In this document: positions 1 to 64,000 of the stretch, piece by piece
How the letters are laid out: each line of letters begins with the position of its first letter
Numbering within the stretch: position 1 is the first letter of the stretch
NCBI RefSeq assembly: GCF_014696135.1
Contig: NZ_JACJPP010000007.1
Span: 248,001-312,000 of the forward strand
Length of the DNA stretch: 64,000 nt
Direction of reading: 5' to 3'
DNA from: Nodosilinea sp. FACHB-141
GTDB lineage: Bacteria > Cyanobacteriota > Cyanobacteriia > Phormidesmidales > Phormidesmidaceae
The notes under the pieces: model-generated
Database searches by the model: none
Seen by the model: the letters and a program-made list of their open reading frames with translations, nothing else
What the model was told of the DNA's origin: nothing
Program-made: the position numbers and the translations under genes

Positions 1-7
1 GCATCCT

Positions 8-592
8 ATGACCACCCTGGATTTGCCCCTTGAACTCAACCTTGAGGCTGTTCATTTTACCGATGAGCAGTTTTACCAACTCTGCATTCACAACCCGGAG
101 ATGGCGATCGAGCAAAATGCCCAAGGAGTGTTGATCGTTATGCCCCCTGTTGGCGGTGAGAACGGCAATCAAGAAATGGAGGTTGGTGGTGAACTGTATC
201 TCTGGAATAAGCAAACCCAGCTTGGCAAAGTCTTTAGCTCGTCCACCGTTTTTCAGCTACCCGTGGGCAGCAAGCGATCGCCCGACGCTGCCTGGGTAGA
301 GCTATCCCGTTGGGAGGCGCTGACCCCAGAGCAGCGGCGTAGATTTCCTCCCATTGCGCCTGACTTTGTAATGGAAGTGCGATCGAGCACCGATAACCTG
401 GCGACTCTGCGTGAGAAGATGCAGGAATACATGGCTAGCGGTGTTCGTCTGGGCTGGCTGATTAATCCAAAGGATCAGCAGGTGGAAATCTATCGACCTG
501 GGCAGGAAGCGGAGGTGCGATCGCTACCTACTCAGCTCTCTGGAGAGTCCGTGCTGCCGGGCTTCGTCCTAGATGTTTCCCCGTTTGCTTAG
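8..592 (+). CDS. Uma2-family endonuclease-like protein (DUF820)
   Basis: A 194-residue protein of the Uma2/DUF820 family, a PD-(D/E)XK-fold group greatly expanded in cyanobacteria. Family hallmarks are visible: SPDAAW at residues 91-96, APDFVMEVRS at 117-126, and a downstream REKMQEYMASG segment at 135-145 supplying the lysine of the predicted D-ExK nuclease core (D119, E123, K137). The C-terminal LINPKDQQVEIYRPG stretch is also typical. Members are predicted nucleases, but the biological substrate is unknown and many copies may be selfish or regulatory. Only seven bases precede the ATG in this window, so upstream context is missing. The downstream neighbour ahcY is convergent. Family assignment is firm; function is inferred only. 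Confidence 0.88.
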   Translation: MTTLDLPLELNLEAVHFTDEQFYQLCIHNPEMAIEQNAQGVLIVMPPVGGENGNQEMEVGGELYLWNKQTQLGKVFSSSTVFQLPVGSKRSPDAAWVELSRWEALTPEQRRRFPPIAPDFVMEVRSSTDNLATLREKMQEYMASGVRLGWLINPKDQQVEIYRPGQEAEVRSLPTQLSGESVLPGFVLDVSPFA

Positions 593-651
593 CCGTTGGG
601 ATATTCTCATAGCCAGCCGACCCTCATAACACTTGCTTGCAGAGCCTTGTA

Positions 652-667
652 AGTGACAGGCGTCACA
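652..667. promoter_or_regulatory. Candidate CRP-family (SYCRP1-type) binding site
   Basis: AGTGA-CAGGCG-TCACA differs from the cAMP-receptor-protein consensus TGTGA-N6-TCACA at a single outer base. It lies 60 bases past the Uma2 stop, where no gene start is annotated nearby, so it is either fortuitous or the upstream element of an unannotated transcript. Confidence 0.35.
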
Positions 668-813
668 GTTCGCAAAACTCTTGAGGGCGGCTGCCCCTCA
701 AACAACCTGCCATGAAGATGCGGGTGCAAGGGATGACTCAGCCGTGCCCTTGAGGCATTCTAAGTACAGATAAGACGAGCTTCGCACTATAACTAACTCC
801 CTATTCTAAGCAG

Positions 814-837
814 CCCCCGGTGCCTCGGCATCGGGGG
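814..837 (+). terminator. Rho-independent-type hairpin
   Basis: An 11-pair GC-rich stem (CCCCCGGTGCC against its near-complement, one G-T pair) with a two-base loop, followed on the + strand by TTATTT. It would end + strand transcripts from the Uma2 side or from a hypothetical small RNA. Confidence 0.65.
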
Positions 838-849
838 TTATTTAATGGA

Positions 850-884
850 AAAGCCCCAGGATGCTCGCAGCGTCCTGGGGCTTT
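850..884. terminator. Bidirectional hairpin downstream of ahcY
   Basis: Perfect 12-base arms (AAAGCCCCAGGA and TCCTGGGGCTTT) around an 11-base spacer. Read on the minus strand the stem ends in CTTTT, suiting it to terminate ahcY, which ends about 125 bases upstream of it. Confidence 0.65.
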
Positions 885-935
885 AGTTAGGGAGACGATG
901 GCTTATACCAAATCCTGTTTGGTTACACCCGGTTT

Positions 936-964
936 GTAGGGGAATTGCACTGCAATGCCCCTAC
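936..964. repeat. Short palindromic repeat of the GTAGGGG...CCCCTAC type
   Basis: Inverted arms GTAGGGG and CCCCTAC enclose a second inverted pair ATTG/CAAT. Small dispersed palindromes with GTAGGGG ends are common between genes in cyanobacteria. It lies 45 bases past the ahcY stop and could also act as a transcription stop. Confidence 0.5.
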
Positions 965-1008
965 GAGATCCCTATTTTGAACCGGGGTTTCTCAGGGCGG
1001 ATTTCGTA

Positions 1009-2334
<1,326 letters not shown>

Positions 2335-2428
2335 CTAGCTTAACGGAATTTCACGCAGGGGACTGCCCCGATATTGTATAGGGGGTACTGTCGTAATGCT
2401 TTGGCAGGAATTTGTAGGGCCCCAGATC

Positions 2429-3217
2429 TCACGCCGGGTACTGACCCGATCGCACCTCCGTACAAAACTGCTGGGCAGCTTCAACGGCCTGCTGTCTGAG
2501 ATTGGCGTAGACCTTGGCAAAGGGTGGCTGCCAAGCCGAAAGTCCAAGAACGTCAGCGGTGACTAGCACCTGGCCATCGCAGTGCACCCCCGCGCCAATG
2601 CCAATGGTGGGAATGCGCAGCGCCTTGGTGATATCGCGAGCTAGCTCTACAGGAATGTGCTCTAAAACGATGGAAAACGCTCCGGCCTGCTCTAGGGCTT
2701 TGGCCTCTGCCAGGATGCGATCGGCCTCGGCCTCGGTTTTGCCCTGCTTGCGAAAACCGCCAAATTGGTTGATTGATTGGGGCGTTAGCCCCACGTGCCC
2801 CATTATCGGAATACCCCACTGCACCAGTCGGCGCACGGTTTCAACCATACCTTCGTGGCCGCCCTCCAATTTGACTGCCTGGGCTCCAGCCTCCTTGAGC
2901 ATTTGCCCTGCGGCGCGAATGGCGTCTTCAACGCTGGTCTGATAGCTGAGAAAGGGTAGATCGACCACCAGCAGTGCATTTTTAACCCCCCGCCGCACCG
3001 CCTTGGCGCAGATCAGCATGTCCTCTGTGGTTAGCGGTAGGGTAGTGTCGTAGCCTAATGCGACCATCGCCAACGAATCGCCCACCAGTACAATGTCGGC
3101 CCCGGCCTGGTCAACAATTTGCCCCGACATCACATCCCAGGCAGTGAGTACGGTAATGGGTTGGGCGGGTGTGCCCGTTTGCTTCCACCGCAAAATTCGA
3201 TCAACGCTAACGGCCAT
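2429..3217 (-). CDS. panB: 3-methyl-2-oxobutanoate hydroxymethyltransferase (ketopantoate hydroxymethyltransferase)
   Basis: A 262-residue PanB, which transfers a hydroxymethyl group from 5,10-methylene-tetrahydrofolate to 2-oxoisovalerate, the first committed step of pantothenate and CoA synthesis. The TIM-barrel signature is intact: LVGDSLAMV with metal ligand D47, VVDLPFLS with D86, KLEGG with E118, GHVGLTPQ (140-147), and the catalytic glutamate region [10 protein letters not shown] near residue 186. Length is normal for bacterial PanB. The gene lies upstream of ahcY on the same strand and is divergent from clpP, with a 130-base shared promoter region. panC is not in the window. Confidence 0.98.
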
Positions 3218-3347
3218 GGCTGTGCCTGGAAAGGGATATGGTTGTCAGGATAACAAACCCTGATTCGGCTATCCCTCCAATCTGCCGCCCCTCTGAGCAA
3301 CACAACTCGCTAGAATCAGGTAAACCCGTACGAAGTGGCTTATCACG

Positions 3348-3953
3348 ATGATCCCAACCGTTATTGAGCAATCCGGGCGTGGCGAGCGCGCGTTTGACAT
3401 TTATTCCCGGCTTTTGCGAGAGCGTATTATCTTCCTCGGCCAAGAAGTTACCGCCGACTCGGCCAACCTGATTGTGGCCCAGATGCTGTTTCTTGAGGCC
3501 GAAGACCCCGACAAAGATATCTATCTCTACATCAACTCTCCTGGTGGGTCGGTGTCGGCGGGCCTGGGCATCTACGACACGATGAACCATATTCGGCCCC
3601 AGATCTGCACCATTTGCGTGGGCCTGGCGGCTAGCATGGGGGCGTTTTTGCTCACCGCAGGCGAAAAGGGCAAGCGCATGAGTCTGCCTAACTCCCGCAT
3701 TATGATCCACCAGCCCTTAGGTGGTGCTCAGGGCCAGGCTACCGATATTGAGATTCAGGCGAAGGAAATTCTTTACCTGAAGAAGCAGCTGAACGATGCG
3801 ATCGCCAAAAATACTGGTCAGCCCATCGATAAAATCGCCCAAGACACCGAGCGCGACTTCTTTATGAGCCCTCAAGAAGCTGTCGAGTACGGTCTCATTG
3901 ACCAGGTGATCGATCGCACCTCCGTTGGTTCTCGCCCCCTTACAGCGATGTAA
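3348..3953 (+). CDS. clpP: ATP-dependent Clp protease proteolytic subunit
   Basis: A 201-residue ClpP serine peptidase subunit that forms the tetradecameric barrel of the cytosolic Clp protease. The catalytic triad is present: S96 in [10 protein letters not shown]121 in RIMIHQP, and D170 in ERDFFMSP. This is therefore an active ClpP and not the inactive ClpR paralogue of cyanobacteria. The N-terminal [21 protein letters not shown] is the standard mature start, so little or no propeptide is predicted. Cyanobacteria carry several clpP copies; which one this is cannot be settled here, and no clpX or clpR lies next to it. A strong hairpin follows the stop codon. Confidence 0.96.
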
Positions 3954-3959
3954 AACCTT

Positions 3960-3992
3960 CTAACTTCCAGGGCTTGATGCCTTGGAAGTTAG
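3960..3992. terminator. Bidirectional terminator between clpP and the convergent hypothetical gene
   Basis: A 14-pair stem (CTAACTTCCAGGGC with GCCTTGGAAGTTAG, one G-T pair) with loop TTGAT. Its right arm includes the stop codon of the minus-strand gene ending at 3989. Confidence 0.7.
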
Positions 3993-4744
3993 GCTCTGCC
4001 CTGCGGGGATTGGGTTTCTAAGAACAGCAAGAACTCCAGCAGTTCGTCGTCGGTGAGGTCGTGGCGCGATAACTTGCCGTAGGTCTTCTTCAAAAACTCA
4101 CGCCCCTGGGCAACGCTCCAGCCTAACCGCTGGAGCTCTACGTCGGTTTGGGCAATGATGTCCGATAAATCGACCGCTGCCGGTTCTGCGCCCAGATCCA
4201 CAACCTCGTTAGCCGGGGCCTCGATGGTATCGGGCAGATCTGCCTGGAACAGAGTGATCTGGGGGGGCAGGGCTGGAGTTGCCACGGTCGCTAGGGGCAG
4301 CTCAGTAGCCGGTTGCTCTGGGATATTTCCCTGGTCTAAAACGGGGGGAACTAGGCTGAGCGGCGGTGGGGCGAGTTCTGGATGAGTTGTTGGCAGGGGC
4401 TCAACCTTGGGCTGTTCCGGAGGGGCGATCGCCTCTAGGTTGGCTAAGCCCTGACTGAGATTGGCGATCGCTGGTTCAGGCGCCTCAACCCTATCGACCT
4501 CTATAGGAAGGGGTAGGTTGGGCAGTTCAACCGTTAAGCCCAGGCGCTCTAGGGCGCGGGTAGTGGCTATATCTTCGGCCATCTCTAGGGCAGTGTTTGC
4601 CCCCAGCCCGCTGGCCAGAATTAGGTTGTCTACTCCAGCGTAGACCCGCACAACGTAGATTCCGTCGTGAATGGTGAGCAAATCTGACGTCAGGCTGCCC
4701 TGGGGATACTGGTGGCGAAATTGCGTCAGCAGTGAACTTAGCAC
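3989..4744 (-). CDS. Hypothetical protein, two-domain with proline-rich linker
   Basis: A 251-residue soluble protein I do not recognise by name. Residues about 1-75 form a compact domain containing LLTIHDGIYVVRVYAG and TALEMAEDIATTRALERLG, compatible with a short alpha/beta fold. Residues about 80-185 are a Pro/Ala/Leu-rich, low-complexity linker. The C-terminal 60 residues form a helical unit around LGWSVAQGREFLKKTYGK and LTDDELLEFLLFLE, a motif I associate with several cyanobacterial hypothetical proteins. No signal peptide, membrane segment or catalytic motif is evident. It is convergent with clpP and shares its terminator. The architecture suggests a protein-interaction or nucleic-acid-associated role, but this is a guess. 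Confidence 0.7.
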   Translation of the reverse strand: MLSSLLTQFRHQYPQGSLTSDLLTIHDGIYVVRVYAGVDNLILASGLGANTALEMAEDIATTRALERLGLTVELPNLPLPIEVDRVEAPEPAIANLSQGLANLEAIAPPEQPKVEPLPTTHPELAPPPLSLVPPVLDQGNIPEQPATELPLATVATPALPPQITLFQADLPDTIEAPANEVVDLGAEPAAVDLSDIIAQTDVELQRLGWSVAQGREFLKKTYGKLSRHDLTDDELLEFLLFLETQSPQGRA

Positions 4745-4951
4745 TCAGTCGGTCTCCCCTGCGGGTGGATGGTAACCGTACTATTCTAAGGAAGTAGGGC
4801 ACGTTAGACTGAAGCCATTGTGACGCTGGCCTGCTTGAGGGCGGCGAGGGACTTCCCTCAATGGCGTGCGACCATGGGTCAGGCCGGCTGACAAGCCGGT
4901 GCTTATACCCTGAATATTTTAATTGCTACTCTAGGCGGCTGAACTGAGCTA

Positions 4952-5767
4952 ATGCTAGACCGATTACTCGATATCTCTAATAACTTTGGGGTCGATACCC
5001 TACTGCTGCTGCCGGTGCTGATTGCCCTGGAAGCGGTGCTGTCGGCCGACAACGCGATCGCCCTAGCGGCGATCGCTCAAGGCTTAGAGAGTGAAACCAT
5101 GCAGCGCCGGGCGCTCAACTTTGGGTTGCTGATCGCTTTCGTTTTGCGGGTTGGGCTAATTTTGACGGCGGGTTGGGTGCTTCAGTTCTGGCAGTTTGAA
5201 GTGATGGGAGCGGCCTACCTGCTGTGGCTCGTGTACAAGCACTTCACCGCTGCAACCGACGACGCAGACCAGCACCATGCCCCGAGATTTGCCACTGTTC
5301 TGCAGGCGATTCCGGTGATTGCCTTCACCGATCTAGCCTTTTCACTCGATAGCGTCACTACCGCCCTGGCTTTATCCAAGGATGTAGTGGTAATTTTGCT
5401 GGGCGGCACCATCGGCATCATCACCCTGCGGTTTATGGCAGGGCTGTTCATTCGCTGGCTCGAGGAGTTTGAACATTTAGAAGACGCGGGCTTTATCACC
5501 GTGGCCTTTGTGGGCGTTCGTCTGCTGGTGCGGGTGATTGACTCCAATTTAGTACCCCCAGAGTGGACGATGGTGCTGGTGATTGCCCTCGTGTTTGCCT
5601 GGGGCTTTTCGAAGCGCGTCGAAGAGAGTGCCAGCGTTGAATCAGCTCATTTAGGCAATGGCAAAGTGTCCACTGTCTCTGAATTAGAGGCCCAGGGCAA
5701 TGTTCCTGCGGAAGCTGCCTCCAATCAGGAAAAGGCCACCCCGGCACTCCCCCTCCAGCAAGACTAA
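4952..5767 (+). CDS. TerC-family integral membrane protein
   Basis: A 271-residue multi-pass membrane protein of the TerC family. The family signature appears twice: ALEAVLSADNAIALAAIA (26-43) and a second FSLDSVTTALALS segment near residues 128-140, whose acidic residues sit inside membrane helices and are thought to coordinate metal ions. Roughly seven hydrophobic helices cover residues 15-225, followed by a polar cytoplasmic tail of about 45 residues rich in Ala, Glu and Ser. TerC proteins are linked to metal (Mn) efflux and tellurite resistance; plant and cyanobacterial members assist thylakoid membrane protein insertion. The exact substrate is not predictable. It is convergent with the sulfurtransferase at 5797. 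Confidence 0.88.
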   Translation: MLDRLLDISNNFGVDTLLLLPVLIALEAVLSADNAIALAAIAQGLESETMQRRALNFGLLIAFVLRVGLILTAGWVLQFWQFEVMGAAYLLWLVYKHFTAATDDADQHHAPRFATVLQAIPVIAFTDLAFSLDSVTTALALSKDVVVILLGGTIGIITLRFMAGLFIRWLEEFEHLEDAGFITVAFVGVRLLVRVIDSNLVPPEWTMVLVIALVFAWGFSKRVEESASVESAHLGNGKVSTVSELEAQGNVPAEAASNQEKATPALPLQQD

Positions 5768-5773
5768 AAAGCC

Positions 5774-5806
5774 CTATCGTTAGCCGCACCAAGCCGCTAG
5801 AGATAG
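5774..5806. terminator. Hairpin between TerC-like gene and sulfurtransferase
   Basis: Interrupted stem CTATC-gt-TAGC pairing with GCTA-ga-GATAG, covering the gap and the stop codon of the convergent gene. Moderately strong, with no long T-run. Confidence 0.45.
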
Positions 5807-6621
5807 GAGCACCAGTCGCTCCAGCCGCCGGGGTAGAGCTTAGCCATGGGCCGACCCGTCACGGTTTGAGCCAGCAGGTTGACGCAGGCCGTCACCCCTG
5901 AGCCGCAGTAAACGATCACCTCCTCGGCATCGTTCAAACCGGCCCAGTGTTGGCTTAGCTCATCGGCGGGTTTCATGTGCCCGTTCTCGGCAGAAACATC
6001 TTGCCAAAAGTAGTTCACCGCGCCAGGAATGCTGCCTGCTACTGGGTCAATGGGTTCGACCTCACCCCGATAGCGATCGGGCGATCGCGCATCGATCAGC
6101 AGCGTTCCCTCCTGGCGATCGCGCACCGTCTCAATATCGACAATCCAATCTTGGCGCGGTGCGGGCACAAAGTTTCCCGAGCGAGGTGCAGGGATCTCAG
6201 TACTGGTGGGATAGCCACCCTCTACCCAGCCTGACCAACCGCCGTCGAGTACGGCTACATTGTCGTGGCCCAGGTAGCGCAGCAGCCACCAGAGGCGCGA
6301 GGCAAAGGCAAAGCGGCTATCGTCATAGGCCACGACCAGAGTGGGCTCTGGACTGTTAGACTCTACCCCTATCGCCGTAAGCCGCTGGCTGAAAGTGTCC
6401 CAATTGGGCAGCGGGTGGCGACCCCCGTGACGCTGCACCGGGCTCGATAGATCTCGGTTGAGGTCGAGGTACCAAGCTCCAGGAATGTGGCCAGCGGCAT
6501 ACTGCTGCTGCCCCTGCTCGGCATCGGCTAGGGCAAAGCGGCAGTCGGCGACCACAACTTTTGGGTCACTTAGGTGTTGGGTTAGCCAATCGGCAGTTAC
6601 TAGATCGCGAGGATAGGTCAT
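5797..6621 (-). CDS. Sulfurtransferase, two rhodanese domains (3-mercaptopyruvate type)
   Basis: A 274-residue tandem rhodanese enzyme. The N-terminal domain (about 8-130) has lost the catalytic cysteine but keeps AGHIPGAWYLDL. The C-terminal domain (about 160-270) carries the active loop CGSGVTA with nucleophile C239. CGSGVTA matches 3-mercaptopyruvate sulfurtransferases, whereas thiosulfate sulfurtransferases usually have CRKGVTA, so mercaptopyruvate (or a broad range) is the likelier sulfur donor. SIPGAVNYFW precedes the loop and YPGGWSDW follows it, as in the family. It probably works in the cytosol in cysteine catabolism and persulfide supply. Upstream, 213 bases separate it from the divergent HdeD-like gene. 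Confidence 0.93.
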   Translation of the reverse strand: MTYPRDLVTADWLTQHLSDPKVVVADCRFALADAEQGQQQYAAGHIPGAWYLDLNRDLSSPVQRHGGRHPLPNWDTFSQRLTAIGVESNSPEPTLVVAYDDSRFAFASRLWWLLRYLGHDNVAVLDGGWSGWVEGGYPTSTEIPAPRSGNFVPAPRQDWIVDIETVRDRQEGTLLIDARSPDRYRGEVEPIDPVAGSIPGAVNYFWQDVSAENGHMKPADELSQHWAGLNDAEEVIVYCGSGVTACVNLLAQTVTGRPMAKLYPGGWSDWCSYL

Positions 6622-6834
6622 AGATTAGATGAACGGGATAGCCTGAGGGGTTAAAGTCTGGTCTAGCGAGAGATGGCGGTGCATCGTAGAAGTAGGGTAT
6701 AAGGTTGCTGAACTGGCAACATTAGTCGTCGTGGGACCTATTGGTGCGGAATGCGGGCGATACGAGATGTGGGTGTTCAAATAGAGTACAGTCAACCTTT
6801 TTAACCAGCAGATCCTATTTAACGAGGCGCTGTT

Positions 6835-7389
6835 ATGACTATGGACACTCAACCGAGTACTGAGACTAAAACAGCAACGGGCTGGGTCATGGCCCTCAGT
6901 ATAGGCCTGATTATTTTGGGGATTTTGGCAATTTTGATGCCTGCGATCGCCGCTGCTGTTTTCACCTCCGCCCTAGGGTGGATAGCCGTAGTCAGCGGAA
7001 TTTTGCAGATTTTACAGGCGTTTCAGGCCCAAGCGATTAGAGCGCTGTGGTTGAGCTTAGGGGTGGGCGTGTTCTACCTCGTAGCGGGACTCTATATTTT
7101 ATTTAACCTGTCCAAAGCGACGGCGGCACTGACATTAGCCTTTGGTCTGCTGTTTATTGCCGAGGGCATTTTTACCATCGTCATGGCGTTTACCTACCGG
7201 GCTGGGCGCACCATGTCGTGGTTTGTGGCTATCAATGGAATTATCACGCTGATTCTGGGGATCTTGGTCATTAATCGCTGGCCGTTTGGCTCGCTTTGGC
7301 TAATTGGCTTTTATGTTGGCGTTAGCCTATTGTTTAGCGGGGCTTCGCTGCTCGGGGCAGCGGTGGCCGCCCGTAGGGAAGTTGCCTAG
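6835..7389 (+). CDS. HdeD-family (DUF308) membrane protein
   Basis: A 184-residue protein that is almost entirely hydrophobic, with about six transmembrane helices arranged as repeated DUF308 units (for example LIILGILAILMPAIAAAVF and TLILGILVINRWPFGS). The first 18 residues are polar and cytoplasmic. The family includes enterobacterial HdeD, tied to acid resistance at high cell density; in cyanobacteria these proteins are often stress-induced, but the molecular activity is unknown. The hydrolase gene begins 8 bases after the stop, so the two are probably co-transcribed. ATG at 6835 is chosen; a second ATG two codons later is equally possible. Confidence 0.85.
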   Translation: MTMDTQPSTETKTATGWVMALSIGLIILGILAILMPAIAAAVFTSALGWIAVVSGILQILQAFQAQAIRALWLSLGVGVFYLVAGLYILFNLSKATAALTLAFGLLFIAEGIFTIVMAFTYRAGRTMSWFVAINGIITLILGILVINRWPFGSLWLIGFYVGVSLLFSGASLLGAAVAARREVA

Positions 7390-7397
7390 GACCGTCC

Positions 7398-8291
7398 ATG
7401 CCCGGAGACTACATTCTCTTTGCTCAGCACGGCTGGGCCGACACCAACCAGTCAATGATGACCCTGGCGGAGCAGCTGGCGGGCGATCGCGCGCAAATTG
7501 TGGCTCCCTGCCTCAACTACGCCATGACCTGGCTGCGGATTTCTCCCCTGGTCGATGAGGTCGATGCCCTGGCCACGGCGACCCTGGCGCGACAGCCCGA
7601 TCTACTGGTCCGAATTGTGGGCCACTCGATGGGCGGCTTGATTTGGCTAGAGGTGCTCAATCGCCATCCAGACTGGTGGCCCAGGGTGGAATTTTTGACG
7701 TTGGTAGGCTCCCCTGTGGGTGGGGCCGACCTGGGCCGCCTTCTTGATCCGCTAAAGCTGGGAGTCGGCATTGCCGCTGACCTGGGGCGCGATCGCCGCC
7801 CCCTAGCCGCCCGCATCGCTGCTGCCATCACCACCCTATCGATCGCAGGCGATGTGGATCGGGGCAGCGATGGCACCATCACCATTGAAAGTACGCGGGT
7901 GCCCAACGGGCAATTTGTCTGTCTAGGGGGCATCAGCCACGCGGCCCTGCGCTGTCACCCACGCGTGGTGGAGCAGATTCAACAGTTTTGGAAGGGCGAC
8001 AGCTTGAGTGCGCTGCTATTGCCCCATCCCCTGGTGGAGCAGCTGCGTCAAATCCCTGGTATGACCGACGCCCACCAGCGCGATTTTGCCCGCGCCACCC
8101 TTTGGCACACGTTCGCCGACGGCACCAATATTCGCCTGTGGCTCAGCCCCTTTGGCATTCACCACGTATTTTTGGCCTCTGCTGAGGATGAATGCCTGTA
8201 CTCGGGCTATGTGGGTTGGCTGCACAGCGGGGAGCTGTGGCACAGCCTGGGGGCGCTGCGAACAGACGCCAAACTATCCCGAAGTTGGTGA
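7398..8291 (+). CDS. Alpha/beta hydrolase, lipase/esterase-like
   Basis: A 297-residue serine hydrolase of the alpha/beta fold. The nucleophile elbow is GHSMGG (75-80, S77), preceded by a strand ending LLVRIV. A candidate catalytic histidine lies in GGISHAALRCHP and an acidic residue in the GDVDRGSDGTI loop. VGSPVGGADLG resembles the region after the elbow in lipase-like proteins acting on acyl esters. The last 100 residues, including RQIPGMTDAHQRDFARATL, form an extra C-terminal domain of unknown role. No signal peptide is seen, so it is probably cytosolic. It is tightly linked to the upstream HdeD-like gene, and its 3' end overlaps the convergent gene at 8274 by 18 bases. Confidence 0.8.
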   Translation: MPGDYILFAQHGWADTNQSMMTLAEQLAGDRAQIVAPCLNYAMTWLRISPLVDEVDALATATLARQPDLLVRIVGHSMGGLIWLEVLNRHPDWWPRVEFLTLVGSPVGGADLGRLLDPLKLGVGIAADLGRDRRPLAARIAAAITTLSIAGDVDRGSDGTITIESTRVPNGQFVCLGGISHAALRCHPRVVEQIQQFWKGDSLSALLLPHPLVEQLRQIPGMTDAHQRDFARATLWHTFADGTNIRLWLSPFGIHHVFLASAEDECLYSGYVGWLHSGELWHSLGALRTDAKLSRSW

Positions 8292-9254
8292 GTTGGTGGG
8301 CAGCCGGTCGCCCGGCCGGCGGGTGGAGGTCAGCGGACTGGAGATGGAGAGGCCATCCTCACTGACCAGGCCAGTGGTGACATCGACGCTGCCCTCGCGC
8401 TTGCGGTGTCGGTACTGCTCGACAGCGGCGTCAACCTGGTCAGCGATCGCCCAGGCAGCCTTTGAGGGGGGCGGCGACTGCTGCAAAATATTCAGCTGAA
8501 AATAGACCTGCTCAATCAGCAGTCTTTCATCAATCACGCTGAGCTGAGTGTCGATGTTGAAATCGACCTGGTTTTTTAGCACCGCGCTCAGAGCCGCAGC
8601 AATCAGGTCGGCTCCGATGTTGATCAGGGTTGGGGCTTGACTTTTGACGTAAGCGGTCACGGTTTCGCCTACCGCCTCGGCCATCGGTCGCTGGGCTAGG
8701 GCAGTGGCTAGGGTTTCGGCGATCGCGAAGTAGGCAGGGTCAATGGTGGCGGCGATCGCTCCACTGGCATTAAAGGACTGCACCAGCTGGCTGATCAGAC
8801 CCAAGGCTTCTGCACGGGTCAGGGGCCGAGGGTCGGCAATTGCCTTGCCTAGCAGCGGCATGACAGCGGTGACTATTGTCCTTAGAGCTTCTGGAGCGAG
8901 ATCGGGCCTATAGCGCTGCACGTAGGCAGTGAGAATATTCTGTGCCTCTTGCTCCAGACGCTGCTGCCAGCGGTGGGTTTCTTTAGCTAAGGCACTGGTA
9001 GCGCGATCGACAATGGCATTTTTGAGATCATCGGCGGTGAGACCGTCGAGTACCTGTTGAGCCACGACGTCGATCAGAGCGGCGGGCTCTTCGGGCAGAT
9101 ATAGCCGTAACAGGGTGCCAAGCAGGCCCTGCACCTGCTCGGGAGAATTGGGTAACCCATAGAGTCGTCCGTAGGCGCTGAAACCGCTAATCAGCGTTGC
9201 GGTCACCTCGGGGTTACGGGAAGCAGAGGTCAGATCCTCAGGCGGCATTGTCAA
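8274..9254 (-). CDS. Hypothetical all-helical protein
   Basis: A 326-residue protein with no recognised family. It is strongly helical and Ala/Leu/Gln-rich from about residue 20 to 285, with repeating amphipathic segments such as AQNILTAYVQRYRPDLAPEAL and ETVTAYVKSQAPTLINIG that suggest a helical repeat or bundle. The last 40 residues are polar and probably disordered (Ser/Thr/Arg/Pro). No signal sequence, membrane helix or catalytic motif is obvious, although the LINIGADLIAAALSAVL segment is hydrophobic enough to be membrane-associated. The reading frame is clean, with few rare features. Its 3' end overlaps the hydrolase gene by 18 bases on the opposite strand. Confidence 0.7.
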   Translation of the reverse strand: MTMPPEDLTSASRNPEVTATLISGFSAYGRLYGLPNSPEQVQGLLGTLLRLYLPEEPAALIDVVAQQVLDGLTADDLKNAIVDRATSALAKETHRWQQRLEQEAQNILTAYVQRYRPDLAPEALRTIVTAVMPLLGKAIADPRPLTRAEALGLISQLVQSFNASGAIAATIDPAYFAIAETLATALAQRPMAEAVGETVTAYVKSQAPTLINIGADLIAAALSAVLKNQVDFNIDTQLSVIDERLLIEQVYFQLNILQQSPPPSKAAWAIADQVDAAVEQYRHRKREGSVDVTTGLVSEDGLSISSPLTSTRRPGDRLPTNSPTSG

Positions 9255-9364
9255 CCTCCTCGGGGGGAGTGAAGGGACTATCGACTATTGCCTAGGCACC
9301 TTTCCCAATCCTAATTGCAGATCGGCCCGGGCCGCTTCACCTCTGCGGGTAATCTACAGGCGTG

Positions 9365-11209
9365 CTAAATGGTCTGCTCTAGATTGCCGTTGTAGCCGCG
9401 CGGGGTAATCAGCCAGGAGCCGTGGCGCTGGGTGCTCTGGTTGCCGATCAGCACCACCGTCAGCATGTCGATGGGGGCCTCTAGCAAGTCAGCCAGCGTG
9501 GTGCGGTGAATCATCTCGTCTGGGCGGTAGACCGACTTCACCACTGCTACCGGCGTGTCGGGCGATCGGTAAGCCATAAAGATGCGGTGGGCAGCCGCAA
9601 TCTGCTCGGTGCGGGTTTTTGATTTGGGGTTGTAGAGCGCCACCACAAAGTCTGCTTGGGCCGCTGCTTCTAACCGCTTCACAATCACCGGCCAGGGGGT
9701 GAGTAGGTCGCTGAGGCTAATGGCGCAGAAGTCGTGCATCAGCGGTGCTCCTACCCGAGCCGCAGCAGACTGAAGTGCTGAGATGCCGGGGAACACCTCC
9801 ACTGAGGGAGTTTCGCCATCCCAGCCGGTGCCTTGAAGCTGCTCTAGCACTAGCCCGGCCATGCCGTAGATGCCGCAGTCACCGGAGGACACCACCGCTA
9901 CACTCAAGCCCCAGCGAGCCAAGTCAATGGCGCGATCGGCCCGCTGGCGCTCTTGGGTAATGGGCCAGGGTTCAACAATTTGACTTGGGTGGCAGAGGGG
10001 GCGAATTTGGTCAATGTAGAGCCCGTAGCCGATGACGACGTCGGCGCGGGCGATTGCCCCCTTAGCCGCTGGTGTAATCTGATTCAAATCGCCGGGGCCG
10101 GTGCCCACCAGCGCTAGATGCCCCGACTTAGGAATGTATTCTCGTTCGGATTGAGCGATCGCCACCGTCACCGCCCCGAGCTGCCCCTCCACCCGCACTA
10201 CCTGCTTGGTCACCCGCAGATCGCCCCCCGCCGCCAACATCGCTGCTGCCTCTGCCACGCTGGGGGTCTGCACTGCCTGTTCCACCACTGTGGAAGGGTT
10301 GGGCACGGGGATGGTTTTCAATTCTTCGGCGGTAAAGCAGCGCAGGGGCCACTGACGTTCTTGGCAGAGGGCAACTAACCCAACTTCGTCGGATTTGAGG
10401 TCGAGGCTGGCGATACCTGCGATCGCCCCTTCAGCAAAGTGCCCGGCCTGGCAGATCCGCGCGATCGCTGCCTCAATCACCGCCTGTGGCGTACCGCGCT
10501 CACAGCCGATGCCCACCCACAGCACTCTCGGGTGCCACTGAGCTTTAGGAAAATCGTTGTTGGGGGCAAACTGCCGCTGAATCGGGCTGATCCACAGCCG
10601 GGCTGCAGGATTGCGGACCGACTCAAAAACAAAGGGATGGGCGGGTGGCAGGTGGTCTTGCCAGAGGGTGGTGCCGCAGTCCTGAAGCACCTCAATGGGT
10701 TTGCTGTGGGCCAGAGCGGCACTCACTCCCGTCCAATCGCCGCTACCCTTGCTCCAGCTAAAGGGCACCCCCAGCACATCCACCCCCGGCAGTCCGTGGG
10801 TCGAAGCGGATCCAGTAATCACTGGCTCTGCCCCCAGCAGCAGGGCAATTTGATGGGTCAGTGCATCCGCACCGCCCTGGTGGCCGCCGCAGAGACTGAT
10901 CACCTGACTCCCGGTTTCAGCCACCACCACCACTGCGGGATCGATCGCTTTATCGGCCAACAGCGGCGCAATTAGCCGCACCACCGCCCCGGTAGCCAGG
11001 GCAAAGATGAGCCCGTCGTGGGTGGACCAGAGCTGGGCAAGGGTCTCGGGCAGGGAACCTTCGTAAACCTGAGCTTGGATCGCTAAAGTCTCCGCTTCGG
11101 TGGCTAGGCTGTGAGGCAGCCATAGGTCAGCGGGGAGACCTGTAACCAGGGGCAGCAGAGATTTGAGTCCGGCGGGGGTGACAGCGATCGCAGCAAAGGA
11201 CGGCAACAA
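9365..11209 (-). CDS. cobJ: Bifunctional cobalamin biosynthesis protein CbiG / precorrin-3B C17-methyltransferase (CobJ)
   Basis: A 614-residue fusion of two corrin-ring enzymes. Residues about 1-345 are CbiG-like: an N-terminal unit with LIFALATGAVVRLIAPLL, a middle unit, and a C-terminal domain starting near VLWVGIGCERGT. CbiG opens the delta-lactone ring in the anaerobic B12 pathway. Residues about 360-605 are CobJ/CbiH, the SAM-dependent C17 methyltransferase that drives ring contraction: LALVGTGPGDL at the start, VIGYGLYIDQIRPLC, VAVVSSGDCGIYGMAGL, and the VALYNPKSKTR segment. Fusions of this kind are known in cyanobacteria, which make pseudocobalamin by a cobalt-early route. No cobalamin riboswitch box was found in the 200-base leader. 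Transcribed alone; no other cob genes are near. Confidence 0.95.
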   Translation of the reverse strand: MLPSFAAIAVTPAGLKSLLPLVTGLPADLWLPHSLATEAETLAIQAQVYEGSLPETLAQLWSTHDGLIFALATGAVVRLIAPLLADKAIDPAVVVVAETGSQVISLCGGHQGGADALTHQIALLLGAEPVITGSASTHGLPGVDVLGVPFSWSKGSGDWTGVSAALAHSKPIEVLQDCGTTLWQDHLPPAHPFVFESVRNPAARLWISPIQRQFAPNNDFPKAQWHPRVLWVGIGCERGTPQAVIEAAIARICQAGHFAEGAIAGIASLDLKSDEVGLVALCQERQWPLRCFTAEELKTIPVPNPSTVVEQAVQTPSVAEAAAMLAAGGDLRVTKQVVRVEGQLGAVTVAIAQSEREYIPKSGHLALVGTGPGDLNQITPAAKGAIARADVVIGYGLYIDQIRPLCHPSQIVEPWPITQERQRADRAIDLARWGLSVAVVSSGDCGIYGMAGLVLEQLQGTGWDGETPSVEVFPGISALQSAAARVGAPLMHDFCAISLSDLLTPWPVIVKRLEAAAQADFVVALYNPKSKTRTEQIAAAHRIFMAYRSPDTPVAVVKSVYRPDEMIHRTTLADLLEAPIDMLTVVLIGNQSTQRHGSWLITPRGYNGNLEQTI

Positions 11210-11315
11210 TAGACCTCAAAGAACCTGGAGTACTTCATCTTAGAAGACATCATTGCCCCAGGGCACTGCAAGGTCGAGTTGTCTGTAGCTTTGCTCTGCA
11301 CATAACGGTAAACAG

Positions 11316-11406
11316 CTAGGGGTAGGACAGCCTAGACGGCTATCCCACAAAACTTTGAATATCTCTCAACTCTTGTGGGATAAGCATCCTGCCTGTCTTA
11401 GCCCCT
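11316..11406. terminator. Nested inverted repeats downstream of flv3
   Basis: An outer pair (11316-11329 TAGGGGTAGGACAG with a near-complement at 11392-11406) encloses a perfect 10-base pair TATCCCACAA (11340-11349) and TTGTGGGATA (11382-11391). It begins 12 bases past the flv3 stop on the minus strand and probably ends or stabilises that transcript. Confidence 0.5.
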
Positions 11407-11417
11407 ACCGACTCGGC

Positions 11418-13142
11418 TTAGTAGTAGTTGCCAACCTTGCGGTGGTGGATAGCGGTCTGGCCATCAGGGTCGGACACCTTGCCGTCCTGCACCGTGCAGT
11501 AGACGATCCAGTGGTCGCTCACCTCCATGCGGCTGGTGACTTCGCACTCTATGTAAGCCAGGGCATCGGCCAGCAGAGGCGAGCCATTGTTGGCGGGGCG
11601 AGTGCGCACTCCGGCAAAGCGATCGGCACCGGGGGCAAACCGCTTGAGAAAGTGCTTCATCAGGCCTAGGTGGTTGCCCTCTTCGAGAATGTTGAGCACA
11701 AAGGTGTCGCCCACCTGCATCAGCGACTCAATGGCGCGGTCTTTTGCCACCGCCACCGAAAAGCCCAGGGGCTGAAAGCTAACCTGGGCCACCCAGGAGG
11801 CTAGCATCGCGCTGGAAACCTGACCCTTTTTAGCGGTGATGATGTAAAGCCCGCTGCTGATGCGGCCCAGCGCTTTCTCTAAGTCGACATCAAGGGATTT
11901 CAGCTTTTTCAGCTTGCCTGCCTGGGCGAGGCCCTGACCCAGGTCAGTACCGGCCTCTTCGCACGACTGATAGGTGCCCTCGGTGGGGTTATCTTTAATG
12001 CGAATGGGCGCAAAAGACTGGATCAGCTCCAGATCTTGGAACTTGTTGGCGAGGGGATCGATCGGCTCATCGTCGCCACCGTAGGACTCGTAGAGACCAA
12101 TAGTTTGCTTGCCGTGCACCGCCGCCAGAATGGTGCCCAGGGTAGTCTGGGTTTCTCTGGCCCCGACCCCAGAGGCGGGGGGCATGCCGACGACTAATCC
12201 CTTAGCCCGAGCTACCAGCTCCGTTACCTCTTGAGGGTCGGCAGAGCGCATGTCCATCATTTCAACGGCGACGCCAGTTTTGGTGATGCCGCGCGCAATG
12301 GATTGGGAGAGGCGATCGCTATACCCGTAATCTGATACGTAAAACACCGCCACCAGGTCTTCGGCCTTGGTCTTCTCCTGGCTCCAGCGCTGGTAGCGGC
12401 CGGTCAGCTCCGCTACGTTGTAGCGCAACAGAGGTCCATGCCCCGTGGCCACCATCTGCACCGGGGGTAGGGCTTCCATGCGCTTCATCGCACCGAGCAC
12501 TGACCTGGCGTTGGGGGCCATCAAGCACTCGTAATAAAAGCGAAAATCGGGGGAAATCAGCTCTAGGTTTTCATCGTAGGGAGCATCGCTGCAAAAGTGC
12601 AGGCCAAAGGCGTCGCAGGTAAACAGCACGCCGGTTTTGTGGTCGTAGGTAAAGATCGTGTCGGGCCAGTGCAGGTTGGGGGCGCTGATAAATTCCAGGG
12701 TGTGGCCGTTGCCCAGATCCAAGGTGTCGCCGTTTTTGACGATCAGGCGCTCAAAGGGGCGGTGCACCAGGTCTTCGAGGAAGGCGATCGCCACCTTAGC
12801 CCCCACCACCACCGCCTGGGGAGCCAGCTCTAGCACGTCGCGCACCAGGCCGCTGTGGTCGGGCTCGGTGTGGCTAATGATCAGGTAATCAATGGTTTTG
12901 GGGTCGATTTCGCCGGTCAGGGTCTTGAGATACAGCTCCCGAAACTTAGCGTGGGAGGTATCGACCAGGGCGACTTTCTCGCCGCGAATGATGAAGGAGT
13001 TGTAGGTGGTGCCGTTTTGCAGGCCAAACTCAATGTCGAAGCGATCGCGATCCCAGTCTAGCGAGCGAATGGTGGTGGTGTCGTCAGCTACCCCTTCGAC
13101 TTGAACCGTGAGGCGCTTTTGCGCTGGTGCCGCTACAACCAT
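11418..13142 (-). CDS. flv3: Flavodiiron protein, three-domain cyanobacterial type (Flv3-like)
   Basis: A 574-residue class C flavodiiron protein that reduces oxygen to water with electrons from the photosystem I acceptor side. It has a metallo-beta-lactamase-like diiron domain (about 25-260), a flavodoxin domain starting near VAVFYVSDYGYSDRLSQSI, and a C-terminal flavin-reductase domain from about ALGRISSGLYIITAKKG. Canonical diiron ligands are retained in HTEPDH (91-96: H91, E93, D95, H96), with FTCDAFG and GHGPLLR downstream. That matches Flv3 or Flv4; Flv1 and Flv2 lack canonical ligands. The N-terminal SLDWDRDRFDIEFG resembles Flv3, so that name is preferred. The ATG at 13142 is chosen over an upstream in-frame codon because of a perfect AGGAGG. 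No flv1 or flv2 is nearby. Confidence 0.92.
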   Translation of the reverse strand: MVVAAPAQKRLTVQVEGVADDTTTIRSLDWDRDRFDIEFGLQNGTTYNSFIIRGEKVALVDTSHAKFRELYLKTLTGEIDPKTIDYLIISHTEPDHSGLVRDVLELAPQAVVVGAKVAIAFLEDLVHRPFERLIVKNGDTLDLGNGHTLEFISAPNLHWPDTIFTYDHKTGVLFTCDAFGLHFCSDAPYDENLELISPDFRFYYECLMAPNARSVLGAMKRMEALPPVQMVATGHGPLLRYNVAELTGRYQRWSQEKTKAEDLVAVFYVSDYGYSDRLSQSIARGITKTGVAVEMMDMRSADPQEVTELVARAKGLVVGMPPASGVGARETQTTLGTILAAVHGKQTIGLYESYGGDDEPIDPLANKFQDLELIQSFAPIRIKDNPTEGTYQSCEEAGTDLGQGLAQAGKLKKLKSLDVDLEKALGRISSGLYIITAKKGQVSSAMLASWVAQVSFQPLGFSVAVAKDRAIESLMQVGDTFVLNILEEGNHLGLMKHFLKRFAPGADRFAGVRTRPANNGSPLLADALAYIECEVTSRMEVSDHWIVYCTVQDGKVSDPDGQTAIHHRKVGNYY

Positions 13143-13148
13143 GGAGAA

Positions 13149-13154
13149 CCTCCT
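13149..13154 (-). promoter_or_regulatory. Ribosome-binding site setting the flv3 start
   Basis: AGGAGG on the minus strand, six bases before ATG at 13142. It favours this start over the in-frame codon at 13187, 15 codons upstream. Confidence 0.75.
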
Positions 13155-13502
13155 GCAAAATCTAGGTGCTGCCAACCCGGAGTGCAAGCCAGGGGTTTAG
13201 CAACAAAAACGTTTCTTAACTATAGGTATTCTCGCTTAAAACCGTGAGGCTTGGGGTCAAAATCCCTTATCGCTTTGATTGCGATCGGTAACCATTGACA
13301 ATAGAGAAAAGGCAAATTTTGAATACCCTAGAATTAAGCCTATAGGACATCTACCCTCGTCGCCCTGGTACCCAGAATGGCTGCCAACCTGGAGCGCTTC
13401 CAGAGCAAAAATAGCTTTTGCAGAATAGTCCTCAACTTGCTCTAAGTTCGGCTGAGAGTCTTTCAGCTCGGTTGTTTTTCCTATTTTCCTGCGTAGCAAC
13501 CC
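13155..13502. other. Divergent promoter interval between flv3 and an MnmC-like methyltransferase gene
   Basis: About 350 bases, AT-richer than the flanking genes, between divergent starts. I see no hairpin or palindrome of note. An 80-codon minus-strand frame beginning with TTG at 13499 crosses the interval but lacks a ribosome-binding site and family resemblance. Promoters for both genes must lie here; I could not place them confidently. Confidence 0.5.
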
Positions 13503-14399
13503 ATGTCACTTCCCACTGGAGCTCTAGTGCTTGAACCCACCGCCGATGGGTCGATGACGCTGTTTTCAGAAGATTTTGGCGAGTGGTTCCACAGCCGCGA
13601 CGGGGCCTACGCCGAGGCCAAAACCACCTATGTAGACGCCACCGACTTGGCCAGTTTGGCCTTAAACCCAACCCTAACCGTGCTCGATGTCTGCTATGGG
13701 CTCGGCTATAACACCGCCGCCGCTCTATCTACTGTTGCTCAGGTCAACCCTGCCTGCCAAGTGCGGTTGGTGGCTCTAGAACTCGATGCTCGCGTGCCAC
13801 GTCAGGCTATAGAGGCCGGTTTAATTAACGGGTGGCCTACAAGCGTGCAAACCTGCCTGCGGGAACTGGCCGCTACTGGCCAAGCGACTCGCCCTGGGCT
13901 CGATGCCACCCTACTATGGGGCGATGCCCGCCAGCGCATTCAAGCGATCGCCTCGTCGGGGTTTAAAGCCGACGCGATTTTCTTTGACCCGTTTTCGCCG
14001 CCCCGCTGTCCCGAATTGTGGACGGTAGAGTTTATTGAGCAGGTAGCGGCCTGTTTGCACCCCCAGGGTCGTCTGGTCACCTATTCCAGCGCTGCTGCGG
14101 TGCGGGTGGCTTTTCAGCTGGCCGGGCTCTCCATTGGGCCGGTGAATGCTCTTGGCCGCCGCTGGCCGGGTACTCTGGTTCAGGTAAACCCCGAGGGCTT
14201 GATGCCGCTGTCGCTGCAAGAGCAGGAGCATTTGCTGACTCGTGCTGCAGTCCCCTACCGCGACCCTACCCTGAGCGCCAGCGCCGATGCGATTCGGCAG
14301 CGCCGCCAGCAGGAGCAGGCTGCATCAAACCTAGTACCAACGTCGCGCTGGCGCAAGCGGTGGCTGCCCCCATATGAAAAAAAGCTGTCTCCTCGATAG
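13503..14399 (+). CDS. MnmC-like SAM-dependent methyltransferase (MnmD-type)
   Basis: A 298-residue methyltransferase resembling the N-terminal methylation domain of MnmC (DUF752/MnmD), which finishes 5-methylaminomethyl-2-thiouridine at tRNA position 34. The start TADGSMTLFSEDFGEWFHS matches the family opening. The SAM loop is VLDVCYGLGYNTA (60-72), and the catalytic segment DAIFFDPFSPPRCPELW is near residue 160. Then follow LVTYSSAAAVRVAFQLAG and a basic C-terminal tail. The FAD-dependent oxidase half of bifunctional MnmC is absent, so it acts as a stand-alone methylase; in bacteria of this kind the oxidase step can be bypassed. It is 51 bases upstream of the HD-GYP regulator, possibly an operon but functionally unrelated. 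Confidence 0.85.
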   Translation: MSLPTGALVLEPTADGSMTLFSEDFGEWFHSRDGAYAEAKTTYVDATDLASLALNPTLTVLDVCYGLGYNTAAALSTVAQVNPACQVRLVALELDARVPRQAIEAGLINGWPTSVQTCLRELAATGQATRPGLDATLLWGDARQRIQAIASSGFKADAIFFDPFSPPRCPELWTVEFIEQVAACLHPQGRLVTYSSAAAVRVAFQLAGLSIGPVNALGRRWPGTLVQVNPEGLMPLSLQEQEHLLTRAAVPYRDPTLSASADAIRQRRQQEQAASNLVPTSRWRKRWLPPYEKKLSPR

Positions 14400-14450
14400 G
14401 CTGTAGGTTCGCTCTGTTGATCGGTTGTCGCCATTTTTAAGGTTCTTACT

Positions 14451-15494
14451 GTGCCCTACCGAAACCCTCTGCCACCCCGCGTGCTTGTGGTCGACGACCA
14501 CGCCCCCAGCCGCATGACTGCTGTAGCGCTGCTGACCATCGATGGCTACCAGGTAGAGCAGGCTAGCTGCGGGCAGAGTGCCCTAAACCGAGTCTTGCAG
14601 CACCAGCCTGACTTGATCTTGCTGGATGTGATGATGCCCGGCCTCGACGGGTTTGAGGTGTGTCGTCAGCTCAAAGAGAACGAAAACACGCGGCTAATTC
14701 CGGTGGTGTTTGTCACGGCCTTGGGCGATCGCGAAGCCCGGTTGCAAGGCATTGAATCGGGGGGCGACGATTTTTTAACCAAGCCCTTCGACCAGCTCGA
14801 ACTTTCGGCCCGAGTCAAGTCGCTAATTCATCAAAAGCGTCTCAACGAAGATCTCGACCATGCCGAAAAGGTGTTGTTTTCCATTGCTCGCACTATAGAG
14901 AGCCGCGACCCGAATACGGGGGATCACTGCGATCGCCTGGTTAGCCTCGGGCGTGCCTTTGGCGAATATCTGGGGCTTTGCCCAAGCCACATTCGCGATC
15001 TCGCCTGGGCGGGCTACCTGCACGACATTGGCAAGGTGGGCATTCCCGATGCCGTGCTGCTCAAAACCGGTCCCCTCACCGTGGCCGAGCGCACCATCAT
15101 GGAGCAGCATGTCGCCATCGGTGAGACCATCTGCTGTCCCTTACGCACCATGCAGGGGGTACTGCCGATCATTCGTCACCACCACGAGCGCTGGAATGGC
15201 AGCGGCTATCCCGATGGCCTCGTCGGGGCGGCTATTCCGCGACTAGCTCAGATTTTTCAGCTGATCGACATTTTTGATGCGCTCACCCACGATCGCCCCT
15301 ACAAACCCGCCTTCTCCATGGAAGAATCGCTCCAGATCATACGCCAGGAAGTAGAGCGAGGCTGGCGCGACCCAGTACTAGTTGACCAGTTTGAAACCTT
15401 TATTTGCGCCTATCACTCCGGTGCAGTTTTGGGCATAAACAATACCGCTCGACAGGGTGAGCAGCTCCAGCCCGCCAAGCAGAGTCACGCTTAA
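14451..15494 (+). CDS. Response regulator with HD-GYP output domain
   Basis: A 347-residue two-domain signalling protein, GTG start. The receiver domain (about 8-128) has the acidic pair D15/D16, phosphoacceptor D59 in LILLDVMMPG, and K111 in FLTKPF. The output domain (about 135-330) is HD-GYP: HDIGK at 191-195 and the signature HHERWNGSGYPDGL at 244-257, both complete. HD-GYP proteins hydrolyse cyclic-di-GMP, so phosphorylation probably tunes c-di-GMP breakdown and hence motility or biofilm choices. A cognate kinase is not adjacent. The large diguanylate cyclase at 45106 is a plausible opposing enzyme in the same cell, but linkage does not show this. Confidence 0.93.
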   Translation: MPYRNPLPPRVLVVDDHAPSRMTAVALLTIDGYQVEQASCGQSALNRVLQHQPDLILLDVMMPGLDGFEVCRQLKENENTRLIPVVFVTALGDREARLQGIESGGDDFLTKPFDQLELSARVKSLIHQKRLNEDLDHAEKVLFSIARTIESRDPNTGDHCDRLVSLGRAFGEYLGLCPSHIRDLAWAGYLHDIGKVGIPDAVLLKTGPLTVAERTIMEQHVAIGETICCPLRTMQGVLPIIRHHHERWNGSGYPDGLVGAAIPRLAQIFQLIDIFDALTHDRPYKPAFSMEESLQIIRQEVERGWRDPVLVDQFETFICAYHSGAVLGINNTARQGEQLQPAKQSHA

Positions 15495-15887
15495 TTTGCG
15501 CTAGGTGAGGGCTGTTTACTAAAAACTATGGCCTGTCGAGCTTCGTTTTCCACAAATATTTTGATTATGTAGCGCGGTTGTCTTTTTTGAAGGACAAGCC
15601 GCCCGTACATTTATTTAATATTCCTGATTACGCCACCTAAACTTTGCTTGGGGCTGTAATTCCTAGTGGAATCGCTTCGCGAATCGCCAAGGTGTTGACT
15701 TTAGAGCCCCGACAAACCGATTTTGAAATCGAGCTTTAGCTAGCTTGCCCCCAGCTAGATGCTGCCTGAGGTGGCAAAAATTTAGGGCTTTTTAAGCCTC
15801 ATACTTGGTGTCTGGCCCGAACCGAGATAAACATAATCAAGCCTTTACAAATTAATTTGGACGCACATTTAGGGGATTTTACACACC
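15495..15887. other. Intergenic region upstream of the REC-like protein
   Basis: A 393-base, AT-rich interval with no credible frame. It contains a TTCGCGAA palindrome near 15672 and a small hairpin GGCTT-TTT-AAGCC near 15786. It presumably carries the end of the HD-GYP transcript and the promoter for the next gene; neither could be placed with confidence. Confidence 0.5.
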
Positions 15888-16706
15888 GTGGACGCACCGC
15901 AGAAGCTGGCTTTTATTGTTCAATCCAACCGCTTGCAGGGGCTCATGTGGCAGGCGCTGCTGAAGTCCCAAAAGCTGGCCGTTATTCTAGAGCCTGCCAA
16001 GGGTGACTTAGCCGACTGCATTAGCCAAATCGCTAGCGCTGGGCTGACCTTGCCCGATGTCATTGTGCTAGATGCCGAAGCAGCGGAGCTCAACCCCTAC
16101 GAGTTTTGTCGCTGGTGCCGCGCCACCTTCCCCACCATGCACATTTTTCTGACCCGGTGCCGTCAGCTTCATATCTCAGATACTGAGCGGCGCTGGGCTA
16201 AGCAGCAGGGAGCCACAGACTTTCTCTGCGGGTTTGACCGCGATACCCTGATGAGCGGTGCCACCGACAATGTCAAACGCATCTTGACCAGCCTTGACTA
16301 CCCCTTTCTCAACGAGAAGGCGCTACTCACGGTGCTGCTCAATATTCGTCGTCAGTTGGGTACTACCCAAGCCACCGGAGCTCTTGCCAATCGTTCAGAG
16401 CGTCCTCAGGTCAAAGGTGCTGGGCTTACCTTGGCCGGTGCTAAGCCGTCTCCAAATGTGCCTAGCAGTCCAGCAACTCCGTCTACGGCCCCCGATCCTC
16501 TCAACGATGTTGACTGGGTCGCTTCTGGTCTCCGTGCCCTGGGCGATGGGTTAACTCGCAAGGCTGCTAAAGAGTCGTTCGCACCCCCGCCAGCGGTCAA
16601 GTCAAGCGCGCTACCCAAGCCGAGTGCGTTACCCAACTCCTCAACTACCGATGAGAAACTAGCCGATGGTAGTACCGTGCGCCGCTACCGGGGAGTGGTT
16701 TACTAA
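15888..16706 (+). CDS. Receiver-like domain protein with disordered tail and C-terminal YRGVVY motif
   Basis: A 272-residue protein, GTG start. Residues about 6-130 resemble a degenerate response-regulator receiver: a strand LAFIVQSNRLQGL that lacks the acidic pair, then VIVLDAEAAELNPYEFCRWC with D62 in the phosphoacceptor position, and IFLTRC for the next strand. The usual lysine-containing KPF loop is not seen. Residues 140-260 are Pro/Ser/Ala-rich and probably disordered, with a short acidic segment NDVDWVASGLRALGDGL. The protein ends RRYRGVVY, like the YRGxxY motif of cyanobacterial DUF4278 proteins. A phosphorylation-independent signalling adaptor is possible. It is convergent with topA. 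Confidence 0.72.
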   Translation: MDAPQKLAFIVQSNRLQGLMWQALLKSQKLAVILEPAKGDLADCISQIASAGLTLPDVIVLDAEAAELNPYEFCRWCRATFPTMHIFLTRCRQLHISDTERRWAKQQGATDFLCGFDRDTLMSGATDNVKRILTSLDYPFLNEKALLTVLLNIRRQLGTTQATGALANRSERPQVKGAGLTLAGAKPSPNVPSSPATPSTAPDPLNDVDWVASGLRALGDGLTRKAAKESFAPPPAVKSSALPKPSALPNSSTTDEKLADGSTVRRYRGVVY

Positions 16707-16763
16707 CGCTCGCCAGCGTAGCCTGAGGCGTTGAGTTCGTCCTTAAATCTGGATAACGCTATC

Positions 16764-16812
16764 ACCAATTAAACCGGCAGAGATTTGTTGAATCTCTGCC
16801 GGTTTAATTGGT
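16764..16812. terminator. Perfect long bidirectional terminator hairpin
   Basis: Two perfectly complementary 22-base arms (16764-16785 and 16791-16812) around loop TGTTG, with an AT-rich base and GC-rich middle. It lies exactly between the convergent REC-like gene and topA and would serve both. Confidence 0.85.
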
Positions 16813-16824
16813 TGGTTGCCGCAA

Positions 16825-19608
16825 TTAAGCGTCGACTTCAGGAGCTGAGTCGGCTTTTTTAGACGCAGATTTAGTAGGCGATCGCTTGGTTGTGGTCTTA
16901 GTGGTTTTTGAGGCCGCAGATTTTTTCGTGCCAGTAGACTTGGTGTCCGTAGACGACTTGGCGGTAGTCGTTCTAGTCGTTTTCTTAGCCCCACTGGCTT
17001 TGCTAGCTGCTGCCGTCTTGGTGGTGCGCGAGGTGGTCGCCTTGCCCTTGCCACCCTTGCCTTTTTTAGGCGATGCCTTGGCGTTGATCCAGCCGATCGC
17101 CTCCTCTAGGGTGACGGCCTCGACCTCGACCCCCTCGGGCACCGAGGCATTAACCTTGCCGTGCTTAACGTAGAGGCCATAGGGGCCGTTAAACACCGCC
17201 ACCTGCTCATTGTCGTCGGGGTGGGCACCCAGCTCCTTGAGCGGATCGACCTTCTTGCGCCCGCGCCCGGCCTTGGGCTGGGCCAGCAGTTCTAGAGCGC
17301 GCTCAAGGGTGACGGTGAGCACGTCGTCGTCGCCTTTAAGGGAACGGTAGTCGCGGCCCTCTTTGCCCTGGTCGTGGACAATGTAGGGACCAAAACGTCC
17401 CTGACCGGCCTTAATGGACTTGCCCGTTTCTGGGTGGGCACCTAGATTACGGGGAAGCTGCAGCAGCCCCACCGCCATTTCCAGGGTGACAGCCTCCATC
17501 TGAGTGCCCTTGGGCAGGGAAGCTCGCTTGGGGTTGGGGTTGTCGTCCGTGGGCTCGCCCAGCTGCACATAGGGGCCGTAGGGGCCAATGCGCAGAAAGA
17601 TCGGTTCCCCAGTATCGGGGTGCAGGCCCACTTTGTCAGGGCCTTCGACCTTCTGCTTGATGATGCGCTCAATCTGCTCGCTATCGAGGTCAGCGGGGGG
17701 CACATCGGCAGGAATAGAGGCTTTTACCGACTCTTCGCCAGTACCAATTTCGACATAGGGGCCATAGCGACCAATGCGGATTTTGGCATCGAGATCGTCG
17801 AGCAGCACCGTGCGGGCGGCGGTGGGGTCGATCTGAGTTTCGCGCTCTTGCACCAGGGTCTCCAAGCCCTGGTCACCGGAGTAAAACGCCTTCAGGTAAG
17901 GCAGCCATTCGACTTCGCCAGTGGAAATGTCGTCGAGGGTCTGCTCCATGCGGGCGGTAAAGTGCACATCCACCAGGTCGGGGAAGTTTTGCTCCAGCAG
18001 CTCGGTCACCGCGAAGGCCGTGAAGGTTGGGATCAGGCTGTTGTTGACCAGGTTGACGTAGCCGCGATCGATGATCGTGCTGATCACCGTAGCGTAGGTG
18101 CTAGGCCGGCCAATGCCTTCGCTCTCGAGCACTTTGACCAGGGTGGCCTCAGTGTAGCGGGCGGGGGGCTGGGTTTCATGACCGATCGCCTCCAAATCCG
18201 TACAGCTGAGGGCATCGCCCGTGGCTAGGGCAGGCAGCAGCACCTCTTGGTCTTCGATCGCCGCATCGGGGTCGTCAGAGCCTTCCACATAGGCCCGAAA
18301 GAAGCCGGGAAAGTCGATGCGCTTGCCCGTGGCACGAAAGAGGGCGTTTTCCACCTCAATGGAGGCGGTGATGTTGGTTTGGCGGGCCTCGGCCATCTGG
18401 CTGGCTACAGTGCGCTTCCAGATCAGGTCATAGAGGGAGGCCTCGCGGCCAGTAAGCCCCGTTTCCTTGGGGGTTCTAAAGGTGCTGCCAGCGGGGCGAA
18501 TGGCCTCGTGGGCCTCCTGGGCACCCTTCGATTTGGTGGCGTACTGGCGGGGTTTGGGGCTGAGGTAGTCGGTGCCGTATTTGGTGGTGACGCAGGCGCG
18601 GGCGGCGGCGATCGCCTGCTCCGACAGGTGCACCGAGTCGGTACGCATGTAGGTGATGTACCCCTGTTCGTAAAGGTTTTGGGCCACCCGCATCGTGTCG
18701 CGGGCCGAGAGCCTGAGCTTGCGGTTGGCCTCCTGCTGGAGGGTCGAGGTGGTAAAGGGCGGGGCGGGCTTGCGGTTGTTGGGCCGCTCTTCCAGGTTGC
18801 TGACGGTCCATAGACCGGACTGGAGGCGGGTTTGCAGCTCGCGGGCCTGGGTTTCATCCAGCAGTACTACATCGCGGCCCTCGGCTACGCGACCGGTGGC
18901 TTCGTCAAAGTCGCTGCCGTTGGCCAGACGGGTGCCGCCCAGGGAGTAGAGCTTTGCCTCAAAGGCGTTCTTATCCTTGAGCAGGCTGGCCTTGAGATCC
19001 CAGTAGGAGCCTCGGCGGAAGGCGCGGCGTTCTTGCTCGCGCTTGACCACCACCTTGACCGCCACCGACTGCACCCGACCGGCGGACAGGCCACCGGCAA
19101 TCTTCTTCCACAGCAGAGGCGAGAGGGTGTAGCCCACCAGGCGGTCAAGGATGCGGCGGGTCTCCTGGGCATGGACCAGCTGGCTATCGATGTCGCGGCA
19201 GTTGTTGAGGGAGGCCTGAATCGCCTCCTGGGTGATTTCGTGGAACACCATGCGCCGGGTCGGCACTTTGGGGTTGAGCACCTGGAGCAGGTGCCAGCTG
19301 ATGCTTTCGCCCTCGCGGTCTTCGTCAGTGGCCAGCAGCAGTTCGTCGGCCTGCTTGAGGGCATCCTTGAGGGTTTTGACCACCTTTTTCTTGTCGCTGG
19401 GCACGATGTACAGCGGCGCAAAATCATCCTCAGGGTTCACCCCGAGCTGAGCCCACTTCTCGCCCTTGACGTTGGCAGGAATCTCGCTGGCCGATCGCGG
19501 CAAGTCGCGCACGTGCCCCATAGATGCCTCAACCCGGTACCCCGACGGCAGGTAGTTGCGAATCGTTTTAGCCTTAGTGGGTGACTCGACAATGACAAGG
19601 GTTGACAT
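16825..19608 (-). CDS. topA: DNA topoisomerase I (type IA)
   Basis: A 927-residue type IA topoisomerase that relaxes negative supercoils by transient single-strand cleavage. The TOPRIM domain opens with [13 protein letters not shown] and carries DEDREG at 95-100; the active tyrosine is Y320 in YITYMRTDS. The zinc-finger region of enterobacterial enzymes is replaced by several repeats of a short C-terminal module, recognisable as [32 protein letters not shown] and [11 protein letters not shown] (about 630-840). The last 85 residues are a very basic, low-complexity Lys/Thr/Ala/Ser tail, as in actinobacterial and cyanobacterial enzymes, where such tails promote DNA binding and processivity. The start gives [10 protein letters not shown], as in the family. 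Confidence 0.98.
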
Positions 19609-20102
19609 AGGTCTGCTGGCGCTTCGGTGGTAATCGTTAGCAATCGCGGGCGGGCTCGGTAACCTACAGCTTTATAGCGGCTTTTAGCAAACCTATCTAT
19701 ATAGTTTGCGGCGCAGGTGTGGTGGCCAGATGATCAACACTGTACTGCACACCTACCGAACTGCTGGTGTGTTTAGCCATGAAAACTTAATCATTGGCAG
19801 CCTTCAGCAGTGCTTAAGGTTGAGCGAATCAACCATAAGCTACATAAATAGATCATTCTGTTAGCTATCGTCCAGCCCTACTCAATTTGCGGCTTAGGGC
19901 AGCGCAAAGGAAAAGTTCTCTGGTCGGAGGGCTGCGATCGCGTTACCATCGGCCCAGGGCACGCCATCAATTCCCTTGCATGTTGAGTGGAATTGGGGCG
20001 ACAGGCGATCGTCAACCTGAGGATGATCATTGAGTCTTAGCCCCTGGTCACCGTACGGTTGACCTGGTACGGTAAAAAATAATCTTGCGGGAAAAAGAAC
20101 CC
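19609..20102. other. Divergent promoter region between topA and ndhB
   Basis: A 494-base interval between divergent genes. On the + strand a weak promoter-like pair, TTGACC (20059-20064) and TAATCT (20080-20085), lies just before ndhB; the 15-base spacing is short and the implied leader would be about 10 bases, so it is tentative. On the minus strand, TATAAAG near 19672 could serve topA. No protein frame or strong structure was found. Confidence 0.45.
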
Positions 20103-21656
20103 ATGGATCTCGTCAACCTCGGGGCACAGCTCAACGCTGGCACTATCTGGCCAGAGGCCGTTCTGGTAGTCACGATCTTGGTGATTCTGGTCGGCGATCT
20201 GATCCAGGGTCGCTCCTCTTCCTCTTGGACCCCCTATGCGGCTATGGCCGGAGGACTGGGGGCCACCGCTGCCCTCGTGTTGCAGTGGTCGATGGTCAAC
20301 CCCGTTGGCTTCTTAGGGGCCTTTAATGCCGATGATTTGAGCATCGTATTTCGCGGCATTATTGCCCTCTCAGCTGTGGTGACAGTGCCGATGGCGATTC
20401 GCTACGTCGAGCAGTCGGGCACCTCCCTAGCCGAATTTTTGGTGATTTTGCTCACCGCTACCCTGGGAGGCATGTTTCTCTCGGGGGCCAGCGAGCTGGT
20501 GATGATTTTTGTCGCCCTAGAGACCCTCAGTATTTCGTCGTACCTACTGACCGGCTACATGAAGCGCGACCCCCGCTCCAACGAGGCGGCGCTCAAGTAT
20601 CTGCTGATCGGGGCGGCGAGTTCGGCGATTTTCCTCTACGGCTCGTCTCTGCTGTACGGCTTGTCCGGGGGAGAGACGCGGTTAGAGGCGATCGCCACCA
20701 GCATCGTCGGCGACGGCACTCAAGCCCCTATCGGCTTGGTGGTTGCTCTGGTGTTCGTGATTGCCGGTATTGCCTTCAAAATTGCCGCCGTTCCCTTCCA
20801 CCAGTGGACTCCCGACGTTTACGAAGGCTCCCCAACCCCAGTGGTAGCTTTTCTGTCGGTGGGTTCCAAGACCGCTGGCTTCGCCCTCGCCATCCGTCTG
20901 CTGGTCACCGCTTTTCCCCTAGTGTCGGAGCAGTGGCACTTTGTCTTCACCGCCCTGGCAATTCTCAGCATGGTGCTAGGCAACGTGGTAGCCCTGGCTC
21001 AAACCAGTATGAAGCGTCTGCTGGCCTACTCCTCCATCGGCCAGGCTGGGTTTTTGATGATTGGTCTGGTGGTAGACACCGACGCAGGCTATGCCAGCAT
21101 GCTCTACTACCTGCTGGTCTATCTATTTATGAACCTGGGCGGCTTCACCTGCGTGATCTTGTTCTCGTTGCGCACGGGCACTGACCAAATCAGTGAGTAC
21201 GGCGGCCTATACCAAAAAGATCCTCTGCTCACCCTAGGTCTCAGCGTTTGCCTCCTCTCTCTTGGAGGCATTCCGCCCATGGCCGGGTTCTTTGGCAAAA
21301 TCTACATCTTTTGGGCGGGTTGGCAGGCTGGAGCCTACGGTCTGGTGCTGGTAGGCCTGGTGACCAGCGTGATCTCCATCTACTACTACATCCGCGTTAT
21401 CAAGATGATGGTGGTCAAAGAACCCCAGGAAATGTCTGATGCGGTGAAGAACTACCCCGCCATTCGCTGGGATCTTCCTGGTCTGCGTCCCATGCAGGTG
21501 AGTCTAATCTTGGCGGTAGTGGCAACGTCTCTGGCGGGTATTTTGTCGAACCCCTTGTTTACTATTGCCAACAATGCAGTTATTCAAACCCCCATGTTGC
21601 AGAGCCATGGTGCGCAGGTAGCTGTGAGCCCGATCGCTGATACTGCGCAGAACTAA
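20103..21656 (+). CDS. ndhB: NAD(P)H-quinone oxidoreductase subunit 2 (NdhB/N)
   Basis: A 517-residue antiporter-like proton-pumping subunit of NDH-1, which passes electrons from ferredoxin to plastoquinone in thylakoid cyclic flow and respiration. About 14 membrane helices are predicted. Conserved features include LILTG-type core segments such as [18 protein letters not shown] with the key helix glutamate, [17 protein letters not shown], the [15 protein letters not shown] motif, and [18 protein letters not shown] at 20103 ([18 protein letters not shown]) matches the conserved N-terminus and is preferred to the in-frame TTG at 20085. It is a single-copy gene separate from the other ndh genes at 49-53 kb, as usual in cyanobacteria. 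Two hairpins follow. Confidence 0.97.
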
Positions 21657-21674
21657 GGGCTGAAGTGTAGGGTC

Positions 21675-21710
21675 AAGGGTTCAAGGTGTAGAGCACATCC
21701 TTGAACCCTT
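21675..21710. terminator. Hairpin downstream of ndhB
   Basis: Perfect 12-base arms AAGGGTTCAAGG and CCTTGAACCCTT around a 12-base loop, 18 bases after the ndhB stop. Confidence 0.65.
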
Positions 21711-21745
21711 AGCCGATGCAAAAAAGTTGACTAAGTATCTGGTTG

Positions 21746-21776
21746 ATTGCCGCCCTGTTCAAGGCAGGGCGGCAAT
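21746..21776. terminator. Second hairpin in the ndhB/GAF-protein convergent gap
   Basis: Perfect arms ATTGCCGCCCTG and CAGGGCGGCAAT around loop TTCAAGG. It probably terminates the minus-strand gene ending at 21923 or backs up the ndhB stop. Confidence 0.6.
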
Positions 21777-21922
21777 TGCTTAAGGTAAGCCAGGTAAAGT
21801 CCGGGTTAGGACAGCCCCAAAAGATTCGAATTCAAGCCTCTTGGGCATTTTTTCGCTCTTCTATTCCCATTCTTTTGCTTTTGTTGTTCTCTCCACTACG
21901 CAGCCCAATCTGGTCAAATGGA

Positions 21923-24769
21923 TCAGGTTAGACTCGTGGAGCTAGCTTCTGTAGGCATCACCGAATTGAGCTGAGGCTTTGGTTGGTGCGCCTCAGGATA
22001 GGCGGCGAGGGGCAGCAGCAGCCGGCTGTGGGTGCGACCATCGTCAAGGATCGAAAAGCTAATTTCACCCCCCAGCTGAGCGATCAGCAGTTTGCAGATG
22101 GCCAAGTGCAGCCCTGGCGGACCGTCTAAAGCCGAGGGGGCCAGCACATCGGCGGGATGGCTCTGGCTGAGTTCTTCGAGCAGGCGCGGTGAGCACTGGC
22201 CGTCATCGGTGACCGAGAGCTCGAGCCAGTCGAGGTTGAGCACCCGGCACCAGAGATCAATGCGTCCTCCCACCGGGGAGCGGTTGCAGGCGGCCACCAT
22301 CACCTCATAGAGAATTAGCTCTAGCTTGAGCATGTCGCCGCCCAGCACGACGTTGCTCTCGTTGTGCACCTTAGACCAGAGCTGACGGGTCTCTAGAATC
22401 GGGTTGACTCGATCGATCAGGCGGTTAAGCAAGCTAATTAATGGCATGGTCTGGTGCTGTTGGTGCAGCTGCCAGCGCTCGCCTACTAGAATGGTTTCGG
22501 CGTTTTCCATCACGGCGGTAAGCTGATCGTGGAGCAGCTGAAGCTCACCCGCGATCGCTGAGTCTTTGGCCTGAAGATGGGCTAAATTTTGAGCCGTCTG
22601 CCCCAGCACTCGGTAGAGATCCTCCAAGCGGTGGTGTTTGTACCAATTGAGATTTTCGAGATCCTGGCGCTGCTGAGTCAGCATTGCCGTCATGGCCAGG
22701 TGCCGACGTGACCAGGCCAGCTGACTAGTGAGCAGCTTAAAGATGGTGAGGTGGTGGTTGGCCCACTGCCGATGAGCGGGCGATACGGCGACTACTACGC
22801 CCGTAACCACATGGGACGGAGCCGTTCTCAAGGCGGTAATGAGCAGGCGGCTGCCTAGAGGCGCAATAAACCAGTCGGTCGTTTCGGTGGGCAGCTCATT
22901 GACCGTCAGGGGCAGCATGCCATCGGTCTGAAGCGCCCAATTGATCACAGCGTCAGAGCCCACCGGAATTGGATGGTTGCTCTTAACGCTGACGCTGGTA
23001 TCTTGGCTAACAAATTGAGTGACGGCAGCGGTAGGGCTACCAGGCGGCCAGCTGAGCAGCAGCACTGCCGATCCGTGCAGCAGCTGCATGACGTGCTGGA
23101 GAGTAGTTTGCTCAAGCTGATCGGGGTGCAGCCCTTTGTGCAGCGCCTGCAAGCCCCACTGAATTGATTCGTAAATGTGCTGTTGCTGGTCGAGCTGGCG
23201 CTGGAGCTGCCACTGGTGCAAAATCACGCCGATTTGTCGGGCTACGGCCTCAAACAAGGACTGCTCAGTAGTGGTCCACTGGCGGCTAATGGTGTCGCAG
23301 ATTAGCACCATGCCCTCGGGGGCGTTGCCCGGGGCCACGTTGCCCGCCAGCACCGCCTGGGCACCCAGCTCCAGCAGGGAGGGTCGCCAGGCCATGAGCT
23401 TGAGATCGTGGGAGAGGTTATCAATGCTGATAGCCGAGGAGCTGCGCTCGAGCATTTCCCAGTCGATATCGTCGAGACAGGGCCACAGCATCGGCACCCC
23501 CCGAGGGCGGTTGGCCTGGCTCTGAAAGCAGAGATCGTAGCCGTTGCGATCGGGGTTAAACAGCAGCACAAAAAACTGCTGAATGCTCAGCCGGTCCTGC
23601 AGCACCTCAAAGCAGGTCTGCAGGGTGTGGTGCCAATCAACATCACCATGGATGCCCTGGATAACGCCGGTGGTGAGATGCTGATCGAGCTCAGTTTGGC
23701 GCACGGTTTCTCTGGCGGTGGCGGCGGGTAGCGCCACGGTAAGTAATTGCGCCGCGCCAATCAAAAACTGCTTTTCGGGCTCCTTCCAAATGCGAGGGGT
23801 GGTGCCCTCTACCGAGACAAAGCCCATCAGGTCACCCTGGCGGCTAATGGGAGCAATCATTAGAGATTCGGCCTTGAGCTGCTGCATCAGGCGATCGGAG
23901 ATGATGGTTTTGAGGGCACCCCGGCTCTCGCCCACCACCACGAGCTGCTGGTTACAGAGGGCTTGGTAGAGACCGCGCACCTCATCGACGGCAATGTGCA
24001 GCGATCGCTCGTCTTCGAGCGATGTAGGGCGGGGCGCTAGCCCGGGCGTGCGCTGCCAAAAGTAGTTGCCCTTGGGCTCAAACCAAAAAACGCGAGTCCG
24101 CTGGGGCGCAACAAACCGCTGGGTTTCGCGCACCACCTCCTTGAGCTGGCTATCGATATCAGGCAAACTGCCCAAGCGGCCAATTAGAGCCAGTAGAGGT
24201 TGCTCAAGGCGTTTGGTCTGCTGCCGCTGCTGCTCAGACTCAAACTGGTGCAGCGCCTCAGCCAGTTCCCCCATAACAATGGCTAGGTAGGAGCGTTCCC
24301 CTAGGGAGGCACTCTTGCCCCAGTCGGGAGACGCCAGCACTAGCAGGCCAAAGCAAACATCCTGACGCTTGATGGGGAAGATGATGGCGCTTTGCAGGGC
24401 CATCTGCTTGGCGATCGTGCCCCACTCCCCGGCGCGAATTTCGTTTTGTAGGTCGGCCACAATTAGGGGGCGCTGCTGCACCACCACCTGCTCCATCACA
24501 TCTCCTGGAGTGAGATTGATCATGGTGCGAATCGCTCGCATCGGTCGGGGACTGTGGCATCCCTTGGTGACCAGGCGGTGGTTAACGCGATCGTACAGAC
24601 CTACCCAGGCCACTTCAAAATCCATCTCCTGGCGCACATGGTCGAGGGCCAGGGTCACCGCTTCCTCGGCGGTGGTGCTGCCCCGCAGCGATTTGAGAAT
24701 GCGCGACAGGGCCATAATTTGATGGTCATGCCGGTCAGAGGAAGAATCGTGGGGTTGGGATTGCGCCAT
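21923..24769 (-). CDS. Multi-GAF sensor protein with a C-terminal HATPase-like domain
   Basis: A 948-residue cytosolic signalling protein. The N-terminal GAF domain (about 15-195) reads EAVTLALDHVRQEMDFEVAWVGLY and ends LAIVMGELAEALHQFE. At least two further GAF-like units follow (about 205-355 and 370-535), and a fourth weaker one lies near 545-700. A coiled-coil linker then holds NWYKHHRLEDLYRVLG, where a dimerising histidine-phosphotransfer helix would sit. The last 150 residues resemble a histidine-kinase ATPase domain (VLGGDMLKLELILYEVMVAAC as an N-box-like helix, then GPPGLHLAICKLLIAQLGG as a G2-like box), but no standard HExxT/P H-box is visible. The ATG at 24769 (MAQSQPHDSS) is preferred over two upstream TTG codons. 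Ligand unknown; no bilin-binding cysteine signature was identified. Confidence 0.8.
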   Translation of the reverse strand: MAQSQPHDSSSDRHDHQIMALSRILKSLRGSTTAEEAVTLALDHVRQEMDFEVAWVGLYDRVNHRLVTKGCHSPRPMRAIRTMINLTPGDVMEQVVVQQRPLIVADLQNEIRAGEWGTIAKQMALQSAIIFPIKRQDVCFGLLVLASPDWGKSASLGERSYLAIVMGELAEALHQFESEQQRQQTKRLEQPLLALIGRLGSLPDIDSQLKEVVRETQRFVAPQRTRVFWFEPKGNYFWQRTPGLAPRPTSLEDERSLHIAVDEVRGLYQALCNQQLVVVGESRGALKTIISDRLMQQLKAESLMIAPISRQGDLMGFVSVEGTTPRIWKEPEKQFLIGAAQLLTVALPAATARETVRQTELDQHLTTGVIQGIHGDVDWHHTLQTCFEVLQDRLSIQQFFVLLFNPDRNGYDLCFQSQANRPRGVPMLWPCLDDIDWEMLERSSSAISIDNLSHDLKLMAWRPSLLELGAQAVLAGNVAPGNAPEGMVLICDTISRQWTTTEQSLFEAVARQIGVILHQWQLQRQLDQQQHIYESIQWGLQALHKGLHPDQLEQTTLQHVMQLLHGSAVLLLSWPPGSPTAAVTQFVSQDTSVSVKSNHPIPVGSDAVINWALQTDGMLPLTVNELPTETTDWFIAPLGSRLLITALRTAPSHVVTGVVVAVSPAHRQWANHHLTIFKLLTSQLAWSRRHLAMTAMLTQQRQDLENLNWYKHHRLEDLYRVLGQTAQNLAHLQAKDSAIAGELQLLHDQLTAVMENAETILVGERWQLHQQHQTMPLISLLNRLIDRVNPILETRQLWSKVHNESNVVLGGDMLKLELILYEVMVAACNRSPVGGRIDLWCRVLNLDWLELSVTDDGQCSPRLLEELSQSHPADVLAPSALDGPPGLHLAICKLLIAQLGGEISFSILDDGRTHSRLLLPLAAYPEAHQPKPQLNSVMPTEASSTSLT

Positions 24770-24989
24770 GGGCGTCAACAATCTCCTCGGTTGCAGGAAA
24801 GGGGGTTAGAAACAGATATCTGGCCCACCAGGCCGATCCCTAGATGCCCAGGGAGCTAACCGAGTCGCCGGGCTACCCCTCGGCCAGGATACTGGCTGGA
24901 GCCATAACCTGCCGAGTGCAGTGACTTAATCTCTGTAGACTCCACCCAGATCTGCCAATTAGTCTTAGCGGCCGTCCAGGGCTGCTTTA

Positions 24990-26294
24990 ATGGGGAAAGC
25001 CAACCACAGACGACGCGGTGCTGCTAACCCAAAGACCGTTGACCATGTGCTCCTGGCGTGCTCTGTAATGCGCAGGTTGTGGGCATCACCAGATCTCACC
25101 CCTAGCCAGAATATTAGTCTACCCGCCCTCTATTTGCATACACCACTGCCGTTTGTGAAAGATCCCTACCGTCAGCTTGTGCGTCCTCTGTTGTTTCACG
25201 GGGTGACGCTTGACCCAGAGTTTTTGCACCACCGCACCATGGATTTGCTCAGCTGGTTAGGGCACCCGGGAGAGGGAGCAGTGGTGGCCCAACTCCGGCC
25301 CTGGCTACGGCAGCAGTTTTGCCTCACTGACCCGCGCCTGGCCCAGACCTGCTGGGGTCTGAACTTTGCCAACCCCTTGGGTCTGGCAGCGGGCTTTGAT
25401 AAAGATGGTTTGGCGGCGCGAGCCTGGTCTCAGCTCGGCTTTGGCTTGGTCGAACTGGGCACCGTCACCCGCCATCCCCAGCCGGGCAACCCCCAGCCCC
25501 GCCTGTTTCGTCTAGTGAAGGATGAGGCGGTGCTCAACCGCATGGGCTTCAATAACAAAGGGGCAGCGGCTCTATCCGATCGCCTCGGATCCTACTGGAG
25601 CACCCAGCGGCCTACAATCCCGATCGGCATCAACCTGGGTAAGTCGAAGGTAACTGAGCTGGCCGATGCCGCTGAAGACTATCGGTTTAGCTTCCGACAG
25701 CTCTACCCCTACGGCGACTATTTTGTGGTGAATGTGTCGTCGCCCAATACGCCAGGGCTCAGGTCGCTCCAGGCCGCCGACCAGCTTGGCCCTATTTTGG
25801 CGGCGCTACAGGAGGATAACAGCGATCGCAAACCTCTGCTCGTCAAAATTGCCCCTGACCTGGCCTGGCCCGATATTGATGCCGTTGTCGAGCTGGCCCA
25901 AGCCTACGGATTGGCGGGAATTATCGCCACCAACACCACGATCGCAAAGGAGAGCCTCAAAACCAAGACCCTGCTACAGACCGGTAACGCCGTTGTAGAC
26001 GAGGCGGGAGGGATTAGCGGCGCTCCACTGCGATCGCGATCGACCGAGGTGATTCGCTATATCTACCAGCGCACCGAGGGCACTCTGCCGATTGTGGGGG
26101 TAGGGGGGATTTTTACCGCCGCCGATGCCTGGGAGAAAATCACCGCTGGGGCTACGCTGCTTCAGGTTTATACCGGCTGGATCTACGAAGGACCCTGGAT
26201 GGTGCGGCGGGTTTTAGCAGGACTGTTGGCTAAATTAGAGGAGCATCAGCTGTCTAACATCGCCGACGCTGTAGGGTTGAGCCACAGGTCATAG
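24990..26294 (+). CDS. pyrD: Dihydroorotate dehydrogenase (quinone), class 2
   Basis: A PyrD that oxidises dihydroorotate to orotate in pyrimidine synthesis, passing electrons to the membrane quinone pool. Class 2 features are visible: an N-terminal helical extension ([15 protein letters not shown]), [54 protein letters not shown] with the catalytic serine, [24 protein letters not shown], and [16 protein letters not shown]. The open frame is 434 residues, about 60 longer than usual. The ATG at 25068 or a TTG at 25134 would give more typical lengths, and the extension before [11 protein letters not shown] looks unconserved. The start is therefore uncertain although the identity is firm. Confidence 0.95.
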
Positions 26295-26349
26295 AGCATT
26301 GAGCTGGATGTCGGTGCGCCCTACATAAGTTCTTGAAAGTTTAGATGTG

Positions 26350-27672
26350 TCATAGCTTGCCCTGGCTTTTGATGCGCAGGTAGCTTTCGACCAGCGGGTC
26401 TGAAATTTGGTGGGCTGGGGCGTCGAGCACTAGCACCCCGCGCCGTTTTAGGCGAGCGAACGCGGCCTCGCGCTGGCTGAGCAAATCTAACGCAACGGCC
26501 CGCTGGTAGGCGGCATCGACCTCGGTGGTGGACTGGTGGGCCTGGCGATCGATCGCCGGATCCCGCAGCGTAATACAGAAGGGCAGGTGACGCGGGCGCA
26601 GCCGGGCCAGGGCCGAGAGCAGTTCGGCGCTGGCGGTTTCATCCACAATGTCGGTGATCAGCACCACCAGGGAGCGGCGGTGCTGCTGCTGGGCGGCGTG
26701 GGTGGCGGCAGCCAGATAGTCAGATTCTTCGAGCACGGGCTGAATGGGGGTGAGGCGATCGATCATCTGCTGAAAGTTGGCTCGCCCGCCCTTGGGAGGG
26801 AGCCAAGTGTGCAGGGTGCGATCGAATATGCCCAGACCGACGCGATCGCCCCGGCTCACCCCCGCCAGCGCCAGCGATAGTGCCGCATTCATGCCCCAGT
26901 CGAAGCGGTTGAGTCCTTGCACCTGGGCGGTCATCAAGCGACCGCGATCTAAAAGGATTAATAACGTTTGCTCGCGCTCTGGCTCTAGTACCCGCACTAG
27001 AGGTTGGCTGAGGCGGGCGGTGGCCTTCCAGTCGATGAAACGGGGGTCGTCGCCGGTGCCATACTCGCGTAGCTCAGCAAACTCGGTGCCCACACCCATG
27101 CGCCGCTTTTGTTTAAGGGTGCCGGTGGATTGCAGGGCCAGTTTGACGGAAAGCTGGTTGAGGCCGATTAGATCGGGATAGACGGCGACAGTTTCGGTAG
27201 CGGGTATCGTCCAGTCTGCCCAGGCCAGGCCTAAGGGACTGCGCTGCTGGATTTGCAGGTCGCCCCAAGGATATTTGCCCCGCTGCTTGGGGTTGACGGT
27301 AAAGGTGAGCGTTTCGGGTTCCCGGCCGCTGAGGTGAATCGCCAGAGGCATGGTGGTGCCGTCAAAGGCGGTGGGGTAGTTATCGAACAGACGCAGGCGC
27401 ACAGGAGTAGAAGATTCCCCATGTAAAGAAATAGGGTTATCGCGTCCGATCGATAGGCGGTGGAGCGGATCCCGTTTGATTGTGGCAAGACGAGATTTGA
27501 CTCGGAACCCATCCCAAAACATCACGGCTATGACTGCGACATTGAACAACAGCAGGGCGAGCAGGGCCACGATAAGCCGGTTGGGACTGTCAAAAAAATT
27601 GGTGAGCAGGGTGACGACGAGCCCACCCCCCAGCAGTAATCCGTAGGTGCGCCCGGTGGGGATGATTGCCAT
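26350..27672 (-). CDS. DUF58 domain protein
   Basis: A 440-residue protein with two N-terminal membrane helices (about 10-55) followed by a soluble region. The DUF58 signature lies near residues 195-225: FAELREYGTGDDPRFIDWKA, then TARLSQPLVRVLEPE. The C-terminal half resembles a von Willebrand factor A fold, with LLILLDRGRLM as first strand and SLVVLITDIVDETASAELL later. DUF58 proteins occur next to MoxR ATPases throughout bacteria and are thought to be part of an ATPase-driven maturation or chaperone machine at the membrane. It is the last gene of the four-gene operon; its ATG overlaps the MoxR stop by one base (TAATG). Confidence 0.9.
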   Translation of the reverse strand: MAIIPTGRTYGLLLGGGLVVTLLTNFFDSPNRLIVALLALLLFNVAVIAVMFWDGFRVKSRLATIKRDPLHRLSIGRDNPISLHGESSTPVRLRLFDNYPTAFDGTTMPLAIHLSGREPETLTFTVNPKQRGKYPWGDLQIQQRSPLGLAWADWTIPATETVAVYPDLIGLNQLSVKLALQSTGTLKQKRRMGVGTEFAELREYGTGDDPRFIDWKATARLSQPLVRVLEPEREQTLLILLDRGRLMTAQVQGLNRFDWGMNAALSLALAGVSRGDRVGLGIFDRTLHTWLPPKGGRANFQQMIDRLTPIQPVLEESDYLAAATHAAQQQHRRSLVVLITDIVDETASAELLSALARLRPRHLPFCITLRDPAIDRQAHQSTTEVDAAYQRAVALDLLSQREAAFARLKRRGVLVLDAPAHQISDPLVESYLRIKSQGKL

Positions 27673-28646
27673 TAGCGAGGCACCGCTACGCTGTCGAGTA
27701 CGCCCTGAATGACGCGATCGCAGGTTAACCCATCCAGTTGCGCCTCGGCCTCCAGCATCAATCGGTGGCGCAGCAAGGGCATGGCCACGGCCTTGACGTT
27801 GTCGGGGGTGACAAATTCTTGCCCGTTGATCCAGGCGTGAGCTTTGCTAGCGGCCAGCCACTGCACGGTGGATCGGGGGGAGGTGCCCAGCTCTAGGTCG
27901 GCGTGCTGGCGGGTTTTGTGAGCTAGGGCCAGCAGGTAGTCGAGGATATTTTCCTGAACGGTCATGGCTTTGACGGCCTGACGAGCGGCGAGAATGTGGT
28001 TGGCGGCGGCGATCGGTTTAAGCTGGCCAATATCCAGCCGTTTGGCCTCAAACCCGGACTGGGCATTGAGCAGCATTTGCTTTTCTGCCGCTGGGGCCGG
28101 ATAGCCGACCACGAGCTTGAAGAGGAAGCGATCGAGCTGGGCCTCGGGCAAGGGATAGGTGCCCTCGAACTCCAGCGGGTTCTGGGTAGCCACTACCCAA
28201 AACAGGTCGGGTAAAGGATGGCTGGTGCCATCTAGCGTCACCTGCTGTTCTTCCATGGCTTCGAGCAGGGCCGATTGGGTTTTGGGCGGGGTGCGGTTGA
28301 TTTCGTCCGCCAAAAGAACCTGGGTGAACACCGGGCCTTTTTTGAGGGTAAAGGTGCGGCTGGTGAGATCAAAGACGTTGGTGCCCGAGATATCCGACGG
28401 CAGAATGTCAGGGGTGAGCTGAATGCGGCCAAAGTCGGCTTGGATCAACCGCGACAGGGCGCGCACCATCAGGGTTTTGCCGGTGCCGGGTACTCCTTCG
28501 AGAATGACGTGCCCCCCCGCCAGCAGGGCCACCAACAGCTCCTGCACCAGGGGTTCTTGCCCGACCACCACGCCGCTGAGGGTTTTGCCGATGCGTGCGA
28601 TCGCCCCCTGGAGATCATTCTGTCGATCAGTTTGGCGCTCGGTCAT
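27672..28646 (-). CDS. MoxR-family AAA+ ATPase
   Basis: A 324-residue AAA+ ATPase. Walker A is GVPGTGKT (51-58), Walker B LLADEINR (111-118), followed by TPPKTQSALLEAMEE, the sensor 1 stretch FWVVATQNPLEFEGTYPLPEAQLDRFLFK, and a C-terminal lid domain. MoxR proteins are chaperone-like ATPases that help assemble or activate partner complexes, often with vWA-domain proteins. Here the likely partner is the DUF58 product encoded immediately downstream. It overlaps the upstream DUF4350 gene by four bases, so translational coupling along the operon is expected. Confidence 0.95.
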   Translation of the reverse strand: MTERQTDRQNDLQGAIARIGKTLSGVVVGQEPLVQELLVALLAGGHVILEGVPGTGKTLMVRALSRLIQADFGRIQLTPDILPSDISGTNVFDLTSRTFTLKKGPVFTQVLLADEINRTPPKTQSALLEAMEEQQVTLDGTSHPLPDLFWVVATQNPLEFEGTYPLPEAQLDRFLFKLVVGYPAPAAEKQMLLNAQSGFEAKRLDIGQLKPIAAANHILAARQAVKAMTVQENILDYLLALAHKTRQHADLELGTSPRSTVQWLAASKAHAWINGQEFVTPDNVKAVAMPLLRHRLMLEAEAQLDGLTCDRVIQGVLDSVAVPR

Positions 28647-29830
28647 GGCCCGCTGGTGTCTCCTGTGGTGTTGCCGGGGTAATGAAGGGATTGTAACCGC
28701 TTGAGCCAGTCGCGCAGCTGACTTTCGCCTTTGAGGGTAGGGGGATTCAGAATTGCCGCCAAGTCAGTGGCGGGTAGGTTCGTCTGGGCATTCCAGGCGG
28801 CTTGCAGTTGATCTACCGGCAGCAGCGTATTGCCCAGCCCCAGCGATTTCTGCAGGCGAATGCGCTCAGCCTGGCTCAGGGTCTGCACCACAAAGTCGCG
28901 GCTGCCTGCCTTGTGCAATACCCCAGCCAAGGCGTGAATGTAGGCTCGGCTGTTGTCTACTTGTAGCGCGGGCAGGGTTTGCCGCTGACCCAGTCTGCGG
29001 TTGAGGGCCAGCAGCGCCAGCAGCGTTACCGCCAGGGCTTGAAGCACCACAATGGCCAGAGGTGTGCGTGCCAGGTAGTTGAGCCAGCTTGCGTCGTCGC
29101 TGCCGACCTCGGTGGCGATCGCCTCCTCATCTCGGTACCCATGCAGATACTCATCGATCCATACCCGCCCGCCCGCGCTGGTTACCAGCTCTGTCAATAG
29201 GGCAAAATTTCCCGGCTGGTTGGCGTAGGCGTTGGCGGCTAGGTGGGGCGTGGCCACCATCGTCACCTGCCCCGAGGCTAAGGCCTGCTGCCAGACCACC
29301 GCCCCAAACTCGTCTTCGAGGCCAACGCCCAGCTTTGGCCCTTGGCTGTAGCGGCGTCGAGTGTCAACCTTTACCGGGCCGGCTTCGCTGGTCAGGGTTT
29401 GGGAGAAGGGGGCTGCCGTCGCTGGCACTTTAATGCCCAGCACCACCAGCCGATGACCGGCTTCTATCCAGTCGGGCATCCAGGGCAGCAGGGCCGATAG
29501 ACCTGGCTCGTCGATAAACCCCGGCAGCACCACTACCAGGGTTTCGGGGATGGCTGCCCGATTTTGAATTAGGGTAACTGAGGATTCCTCGGCCTCGCCG
29601 AGCTGCTGGAGCAAATCGTCTACTGGGCGCTGCCAGCGCTGCACGGTGATGCCCTGCTGCTCTAGGGAGCTGTACCAGGTGCTATAGCCTGCCGGACCTC
29701 GGTGCCAGGTCGAGCCACTATCTGAATGGCTGGTGGCGGGAGCGCTAACTAGCGTTAGCCCCAGCAGCAGCGCCAGGCTCAGCGATGCCAAAATCCACCT
29801 GCGGCGGTTGAGGGGGAGCGGTCGCGTCAC
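28643..29830 (-). CDS. DUF4350 domain membrane protein
   Basis: A 395-residue protein with an N-terminal signal-anchor helix (WILASLSLALLLGLTLVSA) and a second membrane helix near residues 255-275 (LAIVVLQALAVTLLALLALN). Between them lies an extracytoplasmic alpha/beta domain of DUF4350 type, with GYSTWYSSLEQQGITVQRW at the start and LVVVLPGFIDEPGLSALLPW further on. The cytoplasmic tail (about 280-395) is helical. It keeps four-base overlaps with both neighbours. The function is unknown; the usual association with MoxR and DUF58 points to a membrane complex. Confidence 0.85.
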   Translation of the reverse strand: MTRPLPLNRRRWILASLSLALLLGLTLVSAPATSHSDSGSTWHRGPAGYSTWYSSLEQQGITVQRWQRPVDDLLQQLGEAEESSVTLIQNRAAIPETLVVVLPGFIDEPGLSALLPWMPDWIEAGHRLVVLGIKVPATAAPFSQTLTSEAGPVKVDTRRRYSQGPKLGVGLEDEFGAVVWQQALASGQVTMVATPHLAANAYANQPGNFALLTELVTSAGGRVWIDEYLHGYRDEEAIATEVGSDDASWLNYLARTPLAIVVLQALAVTLLALLALNRRLGQRQTLPALQVDNSRAYIHALAGVLHKAGSRDFVVQTLSQAERIRLQKSLGLGNTLLPVDQLQAAWNAQTNLPATDLAAILNPPTLKGESQLRDWLKRLQSLHYPGNTTGDTSGP

Positions 29831-30420
29831 GATTGGGCGATCTCCTGGTAGGCGCGGCGGCAGCGCTGGTAGGTTTCCTCTGTTGCCAGGGCCTCGCCGT
29901 AGGTAATGCGCTCGTGGGTGCGAATCAGCAGCTCATAGGGGCGGCTGGGGTCAGCAGCGATGCAGTCGAGGTATTCGCCATCGGTGCGGCTAGCTCGGTA
30001 AAGCACTCGCTCAGTGTCGTTGAGCCGCGCTAAACCCGCCATGTAAAGGGCCTGGCAGGCTCCAGCGTAGTTGCCCTGCTGGGCCAGCCGCTGGGCCTCA
30101 CGCCACCAATGGGCCGCCTGTTTGAGAGCGGCCTCGGTGGGGGTTGAGAACTGGGTCGCGCTTGATTTAACCCGCCGCTGCCGGTATTCGAGATAGGCCA
30201 GAATGGCGCGGTAGAGCAGCCAGCCTATCCAGAGGGCCAGGGCTGCGATCGCCAGCCAAAACAGCCCCTCGGCGAGTGGGCCGAGCCAGCCCCAATTAGG
30301 CACATCGGGTTGGTCAATATCGACCTGAGAAAACTGGTACTCAAACCATTCCCCCACGTTTTGTCCTCCCTGGCGAATTTGCCAGGCAAGAGAATCGGTG
30401 CGGTGGGTCAGGTCGGCCAT
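29827..30420 (-). CDS. DUF4129 domain protein, first gene of the MoxR operon
   Basis: A 197-residue protein with one membrane helix (about 48-72, LAEGLFWLAIAALALWIGWLLY) and a C-terminal soluble DUF4129 region containing ALKQAAHWWREAQRLAQQGNY-type helices and YLDCIAADPSRPYELLIRTHERI. The first 40 residues are polar. DUF4129 domains typically sit at the C-terminus of transglutaminase-like membrane proteins or in MoxR operons, as here. It overlaps the DUF4350 gene by four bases. The operon promoter should lie in the 80 bases upstream of 30420, which separate it from the methyltransferase gene ending at 30502. Confidence 0.82.
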   Translation of the reverse strand: MADLTHRTDSLAWQIRQGGQNVGEWFEYQFSQVDIDQPDVPNWGWLGPLAEGLFWLAIAALALWIGWLLYRAILAYLEYRQRRVKSSATQFSTPTEAALKQAAHWWREAQRLAQQGNYAGACQALYMAGLARLNDTERVLYRASRTDGEYLDCIAADPSRPYELLIRTHERITYGEALATEETYQRCRRAYQEIAQS

Positions 30421-30501
30421 TGCAGGGGAGAAGTCAAAGCTGGCCCCATTATGGCCCAGAAGCCCCGGTGAATCACCAGCTGGTCCTTCAATATCAATAT
30501 T

Positions 30502-31140
30502 TTAGAGCGCAGCTGCCCCGCTAGTGCAAAACACGCTGTCGGGTGAATCGGCCTGACTTGCCACTGTGCTAACGGCGGTGAACTCTGCCGTTGTTAGCAG
30601 GGCTTCGACCTGGGCGACCTCATAGGCGGTAAATCCGTGCTGGGTTAGCCCCTGGTCTTCTAAGTAGGCCTTTGACGCATAGCCAATCACCAAGCGACCG
30701 CCGGGCTTGAGCACGCGCCGACACTCGGCCAGTACCTGGGGCGCGTTGGCCCAAAAATATAGGGTGTTGACAGTGCAAACCTGGCTGAACTGCTGATCGG
30801 CAAAGGGTAATGCCTCGGCACTGGCCTGGTGAAGTTCGACTAGATCTTGGTTAATTGGACCTTGAAAGCGCCGCTCACAGAGCCGCATAGCGTCGGGCGA
30901 TCGCTCCACCCCCACCACCTGAGATGGTTTGCCTGTCGCTACCAGTTTGTGGACGAGGTCACCACCGCCAAACCCGATTTCGAGAATGCGATCGCCTCGC
31001 TGAAGCTGTAAAGCCTCTAGAACTAAGTCGTTGAGAGCAGCATTGCGGCGATTGAGAAACTTCAGCAAGAGCCGCCCAAACCACCCTGAGGGATCGCCCA
31101 ACTGCTGGGCCAAAAATGACTTGAAGGAATTAATCCCCAT
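30502..31140 (-). CDS. Class I SAM-dependent methyltransferase
   Basis: A 212-residue methyltransferase of the UbiE/Coq5-like class. SAM motif I is ILEIGFGGGDLVHKL near residues 52-66; VVGVERSPDAMRLCERRF supplies the acidic end of strand 2, and CTVNTLYFWANAPQVLAECRRVLKPGGRLVIG is the usual post-motif region. The N-terminal 40 residues (WFGRLLLKFLNRRNAALND) suggest lipid- or small-molecule-type substrates. It is 57 bases downstream of the cytochrome P450 gene on the same strand and is probably the last gene of the TetR-linked cluster. Substrate unknown; modification of a P450-hydroxylated product is a reasonable inference. Confidence 0.85.
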   Translation of the reverse strand: MGINSFKSFLAQQLGDPSGWFGRLLLKFLNRRNAALNDLVLEALQLQRGDRILEIGFGGGDLVHKLVATGKPSQVVGVERSPDAMRLCERRFQGPINQDLVELHQASAEALPFADQQFSQVCTVNTLYFWANAPQVLAECRRVLKPGGRLVIGYASKAYLEDQGLTQHGFTAYEVAQVEALLTTAEFTAVSTVASQADSPDSVFCTSGAAAL

Positions 31141-31197
31141 AGTTTTGCTCCAGATAGAGGCGTGAAACGGTTCTGTCGCCAGTCGTTAGATTTTTGA

Positions 31198-32310
31198 TTA
31201 GAACAACACCGGCAAAGATTTAACCCCATGGACTTCGACAGAGGGAATAAACTCCAGTTCTCTGTTAGGCACAATGCGAAGATTGGGCAGCCGTTCTAGC
31301 ACAGCGCTTAAAACAATTTTGGCCTCTAATCTAGCCAGCGGCGCACCCAAACAAAAATGAATGCCATTGCCAAAGGCCAAGTGAGGATTGGGATCGCGAT
31401 CGACTACAAACGCGTCGGCGTGCTCAAACCGAGCCTCGTCGCGATTGGCCGCACCCATCCAAACGGTGACCATTTCCCCGGCTGGAATAGTCTGCCCTTG
31501 GAGCTGAGTTTCGACCTGAGTGAACCGTGCCATAGCCTGTACTGGCGATCGATAGCGCAAGACCTCTTCGATTGCCAGCGGCAGCAGTTGAGGATCTTGT
31601 TTGAGCTGTGTGAAAGCCTCTGGATAATCGTTAAAGCAGAGCATGGCGTTTCCCAAGAGATTGGTGGTGGTCTCGTTGCCGCCCACAAGCAGCACGATGC
31701 AAAAATCCACGAGTTCTTGGGCTGAGAGGGTCTCGCCTGCTTCGTGGGCCGCAATTAAATCGCTAATCAGGTCTTGACTGGGATTCTTGCGGCGCTCGGC
31801 TAGCAGGTGCCGAAAGTAGTCAGCCATGGCGGTTAATGCGGCCTTGTCGTAGACCACAATGCCGTCTGACCAGCGTTTGAAATCGCCGCGATCGCTTACC
31901 GGTACGCCCAAAATTTCAGCAATCACAATCACCGGCAGTGGAATCGCTAAATCGTGCATAAAATCCATCTCACCTTGATGCTGAACCCCGTCAAGCAACT
32001 CATGAGTAATTTGCTTGATCCGGGGAGCTAGGGACTCTACTCGTCGGGCGGTGAAAACTTGGGCTACGAGCGATCGCAGCGCTCTATGCTTCGGTGGGTC
32101 GGTGAAATTTAGGCTTTCAGTCAAATCGGTTTGCTCGGGCGGCTGCGGGATTTTAGATGAAAACGTTTTCCAGTCAGAAAAGACTTGCTTAACATCGGCG
32201 TAGCGAAACACCATCCAGCTTTGGTGCGCTGGGTCGTAAAAGACCGGCCTGTCGCGGCGCATCTCGGCATACCACGCAAACGGATTGCGAAAAAGTTCAG
32301 AATTTTGCAC
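31198..32310 (-). CDS. Cytochrome P450
   Basis: A 370-residue soluble bacterial P450. The helix-I oxygen-activation motif is VGGNETTTN, the helix-K ExxR is EEVLRYRS, and the heme-thiolate loop is FGNGIHFCLGAPLARLE, with cysteine as iron ligand. WMVFRYADVKQVFSDWKTF and DPPKHRALRSLVAQVF are standard N-terminal elements. It lacks a membrane anchor, so it needs a soluble ferredoxin partner, not encoded here. GTG at 32310 is chosen because AGGAGA lies six bases before it; the ATG at 32346 would add 12 unconserved residues. It probably oxidises a small lipophilic compound, and is likely co-regulated with the exporter-like gene upstream and the methyltransferase downstream. Confidence 0.93.
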   Translation of the reverse strand: MQNSELFRNPFAWYAEMRRDRPVFYDPAHQSWMVFRYADVKQVFSDWKTFSSKIPQPPEQTDLTESLNFTDPPKHRALRSLVAQVFTARRVESLAPRIKQITHELLDGVQHQGEMDFMHDLAIPLPVIVIAEILGVPVSDRGDFKRWSDGIVVYDKAALTAMADYFRHLLAERRKNPSQDLISDLIAAHEAGETLSAQELVDFCIVLLVGGNETTTNLLGNAMLCFNDYPEAFTQLKQDPQLLPLAIEEVLRYRSPVQAMARFTQVETQLQGQTIPAGEMVTVWMGAANRDEARFEHADAFVVDRDPNPHLAFGNGIHFCLGAPLARLEAKIVLSAVLERLPNLRIVPNRELEFIPSVEVHGVKSLPVLF

Positions 32311-32316
32311 GATACA

Positions 32317-32322
32317 TCTCCT
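32317..32322 (-). promoter_or_regulatory. Ribosome-binding site setting the P450 GTG start
   Basis: AGGAGA on the minus strand, six bases before GTG at 32310. The alternative ATG at 32346 has no such element at a fitting distance. Confidence 0.65.
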
Positions 32323-32416
32323 AATATCTAAAAATTTGCAAGGCAAAGCGGGCCAGCTAGAGGTGGCTAAAGCGCTCAGCGCTTTTGAGGCAACTTGTCG
32401 GGTTGATACTTAAAAA

Positions 32417-32872
32417 CTAAGAGGCAGAAAACCAGCTGATGCCGGTAGTTATGGCAACGGCTGTTGCAGCGCCATACAGCGTGATGCCAATGAGTGAAAA
32501 GACTAAAAGTTGCCGGGGTGAAATGCCCGTAAGCGGACCAACAATAGCAACTGTCCAACTTCCTAAAAGCGGAGTCATGGGGATGAGAAACCAGACACCG
32601 TAGCGCTTAAAAGCTTGTCTAACGCGCTGCCCACCGCGTTTCTCAAGGTGCAGTAGCCAAGCGCGCGGTTGAGGAATCTGCATGAGGCGATCGTAGCCCC
32701 ACAGCATCAGTGGAATAGGCAAAAAATTGCCCAGCACTCCCCAAAATACTGCTGAAACTGTGTCTAACCCCAGAGCCATGCCTGCCGCGACGGCCGCATA
32801 AACCTCAGCGTAGGGAAAGAACCCCACTGACCAGGTCGTCAGCGCTTTAGTGATGTACTCTGCTATTGACAT
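32417..32872 (-). CDS. Small multi-drug export family membrane protein (COG2426-like)
   Basis: A 151-residue integral membrane protein with about four helices. The opening FFPYAEVYAAVAAGMALGL, followed by AVFWGVLGNFLPIPLML, and the later FLIPMTPLLGSWTVAIVG match the family annotated as putative small multi-drug export. Experimental evidence for transport in this family is thin, so the transport role is tentative. It lies between the P450 gene (106 bases downstream) and a second small membrane protein gene (155 bases upstream), all on the minus strand facing the TetR regulator. A role in exporting the P450 substrate or product is an inference from context. Confidence 0.78.
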   Translation of the reverse strand: MSIAEYITKALTTWSVGFFPYAEVYAAVAAGMALGLDTVSAVFWGVLGNFLPIPLMLWGYDRLMQIPQPRAWLLHLEKRGGQRVRQAFKRYGVWFLIPMTPLLGSWTVAIVGPLTGISPRQLLVFSLIGITLYGAATAVAITTGISWFSAS

Positions 32873-33027
32873 GGTGGTGTTTCGAGCTGGGATGGTAAGG
32901 GGTTAGATCGCTAGGACTGATAAAAACGGCAGGTTTGCTCCTCGGCAGGTTGCGGTAGGCATTGTAAACCCTTGTCTTGACCGAAGGTGGAATGGCAAAC
33001 CGCACCTTGCCGAGACGAGCAGTTAGT

Positions 33028-33441
33028 TTAGTGCAGCCGTTCAGAGGTAAGCAATCGTACCTCTCTAACTGCCTTGAACCAGGCAAAGCCCAGCAAGATC
33101 GAGTACCCAGAAAATAGGAATGCCGCGTAGCGTCCAGCAGTTTTGGGCTGCATGTTGCTCATCAGTTCGGCAAAGCCAGCCAAAATGGGAATTTCCCCTA
33201 GCATGCCAGGCAGCGCGAGGCAGATTGCGCCCTGTAACCAGTCTTTGGTTTCAATGCGCCGCCATCGCATCAGCCCGACAAAGACCAGCGTATACAGTGC
33301 GCCAGTGCTAGCAACGTTAAGCCAATATTCCATCACCGATCGCTCAAAGAAAATCGAGCCCACCTGCCGGTAGGCCATGGTGGCCGCTGCCCAAATGCTA
33401 AATCCAACCAACACGAGGCTCAAACGATCTCTTGTGTTCAT
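33028..33441 (-). CDS. Small four-helix membrane protein (possibly DUF5367-like)
   Basis: A 137-residue membrane protein with about four hydrophobic helices: residues 8-25, 40-60 (SVMEYWLNVASTGALYTLVF), 70-90 and 105-122. It resembles DUF5367-type proteins often found beside TetR regulators, but I am not certain of the family. It is the first gene reading away from TetR; its ATG is 22 bases from the nearer palindromic operator, so it is the most direct candidate target of repression. The function is unknown. Confidence 0.7.
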   Translation of the reverse strand: MNTRDRLSLVLVGFSIWAAATMAYRQVGSIFFERSVMEYWLNVASTGALYTLVFVGLMRWRRIETKDWLQGAICLALPGMLGEIPILAGFAELMSNMQPKTAGRYAAFLFSGYSILLGFAWFKAVREVRLLTSERLH

Positions 33442-33462
33442 GGTGGTTACCTATGAAACGAT

Positions 33463-33488
33463 GTTAACGTAATAGCAGTTACGTTAAT
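33463..33488. promoter_or_regulatory. Operator site 1 in the TetR divergent promoter
   Basis: Perfect inverted half-sites TTAACGTAA (33464-33472) and TTACGTTAA (33479-33487) around a six-base centre. This symmetry is typical for a TetR-family dimer. The core also fits GTA-N8-TAC (33469-33482), the NtcA consensus, so a nitrogen-control role cannot be excluded from sequence alone. Confidence 0.75.
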
Positions 33489-33489
33489 G

Positions 33490-33515
33490 ATAAATGTAAT
33501 AACTATTACGCTAAC
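33490..33515. promoter_or_regulatory. Operator site 2 in the TetR divergent promoter
   Basis: Read on the minus strand this site matches site 1 at 20 of 26 positions, starting GTTAGCGTAATAG, with inner arms GTAATA and TATTAC (33496-33509). It starts one base after site 1 and ends seven bases before the TetR ATG at 33523. It also fits GTA-N8-TAC. Confidence 0.7.
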
Positions 33516-33522
33516 TGTCAAC

Positions 33523-34122
33523 ATGAGTCGACCGACTGAACCTCAAAAGAAAGCTGAGTTGCTCGAAAAATGCCTGGAGGTAGCCATTGAGACGGGTGCG
33601 CTAGACGCTAGCATTAACGCGATCGCCAAACGCATCGGCACCAGCGGGCGCATGCTGGTCTACCACTTTGGCTCGAAGCAAGAGCTAGAGCGCCAGGTAA
33701 TCGCCCGGCTGGAGGTGCGTCTGCGCGCACAGCTACAGTCGCTGCAAAGCACAGCTGTCGCCGATGCCGATACCGTTGCCGAGTCTCTGCTGGCGATGTG
33801 GCAGCAATTTACCACCCCAGCGATGCAGGGCTGGCTGAAGCTGACGATGGATCTCAACCTGCGGGCCATGCAGGGAGATGCCGAAACTCAGCAGTTTTTG
33901 GAGCGTGAAACCCAGCAGTGGATTGAATCACTGACGGTGCTGATAGGCGATGAAGCGGTGGCGCGATCGCTGTTTCACCTATTTCAGGGGGCCACCCTCG
34001 ACTTTTTGACTACCGGCAACGCCCAGCGCGGCGAGCAGAGCATAAAGGCATTTTTGGATGGCATGCGATTCTCCTTTGGAGAGGCTGCGCCAACACCCTC
34101 CAGAGCCCCAAACAACGCCTAA
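33523..34122 (+). CDS. TetR/AcrR-family transcriptional regulator
   Basis: A 199-residue repressor-type regulator. The N-terminal helix-turn-helix (about 8-55) includes ASINAIAKRIGTSGRMLVYHFGSKQEL, the classic TetR pattern ending in a YHFGSK recognition-helix junction. The C-terminal helical ligand domain is divergent, as usual. The ATG at 33523 (MSRPTEPQKK) is chosen; the in-frame ATG at 33487 lies inside the operator palindromes and would add 12 unconserved residues. Two palindromes abut the start, implying tight autoregulation and control of the divergent membrane-protein/exporter/P450/methyltransferase genes. The effector is unknown. Its stop overlaps the convergent TRIC-type gene by four bases. 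Confidence 0.92.
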   Translation: MSRPTEPQKKAELLEKCLEVAIETGALDASINAIAKRIGTSGRMLVYHFGSKQELERQVIARLEVRLRAQLQSLQSTAVADADTVAESLLAMWQQFTTPAMQGWLKLTMDLNLRAMQGDAETQQFLERETQQWIESLTVLIGDEAVARSLFHLFQGATLDFLTTGNAQRGEQSIKAFLDGMRFSFGEAAPTPSRAPNNA

Positions 34123-34757
34123 CCCTGCTCCTGATCCAAGTCGATTTTGAGGGTGAGCCGCAGGGGCAAAAACAGCTGCCAACGGATGGCGATCGCACGG
34201 ATGCCAAAAATTACCCCCATCGCAACCAATCGACAGAAGGGAGACGGCATCAGGTGCAGCAGCGCCACGTAGAGCATGCCGCCCAGCACAATCGGCGTCG
34301 CATACAGCTCCCGCGACAGCAGCAGTGTCGGCCGATGGGTCACCACATCGCGAATAATGCCCCCGGCAATGCTGGTAATCAGACCCATCACCACCGCCAC
34401 CGCCGCCGAATGCCCAAAGGCTAGGGTTTTGTCGATCGCCTGCACCGCAAACAGAGCCACGCCCATGGCATCTAAATACGACAGCAGGCGCAGTGGCAGT
34501 TTAAGAATGAAGCGAATGCCTATAAATGCGGCAAACGACGCCCCCATGGCCACCCAAAAAGCCGTCAAATCCTCTAGCCAAAACACTGGCACATCGAGAA
34601 TCACATCCCGCAGGGTGCCGCCGCCGATCGCCGTCAGCAGCCCCACCACCACAATGCTGAAGATATCGAGGCGCTGCCGGGCCGCCGACAGCACCCCAGA
34701 GATAGCAAACACCGCCACCCCCGCCTGGGCTAGAACATATTCCATGGGATTCTCCAA
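34119..34757 (-). CDS. TRIC-type (YadS/UPF0126) cation channel family membrane protein
   Basis: A 212-residue membrane protein with about seven helices formed by two repeated glycine-rich units. Each unit has a helix pair ending in a GG-rich loop plus basic residue: AIGGGTLRDVILD (first, near residues 42-54) and SIAGGIIRDVVTHRP (second). This matches bacterial trimeric intracellular cation channels (YadS/UPF0126), which conduct monovalent cations. The C-terminus ends in a charged tail. It overlaps the TetR gene's end by four bases on the opposite strand. There is no obvious link to the P450 cluster. Confidence 0.9.
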   Translation of the reverse strand: MENPMEYVLAQAGVAVFAISGVLSAARQRLDIFSIVVVGLLTAIGGGTLRDVILDVPVFWLEDLTAFWVAMGASFAAFIGIRFILKLPLRLLSYLDAMGVALFAVQAIDKTLAFGHSAAVAVVMGLITSIAGGIIRDVVTHRPTLLLSRELYATPIVLGGMLYVALLHLMPSPFCRLVAMGVIFGIRAIAIRWQLFLPLRLTLKIDLDQEQG

Positions 34758-34762
34758 CGCGG

Positions 34763-34787
34763 GAGCTTCTCGCTTAAAGAGAAGCTC
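34763..34787. terminator. Hairpin downstream of the 73-residue protein gene
   Basis: Perfect nine-base arms GAGCTTCTC and GAGAAGCTC around loop GCTTAAA, immediately past the stop of the minus-strand gene at 34794. Confidence 0.6.
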
Positions 34788-34793
34788 TGCTGA

Positions 34794-35015
34794 TTATCCC
34801 CTACTGCCCCGGTCGGGCTCGGCCCCAAGAGAATGGTGAATGAAAAGCCGCCCAGCGGCGATCGCCTCCTCGCTGCTAGGGTAAGTTTCGCCGTCATTGA
34901 GCACAGCCATCTCTGGGTTAATCACCCAGCAGCGGTAGCCCCAACCCTGGTGATAAGTCACCCCAGCCACCCAGCCAGGGAATACCGAAACATGAATCAA
35001 ACGACTGTTATCCAT
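34794..35015 (-). CDS. Small conserved-looking hypothetical protein
   Basis: A 73-residue protein with a compact domain: GWGYRCWVINPEMAVLNDGE followed by TYPSSEEAIAAGRLFI. The pattern resembles short cyanobacterial proteins that wrap a beta-hairpin against a helix, but I cannot give it a family name. No membrane segment or catalytic motif is present. ATG at 35015 fits, and a clean hairpin terminator follows the stop, which supports a real gene. It is divergent from recA. Confidence 0.6.
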   Translation of the reverse strand: MDNSRLIHVSVFPGWVAGVTYHQGWGYRCWVINPEMAVLNDGETYPSSEEAIAAGRLFIHHSLGAEPDRGSRG

Positions 35016-35327
35016 CGGTATTGGCCCCTTCAGCCTGTCATTCGACGCCTATGAAACCCCGGCCTGTGCGCTCCGCTAAGCGAAACCCACGCGTCAGTCC
35101 AACCGCTGACTTATCTATCAGGGGCGGCTCAATTTGGTTCAAGTGTACTATACTAATTAAACGAAGACAACGGACTTACAGCCAAAGTCATGACCCCACT
35201 TCGTTGCAGCGTTTTTCCCCTGAGGGTGACTACCCTTCTAGGCTGAAGTGGGGTTTACTAAGGTCATCTTCCCGGCCTCGCTCCAGGCCCACTCCATTCC
35301 GCTAACCCGATTCACCCCCAGGCAGCT
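35016..35327. other. recA upstream region with structured leader
   Basis: A 312-base interval between the small hypothetical gene and recA. It has a TATACT box at 35149-35154 without a matching -35 element, and a nested hairpin at 35193-35254. No canonical cyanobacterial LexA box was recognised, although GTGTACTATACT has weak resemblance. Confidence 0.5.
35193..35254 (+). promoter_or_regulatory. Possible attenuator-like structure in the recA leader
   Basis: Perfect outer arms ACCCCACTTC (35193-35202) and GAAGTGGGGT (35245-35254) enclose an inner hairpin AGGGT-GACT-ACCCT (35223-35236). The outer right arm is followed by TTTACT. It ends 74 bases before the recA ATG and may be an attenuator or the terminator of an unseen short transcript. 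Confidence 0.4.
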
Positions 35328-36413
35328 ATGGCATCTAAAAACAACGCAGGTTCCGAAAAGCAAAAGGCCCTGACCATGGTGCTCAGCCAGATTGAGCGCA
35401 ACTTTGGCAAAGGGGCCATCATGCGCTTGGGAGAAGCCAGCCGCATGACGGTCGAAACCATCCCGACGGGAGCGCTAACGCTGGATTTGGCTCTAGGGGG
35501 CGGCCTGCCCAAGGGCCGAGTGATTGAAATCTATGGCCCAGAAAGCTCTGGTAAAACCACCGTCGCTCTTCATGCCCTGGCAGAGGTGCAAAAAAACGGC
35601 GGCGTAGCGGCTTTTGTAGACGCTGAGCATGCCCTCGACCCCGTCTATGCCAGGGCTTTGGGAGTCAATATTGACGAGCTATTAATCTCTCAGCCTGACA
35701 CGGGCGAAATGGGCTTGGAAATAGTCGATCAGCTGGTGCGCTCTGCCGCTGTCGATGTAGTGGTGGTTGACTCGGTAGCAGCCCTGGTGCCCCGCGCCGA
35801 AATCGAGGGTGAAATGGGCGATGCCCACGTGGGCTTGCAGGCCCGCCTGATGAGCCAGGCGCTACGCAAAATTACCGGCAGCATTGGCAAGTCGCAGTGC
35901 ACTGTGATCTTCTTGAACCAGCTGCGGCAGAAAATCGGCATCTCCTACGGCAACCCAGAGGTTACTACGGGTGGTAATGCGCTCAAATTCTACGCCTCAG
36001 TGCGCCTTGACATTCGCCGCATTCAGACCCTCAAAAAGGGCACCGAAGAGTACGGCATTCGCGCCAAGGTCAAGGTGGCTAAGAATAAGGTGGCGCCCCC
36101 CTTCCGCATTGCCGAATTTGACATTCTCTTTGGCCAGGGGATTTCGACCATGGGCTGCCTGGTCGATTTGGCCGAGCAAACCGGTGTGATTGTCCGCAAG
36201 GGGGCCTGGTATAGCTACGGTGGCGACAACGTCGGCCAGGGCCGCGACAACACAGTGCAGCGCTTGATCGAAGACGCCGACTTCGCCGCCAAGGTGGAGG
36301 CCGAGGTGCGTGAAAAGCTGGCCATCAACGGTGCCCCTGTCACGGTCGAAGAGCCCGAGGACGATACCGAAGCCCCTGATGACGCTGCTGAAGCCCTACT
36401 TGAGGATGAATAA
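35328..36413 (+). CDS. recA: Recombinase RecA
   Basis: A 361-residue RecA, the ATP-dependent strand-exchange protein of homologous recombination. Walker A is GPESSGKTT (70-78), followed by [32 protein letters not shown] with Walker B, and [12 protein letters not shown]. The L2 region and [23 protein letters not shown] are standard. The C-terminus is acidic ([21 protein letters not shown]). Length is normal and no intein is present. Regulation by LexA is not clear: LexA in several cyanobacteria does not control SOS genes, and no obvious box was seen. Confidence 0.98.
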
Positions 36414-36517
36414 AGCTGTGGCCAGCGGTGGTTGTTTAGCCACTGGCTCTCACTGAGGGTAGTGACGCTTGAGCACCGCTCGGGGGAGTATGGGGCTACG
36501 ATTACTACGTTTTCCCT

Positions 36518-37333
36518 ATGGATGCTCCCTCCAATCGCGCTAACTCGGGCACGGGCCTGGCTATTGCCACTGCGATCGCGATCGCAGCTGCGGTGGTGTT
36601 TAACACCCTCTTCAACCGCTTCCCGCCTGGGGGGCAAAACGTGGGTCAAATCGCCAACACGGTTTTGGAGGGGGTGCTGATCACTCCAGCCAACTACGCC
36701 TTTGCCATCTGGGGAATTATTTACCTGGGCTTATTTGCCTACGCGATCTATCAGTTTCACCCTGAGCGGCGACGGGAGCCTCAGCTTCAGCAAGTCAATA
36801 AGCTGCTAATTGTGGCCTGTGTGGTCCAGACGATCTGGATTGTGCTGTTTTCTCTCCAGCAGTTTGGCTGGTCCATTCTGGCCATGCTGGGCATTTTGGT
36901 TCCCCTGATTGGCATTTATCTGACGCTGAATATTGGTCTAGATGGTCAGCGACCAGCGTTGGGCCATCGTGTTTCTCGCCGCCGTCGCTGGATGGCGCAC
37001 ATTCCCTTTAGTCTCTATCTGGGTTGGATTGCGGTGGCCACCATCGTCAACGTGGCCTCAGCCCTCTACGCGTCAAGCTGGAGCGGTTGGGGCATTTCGT
37101 CGGTGACCTGGACGGTGGCCATGATTGTGGTGGCTGCCATTGTGGCCGAAGTGGTGATCTATCAGCGCGGCGACATCGCCTTTACCCTAGTGTTCGTCTG
37201 GGCGTTGGTAGCGATCGCCGTGCGCCAGAGCGATATTCCCGCCATTCGCTGGATGGCGCTGATCGCGGCGGGAGTGCTGGTGTTTTGGCTGGCTCTGGTA
37301 AAACGGGGCTGGCCGAAGCGATCACAGGAGTAG
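36518..37333 (+). CDS. TspO/MBR-related tryptophan-rich sensory-type membrane protein
   Basis: A 271-residue membrane protein with about eight hydrophobic helices. Motifs LITPANYAFAIWGIIYLGLFAYAIYQF and IPFSLYLGWIAVATIVNVA match TspO/MBR-related proteins, in which PxxYAFAIW-type residues line a ligand pocket. TspO itself is about 160 residues; this longer cyanobacterial variant has extra helices. TspO proteins bind porphyrins and modulate stress responses, but transport or sensing by the long form is unproven. It lies 104 bases after recA on the same strand. The first 15 residues are polar. Confidence 0.75.
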   Translation: MDAPSNRANSGTGLAIATAIAIAAAVVFNTLFNRFPPGGQNVGQIANTVLEGVLITPANYAFAIWGIIYLGLFAYAIYQFHPERRREPQLQQVNKLLIVACVVQTIWIVLFSLQQFGWSILAMLGILVPLIGIYLTLNIGLDGQRPALGHRVSRRRRWMAHIPFSLYLGWIAVATIVNVASALYASSWSGWGISSVTWTVAMIVVAAIVAEVVIYQRGDIAFTLVFVWALVAIAVRQSDIPAIRWMALIAAGVLVFWLALVKRGWPKRSQE

Positions 37334-37447
37334 CTAGCCGCCATCGCTAACGGAACCGCCTATTCCTCTAGGCTCAACCCGAAGTCAAACCCAGTGGAAT
37401 AATGGGAGGGTAGCGTTTTTCGCTACAGACCTTTTAACCGCCTTCCC

Positions 37448-39004
37448 ATGACCCCTGAATCCGACTCAATGCAGCCCTGGCTTTCGCTCAAGCGGCTTTT
37501 TCTGATAATTGTGACCGCCCTGGTGGGGCTGGTAGTGGTGCAATCGCTGCTGAGTAGCTGGAATGAACCCCAGGTGGCAAGCCAGCTCCAGCTGTATCAA
37601 ACCGACCTGCTACTAGAGGGCAGTGCCTGGAAGGGAGAGGGGTTGCCCGAAGATCAGTGGCCGGTAATCCGCGAGGGCCTGCTGGGCAAAGACCCTGTAG
37701 ACAACGCCAAAAAGCAGTATGAGGAGGTGCGGGAGGGAGCCGTTGAGGGCATGGATCGCTGGCGATCCCAAACTGCCCCCACCGATTCCCTCGCCGATGG
37801 CACTAACGCGGGCAAGCCCTTGGCCCGGCGACTGCAAAGCGCCTTTGACCAGCAGCAGGCGCTCATTCATCGCCTCGACCTGCGACTGGGCTTGATGGAT
37901 GCCTACCAGGGCCAGCCCGAGGCCGCCCTGAAGCGTTGGCAACAGGTGCGCGACAGCGACACCGCCCCTGCCCCGGTGGTGCGCACTGCTGATACCCTGA
38001 TTCGCCTCTGGCAAGACGGTGACGTGCTCCCCGAGGATGAGGCTTGGCTAGAGCAGGCGCTCAACGGCTGGTTTGAGTACCGCGCCCTCGACCAGCTCTA
38101 CGGGGCGGAAGGTCGAGAGGGCGATCGTACCCAGCTCCAAACCCAGGAGCAAGAGACCGCCCAGGCCAAATTGGTCAAACTGGCTCTGGTGGGCGCATTG
38201 CCGACCTTCGGGGCGATTGTAGGCATCGGGCTGATCATTTGGCTGGTGGCCCAGCGAGTGCTGCGGGGCAGCCAGTCGGTGCTGCGCCAAAACGCCGACC
38301 GTGGCTGGGAAATTCCCTGGACGGGCGAAATTGTTTGGCAGGTGCTGATCGTCGGCTTTTTCTTTGTCGGTCAGATCTTGCTGCCGTTGGTATTGGGCGG
38401 GTTGGGCTTTAGCAGCGGCAGCCTCAGCAGCCGAGGGCGGGCAATTTTTTCACTGGTCTACTACCTGCTGATGGCGGCGGGATCTTTGGCGGTGCTGTGG
38501 TGGTCGATTCGCTCCTACCGACCGGTGCCGAAGGAGATGTTTAGCCTGAAGCCCTCGGGAACTGGGCTGCTGTGGGGGCTGGGGGGCTATTTTGTGGCCG
38601 TGCCGCTAATGTTTGGGGTGGCGCTGCTCAACCAGCAGATCTGGCAGGGGCAGGGAGGCAGCAATCCGCTGCTGCAAACGGTGCTCGAAGAGCAGGACGG
38701 CGTGGCGCTGCTGGTGTTCTTTTTGACGGCGGCGATCGCCGCGCCCCTCTTTGAAGAATTTCTGTTTCGCGGCTTTTTGCTGCCCTCGCTGACTCGCTAT
38801 ATGTCGGTGGGCTGGGCGATCGCCCTCAGCGCCCTAATCTTTGCCGCCGCTCACCTGAGCCTGTCGGAGGTGCTGCCTCTAACTCTGCTAGGGGCGATTC
38901 TGGGGTTTGTGTATACGCGATCGCGCACCCTGATCTCACCCATGGTGCTGCACAGCGCTTGGAACAGCGCCACCATGTTGGGTTTGTTTATTCTCGGCGG
39001 GTAG
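37448..39004 (+). CDS. CPBP-family intramembrane metalloprotease
   Basis: A 518-residue membrane protein. Residues 1-240 contain one N-terminal helix (about 14-36) and a helical, Gln/Ala-rich extracytoplasmic domain. Residues 245-515 carry about eight helices including the CPBP/Abi core: EEFLFRGFLLPSL near residue 435 (glutamates and arginine of motif 1), AAHLSLSEVLPL (motif 2 histidine) and HSAWNSATM (motif 3). CPBP proteins are Rce1-like glutamate/metal proteases in membranes; in bacteria they act in bacteriocin immunity or protein maturation. The large N-terminal domain is commonly seen in cyanobacterial members. A strong hairpin follows. Confidence 0.9.
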   Translation: MTPESDSMQPWLSLKRLFLIIVTALVGLVVVQSLLSSWNEPQVASQLQLYQTDLLLEGSAWKGEGLPEDQWPVIREGLLGKDPVDNAKKQYEEVREGAVEGMDRWRSQTAPTDSLADGTNAGKPLARRLQSAFDQQQALIHRLDLRLGLMDAYQGQPEAALKRWQQVRDSDTAPAPVVRTADTLIRLWQDGDVLPEDEAWLEQALNGWFEYRALDQLYGAEGREGDRTQLQTQEQETAQAKLVKLALVGALPTFGAIVGIGLIIWLVAQRVLRGSQSVLRQNADRGWEIPWTGEIVWQVLIVGFFFVGQILLPLVLGGLGFSSGSLSSRGRAIFSLVYYLLMAAGSLAVLWWSIRSYRPVPKEMFSLKPSGTGLLWGLGGYFVAVPLMFGVALLNQQIWQGQGGSNPLLQTVLEEQDGVALLVFFLTAAIAAPLFEEFLFRGFLLPSLTRYMSVGWAIALSALIFAAAHLSLSEVLPLTLLGAILGFVYTRSRTLISPMVLHSAWNSATMLGLFILGG

Positions 39005-39027
39005 CGGCAGGATTTTAGCAGTTAGGC

Positions 39028-39072
39028 AACCCTTGTAGGTGCACCCTCTCAGAGGATGCACCTACAAGGGTT
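39028..39072. terminator. Long hairpin between the CPBP gene and the toxin-antitoxin operon
   Basis: Sixteen-base perfect arms starting AACCCTTGTAGGTGCA enclose a smaller CCTC-TCA-GAGG hairpin with one mismatch between them. The GTAGG-type palindrome resembles the repeat at 936-964, so it may be both terminator and dispersed repeat. Confidence 0.65.
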
Positions 39073-39129
39073 CGGTCTTCAGAGCATAATAAGTAATATG
39101 TTTTCTCACACTTAACCTGTGCATAGACC

Positions 39130-39384
39130 ATGGGTACCTCATCAAACAAGCGTCGAGTTTCAGTCACCATTGATGCCGACTTGTTGGAAGCGATCGATCA
39201 AGTCTCTGACAATCGCTCAGCGGTGATCGAAGAAGCCTTGCGATTCTGGCATGTTCAAAAAATCAACGAGAAATTGCAGCAGTATTATCAAACCCAAAGC
39301 CAATCTGACCTAGATCACGAAGGGCAGTGGGCCGATTTTGCTTACCACCAGCTTGACGAAGCTCTAGATCATGAAGGGCTTTAG
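39130..39384 (+). CDS. Ribbon-helix-helix antitoxin of a MazF-type pair
   Basis: An 84-residue DNA-binding antitoxin. The N-terminal KRRVSVTIDADLLEAIDQVS followed by NRSAVIEEALRFW is a ribbon-helix-helix fold of the CopG/MazE-like type. The acidic C-terminal half (QSDLDHEGQWADFAYHQL, then DEALDHEG) would wrap around and inhibit the toxin. The toxin ATG starts three bases after this stop codon. Such antitoxins usually autoregulate the operon; the hairpin at 39028-39072 lies just upstream of the promoter region. Confidence 0.88.
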   Translation: MGTSSNKRRVSVTIDADLLEAIDQVSDNRSAVIEEALRFWHVQKINEKLQQYYQTQSQSDLDHEGQWADFAYHQLDEALDHEGL

Positions 39385-39387
39385 GCG

Positions 39388-39762
39388 ATGGCTGAGCCTT
39401 ACCCCTTGCAAGGTCAAATTTATCTAATTAAAGCAATCCGTAGCCTGGGCGATACAAAAAAGCGGCCAGCGGTGGTGGTCTCAATCAATGTGCGCAACGA
39501 GCTGAGTCAAACCGTGTTGGTAGTACCTTTCACCAGCGATACTCGCAGCGGCGAAACACCCACCCGCATCTTGCTTACAGCCGGTGAAGGAGGGTTAGAA
39601 ACAGACTCTCTGGCCACCTGCGACCATGTGCTTGCCGTCCGCAAAACCTATTTAGAGCAAGGCCCCTACGGCAGCATCAACCCCCTGTCGCTGCGGCGTA
39701 TCCAGCAGGGAATTCAAATTGCCATTGGCATCTATCCTGTCGGCGCTATCATGGCCCCATGA
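39388..39762 (+). CDS. MazF/PemK-family toxin (mRNA interferase)
   Basis: A 124-residue toxin of the MazF/PemK/Kid family, which cleaves RNA at short sequences. The typical core is present: QGQIYLIKAI with KKRPAVVVSINV in place of the standard RPxxVVS strand, then TVLVVPFTSDTR, and DSLATCDHVLAVRKTYLEQG with the T-x-D-x-(I/V) pattern. Target sequence cannot be predicted. The stop codon overlaps the sbcD ATG by four bases (ATGA), so translation of SbcD may be coupled to the toxin gene, which is unusual for a toxin-antitoxin unit. Confidence 0.9.
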   Translation: MAEPYPLQGQIYLIKAIRSLGDTKKRPAVVVSINVRNELSQTVLVVPFTSDTRSGETPTRILLTAGEGGLETDSLATCDHVLAVRKTYLEQGPYGSINPLSLRRIQQGIQIAIGIYPVGAIMAP

Positions 39763-41069
39763 TCACCCTTCTCCACCTCTCCGACATCCACATGGGTAGC
39801 GGGTTTGCCCACGGTCGCCTCAACCCCGAAACCGGCCTCAACACCCGCCTAGAAGACTTCATTGCCGCTCTTACCCGCTGCATCGATCGCGCCTTAGCCG
39901 AGCCGGTCGATTTGGTGCTGTTTGGCGGCGATGCCTTTCCCGATGCCACGCCGCCGCCGCTAGTGCAGCAGGCCCTGGCCCGCCAGTTTTGTCGGCTGTC
40001 GGCGGCAGGCATCCCCACCGTGCTGCTGGTGGGCAACCATGACCAGCATGCCCAGGGCCTAGGCGGAGCCAGCCTGTCGATCTACAGAACCCTGGGTGTG
40101 CCGGATGTGGTGGTGGGCGATCGCCTCGAAACCCACCGCATCGACACTCGCAACGGCCCGGTGCAGGTGGTCACTCTGCCTTGGCTGACCAAATCGACCC
40201 TGCTGACCCGCCCCGAAACCGAGGGCTTCTCTATGGCCCAGGTCAACGAGCTACTGCTCGATCGCCTGCGGGTAGCCCTAGAGGGCGAAATTCGCCGCCT
40301 CGACCCCGATATTCCCGCTGTTTTGCTGGCCCACGCCATGGTCGATACCGCCACCTACGGGGCCGAGCGATTTTTGGCCACCGGGCGGGGCTTTAATATT
40401 CCCATGGCAATGCTGGCCCGCCCCTGCTTTGACTATGTGGCCCTGGGCCATGTGCATCGCTACCAGGTGCTTTGCGAACAGCCGCTAATGATTTACCCCG
40501 GCAGCATTGAGCGGGTTGACTTCAGCGAAGAAGCCGAAGAAAAAGGCTATTTATTGGTTCAGGTGAGTAAGGAAAACACCCAGGCCAAGTTTTGTCCCCT
40601 GCCCGTGCGCCCCTTCAAAACCATTCAGGTCAACCTCACCGAGGCCGAGCATCCCCAGGCTCGGCTGGAGCGGGCGATCGCCAAAGCGGACATCACCAAT
40701 GCCGTCGTGCGCTGCCTCTACACCCTGCGAACCGACCAGGTTGACCAAGTCGACCAGTCTGCCCTAGAGACTATTCTGGCCAACGCCCACACCTACACCC
40801 TACAACCCGAGCTGAAGGCCCAAACCAACCGCAGCCGCCTGCCCGAACTAGGCACCGACAGCGCCCTTGACCCGTTATCAGCCCTAGGTACCTACCTGGC
40901 CAACCGCGACGACCTCAGCGACCTAGCCGAGGCCATGATGTCTGCCGCCGCTGCCTTAATAGCCGACGAAACTGAGGTTGACCTGCCCCCTGAGCCCGCC
41001 GACATAGACCTAGATGATTTGGATAGCCTAGTGCTTGAAGAAACCGCCCAGCAGCTGCGACTGCTCTAG
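39759..41069 (+). CDS. sbcD: SbcCD nuclease subunit D (Mre11-like exonuclease)
   Basis: A 436-residue metallophosphoesterase of the SbcD/Mre11 type. Phosphoesterase motifs are in order: LSDIHMG (7-13), LVLFGGDAFPD near 50-60, LLVGNHDQHAQG near 88-99, LLAHAMVD near 190, and ALGHVHRYQ near 228-236, with IYPGSIERVDFSE following. SbcD with SbcC resects hairpins and DNA ends, helping maintain palindromic DNA. sbcC is not adjacent; the next gene is a cation transporter. The C-terminal 130 residues include an Asp/Leu-rich tail. Translation begins inside the last codons of the MazF gene. Confidence 0.93.
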   Translation: MITLLHLSDIHMGSGFAHGRLNPETGLNTRLEDFIAALTRCIDRALAEPVDLVLFGGDAFPDATPPPLVQQALARQFCRLSAAGIPTVLLVGNHDQHAQGLGGASLSIYRTLGVPDVVVGDRLETHRIDTRNGPVQVVTLPWLTKSTLLTRPETEGFSMAQVNELLLDRLRVALEGEIRRLDPDIPAVLLAHAMVDTATYGAERFLATGRGFNIPMAMLARPCFDYVALGHVHRYQVLCEQPLMIYPGSIERVDFSEEAEEKGYLLVQVSKENTQAKFCPLPVRPFKTIQVNLTEAEHPQARLERAIAKADITNAVVRCLYTLRTDQVDQVDQSALETILANAHTYTLQPELKAQTNRSRLPELGTDSALDPLSALGTYLANRDDLSDLAEAMMSAAAALIADETEVDLPPEPADIDLDDLDSLVLEETAQQLRLL

Positions 41070-41151
41070 CTATCGTCTTAACCGGCTGTAGAACCGCCCC
41101 TTGCAGTACCATTGAGCCCAGACCTTGAGCCTAGTGGAATTCTGTCTGCCC

Positions 41152-42117
41152 ATGAACGAGGGCGAGTACCAACGCCGCATTAGCTACCGCTTGTTGCTGA
41201 CGACCCTGTGGGCAACCCTGCTGCTGCTGGCGGTGCAAGCCATTGGTGGGTGGGCCAGCCAGTCGTTGACCCTGTTGGCCGAGTCGCTGCACACCCTGGT
41301 AGATGGGTTCAGCACCGTGCTCAGCCTGGTGGCAGTGACTTCGCCCCAGCGGCAGATGGGCCGTGAGGTGTGGGGTCATGGGCGCGCTGAGGTGGCAGGC
41401 ACCCTAATCTTGTGCGCTTTTTTGGGGTTTACCGGGGTTAGTTTGCTGCTGATTGCCCTACGTCAGTTGCTTAGCGGCCTCACTGGAGGGGCAACCCCAT
41501 TTCCCGTAGCGATTGACTCAGCTGTGCTGCGGTTTACGGCGGCGATGGTGATTCTCAATGTGGCCCTGGGCATCTACGCCAGCTATCAGGCCCGCAGCCT
41601 CAGTAGCCAAGCCCTCAAGCTCAACACGCGCCACTTTTTAGCCGATGCCTGGCTGAGCATTGTCATGGTCGGGGTGCTGTTGGCGATCTGGCAGGGCCAG
41701 CGATGGCTTGACCCGCTCTTTGCCCTGGTGCTGCTGCCCCTAGTGGGCCGCAGCCTGTGGCGAGTGCTGAATGAACAGCTGCCGATGCTGCTGCGCCCGA
41801 CGGCGATCGCCCCCGAGGCCATCTCCCACATTGCCACCCAGGTAGAGGGTGTAACTCGCTGTACCCGCATTCGCTCGCGGGGCATGGTGGGTCGCCAGGT
41901 ATGGATTGAGATTCATCTGGTGCTGCACCCCGAATTTGTGGAATCGGCAGAAATTATCGGCGAACAGATCGATGCCCAGCTTCGCCACCGCTATGGCCCC
42001 CTCCGTACCCAAGTCTGGGTCGAATCTGCCCGTCCCTACCAGGACGCATTTATGGAGCCAGGCATGCCAAATTACTTACCGCCCTCGTCAAACGGTGGCG
42101 GTAGTGACTGGGGTTAG
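41152..42117 (+). CDS. Cation diffusion facilitator (CDF) family transporter
   Basis: A 321-residue CDF antiporter with six membrane helices and a cytoplasmic C-terminal domain. Helix 2 carries LTLLAESLHTLVDGFSTVLS with the metal-binding histidine and aspartate, and helix 5 carries NTRHFLADAWLSIVMVG. The C-terminal ferredoxin-like fold runs from about 210 to 300 (THIATQVEGVT-type helix to LVLHPEFV). Such proteins export Zn, Co, Fe or Mn; the HxxxD pair in helix 2 plus HxxxD in helix 5 fits divalent transition metals but does not fix the ion. ATG at 41152 is preferred over the upstream in-frame TTG at 41125. Confidence 0.92.
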   Translation: MNEGEYQRRISYRLLLTTLWATLLLLAVQAIGGWASQSLTLLAESLHTLVDGFSTVLSLVAVTSPQRQMGREVWGHGRAEVAGTLILCAFLGFTGVSLLLIALRQLLSGLTGGATPFPVAIDSAVLRFTAAMVILNVALGIYASYQARSLSSQALKLNTRHFLADAWLSIVMVGVLLAIWQGQRWLDPLFALVLLPLVGRSLWRVLNEQLPMLLRPTAIAPEAISHIATQVEGVTRCTRIRSRGMVGRQVWIEIHLVLHPEFVESAEIIGEQIDAQLRHRYGPLRTQVWVESARPYQDAFMEPGMPNYLPPSSNGGGSDWG

Positions 42118-42230
42118 AAGGTTTTAGATTAGCGATTTTTAGTTTTTGGTCAGATCGGCCCGACTTAATCAATGAACTAACCGGCTAACCCATCGCAAAT
42201 CGATCACCTAAAGCCAAAATTCTCTTGCGC

Positions 42231-42857
42231 CTACAGGCCCGGATTTGGCCCACTCTGCATTGGCCCCAGGTAACGGGTCAGGTAGGGCGAAAACACCTCA
42301 TAAATCAGCGTCAACGGCTTGCCCCGATGCCAAAACAGGTAGTGTCGGCCCCAGAACGGCCCAGCCTGACCAAAGGCTTCTTCCAGCGCTGGCGAATCGC
42401 CGTAGTAGAGGCCCTGAATGTCGCGGTAAAGCTCGGTGCGCAAGCGGGCTAGGCTAGCCCAGATGGGCAATGATTTGTTTTGCAGGTACTCATCGACATG
42501 GCTGGCCTCCCACCAAGAGGCGGCGTAGGCTAGCCGCTGGCCCGAGGCGGTGCGCAGCCACACCTGGCGACGCAGACGGGGGCCAGGCACCACGCGAATG
42601 ATGTCTGGGGCACCGTCGAGATCCATGCCCACCGGGGTCATATCGATGACATCGACCTCGGTGCGATCGCGCGTCAACAGCTGCAAATGGCGAGTGGGCG
42701 AACCATCTCCCAAGAGTAAAATTTGCCAAGCGGGAGCAAGCTGGTCGTGGGGCAGACCTTTTTGCACAGTGGGCTGCCCGGCCTGCCAGCGGGGGGCAAG
42801 GGCGTGCCAGTCGCTGGGCACCGCCGGGTCAATGATGGGCTGTAGGGCAGAGGCCAA
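42231..42857 (-). CDS. Chorismate lyase (chorismate-pyruvate lyase)
   Basis: A 208-residue cyanobacterial-type chorismate lyase (DUF98), forming 4-hydroxybenzoate from chorismate. In cyanobacteria this is the head-group precursor of plastoquinone-9. The conserved stretch RRQVWLRTASGQRLAYAAS and the C-terminal GRHYLFWHRGKPLTLIYEVF with an active-site glutamate match the family. It is divergent from the AtzF-C-like gene with a short promoter region. The only plausible start is TTG at 42857, because an in-frame TGA lies five codons upstream; a weak start would fit low expression. Confidence 0.85.
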   Translation of the reverse strand: MASALQPIIDPAVPSDWHALAPRWQAGQPTVQKGLPHDQLAPAWQILLLGDGSPTRHLQLLTRDRTEVDVIDMTPVGMDLDGAPDIIRVVPGPRLRRQVWLRTASGQRLAYAASWWEASHVDEYLQNKSLPIWASLARLRTELYRDIQGLYYGDSPALEEAFGQAGPFWGRHYLFWHRGKPLTLIYEVFSPYLTRYLGPMQSGPNPGL

Positions 42858-42992
42858 GGGTGTTACAAAAATTCATGTGTTAGTTCTATGCTATCGCGAC
42901 AGCCCAACCCTTTCCAGCCGAATCTGAAGAATCGGCGCAAGCTACAGTGGGTCAGTTCAACACGATGTTCACTATTGGGGGAGTGCGCCACC

Positions 42993-43412
42993 ATGGCGGA
43001 GGGAATCAAACTAGCGGTCAACGGTACTTTAATGCGGGGTTTGGCGCTGAACCCCAACCTGCTCAATGCCGGGGCCGAGTTTCTCTACGAAGCGGCCACT
43101 ACTCCCTACTACCGCCTGTGGTCCATCGACGATGTTCACCCGGCTATGGTGCGGGTCAGTCAGGGGGGGATCGCCGTAGCGCTAGAGGTGTGGCAGGTGC
43201 CCCCCGATGGGTTGGTGCAGGTGCTGCTGCAAGAGCCGCCGGGGCTGAGCATTGGCAAAGTGCCTCTATCTACCGGCGAAACGGTGCTGGGCGTGCTGGG
43301 TGAACCCGTGCTGTGTGAAGGCCAGCGCGAGATTTCGACCTACGGCGGCTGGCGATCGTACTGTGCCGCACTAGAGCGAGAGGCAGTGCCCCATTCAAAG
43401 CTGTCTCAGTAG
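42993..43412 (+). CDS. Allophanate hydrolase C-terminal domain-like protein (gamma-glutamylcyclotransferase fold)
   Basis: A 139-residue protein matching the C-terminal domain of allophanate hydrolase (AtzF-type), a fold related to gamma-glutamylcyclotransferase: LAVNGTLMRGLALNPNLL at the start, TPYYRLWSIDDVHPAMVRV, GGIAVALEVWQVP, and GETVLGVLGEPVLCEGQREI. In allophanate hydrolase this domain decarboxylates N-carboxycarbamate. Here it stands alone without the amidase domain. ATG at 42993 (MAEGIKLAV) is chosen over the frame opening at 42888, whose first 35 residues show no family resemblance. A long palindrome follows the stop. Confidence 0.82.
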   Translation: MAEGIKLAVNGTLMRGLALNPNLLNAGAEFLYEAATTPYYRLWSIDDVHPAMVRVSQGGIAVALEVWQVPPDGLVQVLLQEPPGLSIGKVPLSTGETVLGVLGEPVLCEGQREISTYGGWRSYCAALEREAVPHSKLSQ

Positions 43413-43483
43413 AGTGAACGGCTTTATTCTGAAAATACACGCCAAGTCAGGGAAAAATTTTGCTGATCTAACGTGCAACTGCA

Positions 43484-43533
43484 AGTTAATAGGCTAGCAG
43501 GATTCAACGTTGAATCCTGCTAGCCTATTAACT
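43484..43533. terminator. Perfect 50-base palindrome between convergent genes
   Basis: Every base from 43484 to 43533 pairs with its mirror partner about the centre AACG|TT within CAACGTTG, giving 25-base arms and no unpaired loop in the duplex. It would form a strong hairpin in either transcript and sits between the AtzF-C-like gene and the protease gene. There is no T-run. Confidence 0.7.
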
Positions 43534-43582
43534 CAATGCTCACATTCAGCTTAGTCCCCGAGCTTGGGATTCGATTTGAACC

Positions 43583-45016
43583 CTACTCCACCGTCAGCAG
43601 AAAACGGCCGCGATCGCCTGCCTCGAAGCTGTTGACTATCACAGAGTAGGTGCCGTCGCTAGGTAGTGTAACCGCAAGTTCAGAATTGGTATTGTCGGGG
43701 CTGGCGTCGTCGTTTTCGGCGAGGCGGTTGCGACCTTCGTCGAGCAAAATCAGGTAGGTGTCGAAGTCAGGGCTCTCTAGCCGCAAGCGCACTCTCTGCC
43801 CCGCCCGACCTCTAAAGCTGAATTCTTGGTAGTAGGAGCCATCTTGCAGGGTGTCATCATCAGGCCCTAGATTGCCCTGCTGCCGCAGTAGCGCACCGCT
43901 TGGAGCAGTCTGGGTAGGGCCACCCTGACCACCGCCCGACTGACTGAGTTGAAGCTGGTAGCGGCCCGCCTCTCCCTGACCGTAGCTGTTGGCGAGAATA
44001 ATGTAAGACCCGGTGTAGGGCAGCTGCACTGAGATCCGGGCGCTGAGATCGCCACCGCTGTCATCGTCTTGAACGGAAAAATCGTCGCGATCGGAGGCCA
44101 GCAAAATCAGGTAGGGGTCAACCTCCTGGCTGTTCATGGCGATAGTGACGGTTTGCCCCGCCTGCCCCTCAAACCGGTAGGGGTTGTAGAAGCTGCCGTC
44201 GGGCAGCACATTGCTGGTGTCGTTGAGCTGACCTTGCACCGTCGCGCCCAGGGCGATAGGGGCAGGTTCGCGGCTAGTGCGATCGGCGGGAGCTGAGGCC
44301 GTGGCCGTGCCCGATCGCACCGAGGCCAAAAACGTCTGCACCGCGTCGGTGGGGATGGCAAAGCCAATGCCCACGCTGCCGCCGTTGTCGCCAGTGGTAA
44401 AGATAGAGGTGTTGACGCCGATCACCTGCCCGGCGCTGTTGAGCAACGGGCCGCCTGAGTTACCAGGGTTGATGGCGGCATCGGTTTGAATCACGTTGCG
44501 ATCGCGGTCAATGCGGCTGACAATGCCCACGGTGAGGGTGCCCTGCAAGCCAAAGGGGCTGCCGATAGCAAAGGCGCTCTGCCCCACCCGCACTGAGTTG
44601 GGGGGCGCTAGGGTTACCGTCGGCAGGTTTGTAGGGTTGCCCCGCAGACGCACTGCCGCTAGGTCTAGCCGGTCTTGGCCGTAGCCCACTACATCGCCTT
44701 GGAAGCTGCGGCCGTCAGACAAGCGCACCGTCACCACACGCTCAGTACCAACCACGTGGGCGTTGGTAAGAATTAGTCCACTGGCGTCGACAATGCTGCC
44801 GCTGCCGCCGCCGTCGCGGGTATCAATGGCCACCACAGCCGGGCTGACCTGATCGTATACCCGAATGGTGGTGGCTTCATCGACAGGTGACTGAGCCAGC
44901 GCTGGGGTAGCCCCTAACGGGGTCAAGCGGACAGGGGCGATCGCCGTGATCCCCGCCAGTAGTGCCCCTAGGGCTAACGAACCCGATGCCAATCGCTTCA
45001 CTGCTGCCTGTGCCAT
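43583..45016 (-). CDS. Secreted HtrA-like serine protease with two pre-peptidase C-terminal domains
   Basis: A 477-residue exported S1C-type protease. A signal peptide covers about 1-40 (SLALGALLAGITAIAPV, cleavage near PALAQ). The trypsin-like domain (about 60-235) has the full triad: H87 in TNAHVVG, D118 in DRLDLAAV, and S187 in NPGNSGGPL. In place of the PDZ domain of HtrA/DegP proteins there are two PPC domains: about 245-350 (GSFYNPYRFEGQAGQTVTI, ILASDRDDFS) and about 370-475 (SYYQEFSFRGRAGQRVRL, LILLDEGRN). PPC domains often help secretion or are removed on maturation. ATG at 45016 with AGGG is preferred to the upstream GTG. Role probably periplasmic protein quality control or extracellular proteolysis. 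Confidence 0.92.
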   Translation of the reverse strand: MAQAAVKRLASGSLALGALLAGITAIAPVRLTPLGATPALAQSPVDEATTIRVYDQVSPAVVAIDTRDGGGSGSIVDASGLILTNAHVVGTERVVTVRLSDGRSFQGDVVGYGQDRLDLAAVRLRGNPTNLPTVTLAPPNSVRVGQSAFAIGSPFGLQGTLTVGIVSRIDRDRNVIQTDAAINPGNSGGPLLNSAGQVIGVNTSIFTTGDNGGSVGIGFAIPTDAVQTFLASVRSGTATASAPADRTSREPAPIALGATVQGQLNDTSNVLPDGSFYNPYRFEGQAGQTVTIAMNSQEVDPYLILLASDRDDFSVQDDDSGGDLSARISVQLPYTGSYIILANSYGQGEAGRYQLQLSQSGGGQGGPTQTAPSGALLRQQGNLGPDDDTLQDGSYYQEFSFRGRAGQRVRLRLESPDFDTYLILLDEGRNRLAENDDASPDNTNSELAVTLPSDGTYSVIVNSFEAGDRGRFLLTVE

Positions 45017-45105
45017 ATAGTCCCTAAATATCCTGTAAAAACGCACTACCGAGTCGGCATGAGGTAGTACCTGATACCTACTATTTACCTAGCCTTCCCC
45101 TACTT

Positions 45106-48100
45106 TCAGGATATATCTCTGGGTAGAGGCGCACCTGTCTCCTCAGCCACTTTCGCGGCAGGCACCGTCGCTCCCACTACCTGGTTGCGTCCTTGGGACT
45201 TGGCTTGATAGAGGGCGTCGTCAGCAGCCTTCAAGACATCCACAGCTTGCCAGCCGTGGCCAGGAAAGCTGGCTACCCCCAGCGAAGCTGACAGCGGATT
45301 GAGGATCAGGCCACTGTAGCTGATCTGGATCAGGCCTAGAGCCTGGCGAATTTCTTCAGCCCTTGCCATCGTGGCCTCGGGGGGTGACTCTGGCAGGATT
45401 AGAAGCATCTCTTCGCCCCCGTAGCGGCAGGCCACATCAGAACCGCGCACGCTATCGCGGAGGAGTTGCCCGACGGTTTCTAGGACGCGATCGCCCGCAT
45501 CATGGCCGTAGGTATCGTTAAACTGCTTGAAATGGTCAATATCGAGCATAATTACGCCAATTGTGTGGCACTGACGCTGGGCTCGCTGTACTTCTCGGGT
45601 CAGGGTTTCTTCTAGGTAGCGGCGATTAAACAGTCCGGTCAGTGGGTCACGAATGCTCTGCTGCTGAAGAGTTTCGCGCAGGTGCAGGTTGGCCAGCGCC
45701 AGAGCGATCTGCTCAGCCACGGTGCGAGCCAACTGCTGCACTGGCTGAGATAGCTCGGAGGCACTGAGGTAAAACAGCCCTAGGGTTTGGCTCTGGGCTA
45801 GCAGCGGAATGCAGAGGGTAGTCAAGGCATGGGTGCTTTCGGCCTGGCCGCACCCCAGACTCAGGCAGTCGTGGTCAATCTGGTGCAGACGCTCCCTGCC
45901 CAAGATACAGCAGTCTGGAGGAATAAACTCGGTAGCTGATGCCCGCTGTGCCCCCCAGGTGGCAACCTGCTCAACGCAATAGTCGACGGCATTGGTCAAC
46001 ATGAAAATGCTGCCACTGCTGCCGGGAAACAGGGGTGCCACCAGGACACCTAAGGACTGGTAAGCGTCTTTGGCTGTCAGACAGGCCTGCAAAAAGTCGC
46101 TCATTTCACTCAACAGCCGCATTTGCTGGGTGTGCTGGTTGAGTTCGTCAACGCGGGTAGCCAGCTGCTGATTTACCTGCTGTAGGTCATGCTCTGACCG
46201 CTTGAGAGGAGTAATGTCGCTAAAGGTTACGGCAAAGCCATCGCCCAGCTGGACGGCCATGTTCTCAAACCAGCTGTGGATGCCGTCATGGTTGTAGTGA
46301 AACTGACGCCGCACCGGGTCACCCGACTCGGTAACTTGTACGTAGAGGTCAAACAACCCATCGGTTTTGTTGCCAGGCATTTCATCTAGCAGGCGCTTAC
46401 CAATTAGGTATGCGGCGTTGCGTTTCGCCATTTTGCAGGCGGCAGGGTTGCTCAGTAACCACTCAAAATCCACAATGATGCCCGATTCATCGCGCACCGC
46501 TTTAAAGGCCATGATGCCGTCGAGAGAGCTATTAAGCACGCTGGATAGCTGCATTTTTGAGGTTTGCAGAGCGGCCTGAATAGTCACCATAGCAGTAACA
46601 TCTAGATGACTGCCTACCACACGAATCACCTGCCCGGCAGTATTCTTTTGGCGAATGGCGCGGGAGAGAATGTGGACTGTAGAGCCATCTTTGTGATGAA
46701 ACCGCTGGGTAATGGAGAACTGATCGCTGCGGCCACTGGTGTAGTCATCTACGAGCTGACGGACTGCCGCTCGGTCTTCAGCAAAAATTACTGATTCCCA
46801 GGCGGCAAAGCTGTTGGCTAGCTCGTGATCGGCGTAGCCCAACATCGCCTTCCACTGGGGCGAAAAGTAAATCTCTCCAGTGACCAGATTCCAATCCCAA
46901 TAGCCTTCGGCAGAGGCTTGGAGCACTAGATCGAGCTGGTCTTTGGTGTTTTGCAGCTCTGTCTCAGCCTGTATGCGATCGCTGATGTCTCGGGCTGCAC
47001 CATAAACAAGATGGCCTACAGGCACCGATCGCCACTCGATCCAGCGGTAAGAACCATTGCGGCAGCGATAGCGGTTGACAAAGTTAAGAATCTCCTGCTG
47101 CTGGGTCAGCGACGAGAGCGCTGCCAGGGTGGCGTCTATATCCTCGGGGTGCACATAGTCGATGTATCGGGTGCCCTGCATTTCCTGGGCTGAGTAGCCT
47201 AGGGTCCTTTGCCACTGGCCACTAAGGCGGTGGAAGTAACCGCTGGTATCGCCAATACAGAGCAGGTCAAGGGAAACTGAGAAGAATCGATCGAGCTCTT
47301 CGGCGGTGGTCTGGAGCTTCAGCTCGATCTGCTTGCGATCGCTAACATCGCGCACAATCACTAGGCACTGGTCTGTACCGCAGGGGGCTAAGCGCACTTC
47401 TTCGTGGCAAAGCTGGCCATGCTTTTCAAACTGGTGTTCCCAAGTTTGAAGCTCACCGGTGCTCAGCGCGCACTCGATCCGCTGGAGCTGATGATCGAAT
47501 AACTTGGGGGGCAAGACCTCTGACAGATTGTTTTGCACTGGCAAAAAAGTACCCGCCGCCACATCGGCAGGGGGCAAAAAGCTAAAGCAGGTGCCATCGC
47601 GCCCTACGCGCAACAGCAGGTCGGGAATCGCTTCAACAATGGCCCGGTTGGTAGCCTCACTCTCGCGCAGAATGATCGTTAGCTGCTGCTGGTGGATTTC
47701 GGCCTGCTTGCGCTCGCTGATGTCTTTGTGGGTGCCGATTACCCGCAGGGGCTTGCCATCGGCATCCCGCTCCATCACCTTGCCGCGATCTAGGATCCAC
47801 TTATAGCTGCCATCCTTGCAGCGGAGCCGGTACTCCTTTTGGTAGACGGGAGTCTCACCGTCAAAATGCTTTTCCAAGTCTGCATAGCACTGACCTTTGT
47901 CAGCAGGGTGCAAGCGGCTATTCCGTTCGTCCATGCTGCTGCCAATTTCATCGTCGGCATAGCCCAGCATTGCCTTCCATTGGTGGGAGAAAAATACTTC
48001 ATTGGTCTGAGTGTTCCAGTCCCATAGCCCATCGCCAGAGCCTTCGATGGCAAACTGCCAGCGGGCTTCGCTATCTCGCAGGGCCGCTTCGGTTTGTTTT

Positions 48101-48624
48101 AGCTCGGTGATATCGACCCCAATGCCTCCTACCAAAGTGCTTGTGGCCCCAATCGCCTGCATGGGAAACTTCCGCACCAGGTAGGTGTGGATGGTGCCAT
48201 CGGGTAGGGGGGCTTGTTCTATCGTTTCTAGAACTGTCTGGTGCTCCAGCACCCACTTGTTGTTTTGGAGGTAGTTTTGGGCCAAAGCGGCAGGAAATAG
48301 GGCTTCGACAGACTGGCCCACGGCCTCCTGCTCGGTTAGATCTACCATCGCCAGCCAATCTGGGTTGGCGTAGGTCATCATGCCCTGGGCATCGGTAATC
48401 CAGGCTAGAATCGGCGCATAGGTCACAAAATCCTGAAACGGATCAGATATTTGGGGCTGCAAACAATTGGAGATCGGCTGCGATTTGCCGTTGCCGTTAT
48501 CCTGTGGCAAAACCTGGCATTGGTTGTGGCCTGCCTTCCGCAGAGTTGCTACCTGCCGTTGCAGGTCAGCGTTCTCTGTCTGTAGCTGCTGCACTAAGCG
48601 CCTTAGATCATCCACCTCAGCCAT
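45106..48624 (-). CDS. Six-PAS, GAF, GGDEF diguanylate cyclase
   Basis: A 1172-residue signalling enzyme that synthesises cyclic-di-GMP. A short coiled coil (LRRLVQQLQTENADLQRQV) opens the protein. Six PAS-like units follow, recognisable at ILAWITDAQ, GSGDGLWDWNTQTNEVF, AIPDLLLRVGRDG, SLDLLCIGDTSG, ASAEGYWDWNLVTGEIY and LNSSLDGIMAF; units 2 and 5 are very alike. Then comes a GAF-like domain (about 865-1015) and a C-terminal GGDEF domain with LDIDHFKQFNDTYGHDAGD, the inhibitory-site RGSD and active-site CRYGGEEM, a permitted GGDEF variant. No EAL domain is present. ATG at 48624 (MAEVDDLRRL) is chosen; 46 extra upstream codons look unconserved. Confidence 0.92.
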   Translation of the reverse strand: MAEVDDLRRLVQQLQTENADLQRQVATLRKAGHNQCQVLPQDNGNGKSQPISNCLQPQISDPFQDFVTYAPILAWITDAQGMMTYANPDWLAMVDLTEQEAVGQSVEALFPAALAQNYLQNNKWVLEHQTVLETIEQAPLPDGTIHTYLVRKFPMQAIGATSTLVGGIGVDITELKQTEAALRDSEARWQFAIEGSGDGLWDWNTQTNEVFFSHQWKAMLGYADDEIGSSMDERNSRLHPADKGQCYADLEKHFDGETPVYQKEYRLRCKDGSYKWILDRGKVMERDADGKPLRVIGTHKDISERKQAEIHQQQLTIILRESEATNRAIVEAIPDLLLRVGRDGTCFSFLPPADVAAGTFLPVQNNLSEVLPPKLFDHQLQRIECALSTGELQTWEHQFEKHGQLCHEEVRLAPCGTDQCLVIVRDVSDRKQIELKLQTTAEELDRFFSVSLDLLCIGDTSGYFHRLSGQWQRTLGYSAQEMQGTRYIDYVHPEDIDATLAALSSLTQQQEILNFVNRYRCRNGSYRWIEWRSVPVGHLVYGAARDISDRIQAETELQNTKDQLDLVLQASAEGYWDWNLVTGEIYFSPQWKAMLGYADHELANSFAAWESVIFAEDRAAVRQLVDDYTSGRSDQFSITQRFHHKDGSTVHILSRAIRQKNTAGQVIRVVGSHLDVTAMVTIQAALQTSKMQLSSVLNSSLDGIMAFKAVRDESGIIVDFEWLLSNPAACKMAKRNAAYLIGKRLLDEMPGNKTDGLFDLYVQVTESGDPVRRQFHYNHDGIHSWFENMAVQLGDGFAVTFSDITPLKRSEHDLQQVNQQLATRVDELNQHTQQMRLLSEMSDFLQACLTAKDAYQSLGVLVAPLFPGSSGSIFMLTNAVDYCVEQVATWGAQRASATEFIPPDCCILGRERLHQIDHDCLSLGCGQAESTHALTTLCIPLLAQSQTLGLFYLSASELSQPVQQLARTVAEQIALALANLHLRETLQQQSIRDPLTGLFNRRYLEETLTREVQRAQRQCHTIGVIMLDIDHFKQFNDTYGHDAGDRVLETVGQLLRDSVRGSDVACRYGGEEMLLILPESPPEATMARAEEIRQALGLIQISYSGLILNPLSASLGVASFPGHGWQAVDVLKAADDALYQAKSQGRNQVVGATVPAAKVAEETGAPLPRDIS

Positions 48625-48981
48625 GGCGCATCCAGACCTCCACACCCTACTGCCTATAGGTTTGTATTCCCTACTTTGAAAGCCAAGATCGCCTTGACCA
48701 GTAAATTTCAGAAAAATCTTTGGCGACAATAACTGTCTCAACTTAGTAGCTAAGCTTCTCAATCGTAGTCTTTAGCAATACTGAAGTCTGTCTACCTCTG
48801 ATTGGGCAGGGCAACCCTTGTTTACAACTAAGACGCTACATTCGTTGCATTAGAAATATTGAAATCAAACTTTGTATAAGCCTCGCTCCACTCTGCACGG
48901 CTATCTACGGCGAGGGTTCGAGCCTAGAATGCCTAAGGTTTTGTGTGGTAGGTTTGCGAGCAAATATTTGGTGAGGTTTTG
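48625..48981. other. Divergent promoter region upstream of the diguanylate cyclase
   Basis: A 357-base, AT-richer interval between the cyclase start and a small exported-protein gene. I see no stable hairpin, palindrome or extra gene. The longer open frame of the cyclase covers the left 138 bases but is judged non-coding. Confidence 0.45.
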
Positions 48982-49323
48982 ATGGTTATGAATAGGCTAA
49001 TAGCTAGCTTTTTGAGCGCAGTGCGCCAATCGTTGGGCAAACGTTTAGGCATCAGTATCTGTCTAGGCATCGCCCTAGTAACTGCTATAACCGTTTTGGG
49101 CTCAAGTCGGTTAGCTCCAGTACTCGCCACCGTGGCCGAAGCGCCCCGCCTGGTGCCCGCGATCTTAAACGGCAGCCCAGTCAGTGTGCTGTATGTGACT
49201 CGCAGCAGCGACACGGTGCTAGCGCGCTGCTACCCAGGGTTTGAGCCATCCCTGACTCTGCGGGCTATGGGTAGTAATGCTGAGCAGATGGAGGGGGTGC
49301 TGACCTGCGTCAGCCGTCAGTAG
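48982..49323 (+). CDS. Small putative exported or membrane-anchored protein
   Basis: A 113-residue hypothetical protein. An N-terminal basic region (RQSLGKR) is followed by a hydrophobic stretch ISICLGIALVTAITVLGSS, probably a signal peptide or anchor with possible cleavage near APVLATVAEA. The remaining 65 residues include LNGSPVSVLYVTRSSDTVLARCYPG with two cysteines (CYPG and LTCVS) that could pair in the periplasm. I recognise no family. The ATG at 48982 or at 48988 may be used; TTG at 48979 is less likely. It is convergent with ndhD and shares its terminator. Confidence 0.6.
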   Translation: MVMNRLIASFLSAVRQSLGKRLGISICLGIALVTAITVLGSSRLAPVLATVAEAPRLVPAILNGSPVSVLYVTRSSDTVLARCYPGFEPSLTLRAMGSNAEQMEGVLTCVSRQ

Positions 49324-49364
49324 GGTCTGGCATGAAGAACGAAGAGTGAAGAATCGAACTAAAA

Positions 49365-49395
49365 ACACCCTCTGAAGCTAGGCCTCGGAGGGTGT
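49365..49395. terminator. Bidirectional hairpin between the small exported protein and ndhD
   Basis: Arms ACACCCTC and GAGGGTGT with further pairing inside the 15-base middle; it suits both convergent genes. Confidence 0.6.
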
Positions 49396-49427
49396 CTGTA
49401 TCAGCTGGGTCAGGTAGAAGGGTGGTT

Positions 49428-51017
49428 CTACTGGCTTAAAGAAGGAGCCTTGAGTACCGGGAGGGCAGCGACGGGGGCCAGCCCTTCGGCACTGGCTTCG
49501 GTTGCCACAAATACTTGGCTAAGTCGAGCGGTGAGCTTTTGGGTGGTGGCGTCGTAGATTTGGGTCAGCATTTTAGGGTAAAACCCAAAGCCAATGATTG
49601 GCACCAACAGGCAGGCGATGATAAACACCTCGCGAGGCTCGGCATCAGCTAGCACCTCGTGCTCGACCAGTTCTTTGTTCTCAGGGCCGTAGAAAATCTC
49701 CCTCAGCATCGATAGCAGGTAGATGGGGGTGAGAATAACCCCGATCGCCATGAAGATGACCGTAATCAGCCTAAAGGTAAAGCTGTAGGCATCGCTGGTG
49801 GCAAAGCCCACAAACACCATCAGCTCAGCCACAAAACCGCTCATCCCTGGCAGGGCCAGCGAGGCCAGCGAGCAGGTAGTGAACATGGCGAAGATCTTGG
49901 GCATCTTTTTGCCCACGCCGCCCATCTCATCCAGGATGAGGGTGTGGGTGCGATCGTAGGTGGCTCCCACCAAGAAGAACAGGCTAGCCCCAATTAACCC
50001 ATGGGAGACCATCTGAAGCACCGCGCCGCTCAGCCCCAGGTTGGTAAACGAAGCTATGCCAATCAGCACAAATCCCATGTGCGAGATCGACGAGTAGGCA
50101 ATCTTGCGCTTGAGGTTGCGCTGGGCGAAGGAGGTCAGCGCCGCGTAAACGATGTTGACACAGCCCAGAATCACCAGAACTGGCGCGAAATAGGTGTGGG
50201 CGTCGGGCAGCATACCCAGATTCATGCGAATCAGCGCGTAGCCGCCCATCTTCAACAGAATGCCCGCCAGCAGCATGTGTACCGGTGCTGTGGCCTCACC
50301 ATGGGCATCGGGCAGCCAGGTGTGCAATGGAATGATTGGCAGCTTGACCGCGTAGGCGATCAAAAACGCCCCGTAGAGCAAGAGCTGCATCCGTAAGGGA
50401 TAGACTTTCTCGGCTAGGGCGGTCATATCGAAGGTGATGGTATCACCGTAGAAGGCCATGGCCAGCGCCGCCACCAAGATGAACAGCGACCCGCCAGCGG
50501 TATAGAGAATAAACTTGGTCGCGGCGTAGAGCCGCTTCTTGCCGCCCCAGATCGACAGCAGCAGGTATACCGGAATCAGCTCTAGCTCCCAGAAGAGAAA
50601 GAACAGCAGCATATCCTGCACGGCAAACACGCCGATCTGACCGCTATACATGGCCAGCAGCAGAAAGTAAAAGAACTTGGGCTTGAGTGTCACCGGCCAG
50701 GCCGCCAGAGCCGCCAGGGTGGTGATGAACCCGGTCAGCAGCACCAGAGGCATTGACAGACCGTCTACCCCTAAGGACCACTTCAGGTCGAGCTGGGGCA
50801 CCCAGGTGTAGCTCTCCACCAGTTGTAGACCGGGCTGACTAAAGTCGTAGTTGAGGTAGAAGGCAGCCACAATCAACACAAAGTCGATCAGGCCCACCGA
50901 CAGGGCATACCAGCGCACCGTCTTACCGTTGTCGTCGGGCAAAAACGGTATCGCTATACAAGCCACTAGCGGCAGCAGCGTAACGGTGGTCAACCAGGGA
51001 AAAGTCGCGAGGTCCAT
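49428..51017 (-). CDS. ndhD: NAD(P)H-quinone oxidoreductase subunit 4 (NdhD/M)
   Basis: A 529-residue antiporter-like membrane subunit of NDH-1 with about 14 helices. The conserved [20 protein letters not shown] (essential glutamate in helix 5), [38 protein letters not shown] and [14 protein letters not shown] are present. Its place directly after ndhF matches the ndhF1-ndhD1 pair of the respiratory and cyclic-flow complex, whereas the CO2-uptake forms have ndhF3-ndhD3-cupA; no cup gene lies here. The 168-base spacer from ndhF has unusual internal repeats. Confidence 0.96.
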
Positions 51018-51045
51018 ATCGTCGTTCTCGTCGCGTTCTGCTTAG

Positions 51046-51176
51046 GAGTGGATGAGTGGATGAGAAGGGGGATGGATGGGAAGGGGCATAGAGGCATGGG
51101 GTGGATAGGTAGAGCAGTTTAGAGAGTGTCGCGGTATCAAAACTCATCTACTCATCCACTCTCACACCCATCCATC
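51046..51176. repeat. Short direct and inverted repeats in the ndhF-ndhD spacer
   Basis: Arm 51046-51064 (GAGTGGATGAGTGGATGAG) pairs with 51143-51161 with one mismatch. A second pair, GATGGATGGG (51071-51080) and CCCATCCATC (51167-51176), interlocks with the first and does not nest. GTGGATGA is also tandem. The region could form alternative RNA structures within the ndhF-ndhD transcript. Confidence 0.6.
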
Positions 51177-51185
51177 CTCACATCC

Positions 51186-53267
51186 TTACGTCACGCCCGA
51201 CAGCAGCACTAGCCCTAGCACTGCGCCAAATACGATTAGTGCGTAGAACTGAGCCCGTCCATTCTCCAGATACTTCAACCCTTCGCCCGTCACCAGGGTA
51301 ACGAGGCCAGCCAGGTTGACGAGGCCATCAACAATGCGGATATCGACTTCGAGCACCTGCTTGGCCAGCTTGCGGCTGCCCTGGACAAAGACAACCTCGT
51401 AGATATCGTCGATGTACCACTTGTTGAGGGAGAGGTTGTAGAGGAAGGGGATTCTGGCGGCGATCGCCCTCGGATCAATCGCCTTCGTGCGATACATCAG
51501 CACGGAGATGATGATGCCGACCGTGGCGATCGCCACGGAACTCCCCGCCATCAAGGCAAACTCGTTCCAGTCAAAGGCCTCTGCCGTCTCTACAGCTTCG
51601 ATCACTTCCCCGGGGGGATGGATGAATGCCTCAAAGTAGTTGGCAAAGGGAGTACCGACTAGACCCACCAATACTGAGGGCACGGCTAGCGCCACCAGCG
51701 GAAAGACCATCGACAGCGGCGACTCGTGGGGTTCGTGGGCGTGGTGCCCATGGTTATCGTGGTCGTCGTGGGCGGTATCTAGGGTCAGCTCCTGGGGGTT
51801 CATTGCGCCCGGCCCAAGGGACATGCCCATCTTCTGAAACTGGGCCCGCTTGAGGTCGCGGCGAATGCCTTCATCGTTGCCCCGAAAGCTGCCTTCAAAG
51901 GTGGAGAAGTACATGCGGAACATGTAGAAGGCGGTGATGCCTGCTGTCAGCCAGCCTACTGCCCAGAGGGCAGGGTTGACCGCAAAGGTGGCCCCAAGAA
52001 TTTCATCCTTCGACCAGAAGCCGGCGAAGGGGGGAATGCCGGAGATAGCCAGCGTGCCGATTAAAAAGGTAATGGCCGTGACGGGCATGTACTTGCGCAG
52101 GCCGCCCATCAAGCGCATATCCTGGGCCAGCGCTGGGTCGTGGCCCACCACCGCTTCCATGCCGTGGATAACGGAGCCGGAGCCAAGAAACAGCATGGCC
52201 TTGAAGTAGGCGTGGGTCATCAGGTGAAATAGACCGGCGCTGTAGGCGCCAACGCCCATAGCCATGACCATGTAGCCCAGCTGCGACATGGTCGAAAAGG
52301 CCAGCCCTTTCTTGATGTCGTTTTGGGTGATGGCGATCGTGGCTCCCATGAAGGCGGTAAACGCTCCGGTGTAGGCAATTACCGTCATCACCGTGGGGAT
52401 GTGCTCGAACACGGGGTACATGCGGGCTACCAGGAACACCCCGGCTGCCACCATGGTCGCCGCGTGAATCAGCGCTGAGATGGGGGTGGGGCCTTCCATG
52501 GCGTCGGGCAGCCACACGTGGAGGGGGAACTGGGCCGATTTGGCCACCGGACCCAGGAATACCAGAATGGCGAAGATAGCAGCGACGCTAGCGGGCAAAC
52601 TGCCCACATTCACCATGTCGGTGAGTCGTTCGCCCATGATTTCGAAGTCGAAGCTGCCGGTGGCCCAAAACAGACCCAAGATGCCCAGCAGCAGGCCAAA
52701 GTCGCCCACTCGATTGGTGACAAAGGCCTTTTGACAGGCGTCGGCAGCGGGCTTGCGATCGTACCAAAAGCCAATCAGCAGGTACGAGCACATGCCCACC
52801 AGCTCCCAGAACACATAGACCTGGAGCAGGTTGGGGCTAATTACCAGGCCCAGCATTGAGGAACTAAACAGGCTCAGGTAGGCGTAGAACCGCACATAGC
52901 CCGCGTCGTGAGCCATGTAGCCATCGGTGTAGACCATCACCAGGAAGGCGACGGTGGTGACCACCACCAGCATCAACGCCACCAAGTGGTCGATGGTGTA
53001 GCCCATCTCGATGCGGAAGTCACCCGCCGCGGCCCATTCAAACATGGCCTGGTAGGGAGCGTGGCCCTGCCACTGACTCCAAAAAATTGCAAAGGAAAGC
53101 ACCATCGCCGCCCCAATCAGGGAGACGATGAAGATTGCCACCGGCCGCCGCAGCTTGCTGGTGGCCTCGCCGTAGGAGATGAGCCCGGTGCCAACTATGG
53201 CAGCCCCGATGAGCGGCAGCACCGGGATCAGCCAGGCGTATTGATAAAGCGTGTCTACAGAATCCAT
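51186..53267 (-). CDS. ndhF: NAD(P)H-quinone oxidoreductase subunit 5 (NdhF/L)
   Basis: A 693-residue proton-pumping membrane subunit of NDH-1 with about 15-16 helices and the long lateral helix near the C-terminus. Recognisable stretches are YVFWELVGMCSYLLIGFWYD, KSAQFPLHVWLPDAMEGPTP, NDIKKGLAFSTMSQLGYM, and SGIPPFAGFWSKDEIL. A His/Asp-rich soluble loop (DHDNHGHHAHEPHESP) sits near residue 500. Family length is normal. It is the first gene of the ndhF-ndhD pair; its promoter should be in the 387-base region upstream. Confidence 0.97.
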   Translation of the reverse strand: MDSVDTLYQYAWLIPVLPLIGAAIVGTGLISYGEATSKLRRPVAIFIVSLIGAAMVLSFAIFWSQWQGHAPYQAMFEWAAAGDFRIEMGYTIDHLVALMLVVVTTVAFLVMVYTDGYMAHDAGYVRFYAYLSLFSSSMLGLVISPNLLQVYVFWELVGMCSYLLIGFWYDRKPAADACQKAFVTNRVGDFGLLLGILGLFWATGSFDFEIMGERLTDMVNVGSLPASVAAIFAILVFLGPVAKSAQFPLHVWLPDAMEGPTPISALIHAATMVAAGVFLVARMYPVFEHIPTVMTVIAYTGAFTAFMGATIAITQNDIKKGLAFSTMSQLGYMVMAMGVGAYSAGLFHLMTHAYFKAMLFLGSGSVIHGMEAVVGHDPALAQDMRLMGGLRKYMPVTAITFLIGTLAISGIPPFAGFWSKDEILGATFAVNPALWAVGWLTAGITAFYMFRMYFSTFEGSFRGNDEGIRRDLKRAQFQKMGMSLGPGAMNPQELTLDTAHDDHDNHGHHAHEPHESPLSMVFPLVALAVPSVLVGLVGTPFANYFEAFIHPPGEVIEAVETAEAFDWNEFALMAGSSVAIATVGIIISVLMYRTKAIDPRAIAARIPFLYNLSLNKWYIDDIYEVVFVQGSRKLAKQVLEVDIRIVDGLVNLAGLVTLVTGEGLKYLENGRAQFYALIVFGAVLGLVLLSGVT

Positions 53268-53654
53268 CTTGACTGCCTACTCCAAGAGCTTGCGTGAGTT
53301 GGCAAAAAACCGCTTACATTCTGACATACCCTTTCCCAAGGAAAAGTCGGTTTCGCAGCAAAGTTGGAGGAGTTGGGGCGCGATCGCCGCCAGCTTGACC
53401 AACCTTAGAGCTTGCCTAAGCCGTAGCCAAAGGCTGCCAAACCCTTGCCCCAGAACCATTCTGGAGACCCATTGGCTTTAGGGCGGGTTTCTTAAGAAAG
53501 ATATCTAATTCTGTGAGTGATTGCTGGCTGAGAGCAAAATCTCAGCCTTAAGCCATAATCAGGGCAACCGCTGTTCTCTATAAATAGTTCAATGGCTAGC
53601 CAACCAACGATTTACTTGAGTCAGCCTCTAAAGAAATAGATTTTTTGGAATGCT
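53268..53654. other. Divergent promoter region upstream of ndhF
   Basis: A 387-base interval. It contains a perfect eight-base hairpin (GGCTGAGA at 53526-53533 and TCTCAGCC at 53540-53547, loop GCAAAA) and a TATAAAT box at 53579-53585 that could be the -10 element of the + strand gene. No protein frame is convincing. Confidence 0.5.
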
Positions 53655-53972
53655 ATGAAGCTCTGGCTGATCTGCTTTTTGATCTTGTTTTTTGGAGCCG
53701 AAGCGGTCCAGTGGTTTGTCCAACTGCCTTGGGTGAGTAGTGTTGAGCTATCGCTGCCGCTGACGGTTTTGGGAGGCATTGGACTGGCGATCGCATCCAA
53801 CTATCGCAGCTGGCCCACCTTCGCTCCCCTGCCGACAAAGTCAGCGGAGCCCCCTTTGCCCAACCCTACCCCGCCCCCTACCTCCACTGTCACAGCCCCC
53901 GTCAATCCCAAGCTGAGCCGCAAGCCGGATACGATTTCCTTTGAAATCAAGAGATCCCCGACGAAAGGGTGA
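53655..53972 (+). CDS. Small membrane protein with proline-rich tail
   Basis: A 105-residue protein with two hydrophobic segments (LWLICFLILFFGAEAVQWFV at 3-22 and LSLPLTVLGGIGLAIAS around 34-50) followed by a Pro/Thr-rich tail with basic residues. No family is recognised. Both termini are probably cytoplasmic if the two segments form a hairpin. It is convergent with the coiled-coil protein gene. A TATAAAT box about 70 bases upstream gives modest support. Confidence 0.6.
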   Translation: MKLWLICFLILFFGAEAVQWFVQLPWVSSVELSLPLTVLGGIGLAIASNYRSWPTFAPLPTKSAEPPLPNPTPPPTSTVTAPVNPKLSRKPDTISFEIKRSPTKG

Positions 53973-54048
53973 TGGCGACAGGAAGGGAATGTTGAGGGCT
54001 GAATTCAAAACTCAACACTTAAAACTTTCTCCCCTACTCCATCACTCC

Positions 54049-54627
54049 CTACCTTCCCATATTCCGCTTCAGCTCCTCCAGCTCCTGCTCCGTCTCCCAT
54101 CGCTGAAACGATTCCTCTACTGGATCCATTGTGTTACGGCCAAAGTCTTCAAAGGGGGGCTTGGCCCAGCCTGTATCCCAACTGGTGGTGGTGCGCTGAG
54201 CGGATCGTTGAGCTTGAGTTTCAGCGATTTTGGCTTTGAGTTCGCGGCGGCGATCGTGAATTTCTTTTTGCAGGTTGCGGGTTTGCTCAATCTGTTCCTT
54301 AACGCCTTTCATTTGGCCCCAGAGCTGGTTGCCCTGGCGCAGCAGGGCCGCCTCACGCTCTTGGGCGGCCTTAACCAGGTCAAGGCGGTTCGCGACCTGG
54401 GCGTTTTGAATGCGGCTATGCCAGCGCTGAATGTCCTGGGCTGTCGAGAGAATGCTGTCTTCGAGCTGCTTTTCGCGGCGCTTGAGGTCGCCCAGCAGGT
54501 GAATGGCGTCTTGCTCTTGGCCTCGCAATTGGTCTTCTAAGCCCCATAGCTCTAGGTGGGGGTTAGCTTTGAGAAACTCATCAAGTCGGGTTTCAAGAAA
54601 CTTGCTCAGGTCTTCAAAGATGCCCAT
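54049..54627 (-). CDS. Coiled-coil protein (possibly TIGR04376 family)
   Basis: A 192-residue soluble protein that is mostly coiled coil from about 25 to 150 (EDQLRGQEQDAIHLLGDL, KEQIEQTRNLQKEIHDRRRE). The N-terminal MGIFEDLSKFLETRLDEFLK and PHLELWGLEDQLR resemble a cyanobacterial family I recall as TIGR04376, of unknown function; this name is unverified. The C-terminal 45 residues hold WDTGWAKPPFEDFGRN. It may act as a structural or membrane-associated scaffold, as PspA-like coiled coils do, but that is speculation. Confidence 0.72.
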   Translation of the reverse strand: MGIFEDLSKFLETRLDEFLKANPHLELWGLEDQLRGQEQDAIHLLGDLKRREKQLEDSILSTAQDIQRWHSRIQNAQVANRLDLVKAAQEREAALLRQGNQLWGQMKGVKEQIEQTRNLQKEIHDRRRELKAKIAETQAQRSAQRTTTSWDTGWAKPPFEDFGRNTMDPVEESFQRWETEQELEELKRNMGR

Positions 54628-55714
54628 GGTGTAACTCCTGCCGCAACGCCTTGCCTTTCAGAATAGCGGGTTAGCGGTGCGGACGCTTCTCTAGGTAGGC
54701 ATAGCAACCCGGCAAACATCCGAGTAGGGCCGTAGTCAATACGGTTAGCTAGGGTTACATTTCAAAAGACTTGTAAGTGCTCAGAAGGCTTGAATTGAAA
54801 AAACAACTATCTAAGTATTCTGGTAAAACGCTTTCAAAGTAAATATGAGTACGAAAAAGCTAAATATAACTAGTCGTTAGCAGTCTGTAGCTGAACTTTA
54901 ACTGTCTTCAAATTCACCAAGGCACGTGAGCCTGATAATCATGCTGCCAGCAAGGTAAGATGCTCTGTGAACTCTAGGAAAGGTGACCATTTCACTTTCT
55001 TGTATTTGATGAAAGTATTTTCAGAGGCAAGATTTAAGATGGAATTGACTATGGCGCAGCAACTTCGATAGATATCAATTCTGCTGCTGAAGCTTCAGAT
55101 GTAGTGACCATTCCCGAGCTTGTCATTATCCTAATTATTCTGCTTCTGATCGGAACTGTTGTTGTCCTCGTCAGCCGGCGATCGCGTATCTAGAGCTAAA
55201 TTCTAAGATTTTGATTGTTGCAAAACCAAATAACATACATGCGCTAATCAACTTTATTCGACCGTTTTCAGAACCACTTAAGTTTTTTTGGCCGAACTAG
55301 ATGAACAGTGAGCTCAGGATTAATAAAATCTATCAAATCAGCGTTAGCCTGGGAGATGTCGTAGCTATCCATGACGTCAACGCAAATCCTTCTTGAAAGA
55401 GTCGTCATAGTTTTTGGACTGCAAGAGAAGGCTTCTAGCAAAGGGGCGCGATCGCGGCTATTCACCTTTGCTTTATAGATTTTTGGGAGTTCGGCTCACA
55501 AACTTGGTAATTGGGCCAAAGTTCGCTGCCTTAGGCGGGCAAACTTGCTGTAGGTGAGACATACAGACGTGCAACCCCCATCGTCGTCTCAGGTTAAGGC
55601 TTCTCTGCTATCACGCGATCGCACAGCCACATCAGCGCCCCAGAGCTGCGATTGCGAGCGGCTAGAGTATGCCTATGGGCTAAACATCTACCCATCAGCG
55701 AGCATCTACTGGCT
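54628..55714. other. Gene-poor, AT-richer region with possible coding relics
   Basis: More than 1 kb without a convincing gene, visibly richer in A and T than its surroundings to about 55500. It contains a frame at 55038-55193 (+) without ATG that encodes a C-terminal membrane-anchor-like end (TIPELVIILIILLLIG then SRRSRI), and a 65-codon minus-strand frame at 55268-55465 with no family resemblance. The right quarter (55500-55714) returns to normal composition and probably holds the promoter for the next gene. Confidence 0.55.
55038..55193 (+). pseudogene. Possible relic encoding a membrane-anchor C-terminus
   Basis: Fifty-one codons open from a TAA to a TAG with no ATG; the first possible start is an internal GTG. 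The translation has an acidic, Ala/Ser-rich head and then VVTIPELVIILIILLLIGTV and a basic end SRRSRI, the layout of a tail-anchored or C-terminally sorted protein. It may be the remains of a longer gene. Confidence 0.3.
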
Positions 55715-56023
55715 ATGAACAAAACTGATCTCTCTCGCCGGCTTCCCATCAAAACCATCAATGCCGACATCGACTCCTTCTATAGCCTCGGCAGCGTGAG
55801 CGGCCCCATGCCTAACCGCACCGTCGCCGCTCCTGAAAGCATTGACGCGAATAGTGCAGCCATGGGCGCTAAGCAGCAGCGCGAAACCGAGATCGCTGCT
55901 CTGGTCGAAGTCGCCGCCGATGTTGCCCGTCAGACCAAGGTTGAGTTGTGTAATGCCGTCATGGCTATACAAGAGTCGTTGCGGGAGCAAACTGGCCACA
56001 ACCCCCGCCAGCATAGGCCATAG
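55715..56023 (+). CDS. Small hypothetical protein
   Basis: A 102-residue protein (MNKTDLSRRLP at 55715). The C-terminal half is helical (RETEIAALVEVAADVARQTK, then AVMAIQESLREQTG). I recognise no family. An equally long frame exists on the opposite strand (55706-56014), so the direction is not certain; the + frame has better amphipathic helix character and a sensible start. It is convergent with the PilP-like gene. Confidence 0.45.
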   Translation: MNKTDLSRRLPIKTINADIDSFYSLGSVSGPMPNRTVAAPESIDANSAAMGAKQQRETEIAALVEVAADVARQTKVELCNAVMAIQESLREQTGHNPRQHRP

Positions 56024-56071
56024 GTATCCGGAAAAGTGGGATGCGCTAGCCTACTTAGGCCCAAGCAGTTG

Positions 56072-57094
56072 CTAGAAGCGCTGGCCAATGAAGATCGATC
56101 GCACCTCACCGTTGCGGCGAATTACCACTTCTTCGTTGGAGACCGACACCAGGCTCCAGCCGCTGCTGCCAATGCGCTCACCGATGTAGACCCGCTGGGA
56201 GACGCCGCTAATTTCAAACAGGGCGGCCGAGCGATCGCCCAGTTCTAAAATACCCACCAGGGCGTGAATTGGATTTGCCGCCACTGGAGCCTGAGAGGGC
56301 GCAGCGGGAGATACCGGAGACACCGGAGACGGCGCTCGCACCCCTGGCTGAGGTACCAGAACTGGCGCGCCTGGTGCGGGTCGCTGTTGAGCCGTTTGGT
56401 AGGGAATGTAAACCCGCTCGATGACGTTGACTGGGCCAGAGCCCAGGCTGCCTGCGGTGCCACCGGCCCCTAGGGGCGGCAGCATGGGTGGTGTGGGAAC
56501 TGCGACCCCGCCAGGAGCTTGACCGACAACAATATTGGTGCCCACTTCGCCCCGCTCAACCTTGCCCGAAATCACTTCTAGCGATCGCTGCAAGTAGGCC
56601 AAAAATTCTTCGTCAGACTGCTGTGCCGCCGTTTCGACAGACGATCGGCCTAGGGAAAAGCGATTGCCCTGCTGACTAAACCACAGCAGCCCCCCTATGC
56701 CCAGCAGCGACAGGGCTGTGATGCTCAGCAACATGCGGTCAAACAGCTTGCCAAAACGAGTTTTGGTCGGGACTGCCGGGGAGGCAGCGTTCGCATTGTC
56801 GGCGCGGAAGACGTCAAGATCGGTGCCCAAGGGAGCCAGGGGCGCGTCTGCCGCTGGAGGATCTACGGGCTCGGCAGTAGTTTCGACAAATGGGGCGATC
56901 GCCGTTGAGGCTGGCTCTGGTGCCGCCTCTACCGATGCTAAGGCGTCTTCATCGCCGTCTAAAATTTTGTCAACGTCGTCAAACAGTTCGGTGATGAGGC
57001 TGTCAGCGTAGGTAGTCACCAGGGTGTCTGGATCGACTGGGGTCGGTTCCTCGGGCGGCAATGTGGCGGTGCTGCGAGATTCTTCCTGGCTCAT
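56072..57094 (-). CDS. Single-pass membrane protein with PilP-like C-terminal domain
   Basis: A 340-residue protein. Residues 1-125 are acidic, Pro/Ala-rich and cytoplasmic. A membrane helix follows (about 128-148, LLSITALSLLGIGGLLWF). The extracytoplasmic part has a coiled segment, a Pro/Gly-rich linker with VNVIERVYIPYQTAQQRP, and a C-terminal beta domain ALVGILELGDRSAALFEISG and RVYIGERIGSSGWSLVSVSN followed by RRNGEVRSIFIGQRF. The last domain resembles PilP/GspC homology regions of type IV pilus and type II secretion proteins, in which short beta modules bind the secretin. The protein might act in pilus or envelope assembly; this is inferred only from the fold-like pattern. Confidence 0.65.
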   Translation of the reverse strand: MSQEESRSTATLPPEEPTPVDPDTLVTTYADSLITELFDDVDKILDGDEDALASVEAAPEPASTAIAPFVETTAEPVDPPAADAPLAPLGTDLDVFRADNANAASPAVPTKTRFGKLFDRMLLSITALSLLGIGGLLWFSQQGNRFSLGRSSVETAAQQSDEEFLAYLQRSLEVISGKVERGEVGTNIVVGQAPGGVAVPTPPMLPPLGAGGTAGSLGSGPVNVIERVYIPYQTAQQRPAPGAPVLVPQPGVRAPSPVSPVSPAAPSQAPVAANPIHALVGILELGDRSAALFEISGVSQRVYIGERIGSSGWSLVSVSNEEVVIRRNGEVRSIFIGQRF

Positions 57095-57332
57095 AGGTCG
57101 ATTTATCCTGGCGGTGGCAAAGGGAGAAACGGGCTGCCTGATGGTTATGTGGGAAGCTCAAACAGGCGTAGCTTAACGGCTTAAAGACGCTTCAGCTGAC
57201 ACTCCCCCGACGGTCTGATGAAGTTTACCCTAACTTGCCAAATCTTTCATCCACTTGAGAAGAAAGTTGGCGGGTGAGGAGTAAGGGGTAGGGGGTGAGA
57301 AGTGATAGGCTACTTCCGATTCCTCACGTTGC

Positions 57333-57941
57333 CTAGAACGGTTTTGCTGTGTGATTTTCTAGGTCAAACTCGTAGCGATCGCTAGAATTTATTGCCCCGT
57401 AGAGGTTAAACGACACAGTGGGCTCGTCGCCTAGGGGTTCCACACTATGAATGGCGTTGGCGGTGAGGGCCACAACATCGCCGGGGTTAAGAACTATTTC
57501 ATCGACTAGCTCTAGCTGGTCGGGAGAATTGGATTGAGGGGCACGTCGCCAGAAGCGGTTGCGCTCTTGACCGCCCAGTAGCGCGACAATTCCCCAGGCT
57601 CCGTGGTTGTGAATGGTGGAGGCGTGCCCCGGCAGCCAGGCTACCATCTGCACCGTAATCGGGAACTGGTGCTCGCGGTAGAGAAAGTTGACGCTCCAGC
57701 CGGTTATGGGATCGGGGGTGTTGTACTCCATTTGCAGCCAGTAAGAGCTGACTAAGAGCTTGCGCACCAGGGGCGTAATCGCCTCTAGCCGACTGACGTC
57801 GTCGTGAAAGATGTCGAGAATGTCTTCTAGCTCGGTGAGAAACCGGTAGAGGCGATAGTAACGCCCTGGCTCTATCGTTTCGGGGTTGCCGAAGGATTTA
57901 TAGGTGCCGTCATCGGCAACTAGCCAGTTGTGGTTGGCCAT
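57333..57941 (-). CDS. Cysteine dioxygenase-like cupin protein
   Basis: A 202-residue single-domain cupin of the cysteine dioxygenase type. The metal-binding motif is STIHNHGAWGIVALLGGQERNRFWRR (two histidines plus a glutamate-like position) with the third histidine in ANAIHSVEPLG. The enzyme family oxidises thiols such as cysteine or 3-mercaptopropionate, but cyanobacterial paralogues may differ, and the substrate-binding residues cannot be checked by eye. It starts two bases after the stop of the NTF2-like gene on the same strand, so the two are probably an operon. Confidence 0.82.
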   Translation of the reverse strand: MANHNWLVADDGTYKSFGNPETIEPGRYYRLYRFLTELEDILDIFHDDVSRLEAITPLVRKLLVSSYWLQMEYNTPDPITGWSVNFLYREHQFPITVQMVAWLPGHASTIHNHGAWGIVALLGGQERNRFWRRAPQSNSPDQLELVDEIVLNPGDVVALTANAIHSVEPLGDEPTVSFNLYGAINSSDRYEFDLENHTAKPF

Positions 57942-57943
57942 AG

Positions 57944-58756
57944 CTACTCAACGCGTAGGCGGCGAGTTTCAACGACCATGCCGTCTTCACGAATAACCAC
58001 CGTCGATGCCCAGCGACTGTCGGGCTCGGCAGCGGCGGTGCCGACTTTGTAAAGCCCGCCAGAGCTAAGAATGTCAAAAACTACCGGGCGCGGCGCAAAA
58101 AAGTCTTCAGCGGTCACGCCTTCTTCGACGGCAACACCCATCAGCGATCGCCCTTCCAGCGGCTCCATCACAATCGTGTCAAAGCTGTAGGACTGGCTTG
58201 GGGTAAGGGTGGTGGGTAGCTGCACTTGCAGGGTAGGCGGGTTGTCGCCTGACACCAGGCGATTGGTCTCGCTCAGGATTTCTTGGTAAGCGATCTTTCC
58301 GTTTTCTAAGCGCTGGCGCGAAGTGGTATCGGCGGCGAGAGTGAGGGTGCGATCGGGGCGCGTTTGGGTGCCGGTGGCGGTGGTGCGGGTTTCGAGAGTG
58401 TAGCTACCGGGGCCATTGGCCTGCCAGCTTAGCAGCTCAATGTCGTAGGAGAGGTCGGGATATTGCTGCCAAAGGGTTTCGAGGGTTTGGCGCAGTTGGG
58501 CATAGTCAAAGCCGGTGTCGCTGTCAAAGCCCTCGCTGTAAAAGGCCATGACGGCATCGAGGTTGCGACTGCTTGCCGCCGCCTCCAGCTCGGTCAACAG
58601 TTGCTGCACCTCAGCAGGAGCCACCTGGGCTAAGACCGGCGTGTTCGCCTGGGTACCCGGAGCAAATGCCCCAGCGCCCCATAGCACCGCTGCCATCGAC
58701 ACGATTCCTAGACTCCATCGCCGCACTGCCGAGTTAGCCACGCTGAACCGCCTCAT
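57944..58756 (-). CDS. Exported NTF2-like domain protein
   Basis: A 270-residue protein with an N-terminal signal peptide (SLGIVSMAAVLWGAGAFAPG, likely cleavage near QANTPVLA). The middle (about 40-150) resembles an NTF2-like cone fold: LLTELEAAASSRNLDAVMAFYSEGF followed by LRQTLETLWQQYPDLSYDI. The C-terminal part (about 165-270) is beta-rich with SYSFDTIVMEPLEGRSLMGVAVEEGV. No catalytic residues are evident. It probably functions in the periplasm, with unknown ligand, and is co-transcribed with the cupin gene. It is divergent from murG. Confidence 0.68.
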   Translation of the reverse strand: MRRFSVANSAVRRWSLGIVSMAAVLWGAGAFAPGTQANTPVLAQVAPAEVQQLLTELEAAASSRNLDAVMAFYSEGFDSDTGFDYAQLRQTLETLWQQYPDLSYDIELLSWQANGPGSYTLETRTTATGTQTRPDRTLTLAADTTSRQRLENGKIAYQEILSETNRLVSGDNPPTLQVQLPTTLTPSQSYSFDTIVMEPLEGRSLMGVAVEEGVTAEDFFAPRPVVFDILSSGGLYKVGTAAAEPDSRWASTVVIREDGMVVETRRLRVE

Positions 58757-58951
58757 TAACCAAAAATACTCCGTCTACCTTATATCAGTTTCTTTACGAC
58801 CGGCTACGGTAGCCCAGCCGTCCCCTCTAGTACCAGCCTGTTTCATCTAAAACTGGATCCGTTTCTGGCCAAAGAAAAGAAAACTCAGGGCATAGATTCT
58901 GGACAGGAGTTGGTATAGTCTAGAGGCGTTTTTAGCGTCGAGGGTGTTCCC

Positions 58952-60046
58952 TTGTCTACATCTACCCAAGCGGCATCTCCCCGGCTGCTGGTGGCCGCCA
59001 GCGGCACGGGTGGGCACCTGTTCCCGGCGATCGCCACCGCAGAAGCCTTGCGCCAAGAGGGCTACACCATCGAGTGGCTGGGGGTGCCCGATCGCCTCGA
59101 AACCACCTTAGTGCCCAAAAACTTTCCGCTCCATACAGTGCATATGGCGGGGTTTCAGGGCCGACCCGGTCTAGGCACGGTGAAGACAATAGGGCAGTTT
59201 GGCCAAGCAACAGTACAGGTGCGGCGACTGCTCAAACAGGGCAATTTTGACGGAGTGTTTACTACTGGGGGCTACATTGCTGCCCCGGCGATTATTGCGG
59301 CGCGATCGCTCGATCTACCTGCGGTTCTGCACGAATCTAACGCCCTACCGGGCAAAGTTACTCGCTGGTTGAGCCCTTGGTGCACTACTGTGGCTTTGGG
59401 GTTTGAGGCCGCCCGTACCTATTTGCCCAAAGCTAAAACCGTGGTGGTGGGCACTCCCGTGCGGGACGAGTTTCTCACCCCAGAGTCACCCGTTCTCACC
59501 GATCCTGCTATTCCCGATGGGGTGCCGCTGGTTGTGGTGGTAGGCGGTAGTCAAGGGGCTGTTGCCGTCAACCAACTCGTGCGAGCCGCCGCCCCAGCCT
59601 GGATAGAAGCGGGTGCGTGGATTGTGCACCAAACCGGCAGCAATGACCCCGAAGCCGACAGCTACAGCCACCCTCACTACATTCGCCGCCCCTTCTTTAG
59701 CGCCATGGCCGCCCTCATGCATCGGGCAACTCTGGCGATCGGGCGCTCTGGGGCGGGCACCCTTACGGAACTGGCTATTTCCCGCACTCCCTCGATTCTG
59801 ATTCCCTACCCGTTTGCGGCAGAAGACCATCAGACGGTCAATGCCAAAGCTTTTGTCGATGCCCAGGCCGCTTTGATGTTGAACCAAGGCCAAATCGTCG
59901 CCTCAGAATTTCAGGCCCTGGTGCTTGATCTGCTGGCAGAGCCGCAACGGCTAGACTCGATGGCAGCAGCAGCAGGGAGATTGGCAGCTGCCGATAGCGC
60001 CACAAAGTTAGCCGATTTAATTCAGCAGGTTGTGCTGAACCGCTAG
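58952..60046 (+). CDS. murG: UDP-N-acetylglucosamine--N-acetylmuramyl-(pentapeptide) pyrophosphoryl-undecaprenol N-acetylglucosamine transferase
   Basis: A 364-residue GT28 glycosyltransferase that turns lipid I into lipid II on the cytoplasmic face of the membrane. Visible motifs are ASGTGGHLFPAIATAEAL (about 15-32), TTGGYIAAPAIIAA, LHESNALPGKVTRWLSP, VVVGGSQGAVAVN, and the donor-binding IGRSGAGTLTELAISRTPSI and YPFAAEDHQTVNA. Translation is taken from TTG at 58952 with GAGGG about seven bases before it; no in-frame ATG precedes the conserved start. It is a single gene with no other mur genes beside it. Confidence 0.97.
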   Translation: MSTSTQAASPRLLVAASGTGGHLFPAIATAEALRQEGYTIEWLGVPDRLETTLVPKNFPLHTVHMAGFQGRPGLGTVKTIGQFGQATVQVRRLLKQGNFDGVFTTGGYIAAPAIIAARSLDLPAVLHESNALPGKVTRWLSPWCTTVALGFEAARTYLPKAKTVVVGTPVRDEFLTPESPVLTDPAIPDGVPLVVVVGGSQGAVAVNQLVRAAAPAWIEAGAWIVHQTGSNDPEADSYSHPHYIRRPFFSAMAALMHRATLAIGRSGAGTLTELAISRTPSILIPYPFAAEDHQTVNAKAFVDAQAALMLNQGQIVASEFQALVLDLLAEPQRLDSMAAAAGRLAAADSATKLADLIQQVVLNR

Positions 60047-60100
60047 ATCATTCATGCAGCCGCAGCAATTTATCTTGCCTGTTTCTAAACGTGTGCATGC

Positions 60101-60124
60101 TTGGGAGGGCGATCGCTCCCCCAA
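60101..60124. terminator. Hairpin around a HIP1 site between murG and the DUF4112 gene
   Basis: Imperfect inverted repeat TTGGGAG / CTCCCCCAA around GGCGATCGC, two bases before the DUF4112 stop codon. It could end both convergent transcripts. Confidence 0.45.
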
Positions 60125-60125
60125 A

Positions 60126-60548
60126 TTATGTGTAGATCTCACCATCCTGGACGCTGTTTAAGTTGAGGCTGTCTGCCTCTTCTAGCGCTGTTGATTGGCC
60201 TTGCAGGTGAGCTTCCAACAGCTTTAGGTTCCGCACGTTTGACTTATAGAAAGCGTCAAACAAATCCCCCACCAGCGGCACGGTCCCGACTACGGCTTCT
60301 AGGCCGATATTCAAGACCATCTGCGCCAAAATGCTTCTAGGCAAGCGAAAGCGGGCCGCCAGAACAATGACATAGGCCGACACTGCGGTAGCAATCAAAT
60401 CACCTAGCCCAGGTACCAACCCAAGTACCGGATCCCAGCCTACTTTTATCCCCAAAACGGGGATTTTGAAGGCCGTGTCCATCAGTCGGCTGATGCGACG
60501 GATGCGGTTTAAGTTTCTGAGTTGGGCAGCGGTATCAACAATATTCAT
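60126..60548 (-). CDS. DUF4112 domain protein
   Basis: A 140-residue protein. The DUF4112 core is clear: MDTAFKIPVLGIKVGWDPVLG, then LVPGLGDLIATAVSAYVIVLAAR and GTVPLVGDLFDAFYKSN near the C-terminus. Two hydrophobic helices make it a likely membrane protein. The duplicated PGLGD and PLVGD loops may face the same site. Function unknown; small proteins of this family are widespread in cyanobacteria and plants. Convergent with murG. Confidence 0.88.
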   Translation of the reverse strand: MNIVDTAAQLRNLNRIRRISRLMDTAFKIPVLGIKVGWDPVLGLVPGLGDLIATAVSAYVIVLAARFRLPRSILAQMVLNIGLEAVVGTVPLVGDLFDAFYKSNVRNLKLLEAHLQGQSTALEEADSLNLNSVQDGEIYT

Positions 60549-60772
60549 AGGCTAATACTGCCAGCTACGGCTGGTGGTTGTCTTACGTCGAAGGAAGGAA
60601 AAAAGCCCAGTAGATGCTTGGACCACATTTAGCTCTGGGAGCACACCTCAGATGATTTGCTTTTTAAGCAAACCTTCAAGCAAGAGATTCTTGATCTTTT
60701 TTGCTAGGCCAAGTCGAACCCTACGCCTTGGCCAGCTGAGGTCAGACTTTGCATCGAGCTATTTGCATCAAG

Positions 60773-61018
60773 CTACTTGGCTAGCTGGGTGGCCTCTGAA
60801 TGAGCGGCGGTCCGAGCCGTTAGTGGCTGGAGGCTAAAGCCAACGACCTGATGCCCACGGCAGTAGAAACCTAGCTTGGGGCGTAGCTCAAAGGCAGGGG
60901 TAGTGTCCTTCTGCGCTTCGACTTCGGTGTAGAGCCAGTAGCCCTGAGCTCCGGCAACAAGCTGCACCGGAGTCTCTTTTGTGCGCGAAATCAGCACGTG
61001 AGTAGGAGTAAACGTCAT
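60773..61018 (-). CDS. Small hypothetical protein
   Basis: An 81-residue protein (MTFTPTHVLISRTKETPVQLV). It looks like a compact beta domain: GAQGYWLYTEVEAQKDTTPAFEL followed by FYCRGHQVVGFSLQPL. ATG at 61018 is chosen because AAGGAGA lies five bases before it and the 42 codons further upstream look non-coding. No family recognised. A small nucleic-acid or protein-binding domain is conceivable. Confidence 0.55.
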   Translation of the reverse strand: MTFTPTHVLISRTKETPVQLVAGAQGYWLYTEVEAQKDTTPAFELRPKLGFYCRGHQVVGFSLQPLTARTAAHSEATQLAK

Positions 61019-61023
61019 TGCAG

Positions 61024-61030
61024 TCTCCTT
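61024..61030 (-). promoter_or_regulatory. Ribosome-binding site setting the start of the 81-residue protein
   Basis: AAGGAGA on the minus strand, five bases before ATG at 61018. Confidence 0.6.
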
Positions 61031-61272
61031 GGGTGCAATCGACCCTGAGTGAGTAGTAACTCTATGTAACGCCCTCTCAGAAAAAGCTGCGAGTCGGAGA
61101 GCCGAATCTCGTCGGGGAGGATCTCCCCATCCGCCGCAAGGCAAAGCTTCTTAAGGTGCCCAACGGTGCCTGGTGAACACCACGAATCCTGAAAGGCGTA
61201 CTAAATTGTTAAACAGGGGTTACAAAACTTCATCTGCCCCTGGTCGTACCCCTTTTCAGGTAGCTTTCATTT

Positions 61273-61866
61273 ATGAAAGAATTCCACGCCAACCAAACCC
61301 TGCGCCTGCGGGTGCCCAACGAGGCGATTCCCATTGAGCACTACCTGCGGCAGCCCCAGCGCCTGGTGCAGGCGATTACCGACCCGCGCCGCATTGAGGT
61401 GCTGGGCGACGGCTTGTATCGGCTGAGCCTGCGACCCTTACAGTTCTTTGGCATCAGCATTGAGCCCACTGCCGACCTGCGGGTTTGGAGCCTGACCGAC
61501 GGCACCCTGCGGCTAGAATCGGTGGCCTGCCGAGTCAAAGGCCCTGAGTATCTCAGCTTTGTGAATGACTCCTTTGGCATGGCCTTGCAGGGCACCCTCA
61601 CGCCCTATCGCCAATCCAACTACACCGAACTCCAGGGCCAGGCCGACCTGCAAATTCATCTAGAACTGCCGCCCCCGATTCGCTTTTTGCCGGCCTCGGT
61701 GCTCGATCGCACCGGCAAGACCTTTTTGAGCGGCATTCTCGGTACCATCAAGCACCGCATTGAGCGACAGCTGGTGGAAGACTACCGTGCCTGGGTAGCC
61801 ACAACCCACCGCCAGCCCCAGGGCAACGCTCAGGGAGCTATGCAGGGTCGCACGGTGCAGGGCTAG
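61273..61866 (+). CDS. DUF1997 family protein
   Basis: A 197-residue soluble protein matching the cyanobacterial/plant DUF1997 family: PIEHYLRQPQRLVQAITDP near the start, RIEVLGDGLYRLSLRPLQFF, DLQIHLELPPPIRFLPASVL, and GILGTIKHRIERQLVEDYRAW near the C-terminus. The fold resembles lipid-binding SRPBCC-type domains, but the role is unknown. The polar Gln-rich tail is not conserved in appearance. Its 3' end overlaps the convergent SAM-hydrolase gene by 29 bases. Confidence 0.88.
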   Translation: MKEFHANQTLRLRVPNEAIPIEHYLRQPQRLVQAITDPRRIEVLGDGLYRLSLRPLQFFGISIEPTADLRVWSLTDGTLRLESVACRVKGPEYLSFVNDSFGMALQGTLTPYRQSNYTELQGQADLQIHLELPPPIRFLPASVLDRTGKTFLSGILGTIKHRIERQLVEDYRAWVATTHRQPQGNAQGAMQGRTVQG

Positions 61867-62656
61867 GGTGCAGGGTCAACTCAACGCGATCGCCCACTGC
61901 TAGCCCAAACTGCTGTTGGGCGCTGCCCCGGTTCACCGCCAGTTCCACAAAACCATGGCTGCCCACTAGCGCCAGCCCTTGCCCCGTAAGAACGTCCTCG
62001 TAGGTCTGGCTGCCTGGAAGCGTCCGCTCCCCTATCGTTACGCTCCAGTCGCTAACGGTGACTGTGCTGGCTAGGAGAGTTGTAGCGGCATTGCCGAAGT
62101 GATCGATGTACTGAACTGCGCCTGTCCATCCCTTGGCTGTGGCTATCGGAGCCTGCAAAGGGAGGTTGATAAGGGATTGAGGATCGATCCTGGCGCCCAG
62201 GTTATCTAGCGGCACGCCGTTGGCTAAATGAGCCGCTGCTGGGGCAAAGATGTCGCGCCCATGGAAGGTGGTGCTGGGGTGGGGCGATCGCCAGTAGTCC
62301 ACATTCGTCAGCTCTACCGCCTTCACAATGCCTTGATTTCTCTGACAATTGCTCTGCCAAATGCCGCTGAGCACCCCATTGTCTGGTCCCACAAAAATAC
62401 CTTGGGAAGTCCGCACCGCCACCGCCCGCCGCTGGGTGCCTACCCCCGGATCGACCACCACTAGGTAAACCGTGCCAGGCGGCATGTAGGGATAGGCGCT
62501 GAGCAGGGTGAACCGCGCCGCATAGAGATCCTGCGGCGGCAGAGCGTGGGAGAGATCGATGAGCTGGGCTGTGGGGGCTATTGTGGCGATGACGCCTTTC
62601 ATCACGCCCACGTAGCTGTCTTGAAAGCCGAAATCGGTGAGTAAGGCGATGGGCAT
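61838..62656 (-). CDS. S-adenosylmethionine hydrolase (SAM hydroxide adenosyltransferase, DUF62)
   Basis: A 272-residue enzyme of the DUF62 family, which hydrolyses S-adenosylmethionine to adenosine and methionine; related enzymes make fluoro- and chloro-adenosine. Motifs are LTDFGFQDSYVGVMKGVI (5-22), LIDLSHALPPQDLYAARF, TVYLVVVDPGVGTQRRAV, IFVGPDNGVLS, and FHGRDIFAPAAAHLA. A Trp/Phe-rich halide loop of the fluorinase type was not seen, so hydrolysis is expected. It fits the methyl cycle together with ahcY at 1009. The 3' end overlaps DUF1997 by 29 bases. Confidence 0.92.
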   Translation of the reverse strand: MPIALLTDFGFQDSYVGVMKGVIATIAPTAQLIDLSHALPPQDLYAARFTLLSAYPYMPPGTVYLVVVDPGVGTQRRAVAVRTSQGIFVGPDNGVLSGIWQSNCQRNQGIVKAVELTNVDYWRSPHPSTTFHGRDIFAPAAAHLANGVPLDNLGARIDPQSLINLPLQAPIATAKGWTGAVQYIDHFGNAATTLLASTVTVSDWSVTIGERTLPGSQTYEDVLTGQGLALVGSHGFVELAVNRGSAQQQFGLAVGDRVELTLHPSPAPCDPA

Positions 62657-62704
62657 AGGATCACAGTGGCAGGATAGCTACCGGCTATCTTTGAAAGGCA
62701 ACAG

Positions 62705-63205
62705 TTACGCTTTCGCTTCGTAGTCGCCCGATTTGCCGCCGGTTTTCTTCAGCAGGCGAATATTGCGGATCTCAATAGATTTTTCCAGCCCCTTGGCCAT
62801 GTCGTAGAGGGTGAGGGCGGCAACGCTGGCGGCAGTGAGGGCCTCCATCTCGACCCCGGTTTCGGCCTTAATTTTGACCGTGGCCTGGATTTGGTAACCA
62901 GGCAGCGCTGCATCGGAGGTAATTTGCACCTCCACCTTCTGAATCGGCAGAGGGTGGCAGAGGGGAATTAGGTGGGCGGTCTGCTTGGCCGCCATAATGC
63001 CAGCGATGCGAGCAGTGGCCAGTACGTCGCCCTTGGGGGCGTTACCCGCCTCTATGGTGGCCAGAGTCTCGGGTTGCATGACAACGGTAGCGACGGCGAC
63101 GGCCTCGCGCACTGTCTGAGCTTTAGCGGCCACATCCACCATGTGGGCCTGGCCCTGGGCATCGAGATGGGTGAGTGCCGCCGAAGCCAAAGGATTTTTT
63201 GTCAT
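62705..63205 (-). CDS. moaC: Cyclic pyranopterin monophosphate synthase
   Basis: A 166-residue MoaC that, with MoaA, makes cyclic pyranopterin monophosphate in molybdenum cofactor synthesis. Motifs are [51 protein letters not shown] with the active-site histidine and cysteine region, and [24 protein letters not shown]; the C-terminal KTGGKSG is typical. ATG at 63205 is chosen: longer frames run antisense through the tRNA-Arg gene and encode no family sequence. No moaA or moeA lies within the window. Confidence 0.97.
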
Positions 63206-63253
63206 GGGTTTAAACTGCGCAAAAGAATATGCTAATATCGAAAGCCTGCACGA

Positions 63254-63327
63254 GGGCGTGTAGCTCAGTGGACTAGAGCACGTGGCTACGGACCACGGTG
63301 TCGGGGGTTCGAATCCCTCCTCGCCCG
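63254..63327 (+). tRNA. trnR: tRNA-Arg (anticodon ACG)
   Basis: A 74-base cloverleaf can be drawn: acceptor GGGCGTG against CTCGCCC with one internal mismatch, D arm with TAGCTCAGTGGACTAGAGCA, anticodon stem CGTGG/CCACG and loop CTACGGA giving anticodon ACG (Arg, CGU), and T arm GGGGGTTCGAATCCC. The discriminator is G and no CCA is encoded. Read on the opposite strand it produces a false N-terminal extension of moaC. Confidence 0.93.
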
Positions 63328-63341
63328 TTTTAACTGAACAT

Positions 63342-63377
63342 CTAGAGCTTGTCACAATCAGATTGGTCAAGCTCTAG
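63342..63377 (+). terminator. Hairpin downstream of tRNA-Arg
   Basis: Perfect arms CTAGAGCTTG and CAAGCTCTAG, with a further small pairing in the 16-base middle, starting 15 bases after the tRNA; CTGTTT follows. Confidence 0.65.
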
Positions 63378-63406
63378 CTGTTTGAGCTTCAGGGTTTAAG
63401 GTGTCC

Positions 63407-63442
63407 GGTTCAAGGCAGGTCATCAACCTGAGGCTTTGAACC
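63407..63442. terminator. Hairpin between tRNA-Arg and the MFS gene
   Basis: Outer arms GGTTCAA and TTGAACC with an inner CAGGT-CATCA-ACCTG stem. It probably terminates the minus-strand MFS gene ending at 63475. Confidence 0.55.
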
Positions 63443-63474
63443 CCCACGATTTGTCCCCCTTGGCGACTATCAGA

Positions 63475-64000
63475 CTACCCAGCGTTGCTGGAGCTGGGAT
63501 TGGGTAGGTCGATCGCATAGATATCTCGGCCATGCCCTAGGGCAAACCTGAGGGAGTGGGCCAGATCTTTACTGTTGGCGGTAGCGAAAACCACCAGGCC
63601 CACCATCGTCATCACCCCAGATAGGCCAAAAATTCCTCTATAGCCAAGCTGGTCGGCGATAGTGCCAAAGATGGGGCCAGCTAGGGCAATACCCACGTCA
63701 AAGCCGACCATAGCTAGGCCAAAGGTGCGACCGCGATCGCTGGGGCTAGAGCGATCGCCCATCAGCGCTGCAATCATCGGAATTAAGGTGCCGCCTGCAA
63801 AACCTTGAACAAACCCTGCTAGCAAGAACATTGGCGCACTGCGGGCCAGCCAGAACATGGCCATGCCCAAACTATAGATCAGCAGGCTAGCGGTAATGAA
63901 GCGCCCCCGTCCGTAGCGATCGGAGGCCCGACCAGCAATGAGACGCGACATAAAGCTTGCCAGGGCTGAAGCGGTGTAGATTAGGCCCACATTCAAATTC
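63475..64000 (-). CDS. MFS transporter, C-terminal part (cut by window edge)
   Basis: The last 175 or so residues of a major facilitator superfamily transporter; the frame is open to the end of the window. It includes SRLIAGRASDRYGRGRF, the loop motif that links helices 2/3 or 8/9, then about four more helices (LLIYSLGMAMFWLARSAPMF, FGLAMVGFDVGIALAGPIFG, GLSGVMTMVGLVVFATA). The repeat of the motif with GRTFGLAMVGFDVG suggests the C-terminal six-helix half. Substrate unknown. The N-terminal half lies outside the window. Confidence 0.8.
   Translation of the reverse strand, partial: NLNVGLIYTASALASFMSRLIAGRASDRYGRGRFITASLLIYSLGMAMFWLARSAPMFLLAGFVQGFAGGTLIPMIAALMGDRSSPSDRGRTFGLAMVGFDVGIALAGPIFGTIADQLGYRGIFGLSGVMTMVGLVVFATANSKDLAHSLRFALGHGRDIYAIDLPNPSSSNAG

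Follow-up and report, generated by a model that had tools for sequence, protein, structure and literature searches.

The window analysed here is a 64,000-nucleotide stretch of the genome of Nodosilinea sp. FACHB-141. On its forward strand, positions 33523..34122 encode a TetR-family regulator of 199 aa (MSRPTEPQKK...), whose helix-turn-helix domain matches TetR_N (PF00440, E=1.1e-7; 31.9 bits against a curated cut-off of 24). The AlphaFold model is all-helical, with nine helices and a mean pLDDT of 84, and its top PDB matches in Foldseek are TetR-family proteins (TM about 0.6-0.7). The helix-turn-helix region, with its DNA-reading helix, is almost unchanged across the aligned relatives. We set the start of the gene at the ATG at 33523, since this is where the alignment of all relatives begins, with MSRPTEPQ or something close to it; an alternative, longer frame begins at 33487 and would cross the second of the two palindromes described below.

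Divergent from tetR, on the reverse strand, lies a cluster of genes that begins with a DUF5367 small membrane protein of 137 aa (33028..33441; PF17329, E=1.9e-23). Its model consists chiefly of four long helices (pLDDT 86.7). A PDB search with this model for clues to function gave no significant match, a sequence search gave no relative with a solved structure, and no naming of the protein was found in the literature searched. The second divergent gene (32417..32872) encodes a putative small multidrug export protein, SmMDR (PF06695), and the third (31198..32346) a cytochrome P450 with 5l90 and 4rm4 as the closest solved structures. A SAM-dependent methyltransferase gene (30502..31140) is probably the final member of the cluster.

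The ATG codons of tetR (33523, forward) and DUF5367 (33441, reverse) are separated by 81 bp, and this gap holds two palindromes. Predicted operator site 1 (TTAACGTAA-TAGCAG-TTACGTTAA, 33464..33487) is 24 bp long and has perfect 9-bp arms around a 6-bp spacer, as the earlier note had read it. Predicted operator site 2 (TAAATGTAA-TAACTA-TTACGCTAA, 33491..33514), also of 24 bp, is an imperfect copy. Framed as 26-bp stretches (33463-33488 and 33490-33515), the two are separated by a single base, and site 1 agrees with the reverse-complemented site 2 at 20 of 26 positions, both as the earlier note had claimed. Of the start-codon distances given earlier, the 7 bases to the TetR ATG holds; that to the DUF5367 ATG is 21 bases, not 22. 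The centres of the two sites lie 27 bp apart. The whole element can alternatively be read as a 51-bp quasi-palindrome of four alternating half-sites (19/25 symmetric pairs), and the half-site register used by each dimer is ambiguous.

No match to the palindrome at ≤3 mismatches arose in 100 shuffles of the window. The genome-wide search for the same motif that had been proposed as a check returned, from 5.9 Mb and beyond the paired sites, only three isolated matches at ≤3 mismatches, each with three mismatches; with these as the next-best matches, a wider regulon was not found in the organism's own genome. A literature search for TTAACGTAA gave nothing relevant among the matches listed.

To place these sites in a comparative context, we gathered relatives of the TetR (59-97% identity), drawing on named genomes as well as on genome sets covering the same order and the same class. 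Both palindromes lie upstream of every full-length relative, that is, in 36/36 distinct cyanobacterial sequences, many of which are related (clustering the TetR at 80% identity leaves about ten groups), so that these and the following counts are not independent. The set spans Nodosilinea, Nostoc, Calothrix, Crocosphaera, Xenococcaceae, Richelia and Synechocystis-like genomes. Absence of the palindromes from relatives that keep the gene pair, named beforehand as grounds for abandoning the operator reading, was seen in none of the 36. The spacing between centres is 27 bp in all of them, site 2 lies 6-11 bases from the TetR ATG, and site 1 mostly 17-24 bases from the DUF5367 ATG. The half-site consensus is TTAAYGTAAT, in which the outer TTAA is conserved equally with the GTA core; beyond the paired element conservation declines, except in the adjoining TGTCAA. 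DUF5367 is the divergent neighbour of TetR in nearly all relatives, and what stays constant in Nostoc, Calothrix and others is just the TetR with DUF5367. Within the genus Nodosilinea, the P450 is present in 8/28 genomes, all eight with the TetR. Its adjacency was directly observed in L022-L025 and L027, and the methyltransferase gene is retained beside it in L022, L025 and L027.

The palindromes overlap a predicted promoter that faces DUF5367. On the minus strand, a consensus promoter reading gives a -35 hexamer TTGACA (33516..33521) and, after a 17-bp spacer, a -10 hexamer TACATT (33493..33498) within site 2, together matching 10/12 consensus positions. The TTGACA is at the same place in 34/36 relatives and shifted by one base in one more. 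Site 2 spans the spacer and the -10, and the predicted transcription start, at about 33486, would fall inside site 1; therefore, a repressor bound at either site would be expected to block the DUF5367 promoter. The left half of site 2, which coincides with the -10, reads TACA in 35/36 relatives. The remaining three half-sites have TACA in 11/36, 2/36 and 5/36 and otherwise mostly TACG. The imperfection of site 2 is thus itself conserved, and is best explained as a trade-off between operator and -10 hexamer.

Looking across 390 cyanobacterial genomes, which are related and do not give independent counts, we found the full-length TetR in 17 and the palindromes in 17/17, a pattern without exception. 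Among the other 373 genomes there were no orphan operators at ≤1 mismatch, only isolated single matches with two mismatches. DUF5367 occurs in 29 of the searched genomes, and the palindrome is absent from all 13 of these that are without this TetR. N-terminally truncated or partial TetR copies (L017, L021, L030/L140) have no operator. What the analysis shows directly is the sequence, its conservation, the fixed 27-bp spacing, the way the element overlaps a consensus promoter, and its one-to-one association with the TetR.

Some copies of the locus depart from the intact form. At L017/L053 and L021/L049 (Tildeniella, LEGE 07298), C-terminal TetR remnants lie, without operator, about 3.5 kb from a glycine-transporter-like gene. 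In the window such a gene is a neighbour of the intact TetR, which suggests that the TetR was lost from an ancestral location. The TetR of Synechocystis salina (L030; L140, G295) is missing the 32 N-terminal residues, and with them part of the DNA-binding domain; it has no operators and adjoins an old-yellow-enzyme-like gene. In a Synechocystis-like genome (L139, G259:C2:29000-39000), the TetR, SmMDR and P450 are 88%, 85% and 86% identical to those of the window and the paired sites are present, the second with three mismatches, but only about 42 residues of DUF5367 are left. This copy suggests horizontal transfer of a TetR/operator/SmMDR/P450 unit, with decay, and further suggests that the operators may be able to serve SmMDR-P450 directly. 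Finally, L141 (G008) carries, at about 3-1289, a second TetR copy with both operators and a transposase-like gene in place of DUF5367.

We consider it very probable that the palindromes are paired operators of the adjacent TetR, which would repress the DUF5367 operon and probably also itself. That such operators would control the divergent genes is strongly supported by comparative genomics, and repression of these genes, as the earlier note had proposed, gains support from the conservation in 36/36 relatives, the perfect co-occurrence with TetR and the overlap with TTGACA-17-TACATT. By a published rule, TetR-family regulators that lie less than 200 bp from a divergent gene repress that gene (PMC3511530). 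The 81-bp gap fits this local-repressor rule because the divergent neighbour is well inside that distance.

Regarding mechanism, we infer binding, repression, autoregulation, cooperativity and a ligand. A TetR dimer, or a pair of dimers, would sit on each palindrome. Occupation of site 2 would block the -35/-10 region, and occupation of site 1 would block the predicted start of the DUF5367 operon, which here would extend into SmMDR, P450 and the methyltransferase. A small hydrophobic ligand, perhaps a P450 or export substrate, would release TetR and induce the operon. For Nodosilinea and the one transferred copy, it is plausible that the P450 is under this control. With the sites directly upstream of its start codon, tetR would probably be repressed too. 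Autoregulation, also claimed earlier, is likely from the operator position, 6-11 bases before the tetR ATG; a consensus search of the plus strand found no tetR promoter.

An additional role for NtcA had been raised, since both sites also read GTA-N8-TAC and dual control by nitrogen status seemed possible. We confirm the core at both sites, and it is retained at site 1 in 33/36 relatives and at site 2 in 35/36. In NtcA-repressed genes the box is reported to lie downstream of the -35 (PMC3898017), a placement that site 2 fits, and a TAN3T hexamer (33507-33512) stands 24 bases beyond site 1, which approximates activator geometry for tetR. This geometry would formally allow NtcA action on tetR, a role that none of our findings favours. 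For DUF5367, the canonical activator position, with a centre near -41.5 and a TAN3T -10, is not found, as both sites are downstream of the -35. Arguing against dual control, GTA-N8-TAC is contained in the GTAA-N6-TTAC of the palindrome and is not independent evidence. Moreover, the outer TTAA is conserved as well as GTA/TAC, and where this TetR is missing so are the sites, although all cyanobacteria have NtcA (PMC3898017). The core is also frequent by chance: base composition predicts about 11 occurrences in the window, which has 7. It was not found in the stretches read of related P450-DUF5367 operons (L111, L117, L134), whose P450 is 74% identical to that of the window. The likeness to NtcA boxes is thus confined to a core whose conservation is not independent of the longer, TetR-linked palindrome around it. 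Based on core frequency, conservation profile, co-occurrence and the related operons, we rejected NtcA control as very unlikely.

Even less probable is a purely autoregulatory role of the sites at tetR, with the divergent genes left out as targets. Consistent with this idea, every relative has site 2 close to the tetR start, at 6-11 bases, and at L141 the operators remain although a transposase-like gene replaces the divergent gene. Counter to it, TTGACA-17-TACATT faces DUF5367 and is conserved together with the operators, one half-site is bent toward the DUF5367 -10, and DUF5367 is the divergent neighbour in nearly all relatives. Least probable of all is that TetR is an activator, as some members of the family are (for example AtrA; PMC3511530), or that the palindromes belong to another, unlinked regulator, given that sites over the -35/-10 and predicted start are in a repressor position and are missing from every searched genome without this TetR.

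As paired operators of a local repressor, the palindromes would make up an arrangement that works like TetR/tetA, with longer and closer operators. Shared with that system are two palindromic operators in the divergent gap, a TetR-fold repressor and a membrane-protein target (PMC3511530); as there, the divergent neighbour is close, at 81 bp, and the palindromes overlap the predicted target promoter and are conserved with the regulator. The TetR/tetA palindromes are 15 bp long, whereas those in the window are 24 bp, nearly abutting at 27 bp and of unrelated sequence, and the target operon, unlike that of TetR/tetA, has DUF5367, SmMDR and P450. We would describe the locus as a classic TetR arrangement in which the spacing appears unusually rigid. 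TetR-family regulators of the QacR/CprB type bind as a dimer of dimers on 22-32 bp (PMC4150764). The long palindrome at each site resembles their targets, and a run of four half-sites could accommodate more than one dimer (PMC4150764), but the window differs in having two complete palindromes at fixed spacing.

The same layout recurs with a second TetR subfamily (L111, L114, L117, L118, L121, L134, L135, L136, L148, L151), which in other cyanobacteria goes with DUF5367 genes or P450-DUF5367 operons. Its promoters carry AAACGCGAG-N6-CTCGCGTTT twice, each 24 bp long with 9-bp arms and a 6-bp spacer. The two copies lie exactly 27 bp apart in 10/10 distinct sequences, over TTGACA, and the best pair scores 27-33 of 36, where shuffled sequences reach at most 23. 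Here the half-site is AAACGCGAG instead of TTAACGTAA, and the regulator is only about 28% identical to the TetR of the window over 95 residues, in the best full-domain match. The DUF5367 proteins of these loci are about 23-31% identical to that of the window, compared with 74% for the P450. One genome, G008, carries both operator types. Another DUF5367 lineage (L112, L126, L129, L130, L132) is found beside DevBC-like export genes, with neighbours assigned by eye from sequence.

The shared 27-bp layout may reflect ancestry, convergence or regulator replacement. We tentatively raise the possibility, which we think somewhat doubtful, that the 27-bp double operator over TTGACA is a conserved socket. 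In this case, two TetR subfamilies with different half-sites would share one geometry on related P450/DUF5367 genes. One regulator would have replaced another with the number of operators, their arm length, spacer and phasing left unchanged, presumably because two dimers need to bind cooperatively.

The finding that an NtcA-like core can arise within the palindrome of another factor calls for caution in motif-based predictions of nitrogen regulons. The two predicted repressors of G008, which differ in half-site but share a promoter layout, could serve as a naturally occurring orthogonal pair for controlling cyanobacterial genes. For the regulator itself, an uncharacterised cyanobacterial TetR, the operator, target promoter and target operon can now be predicted with confidence, and the DUF5367 membrane family is placed in a predicted TetR-controlled, P450-linked context.
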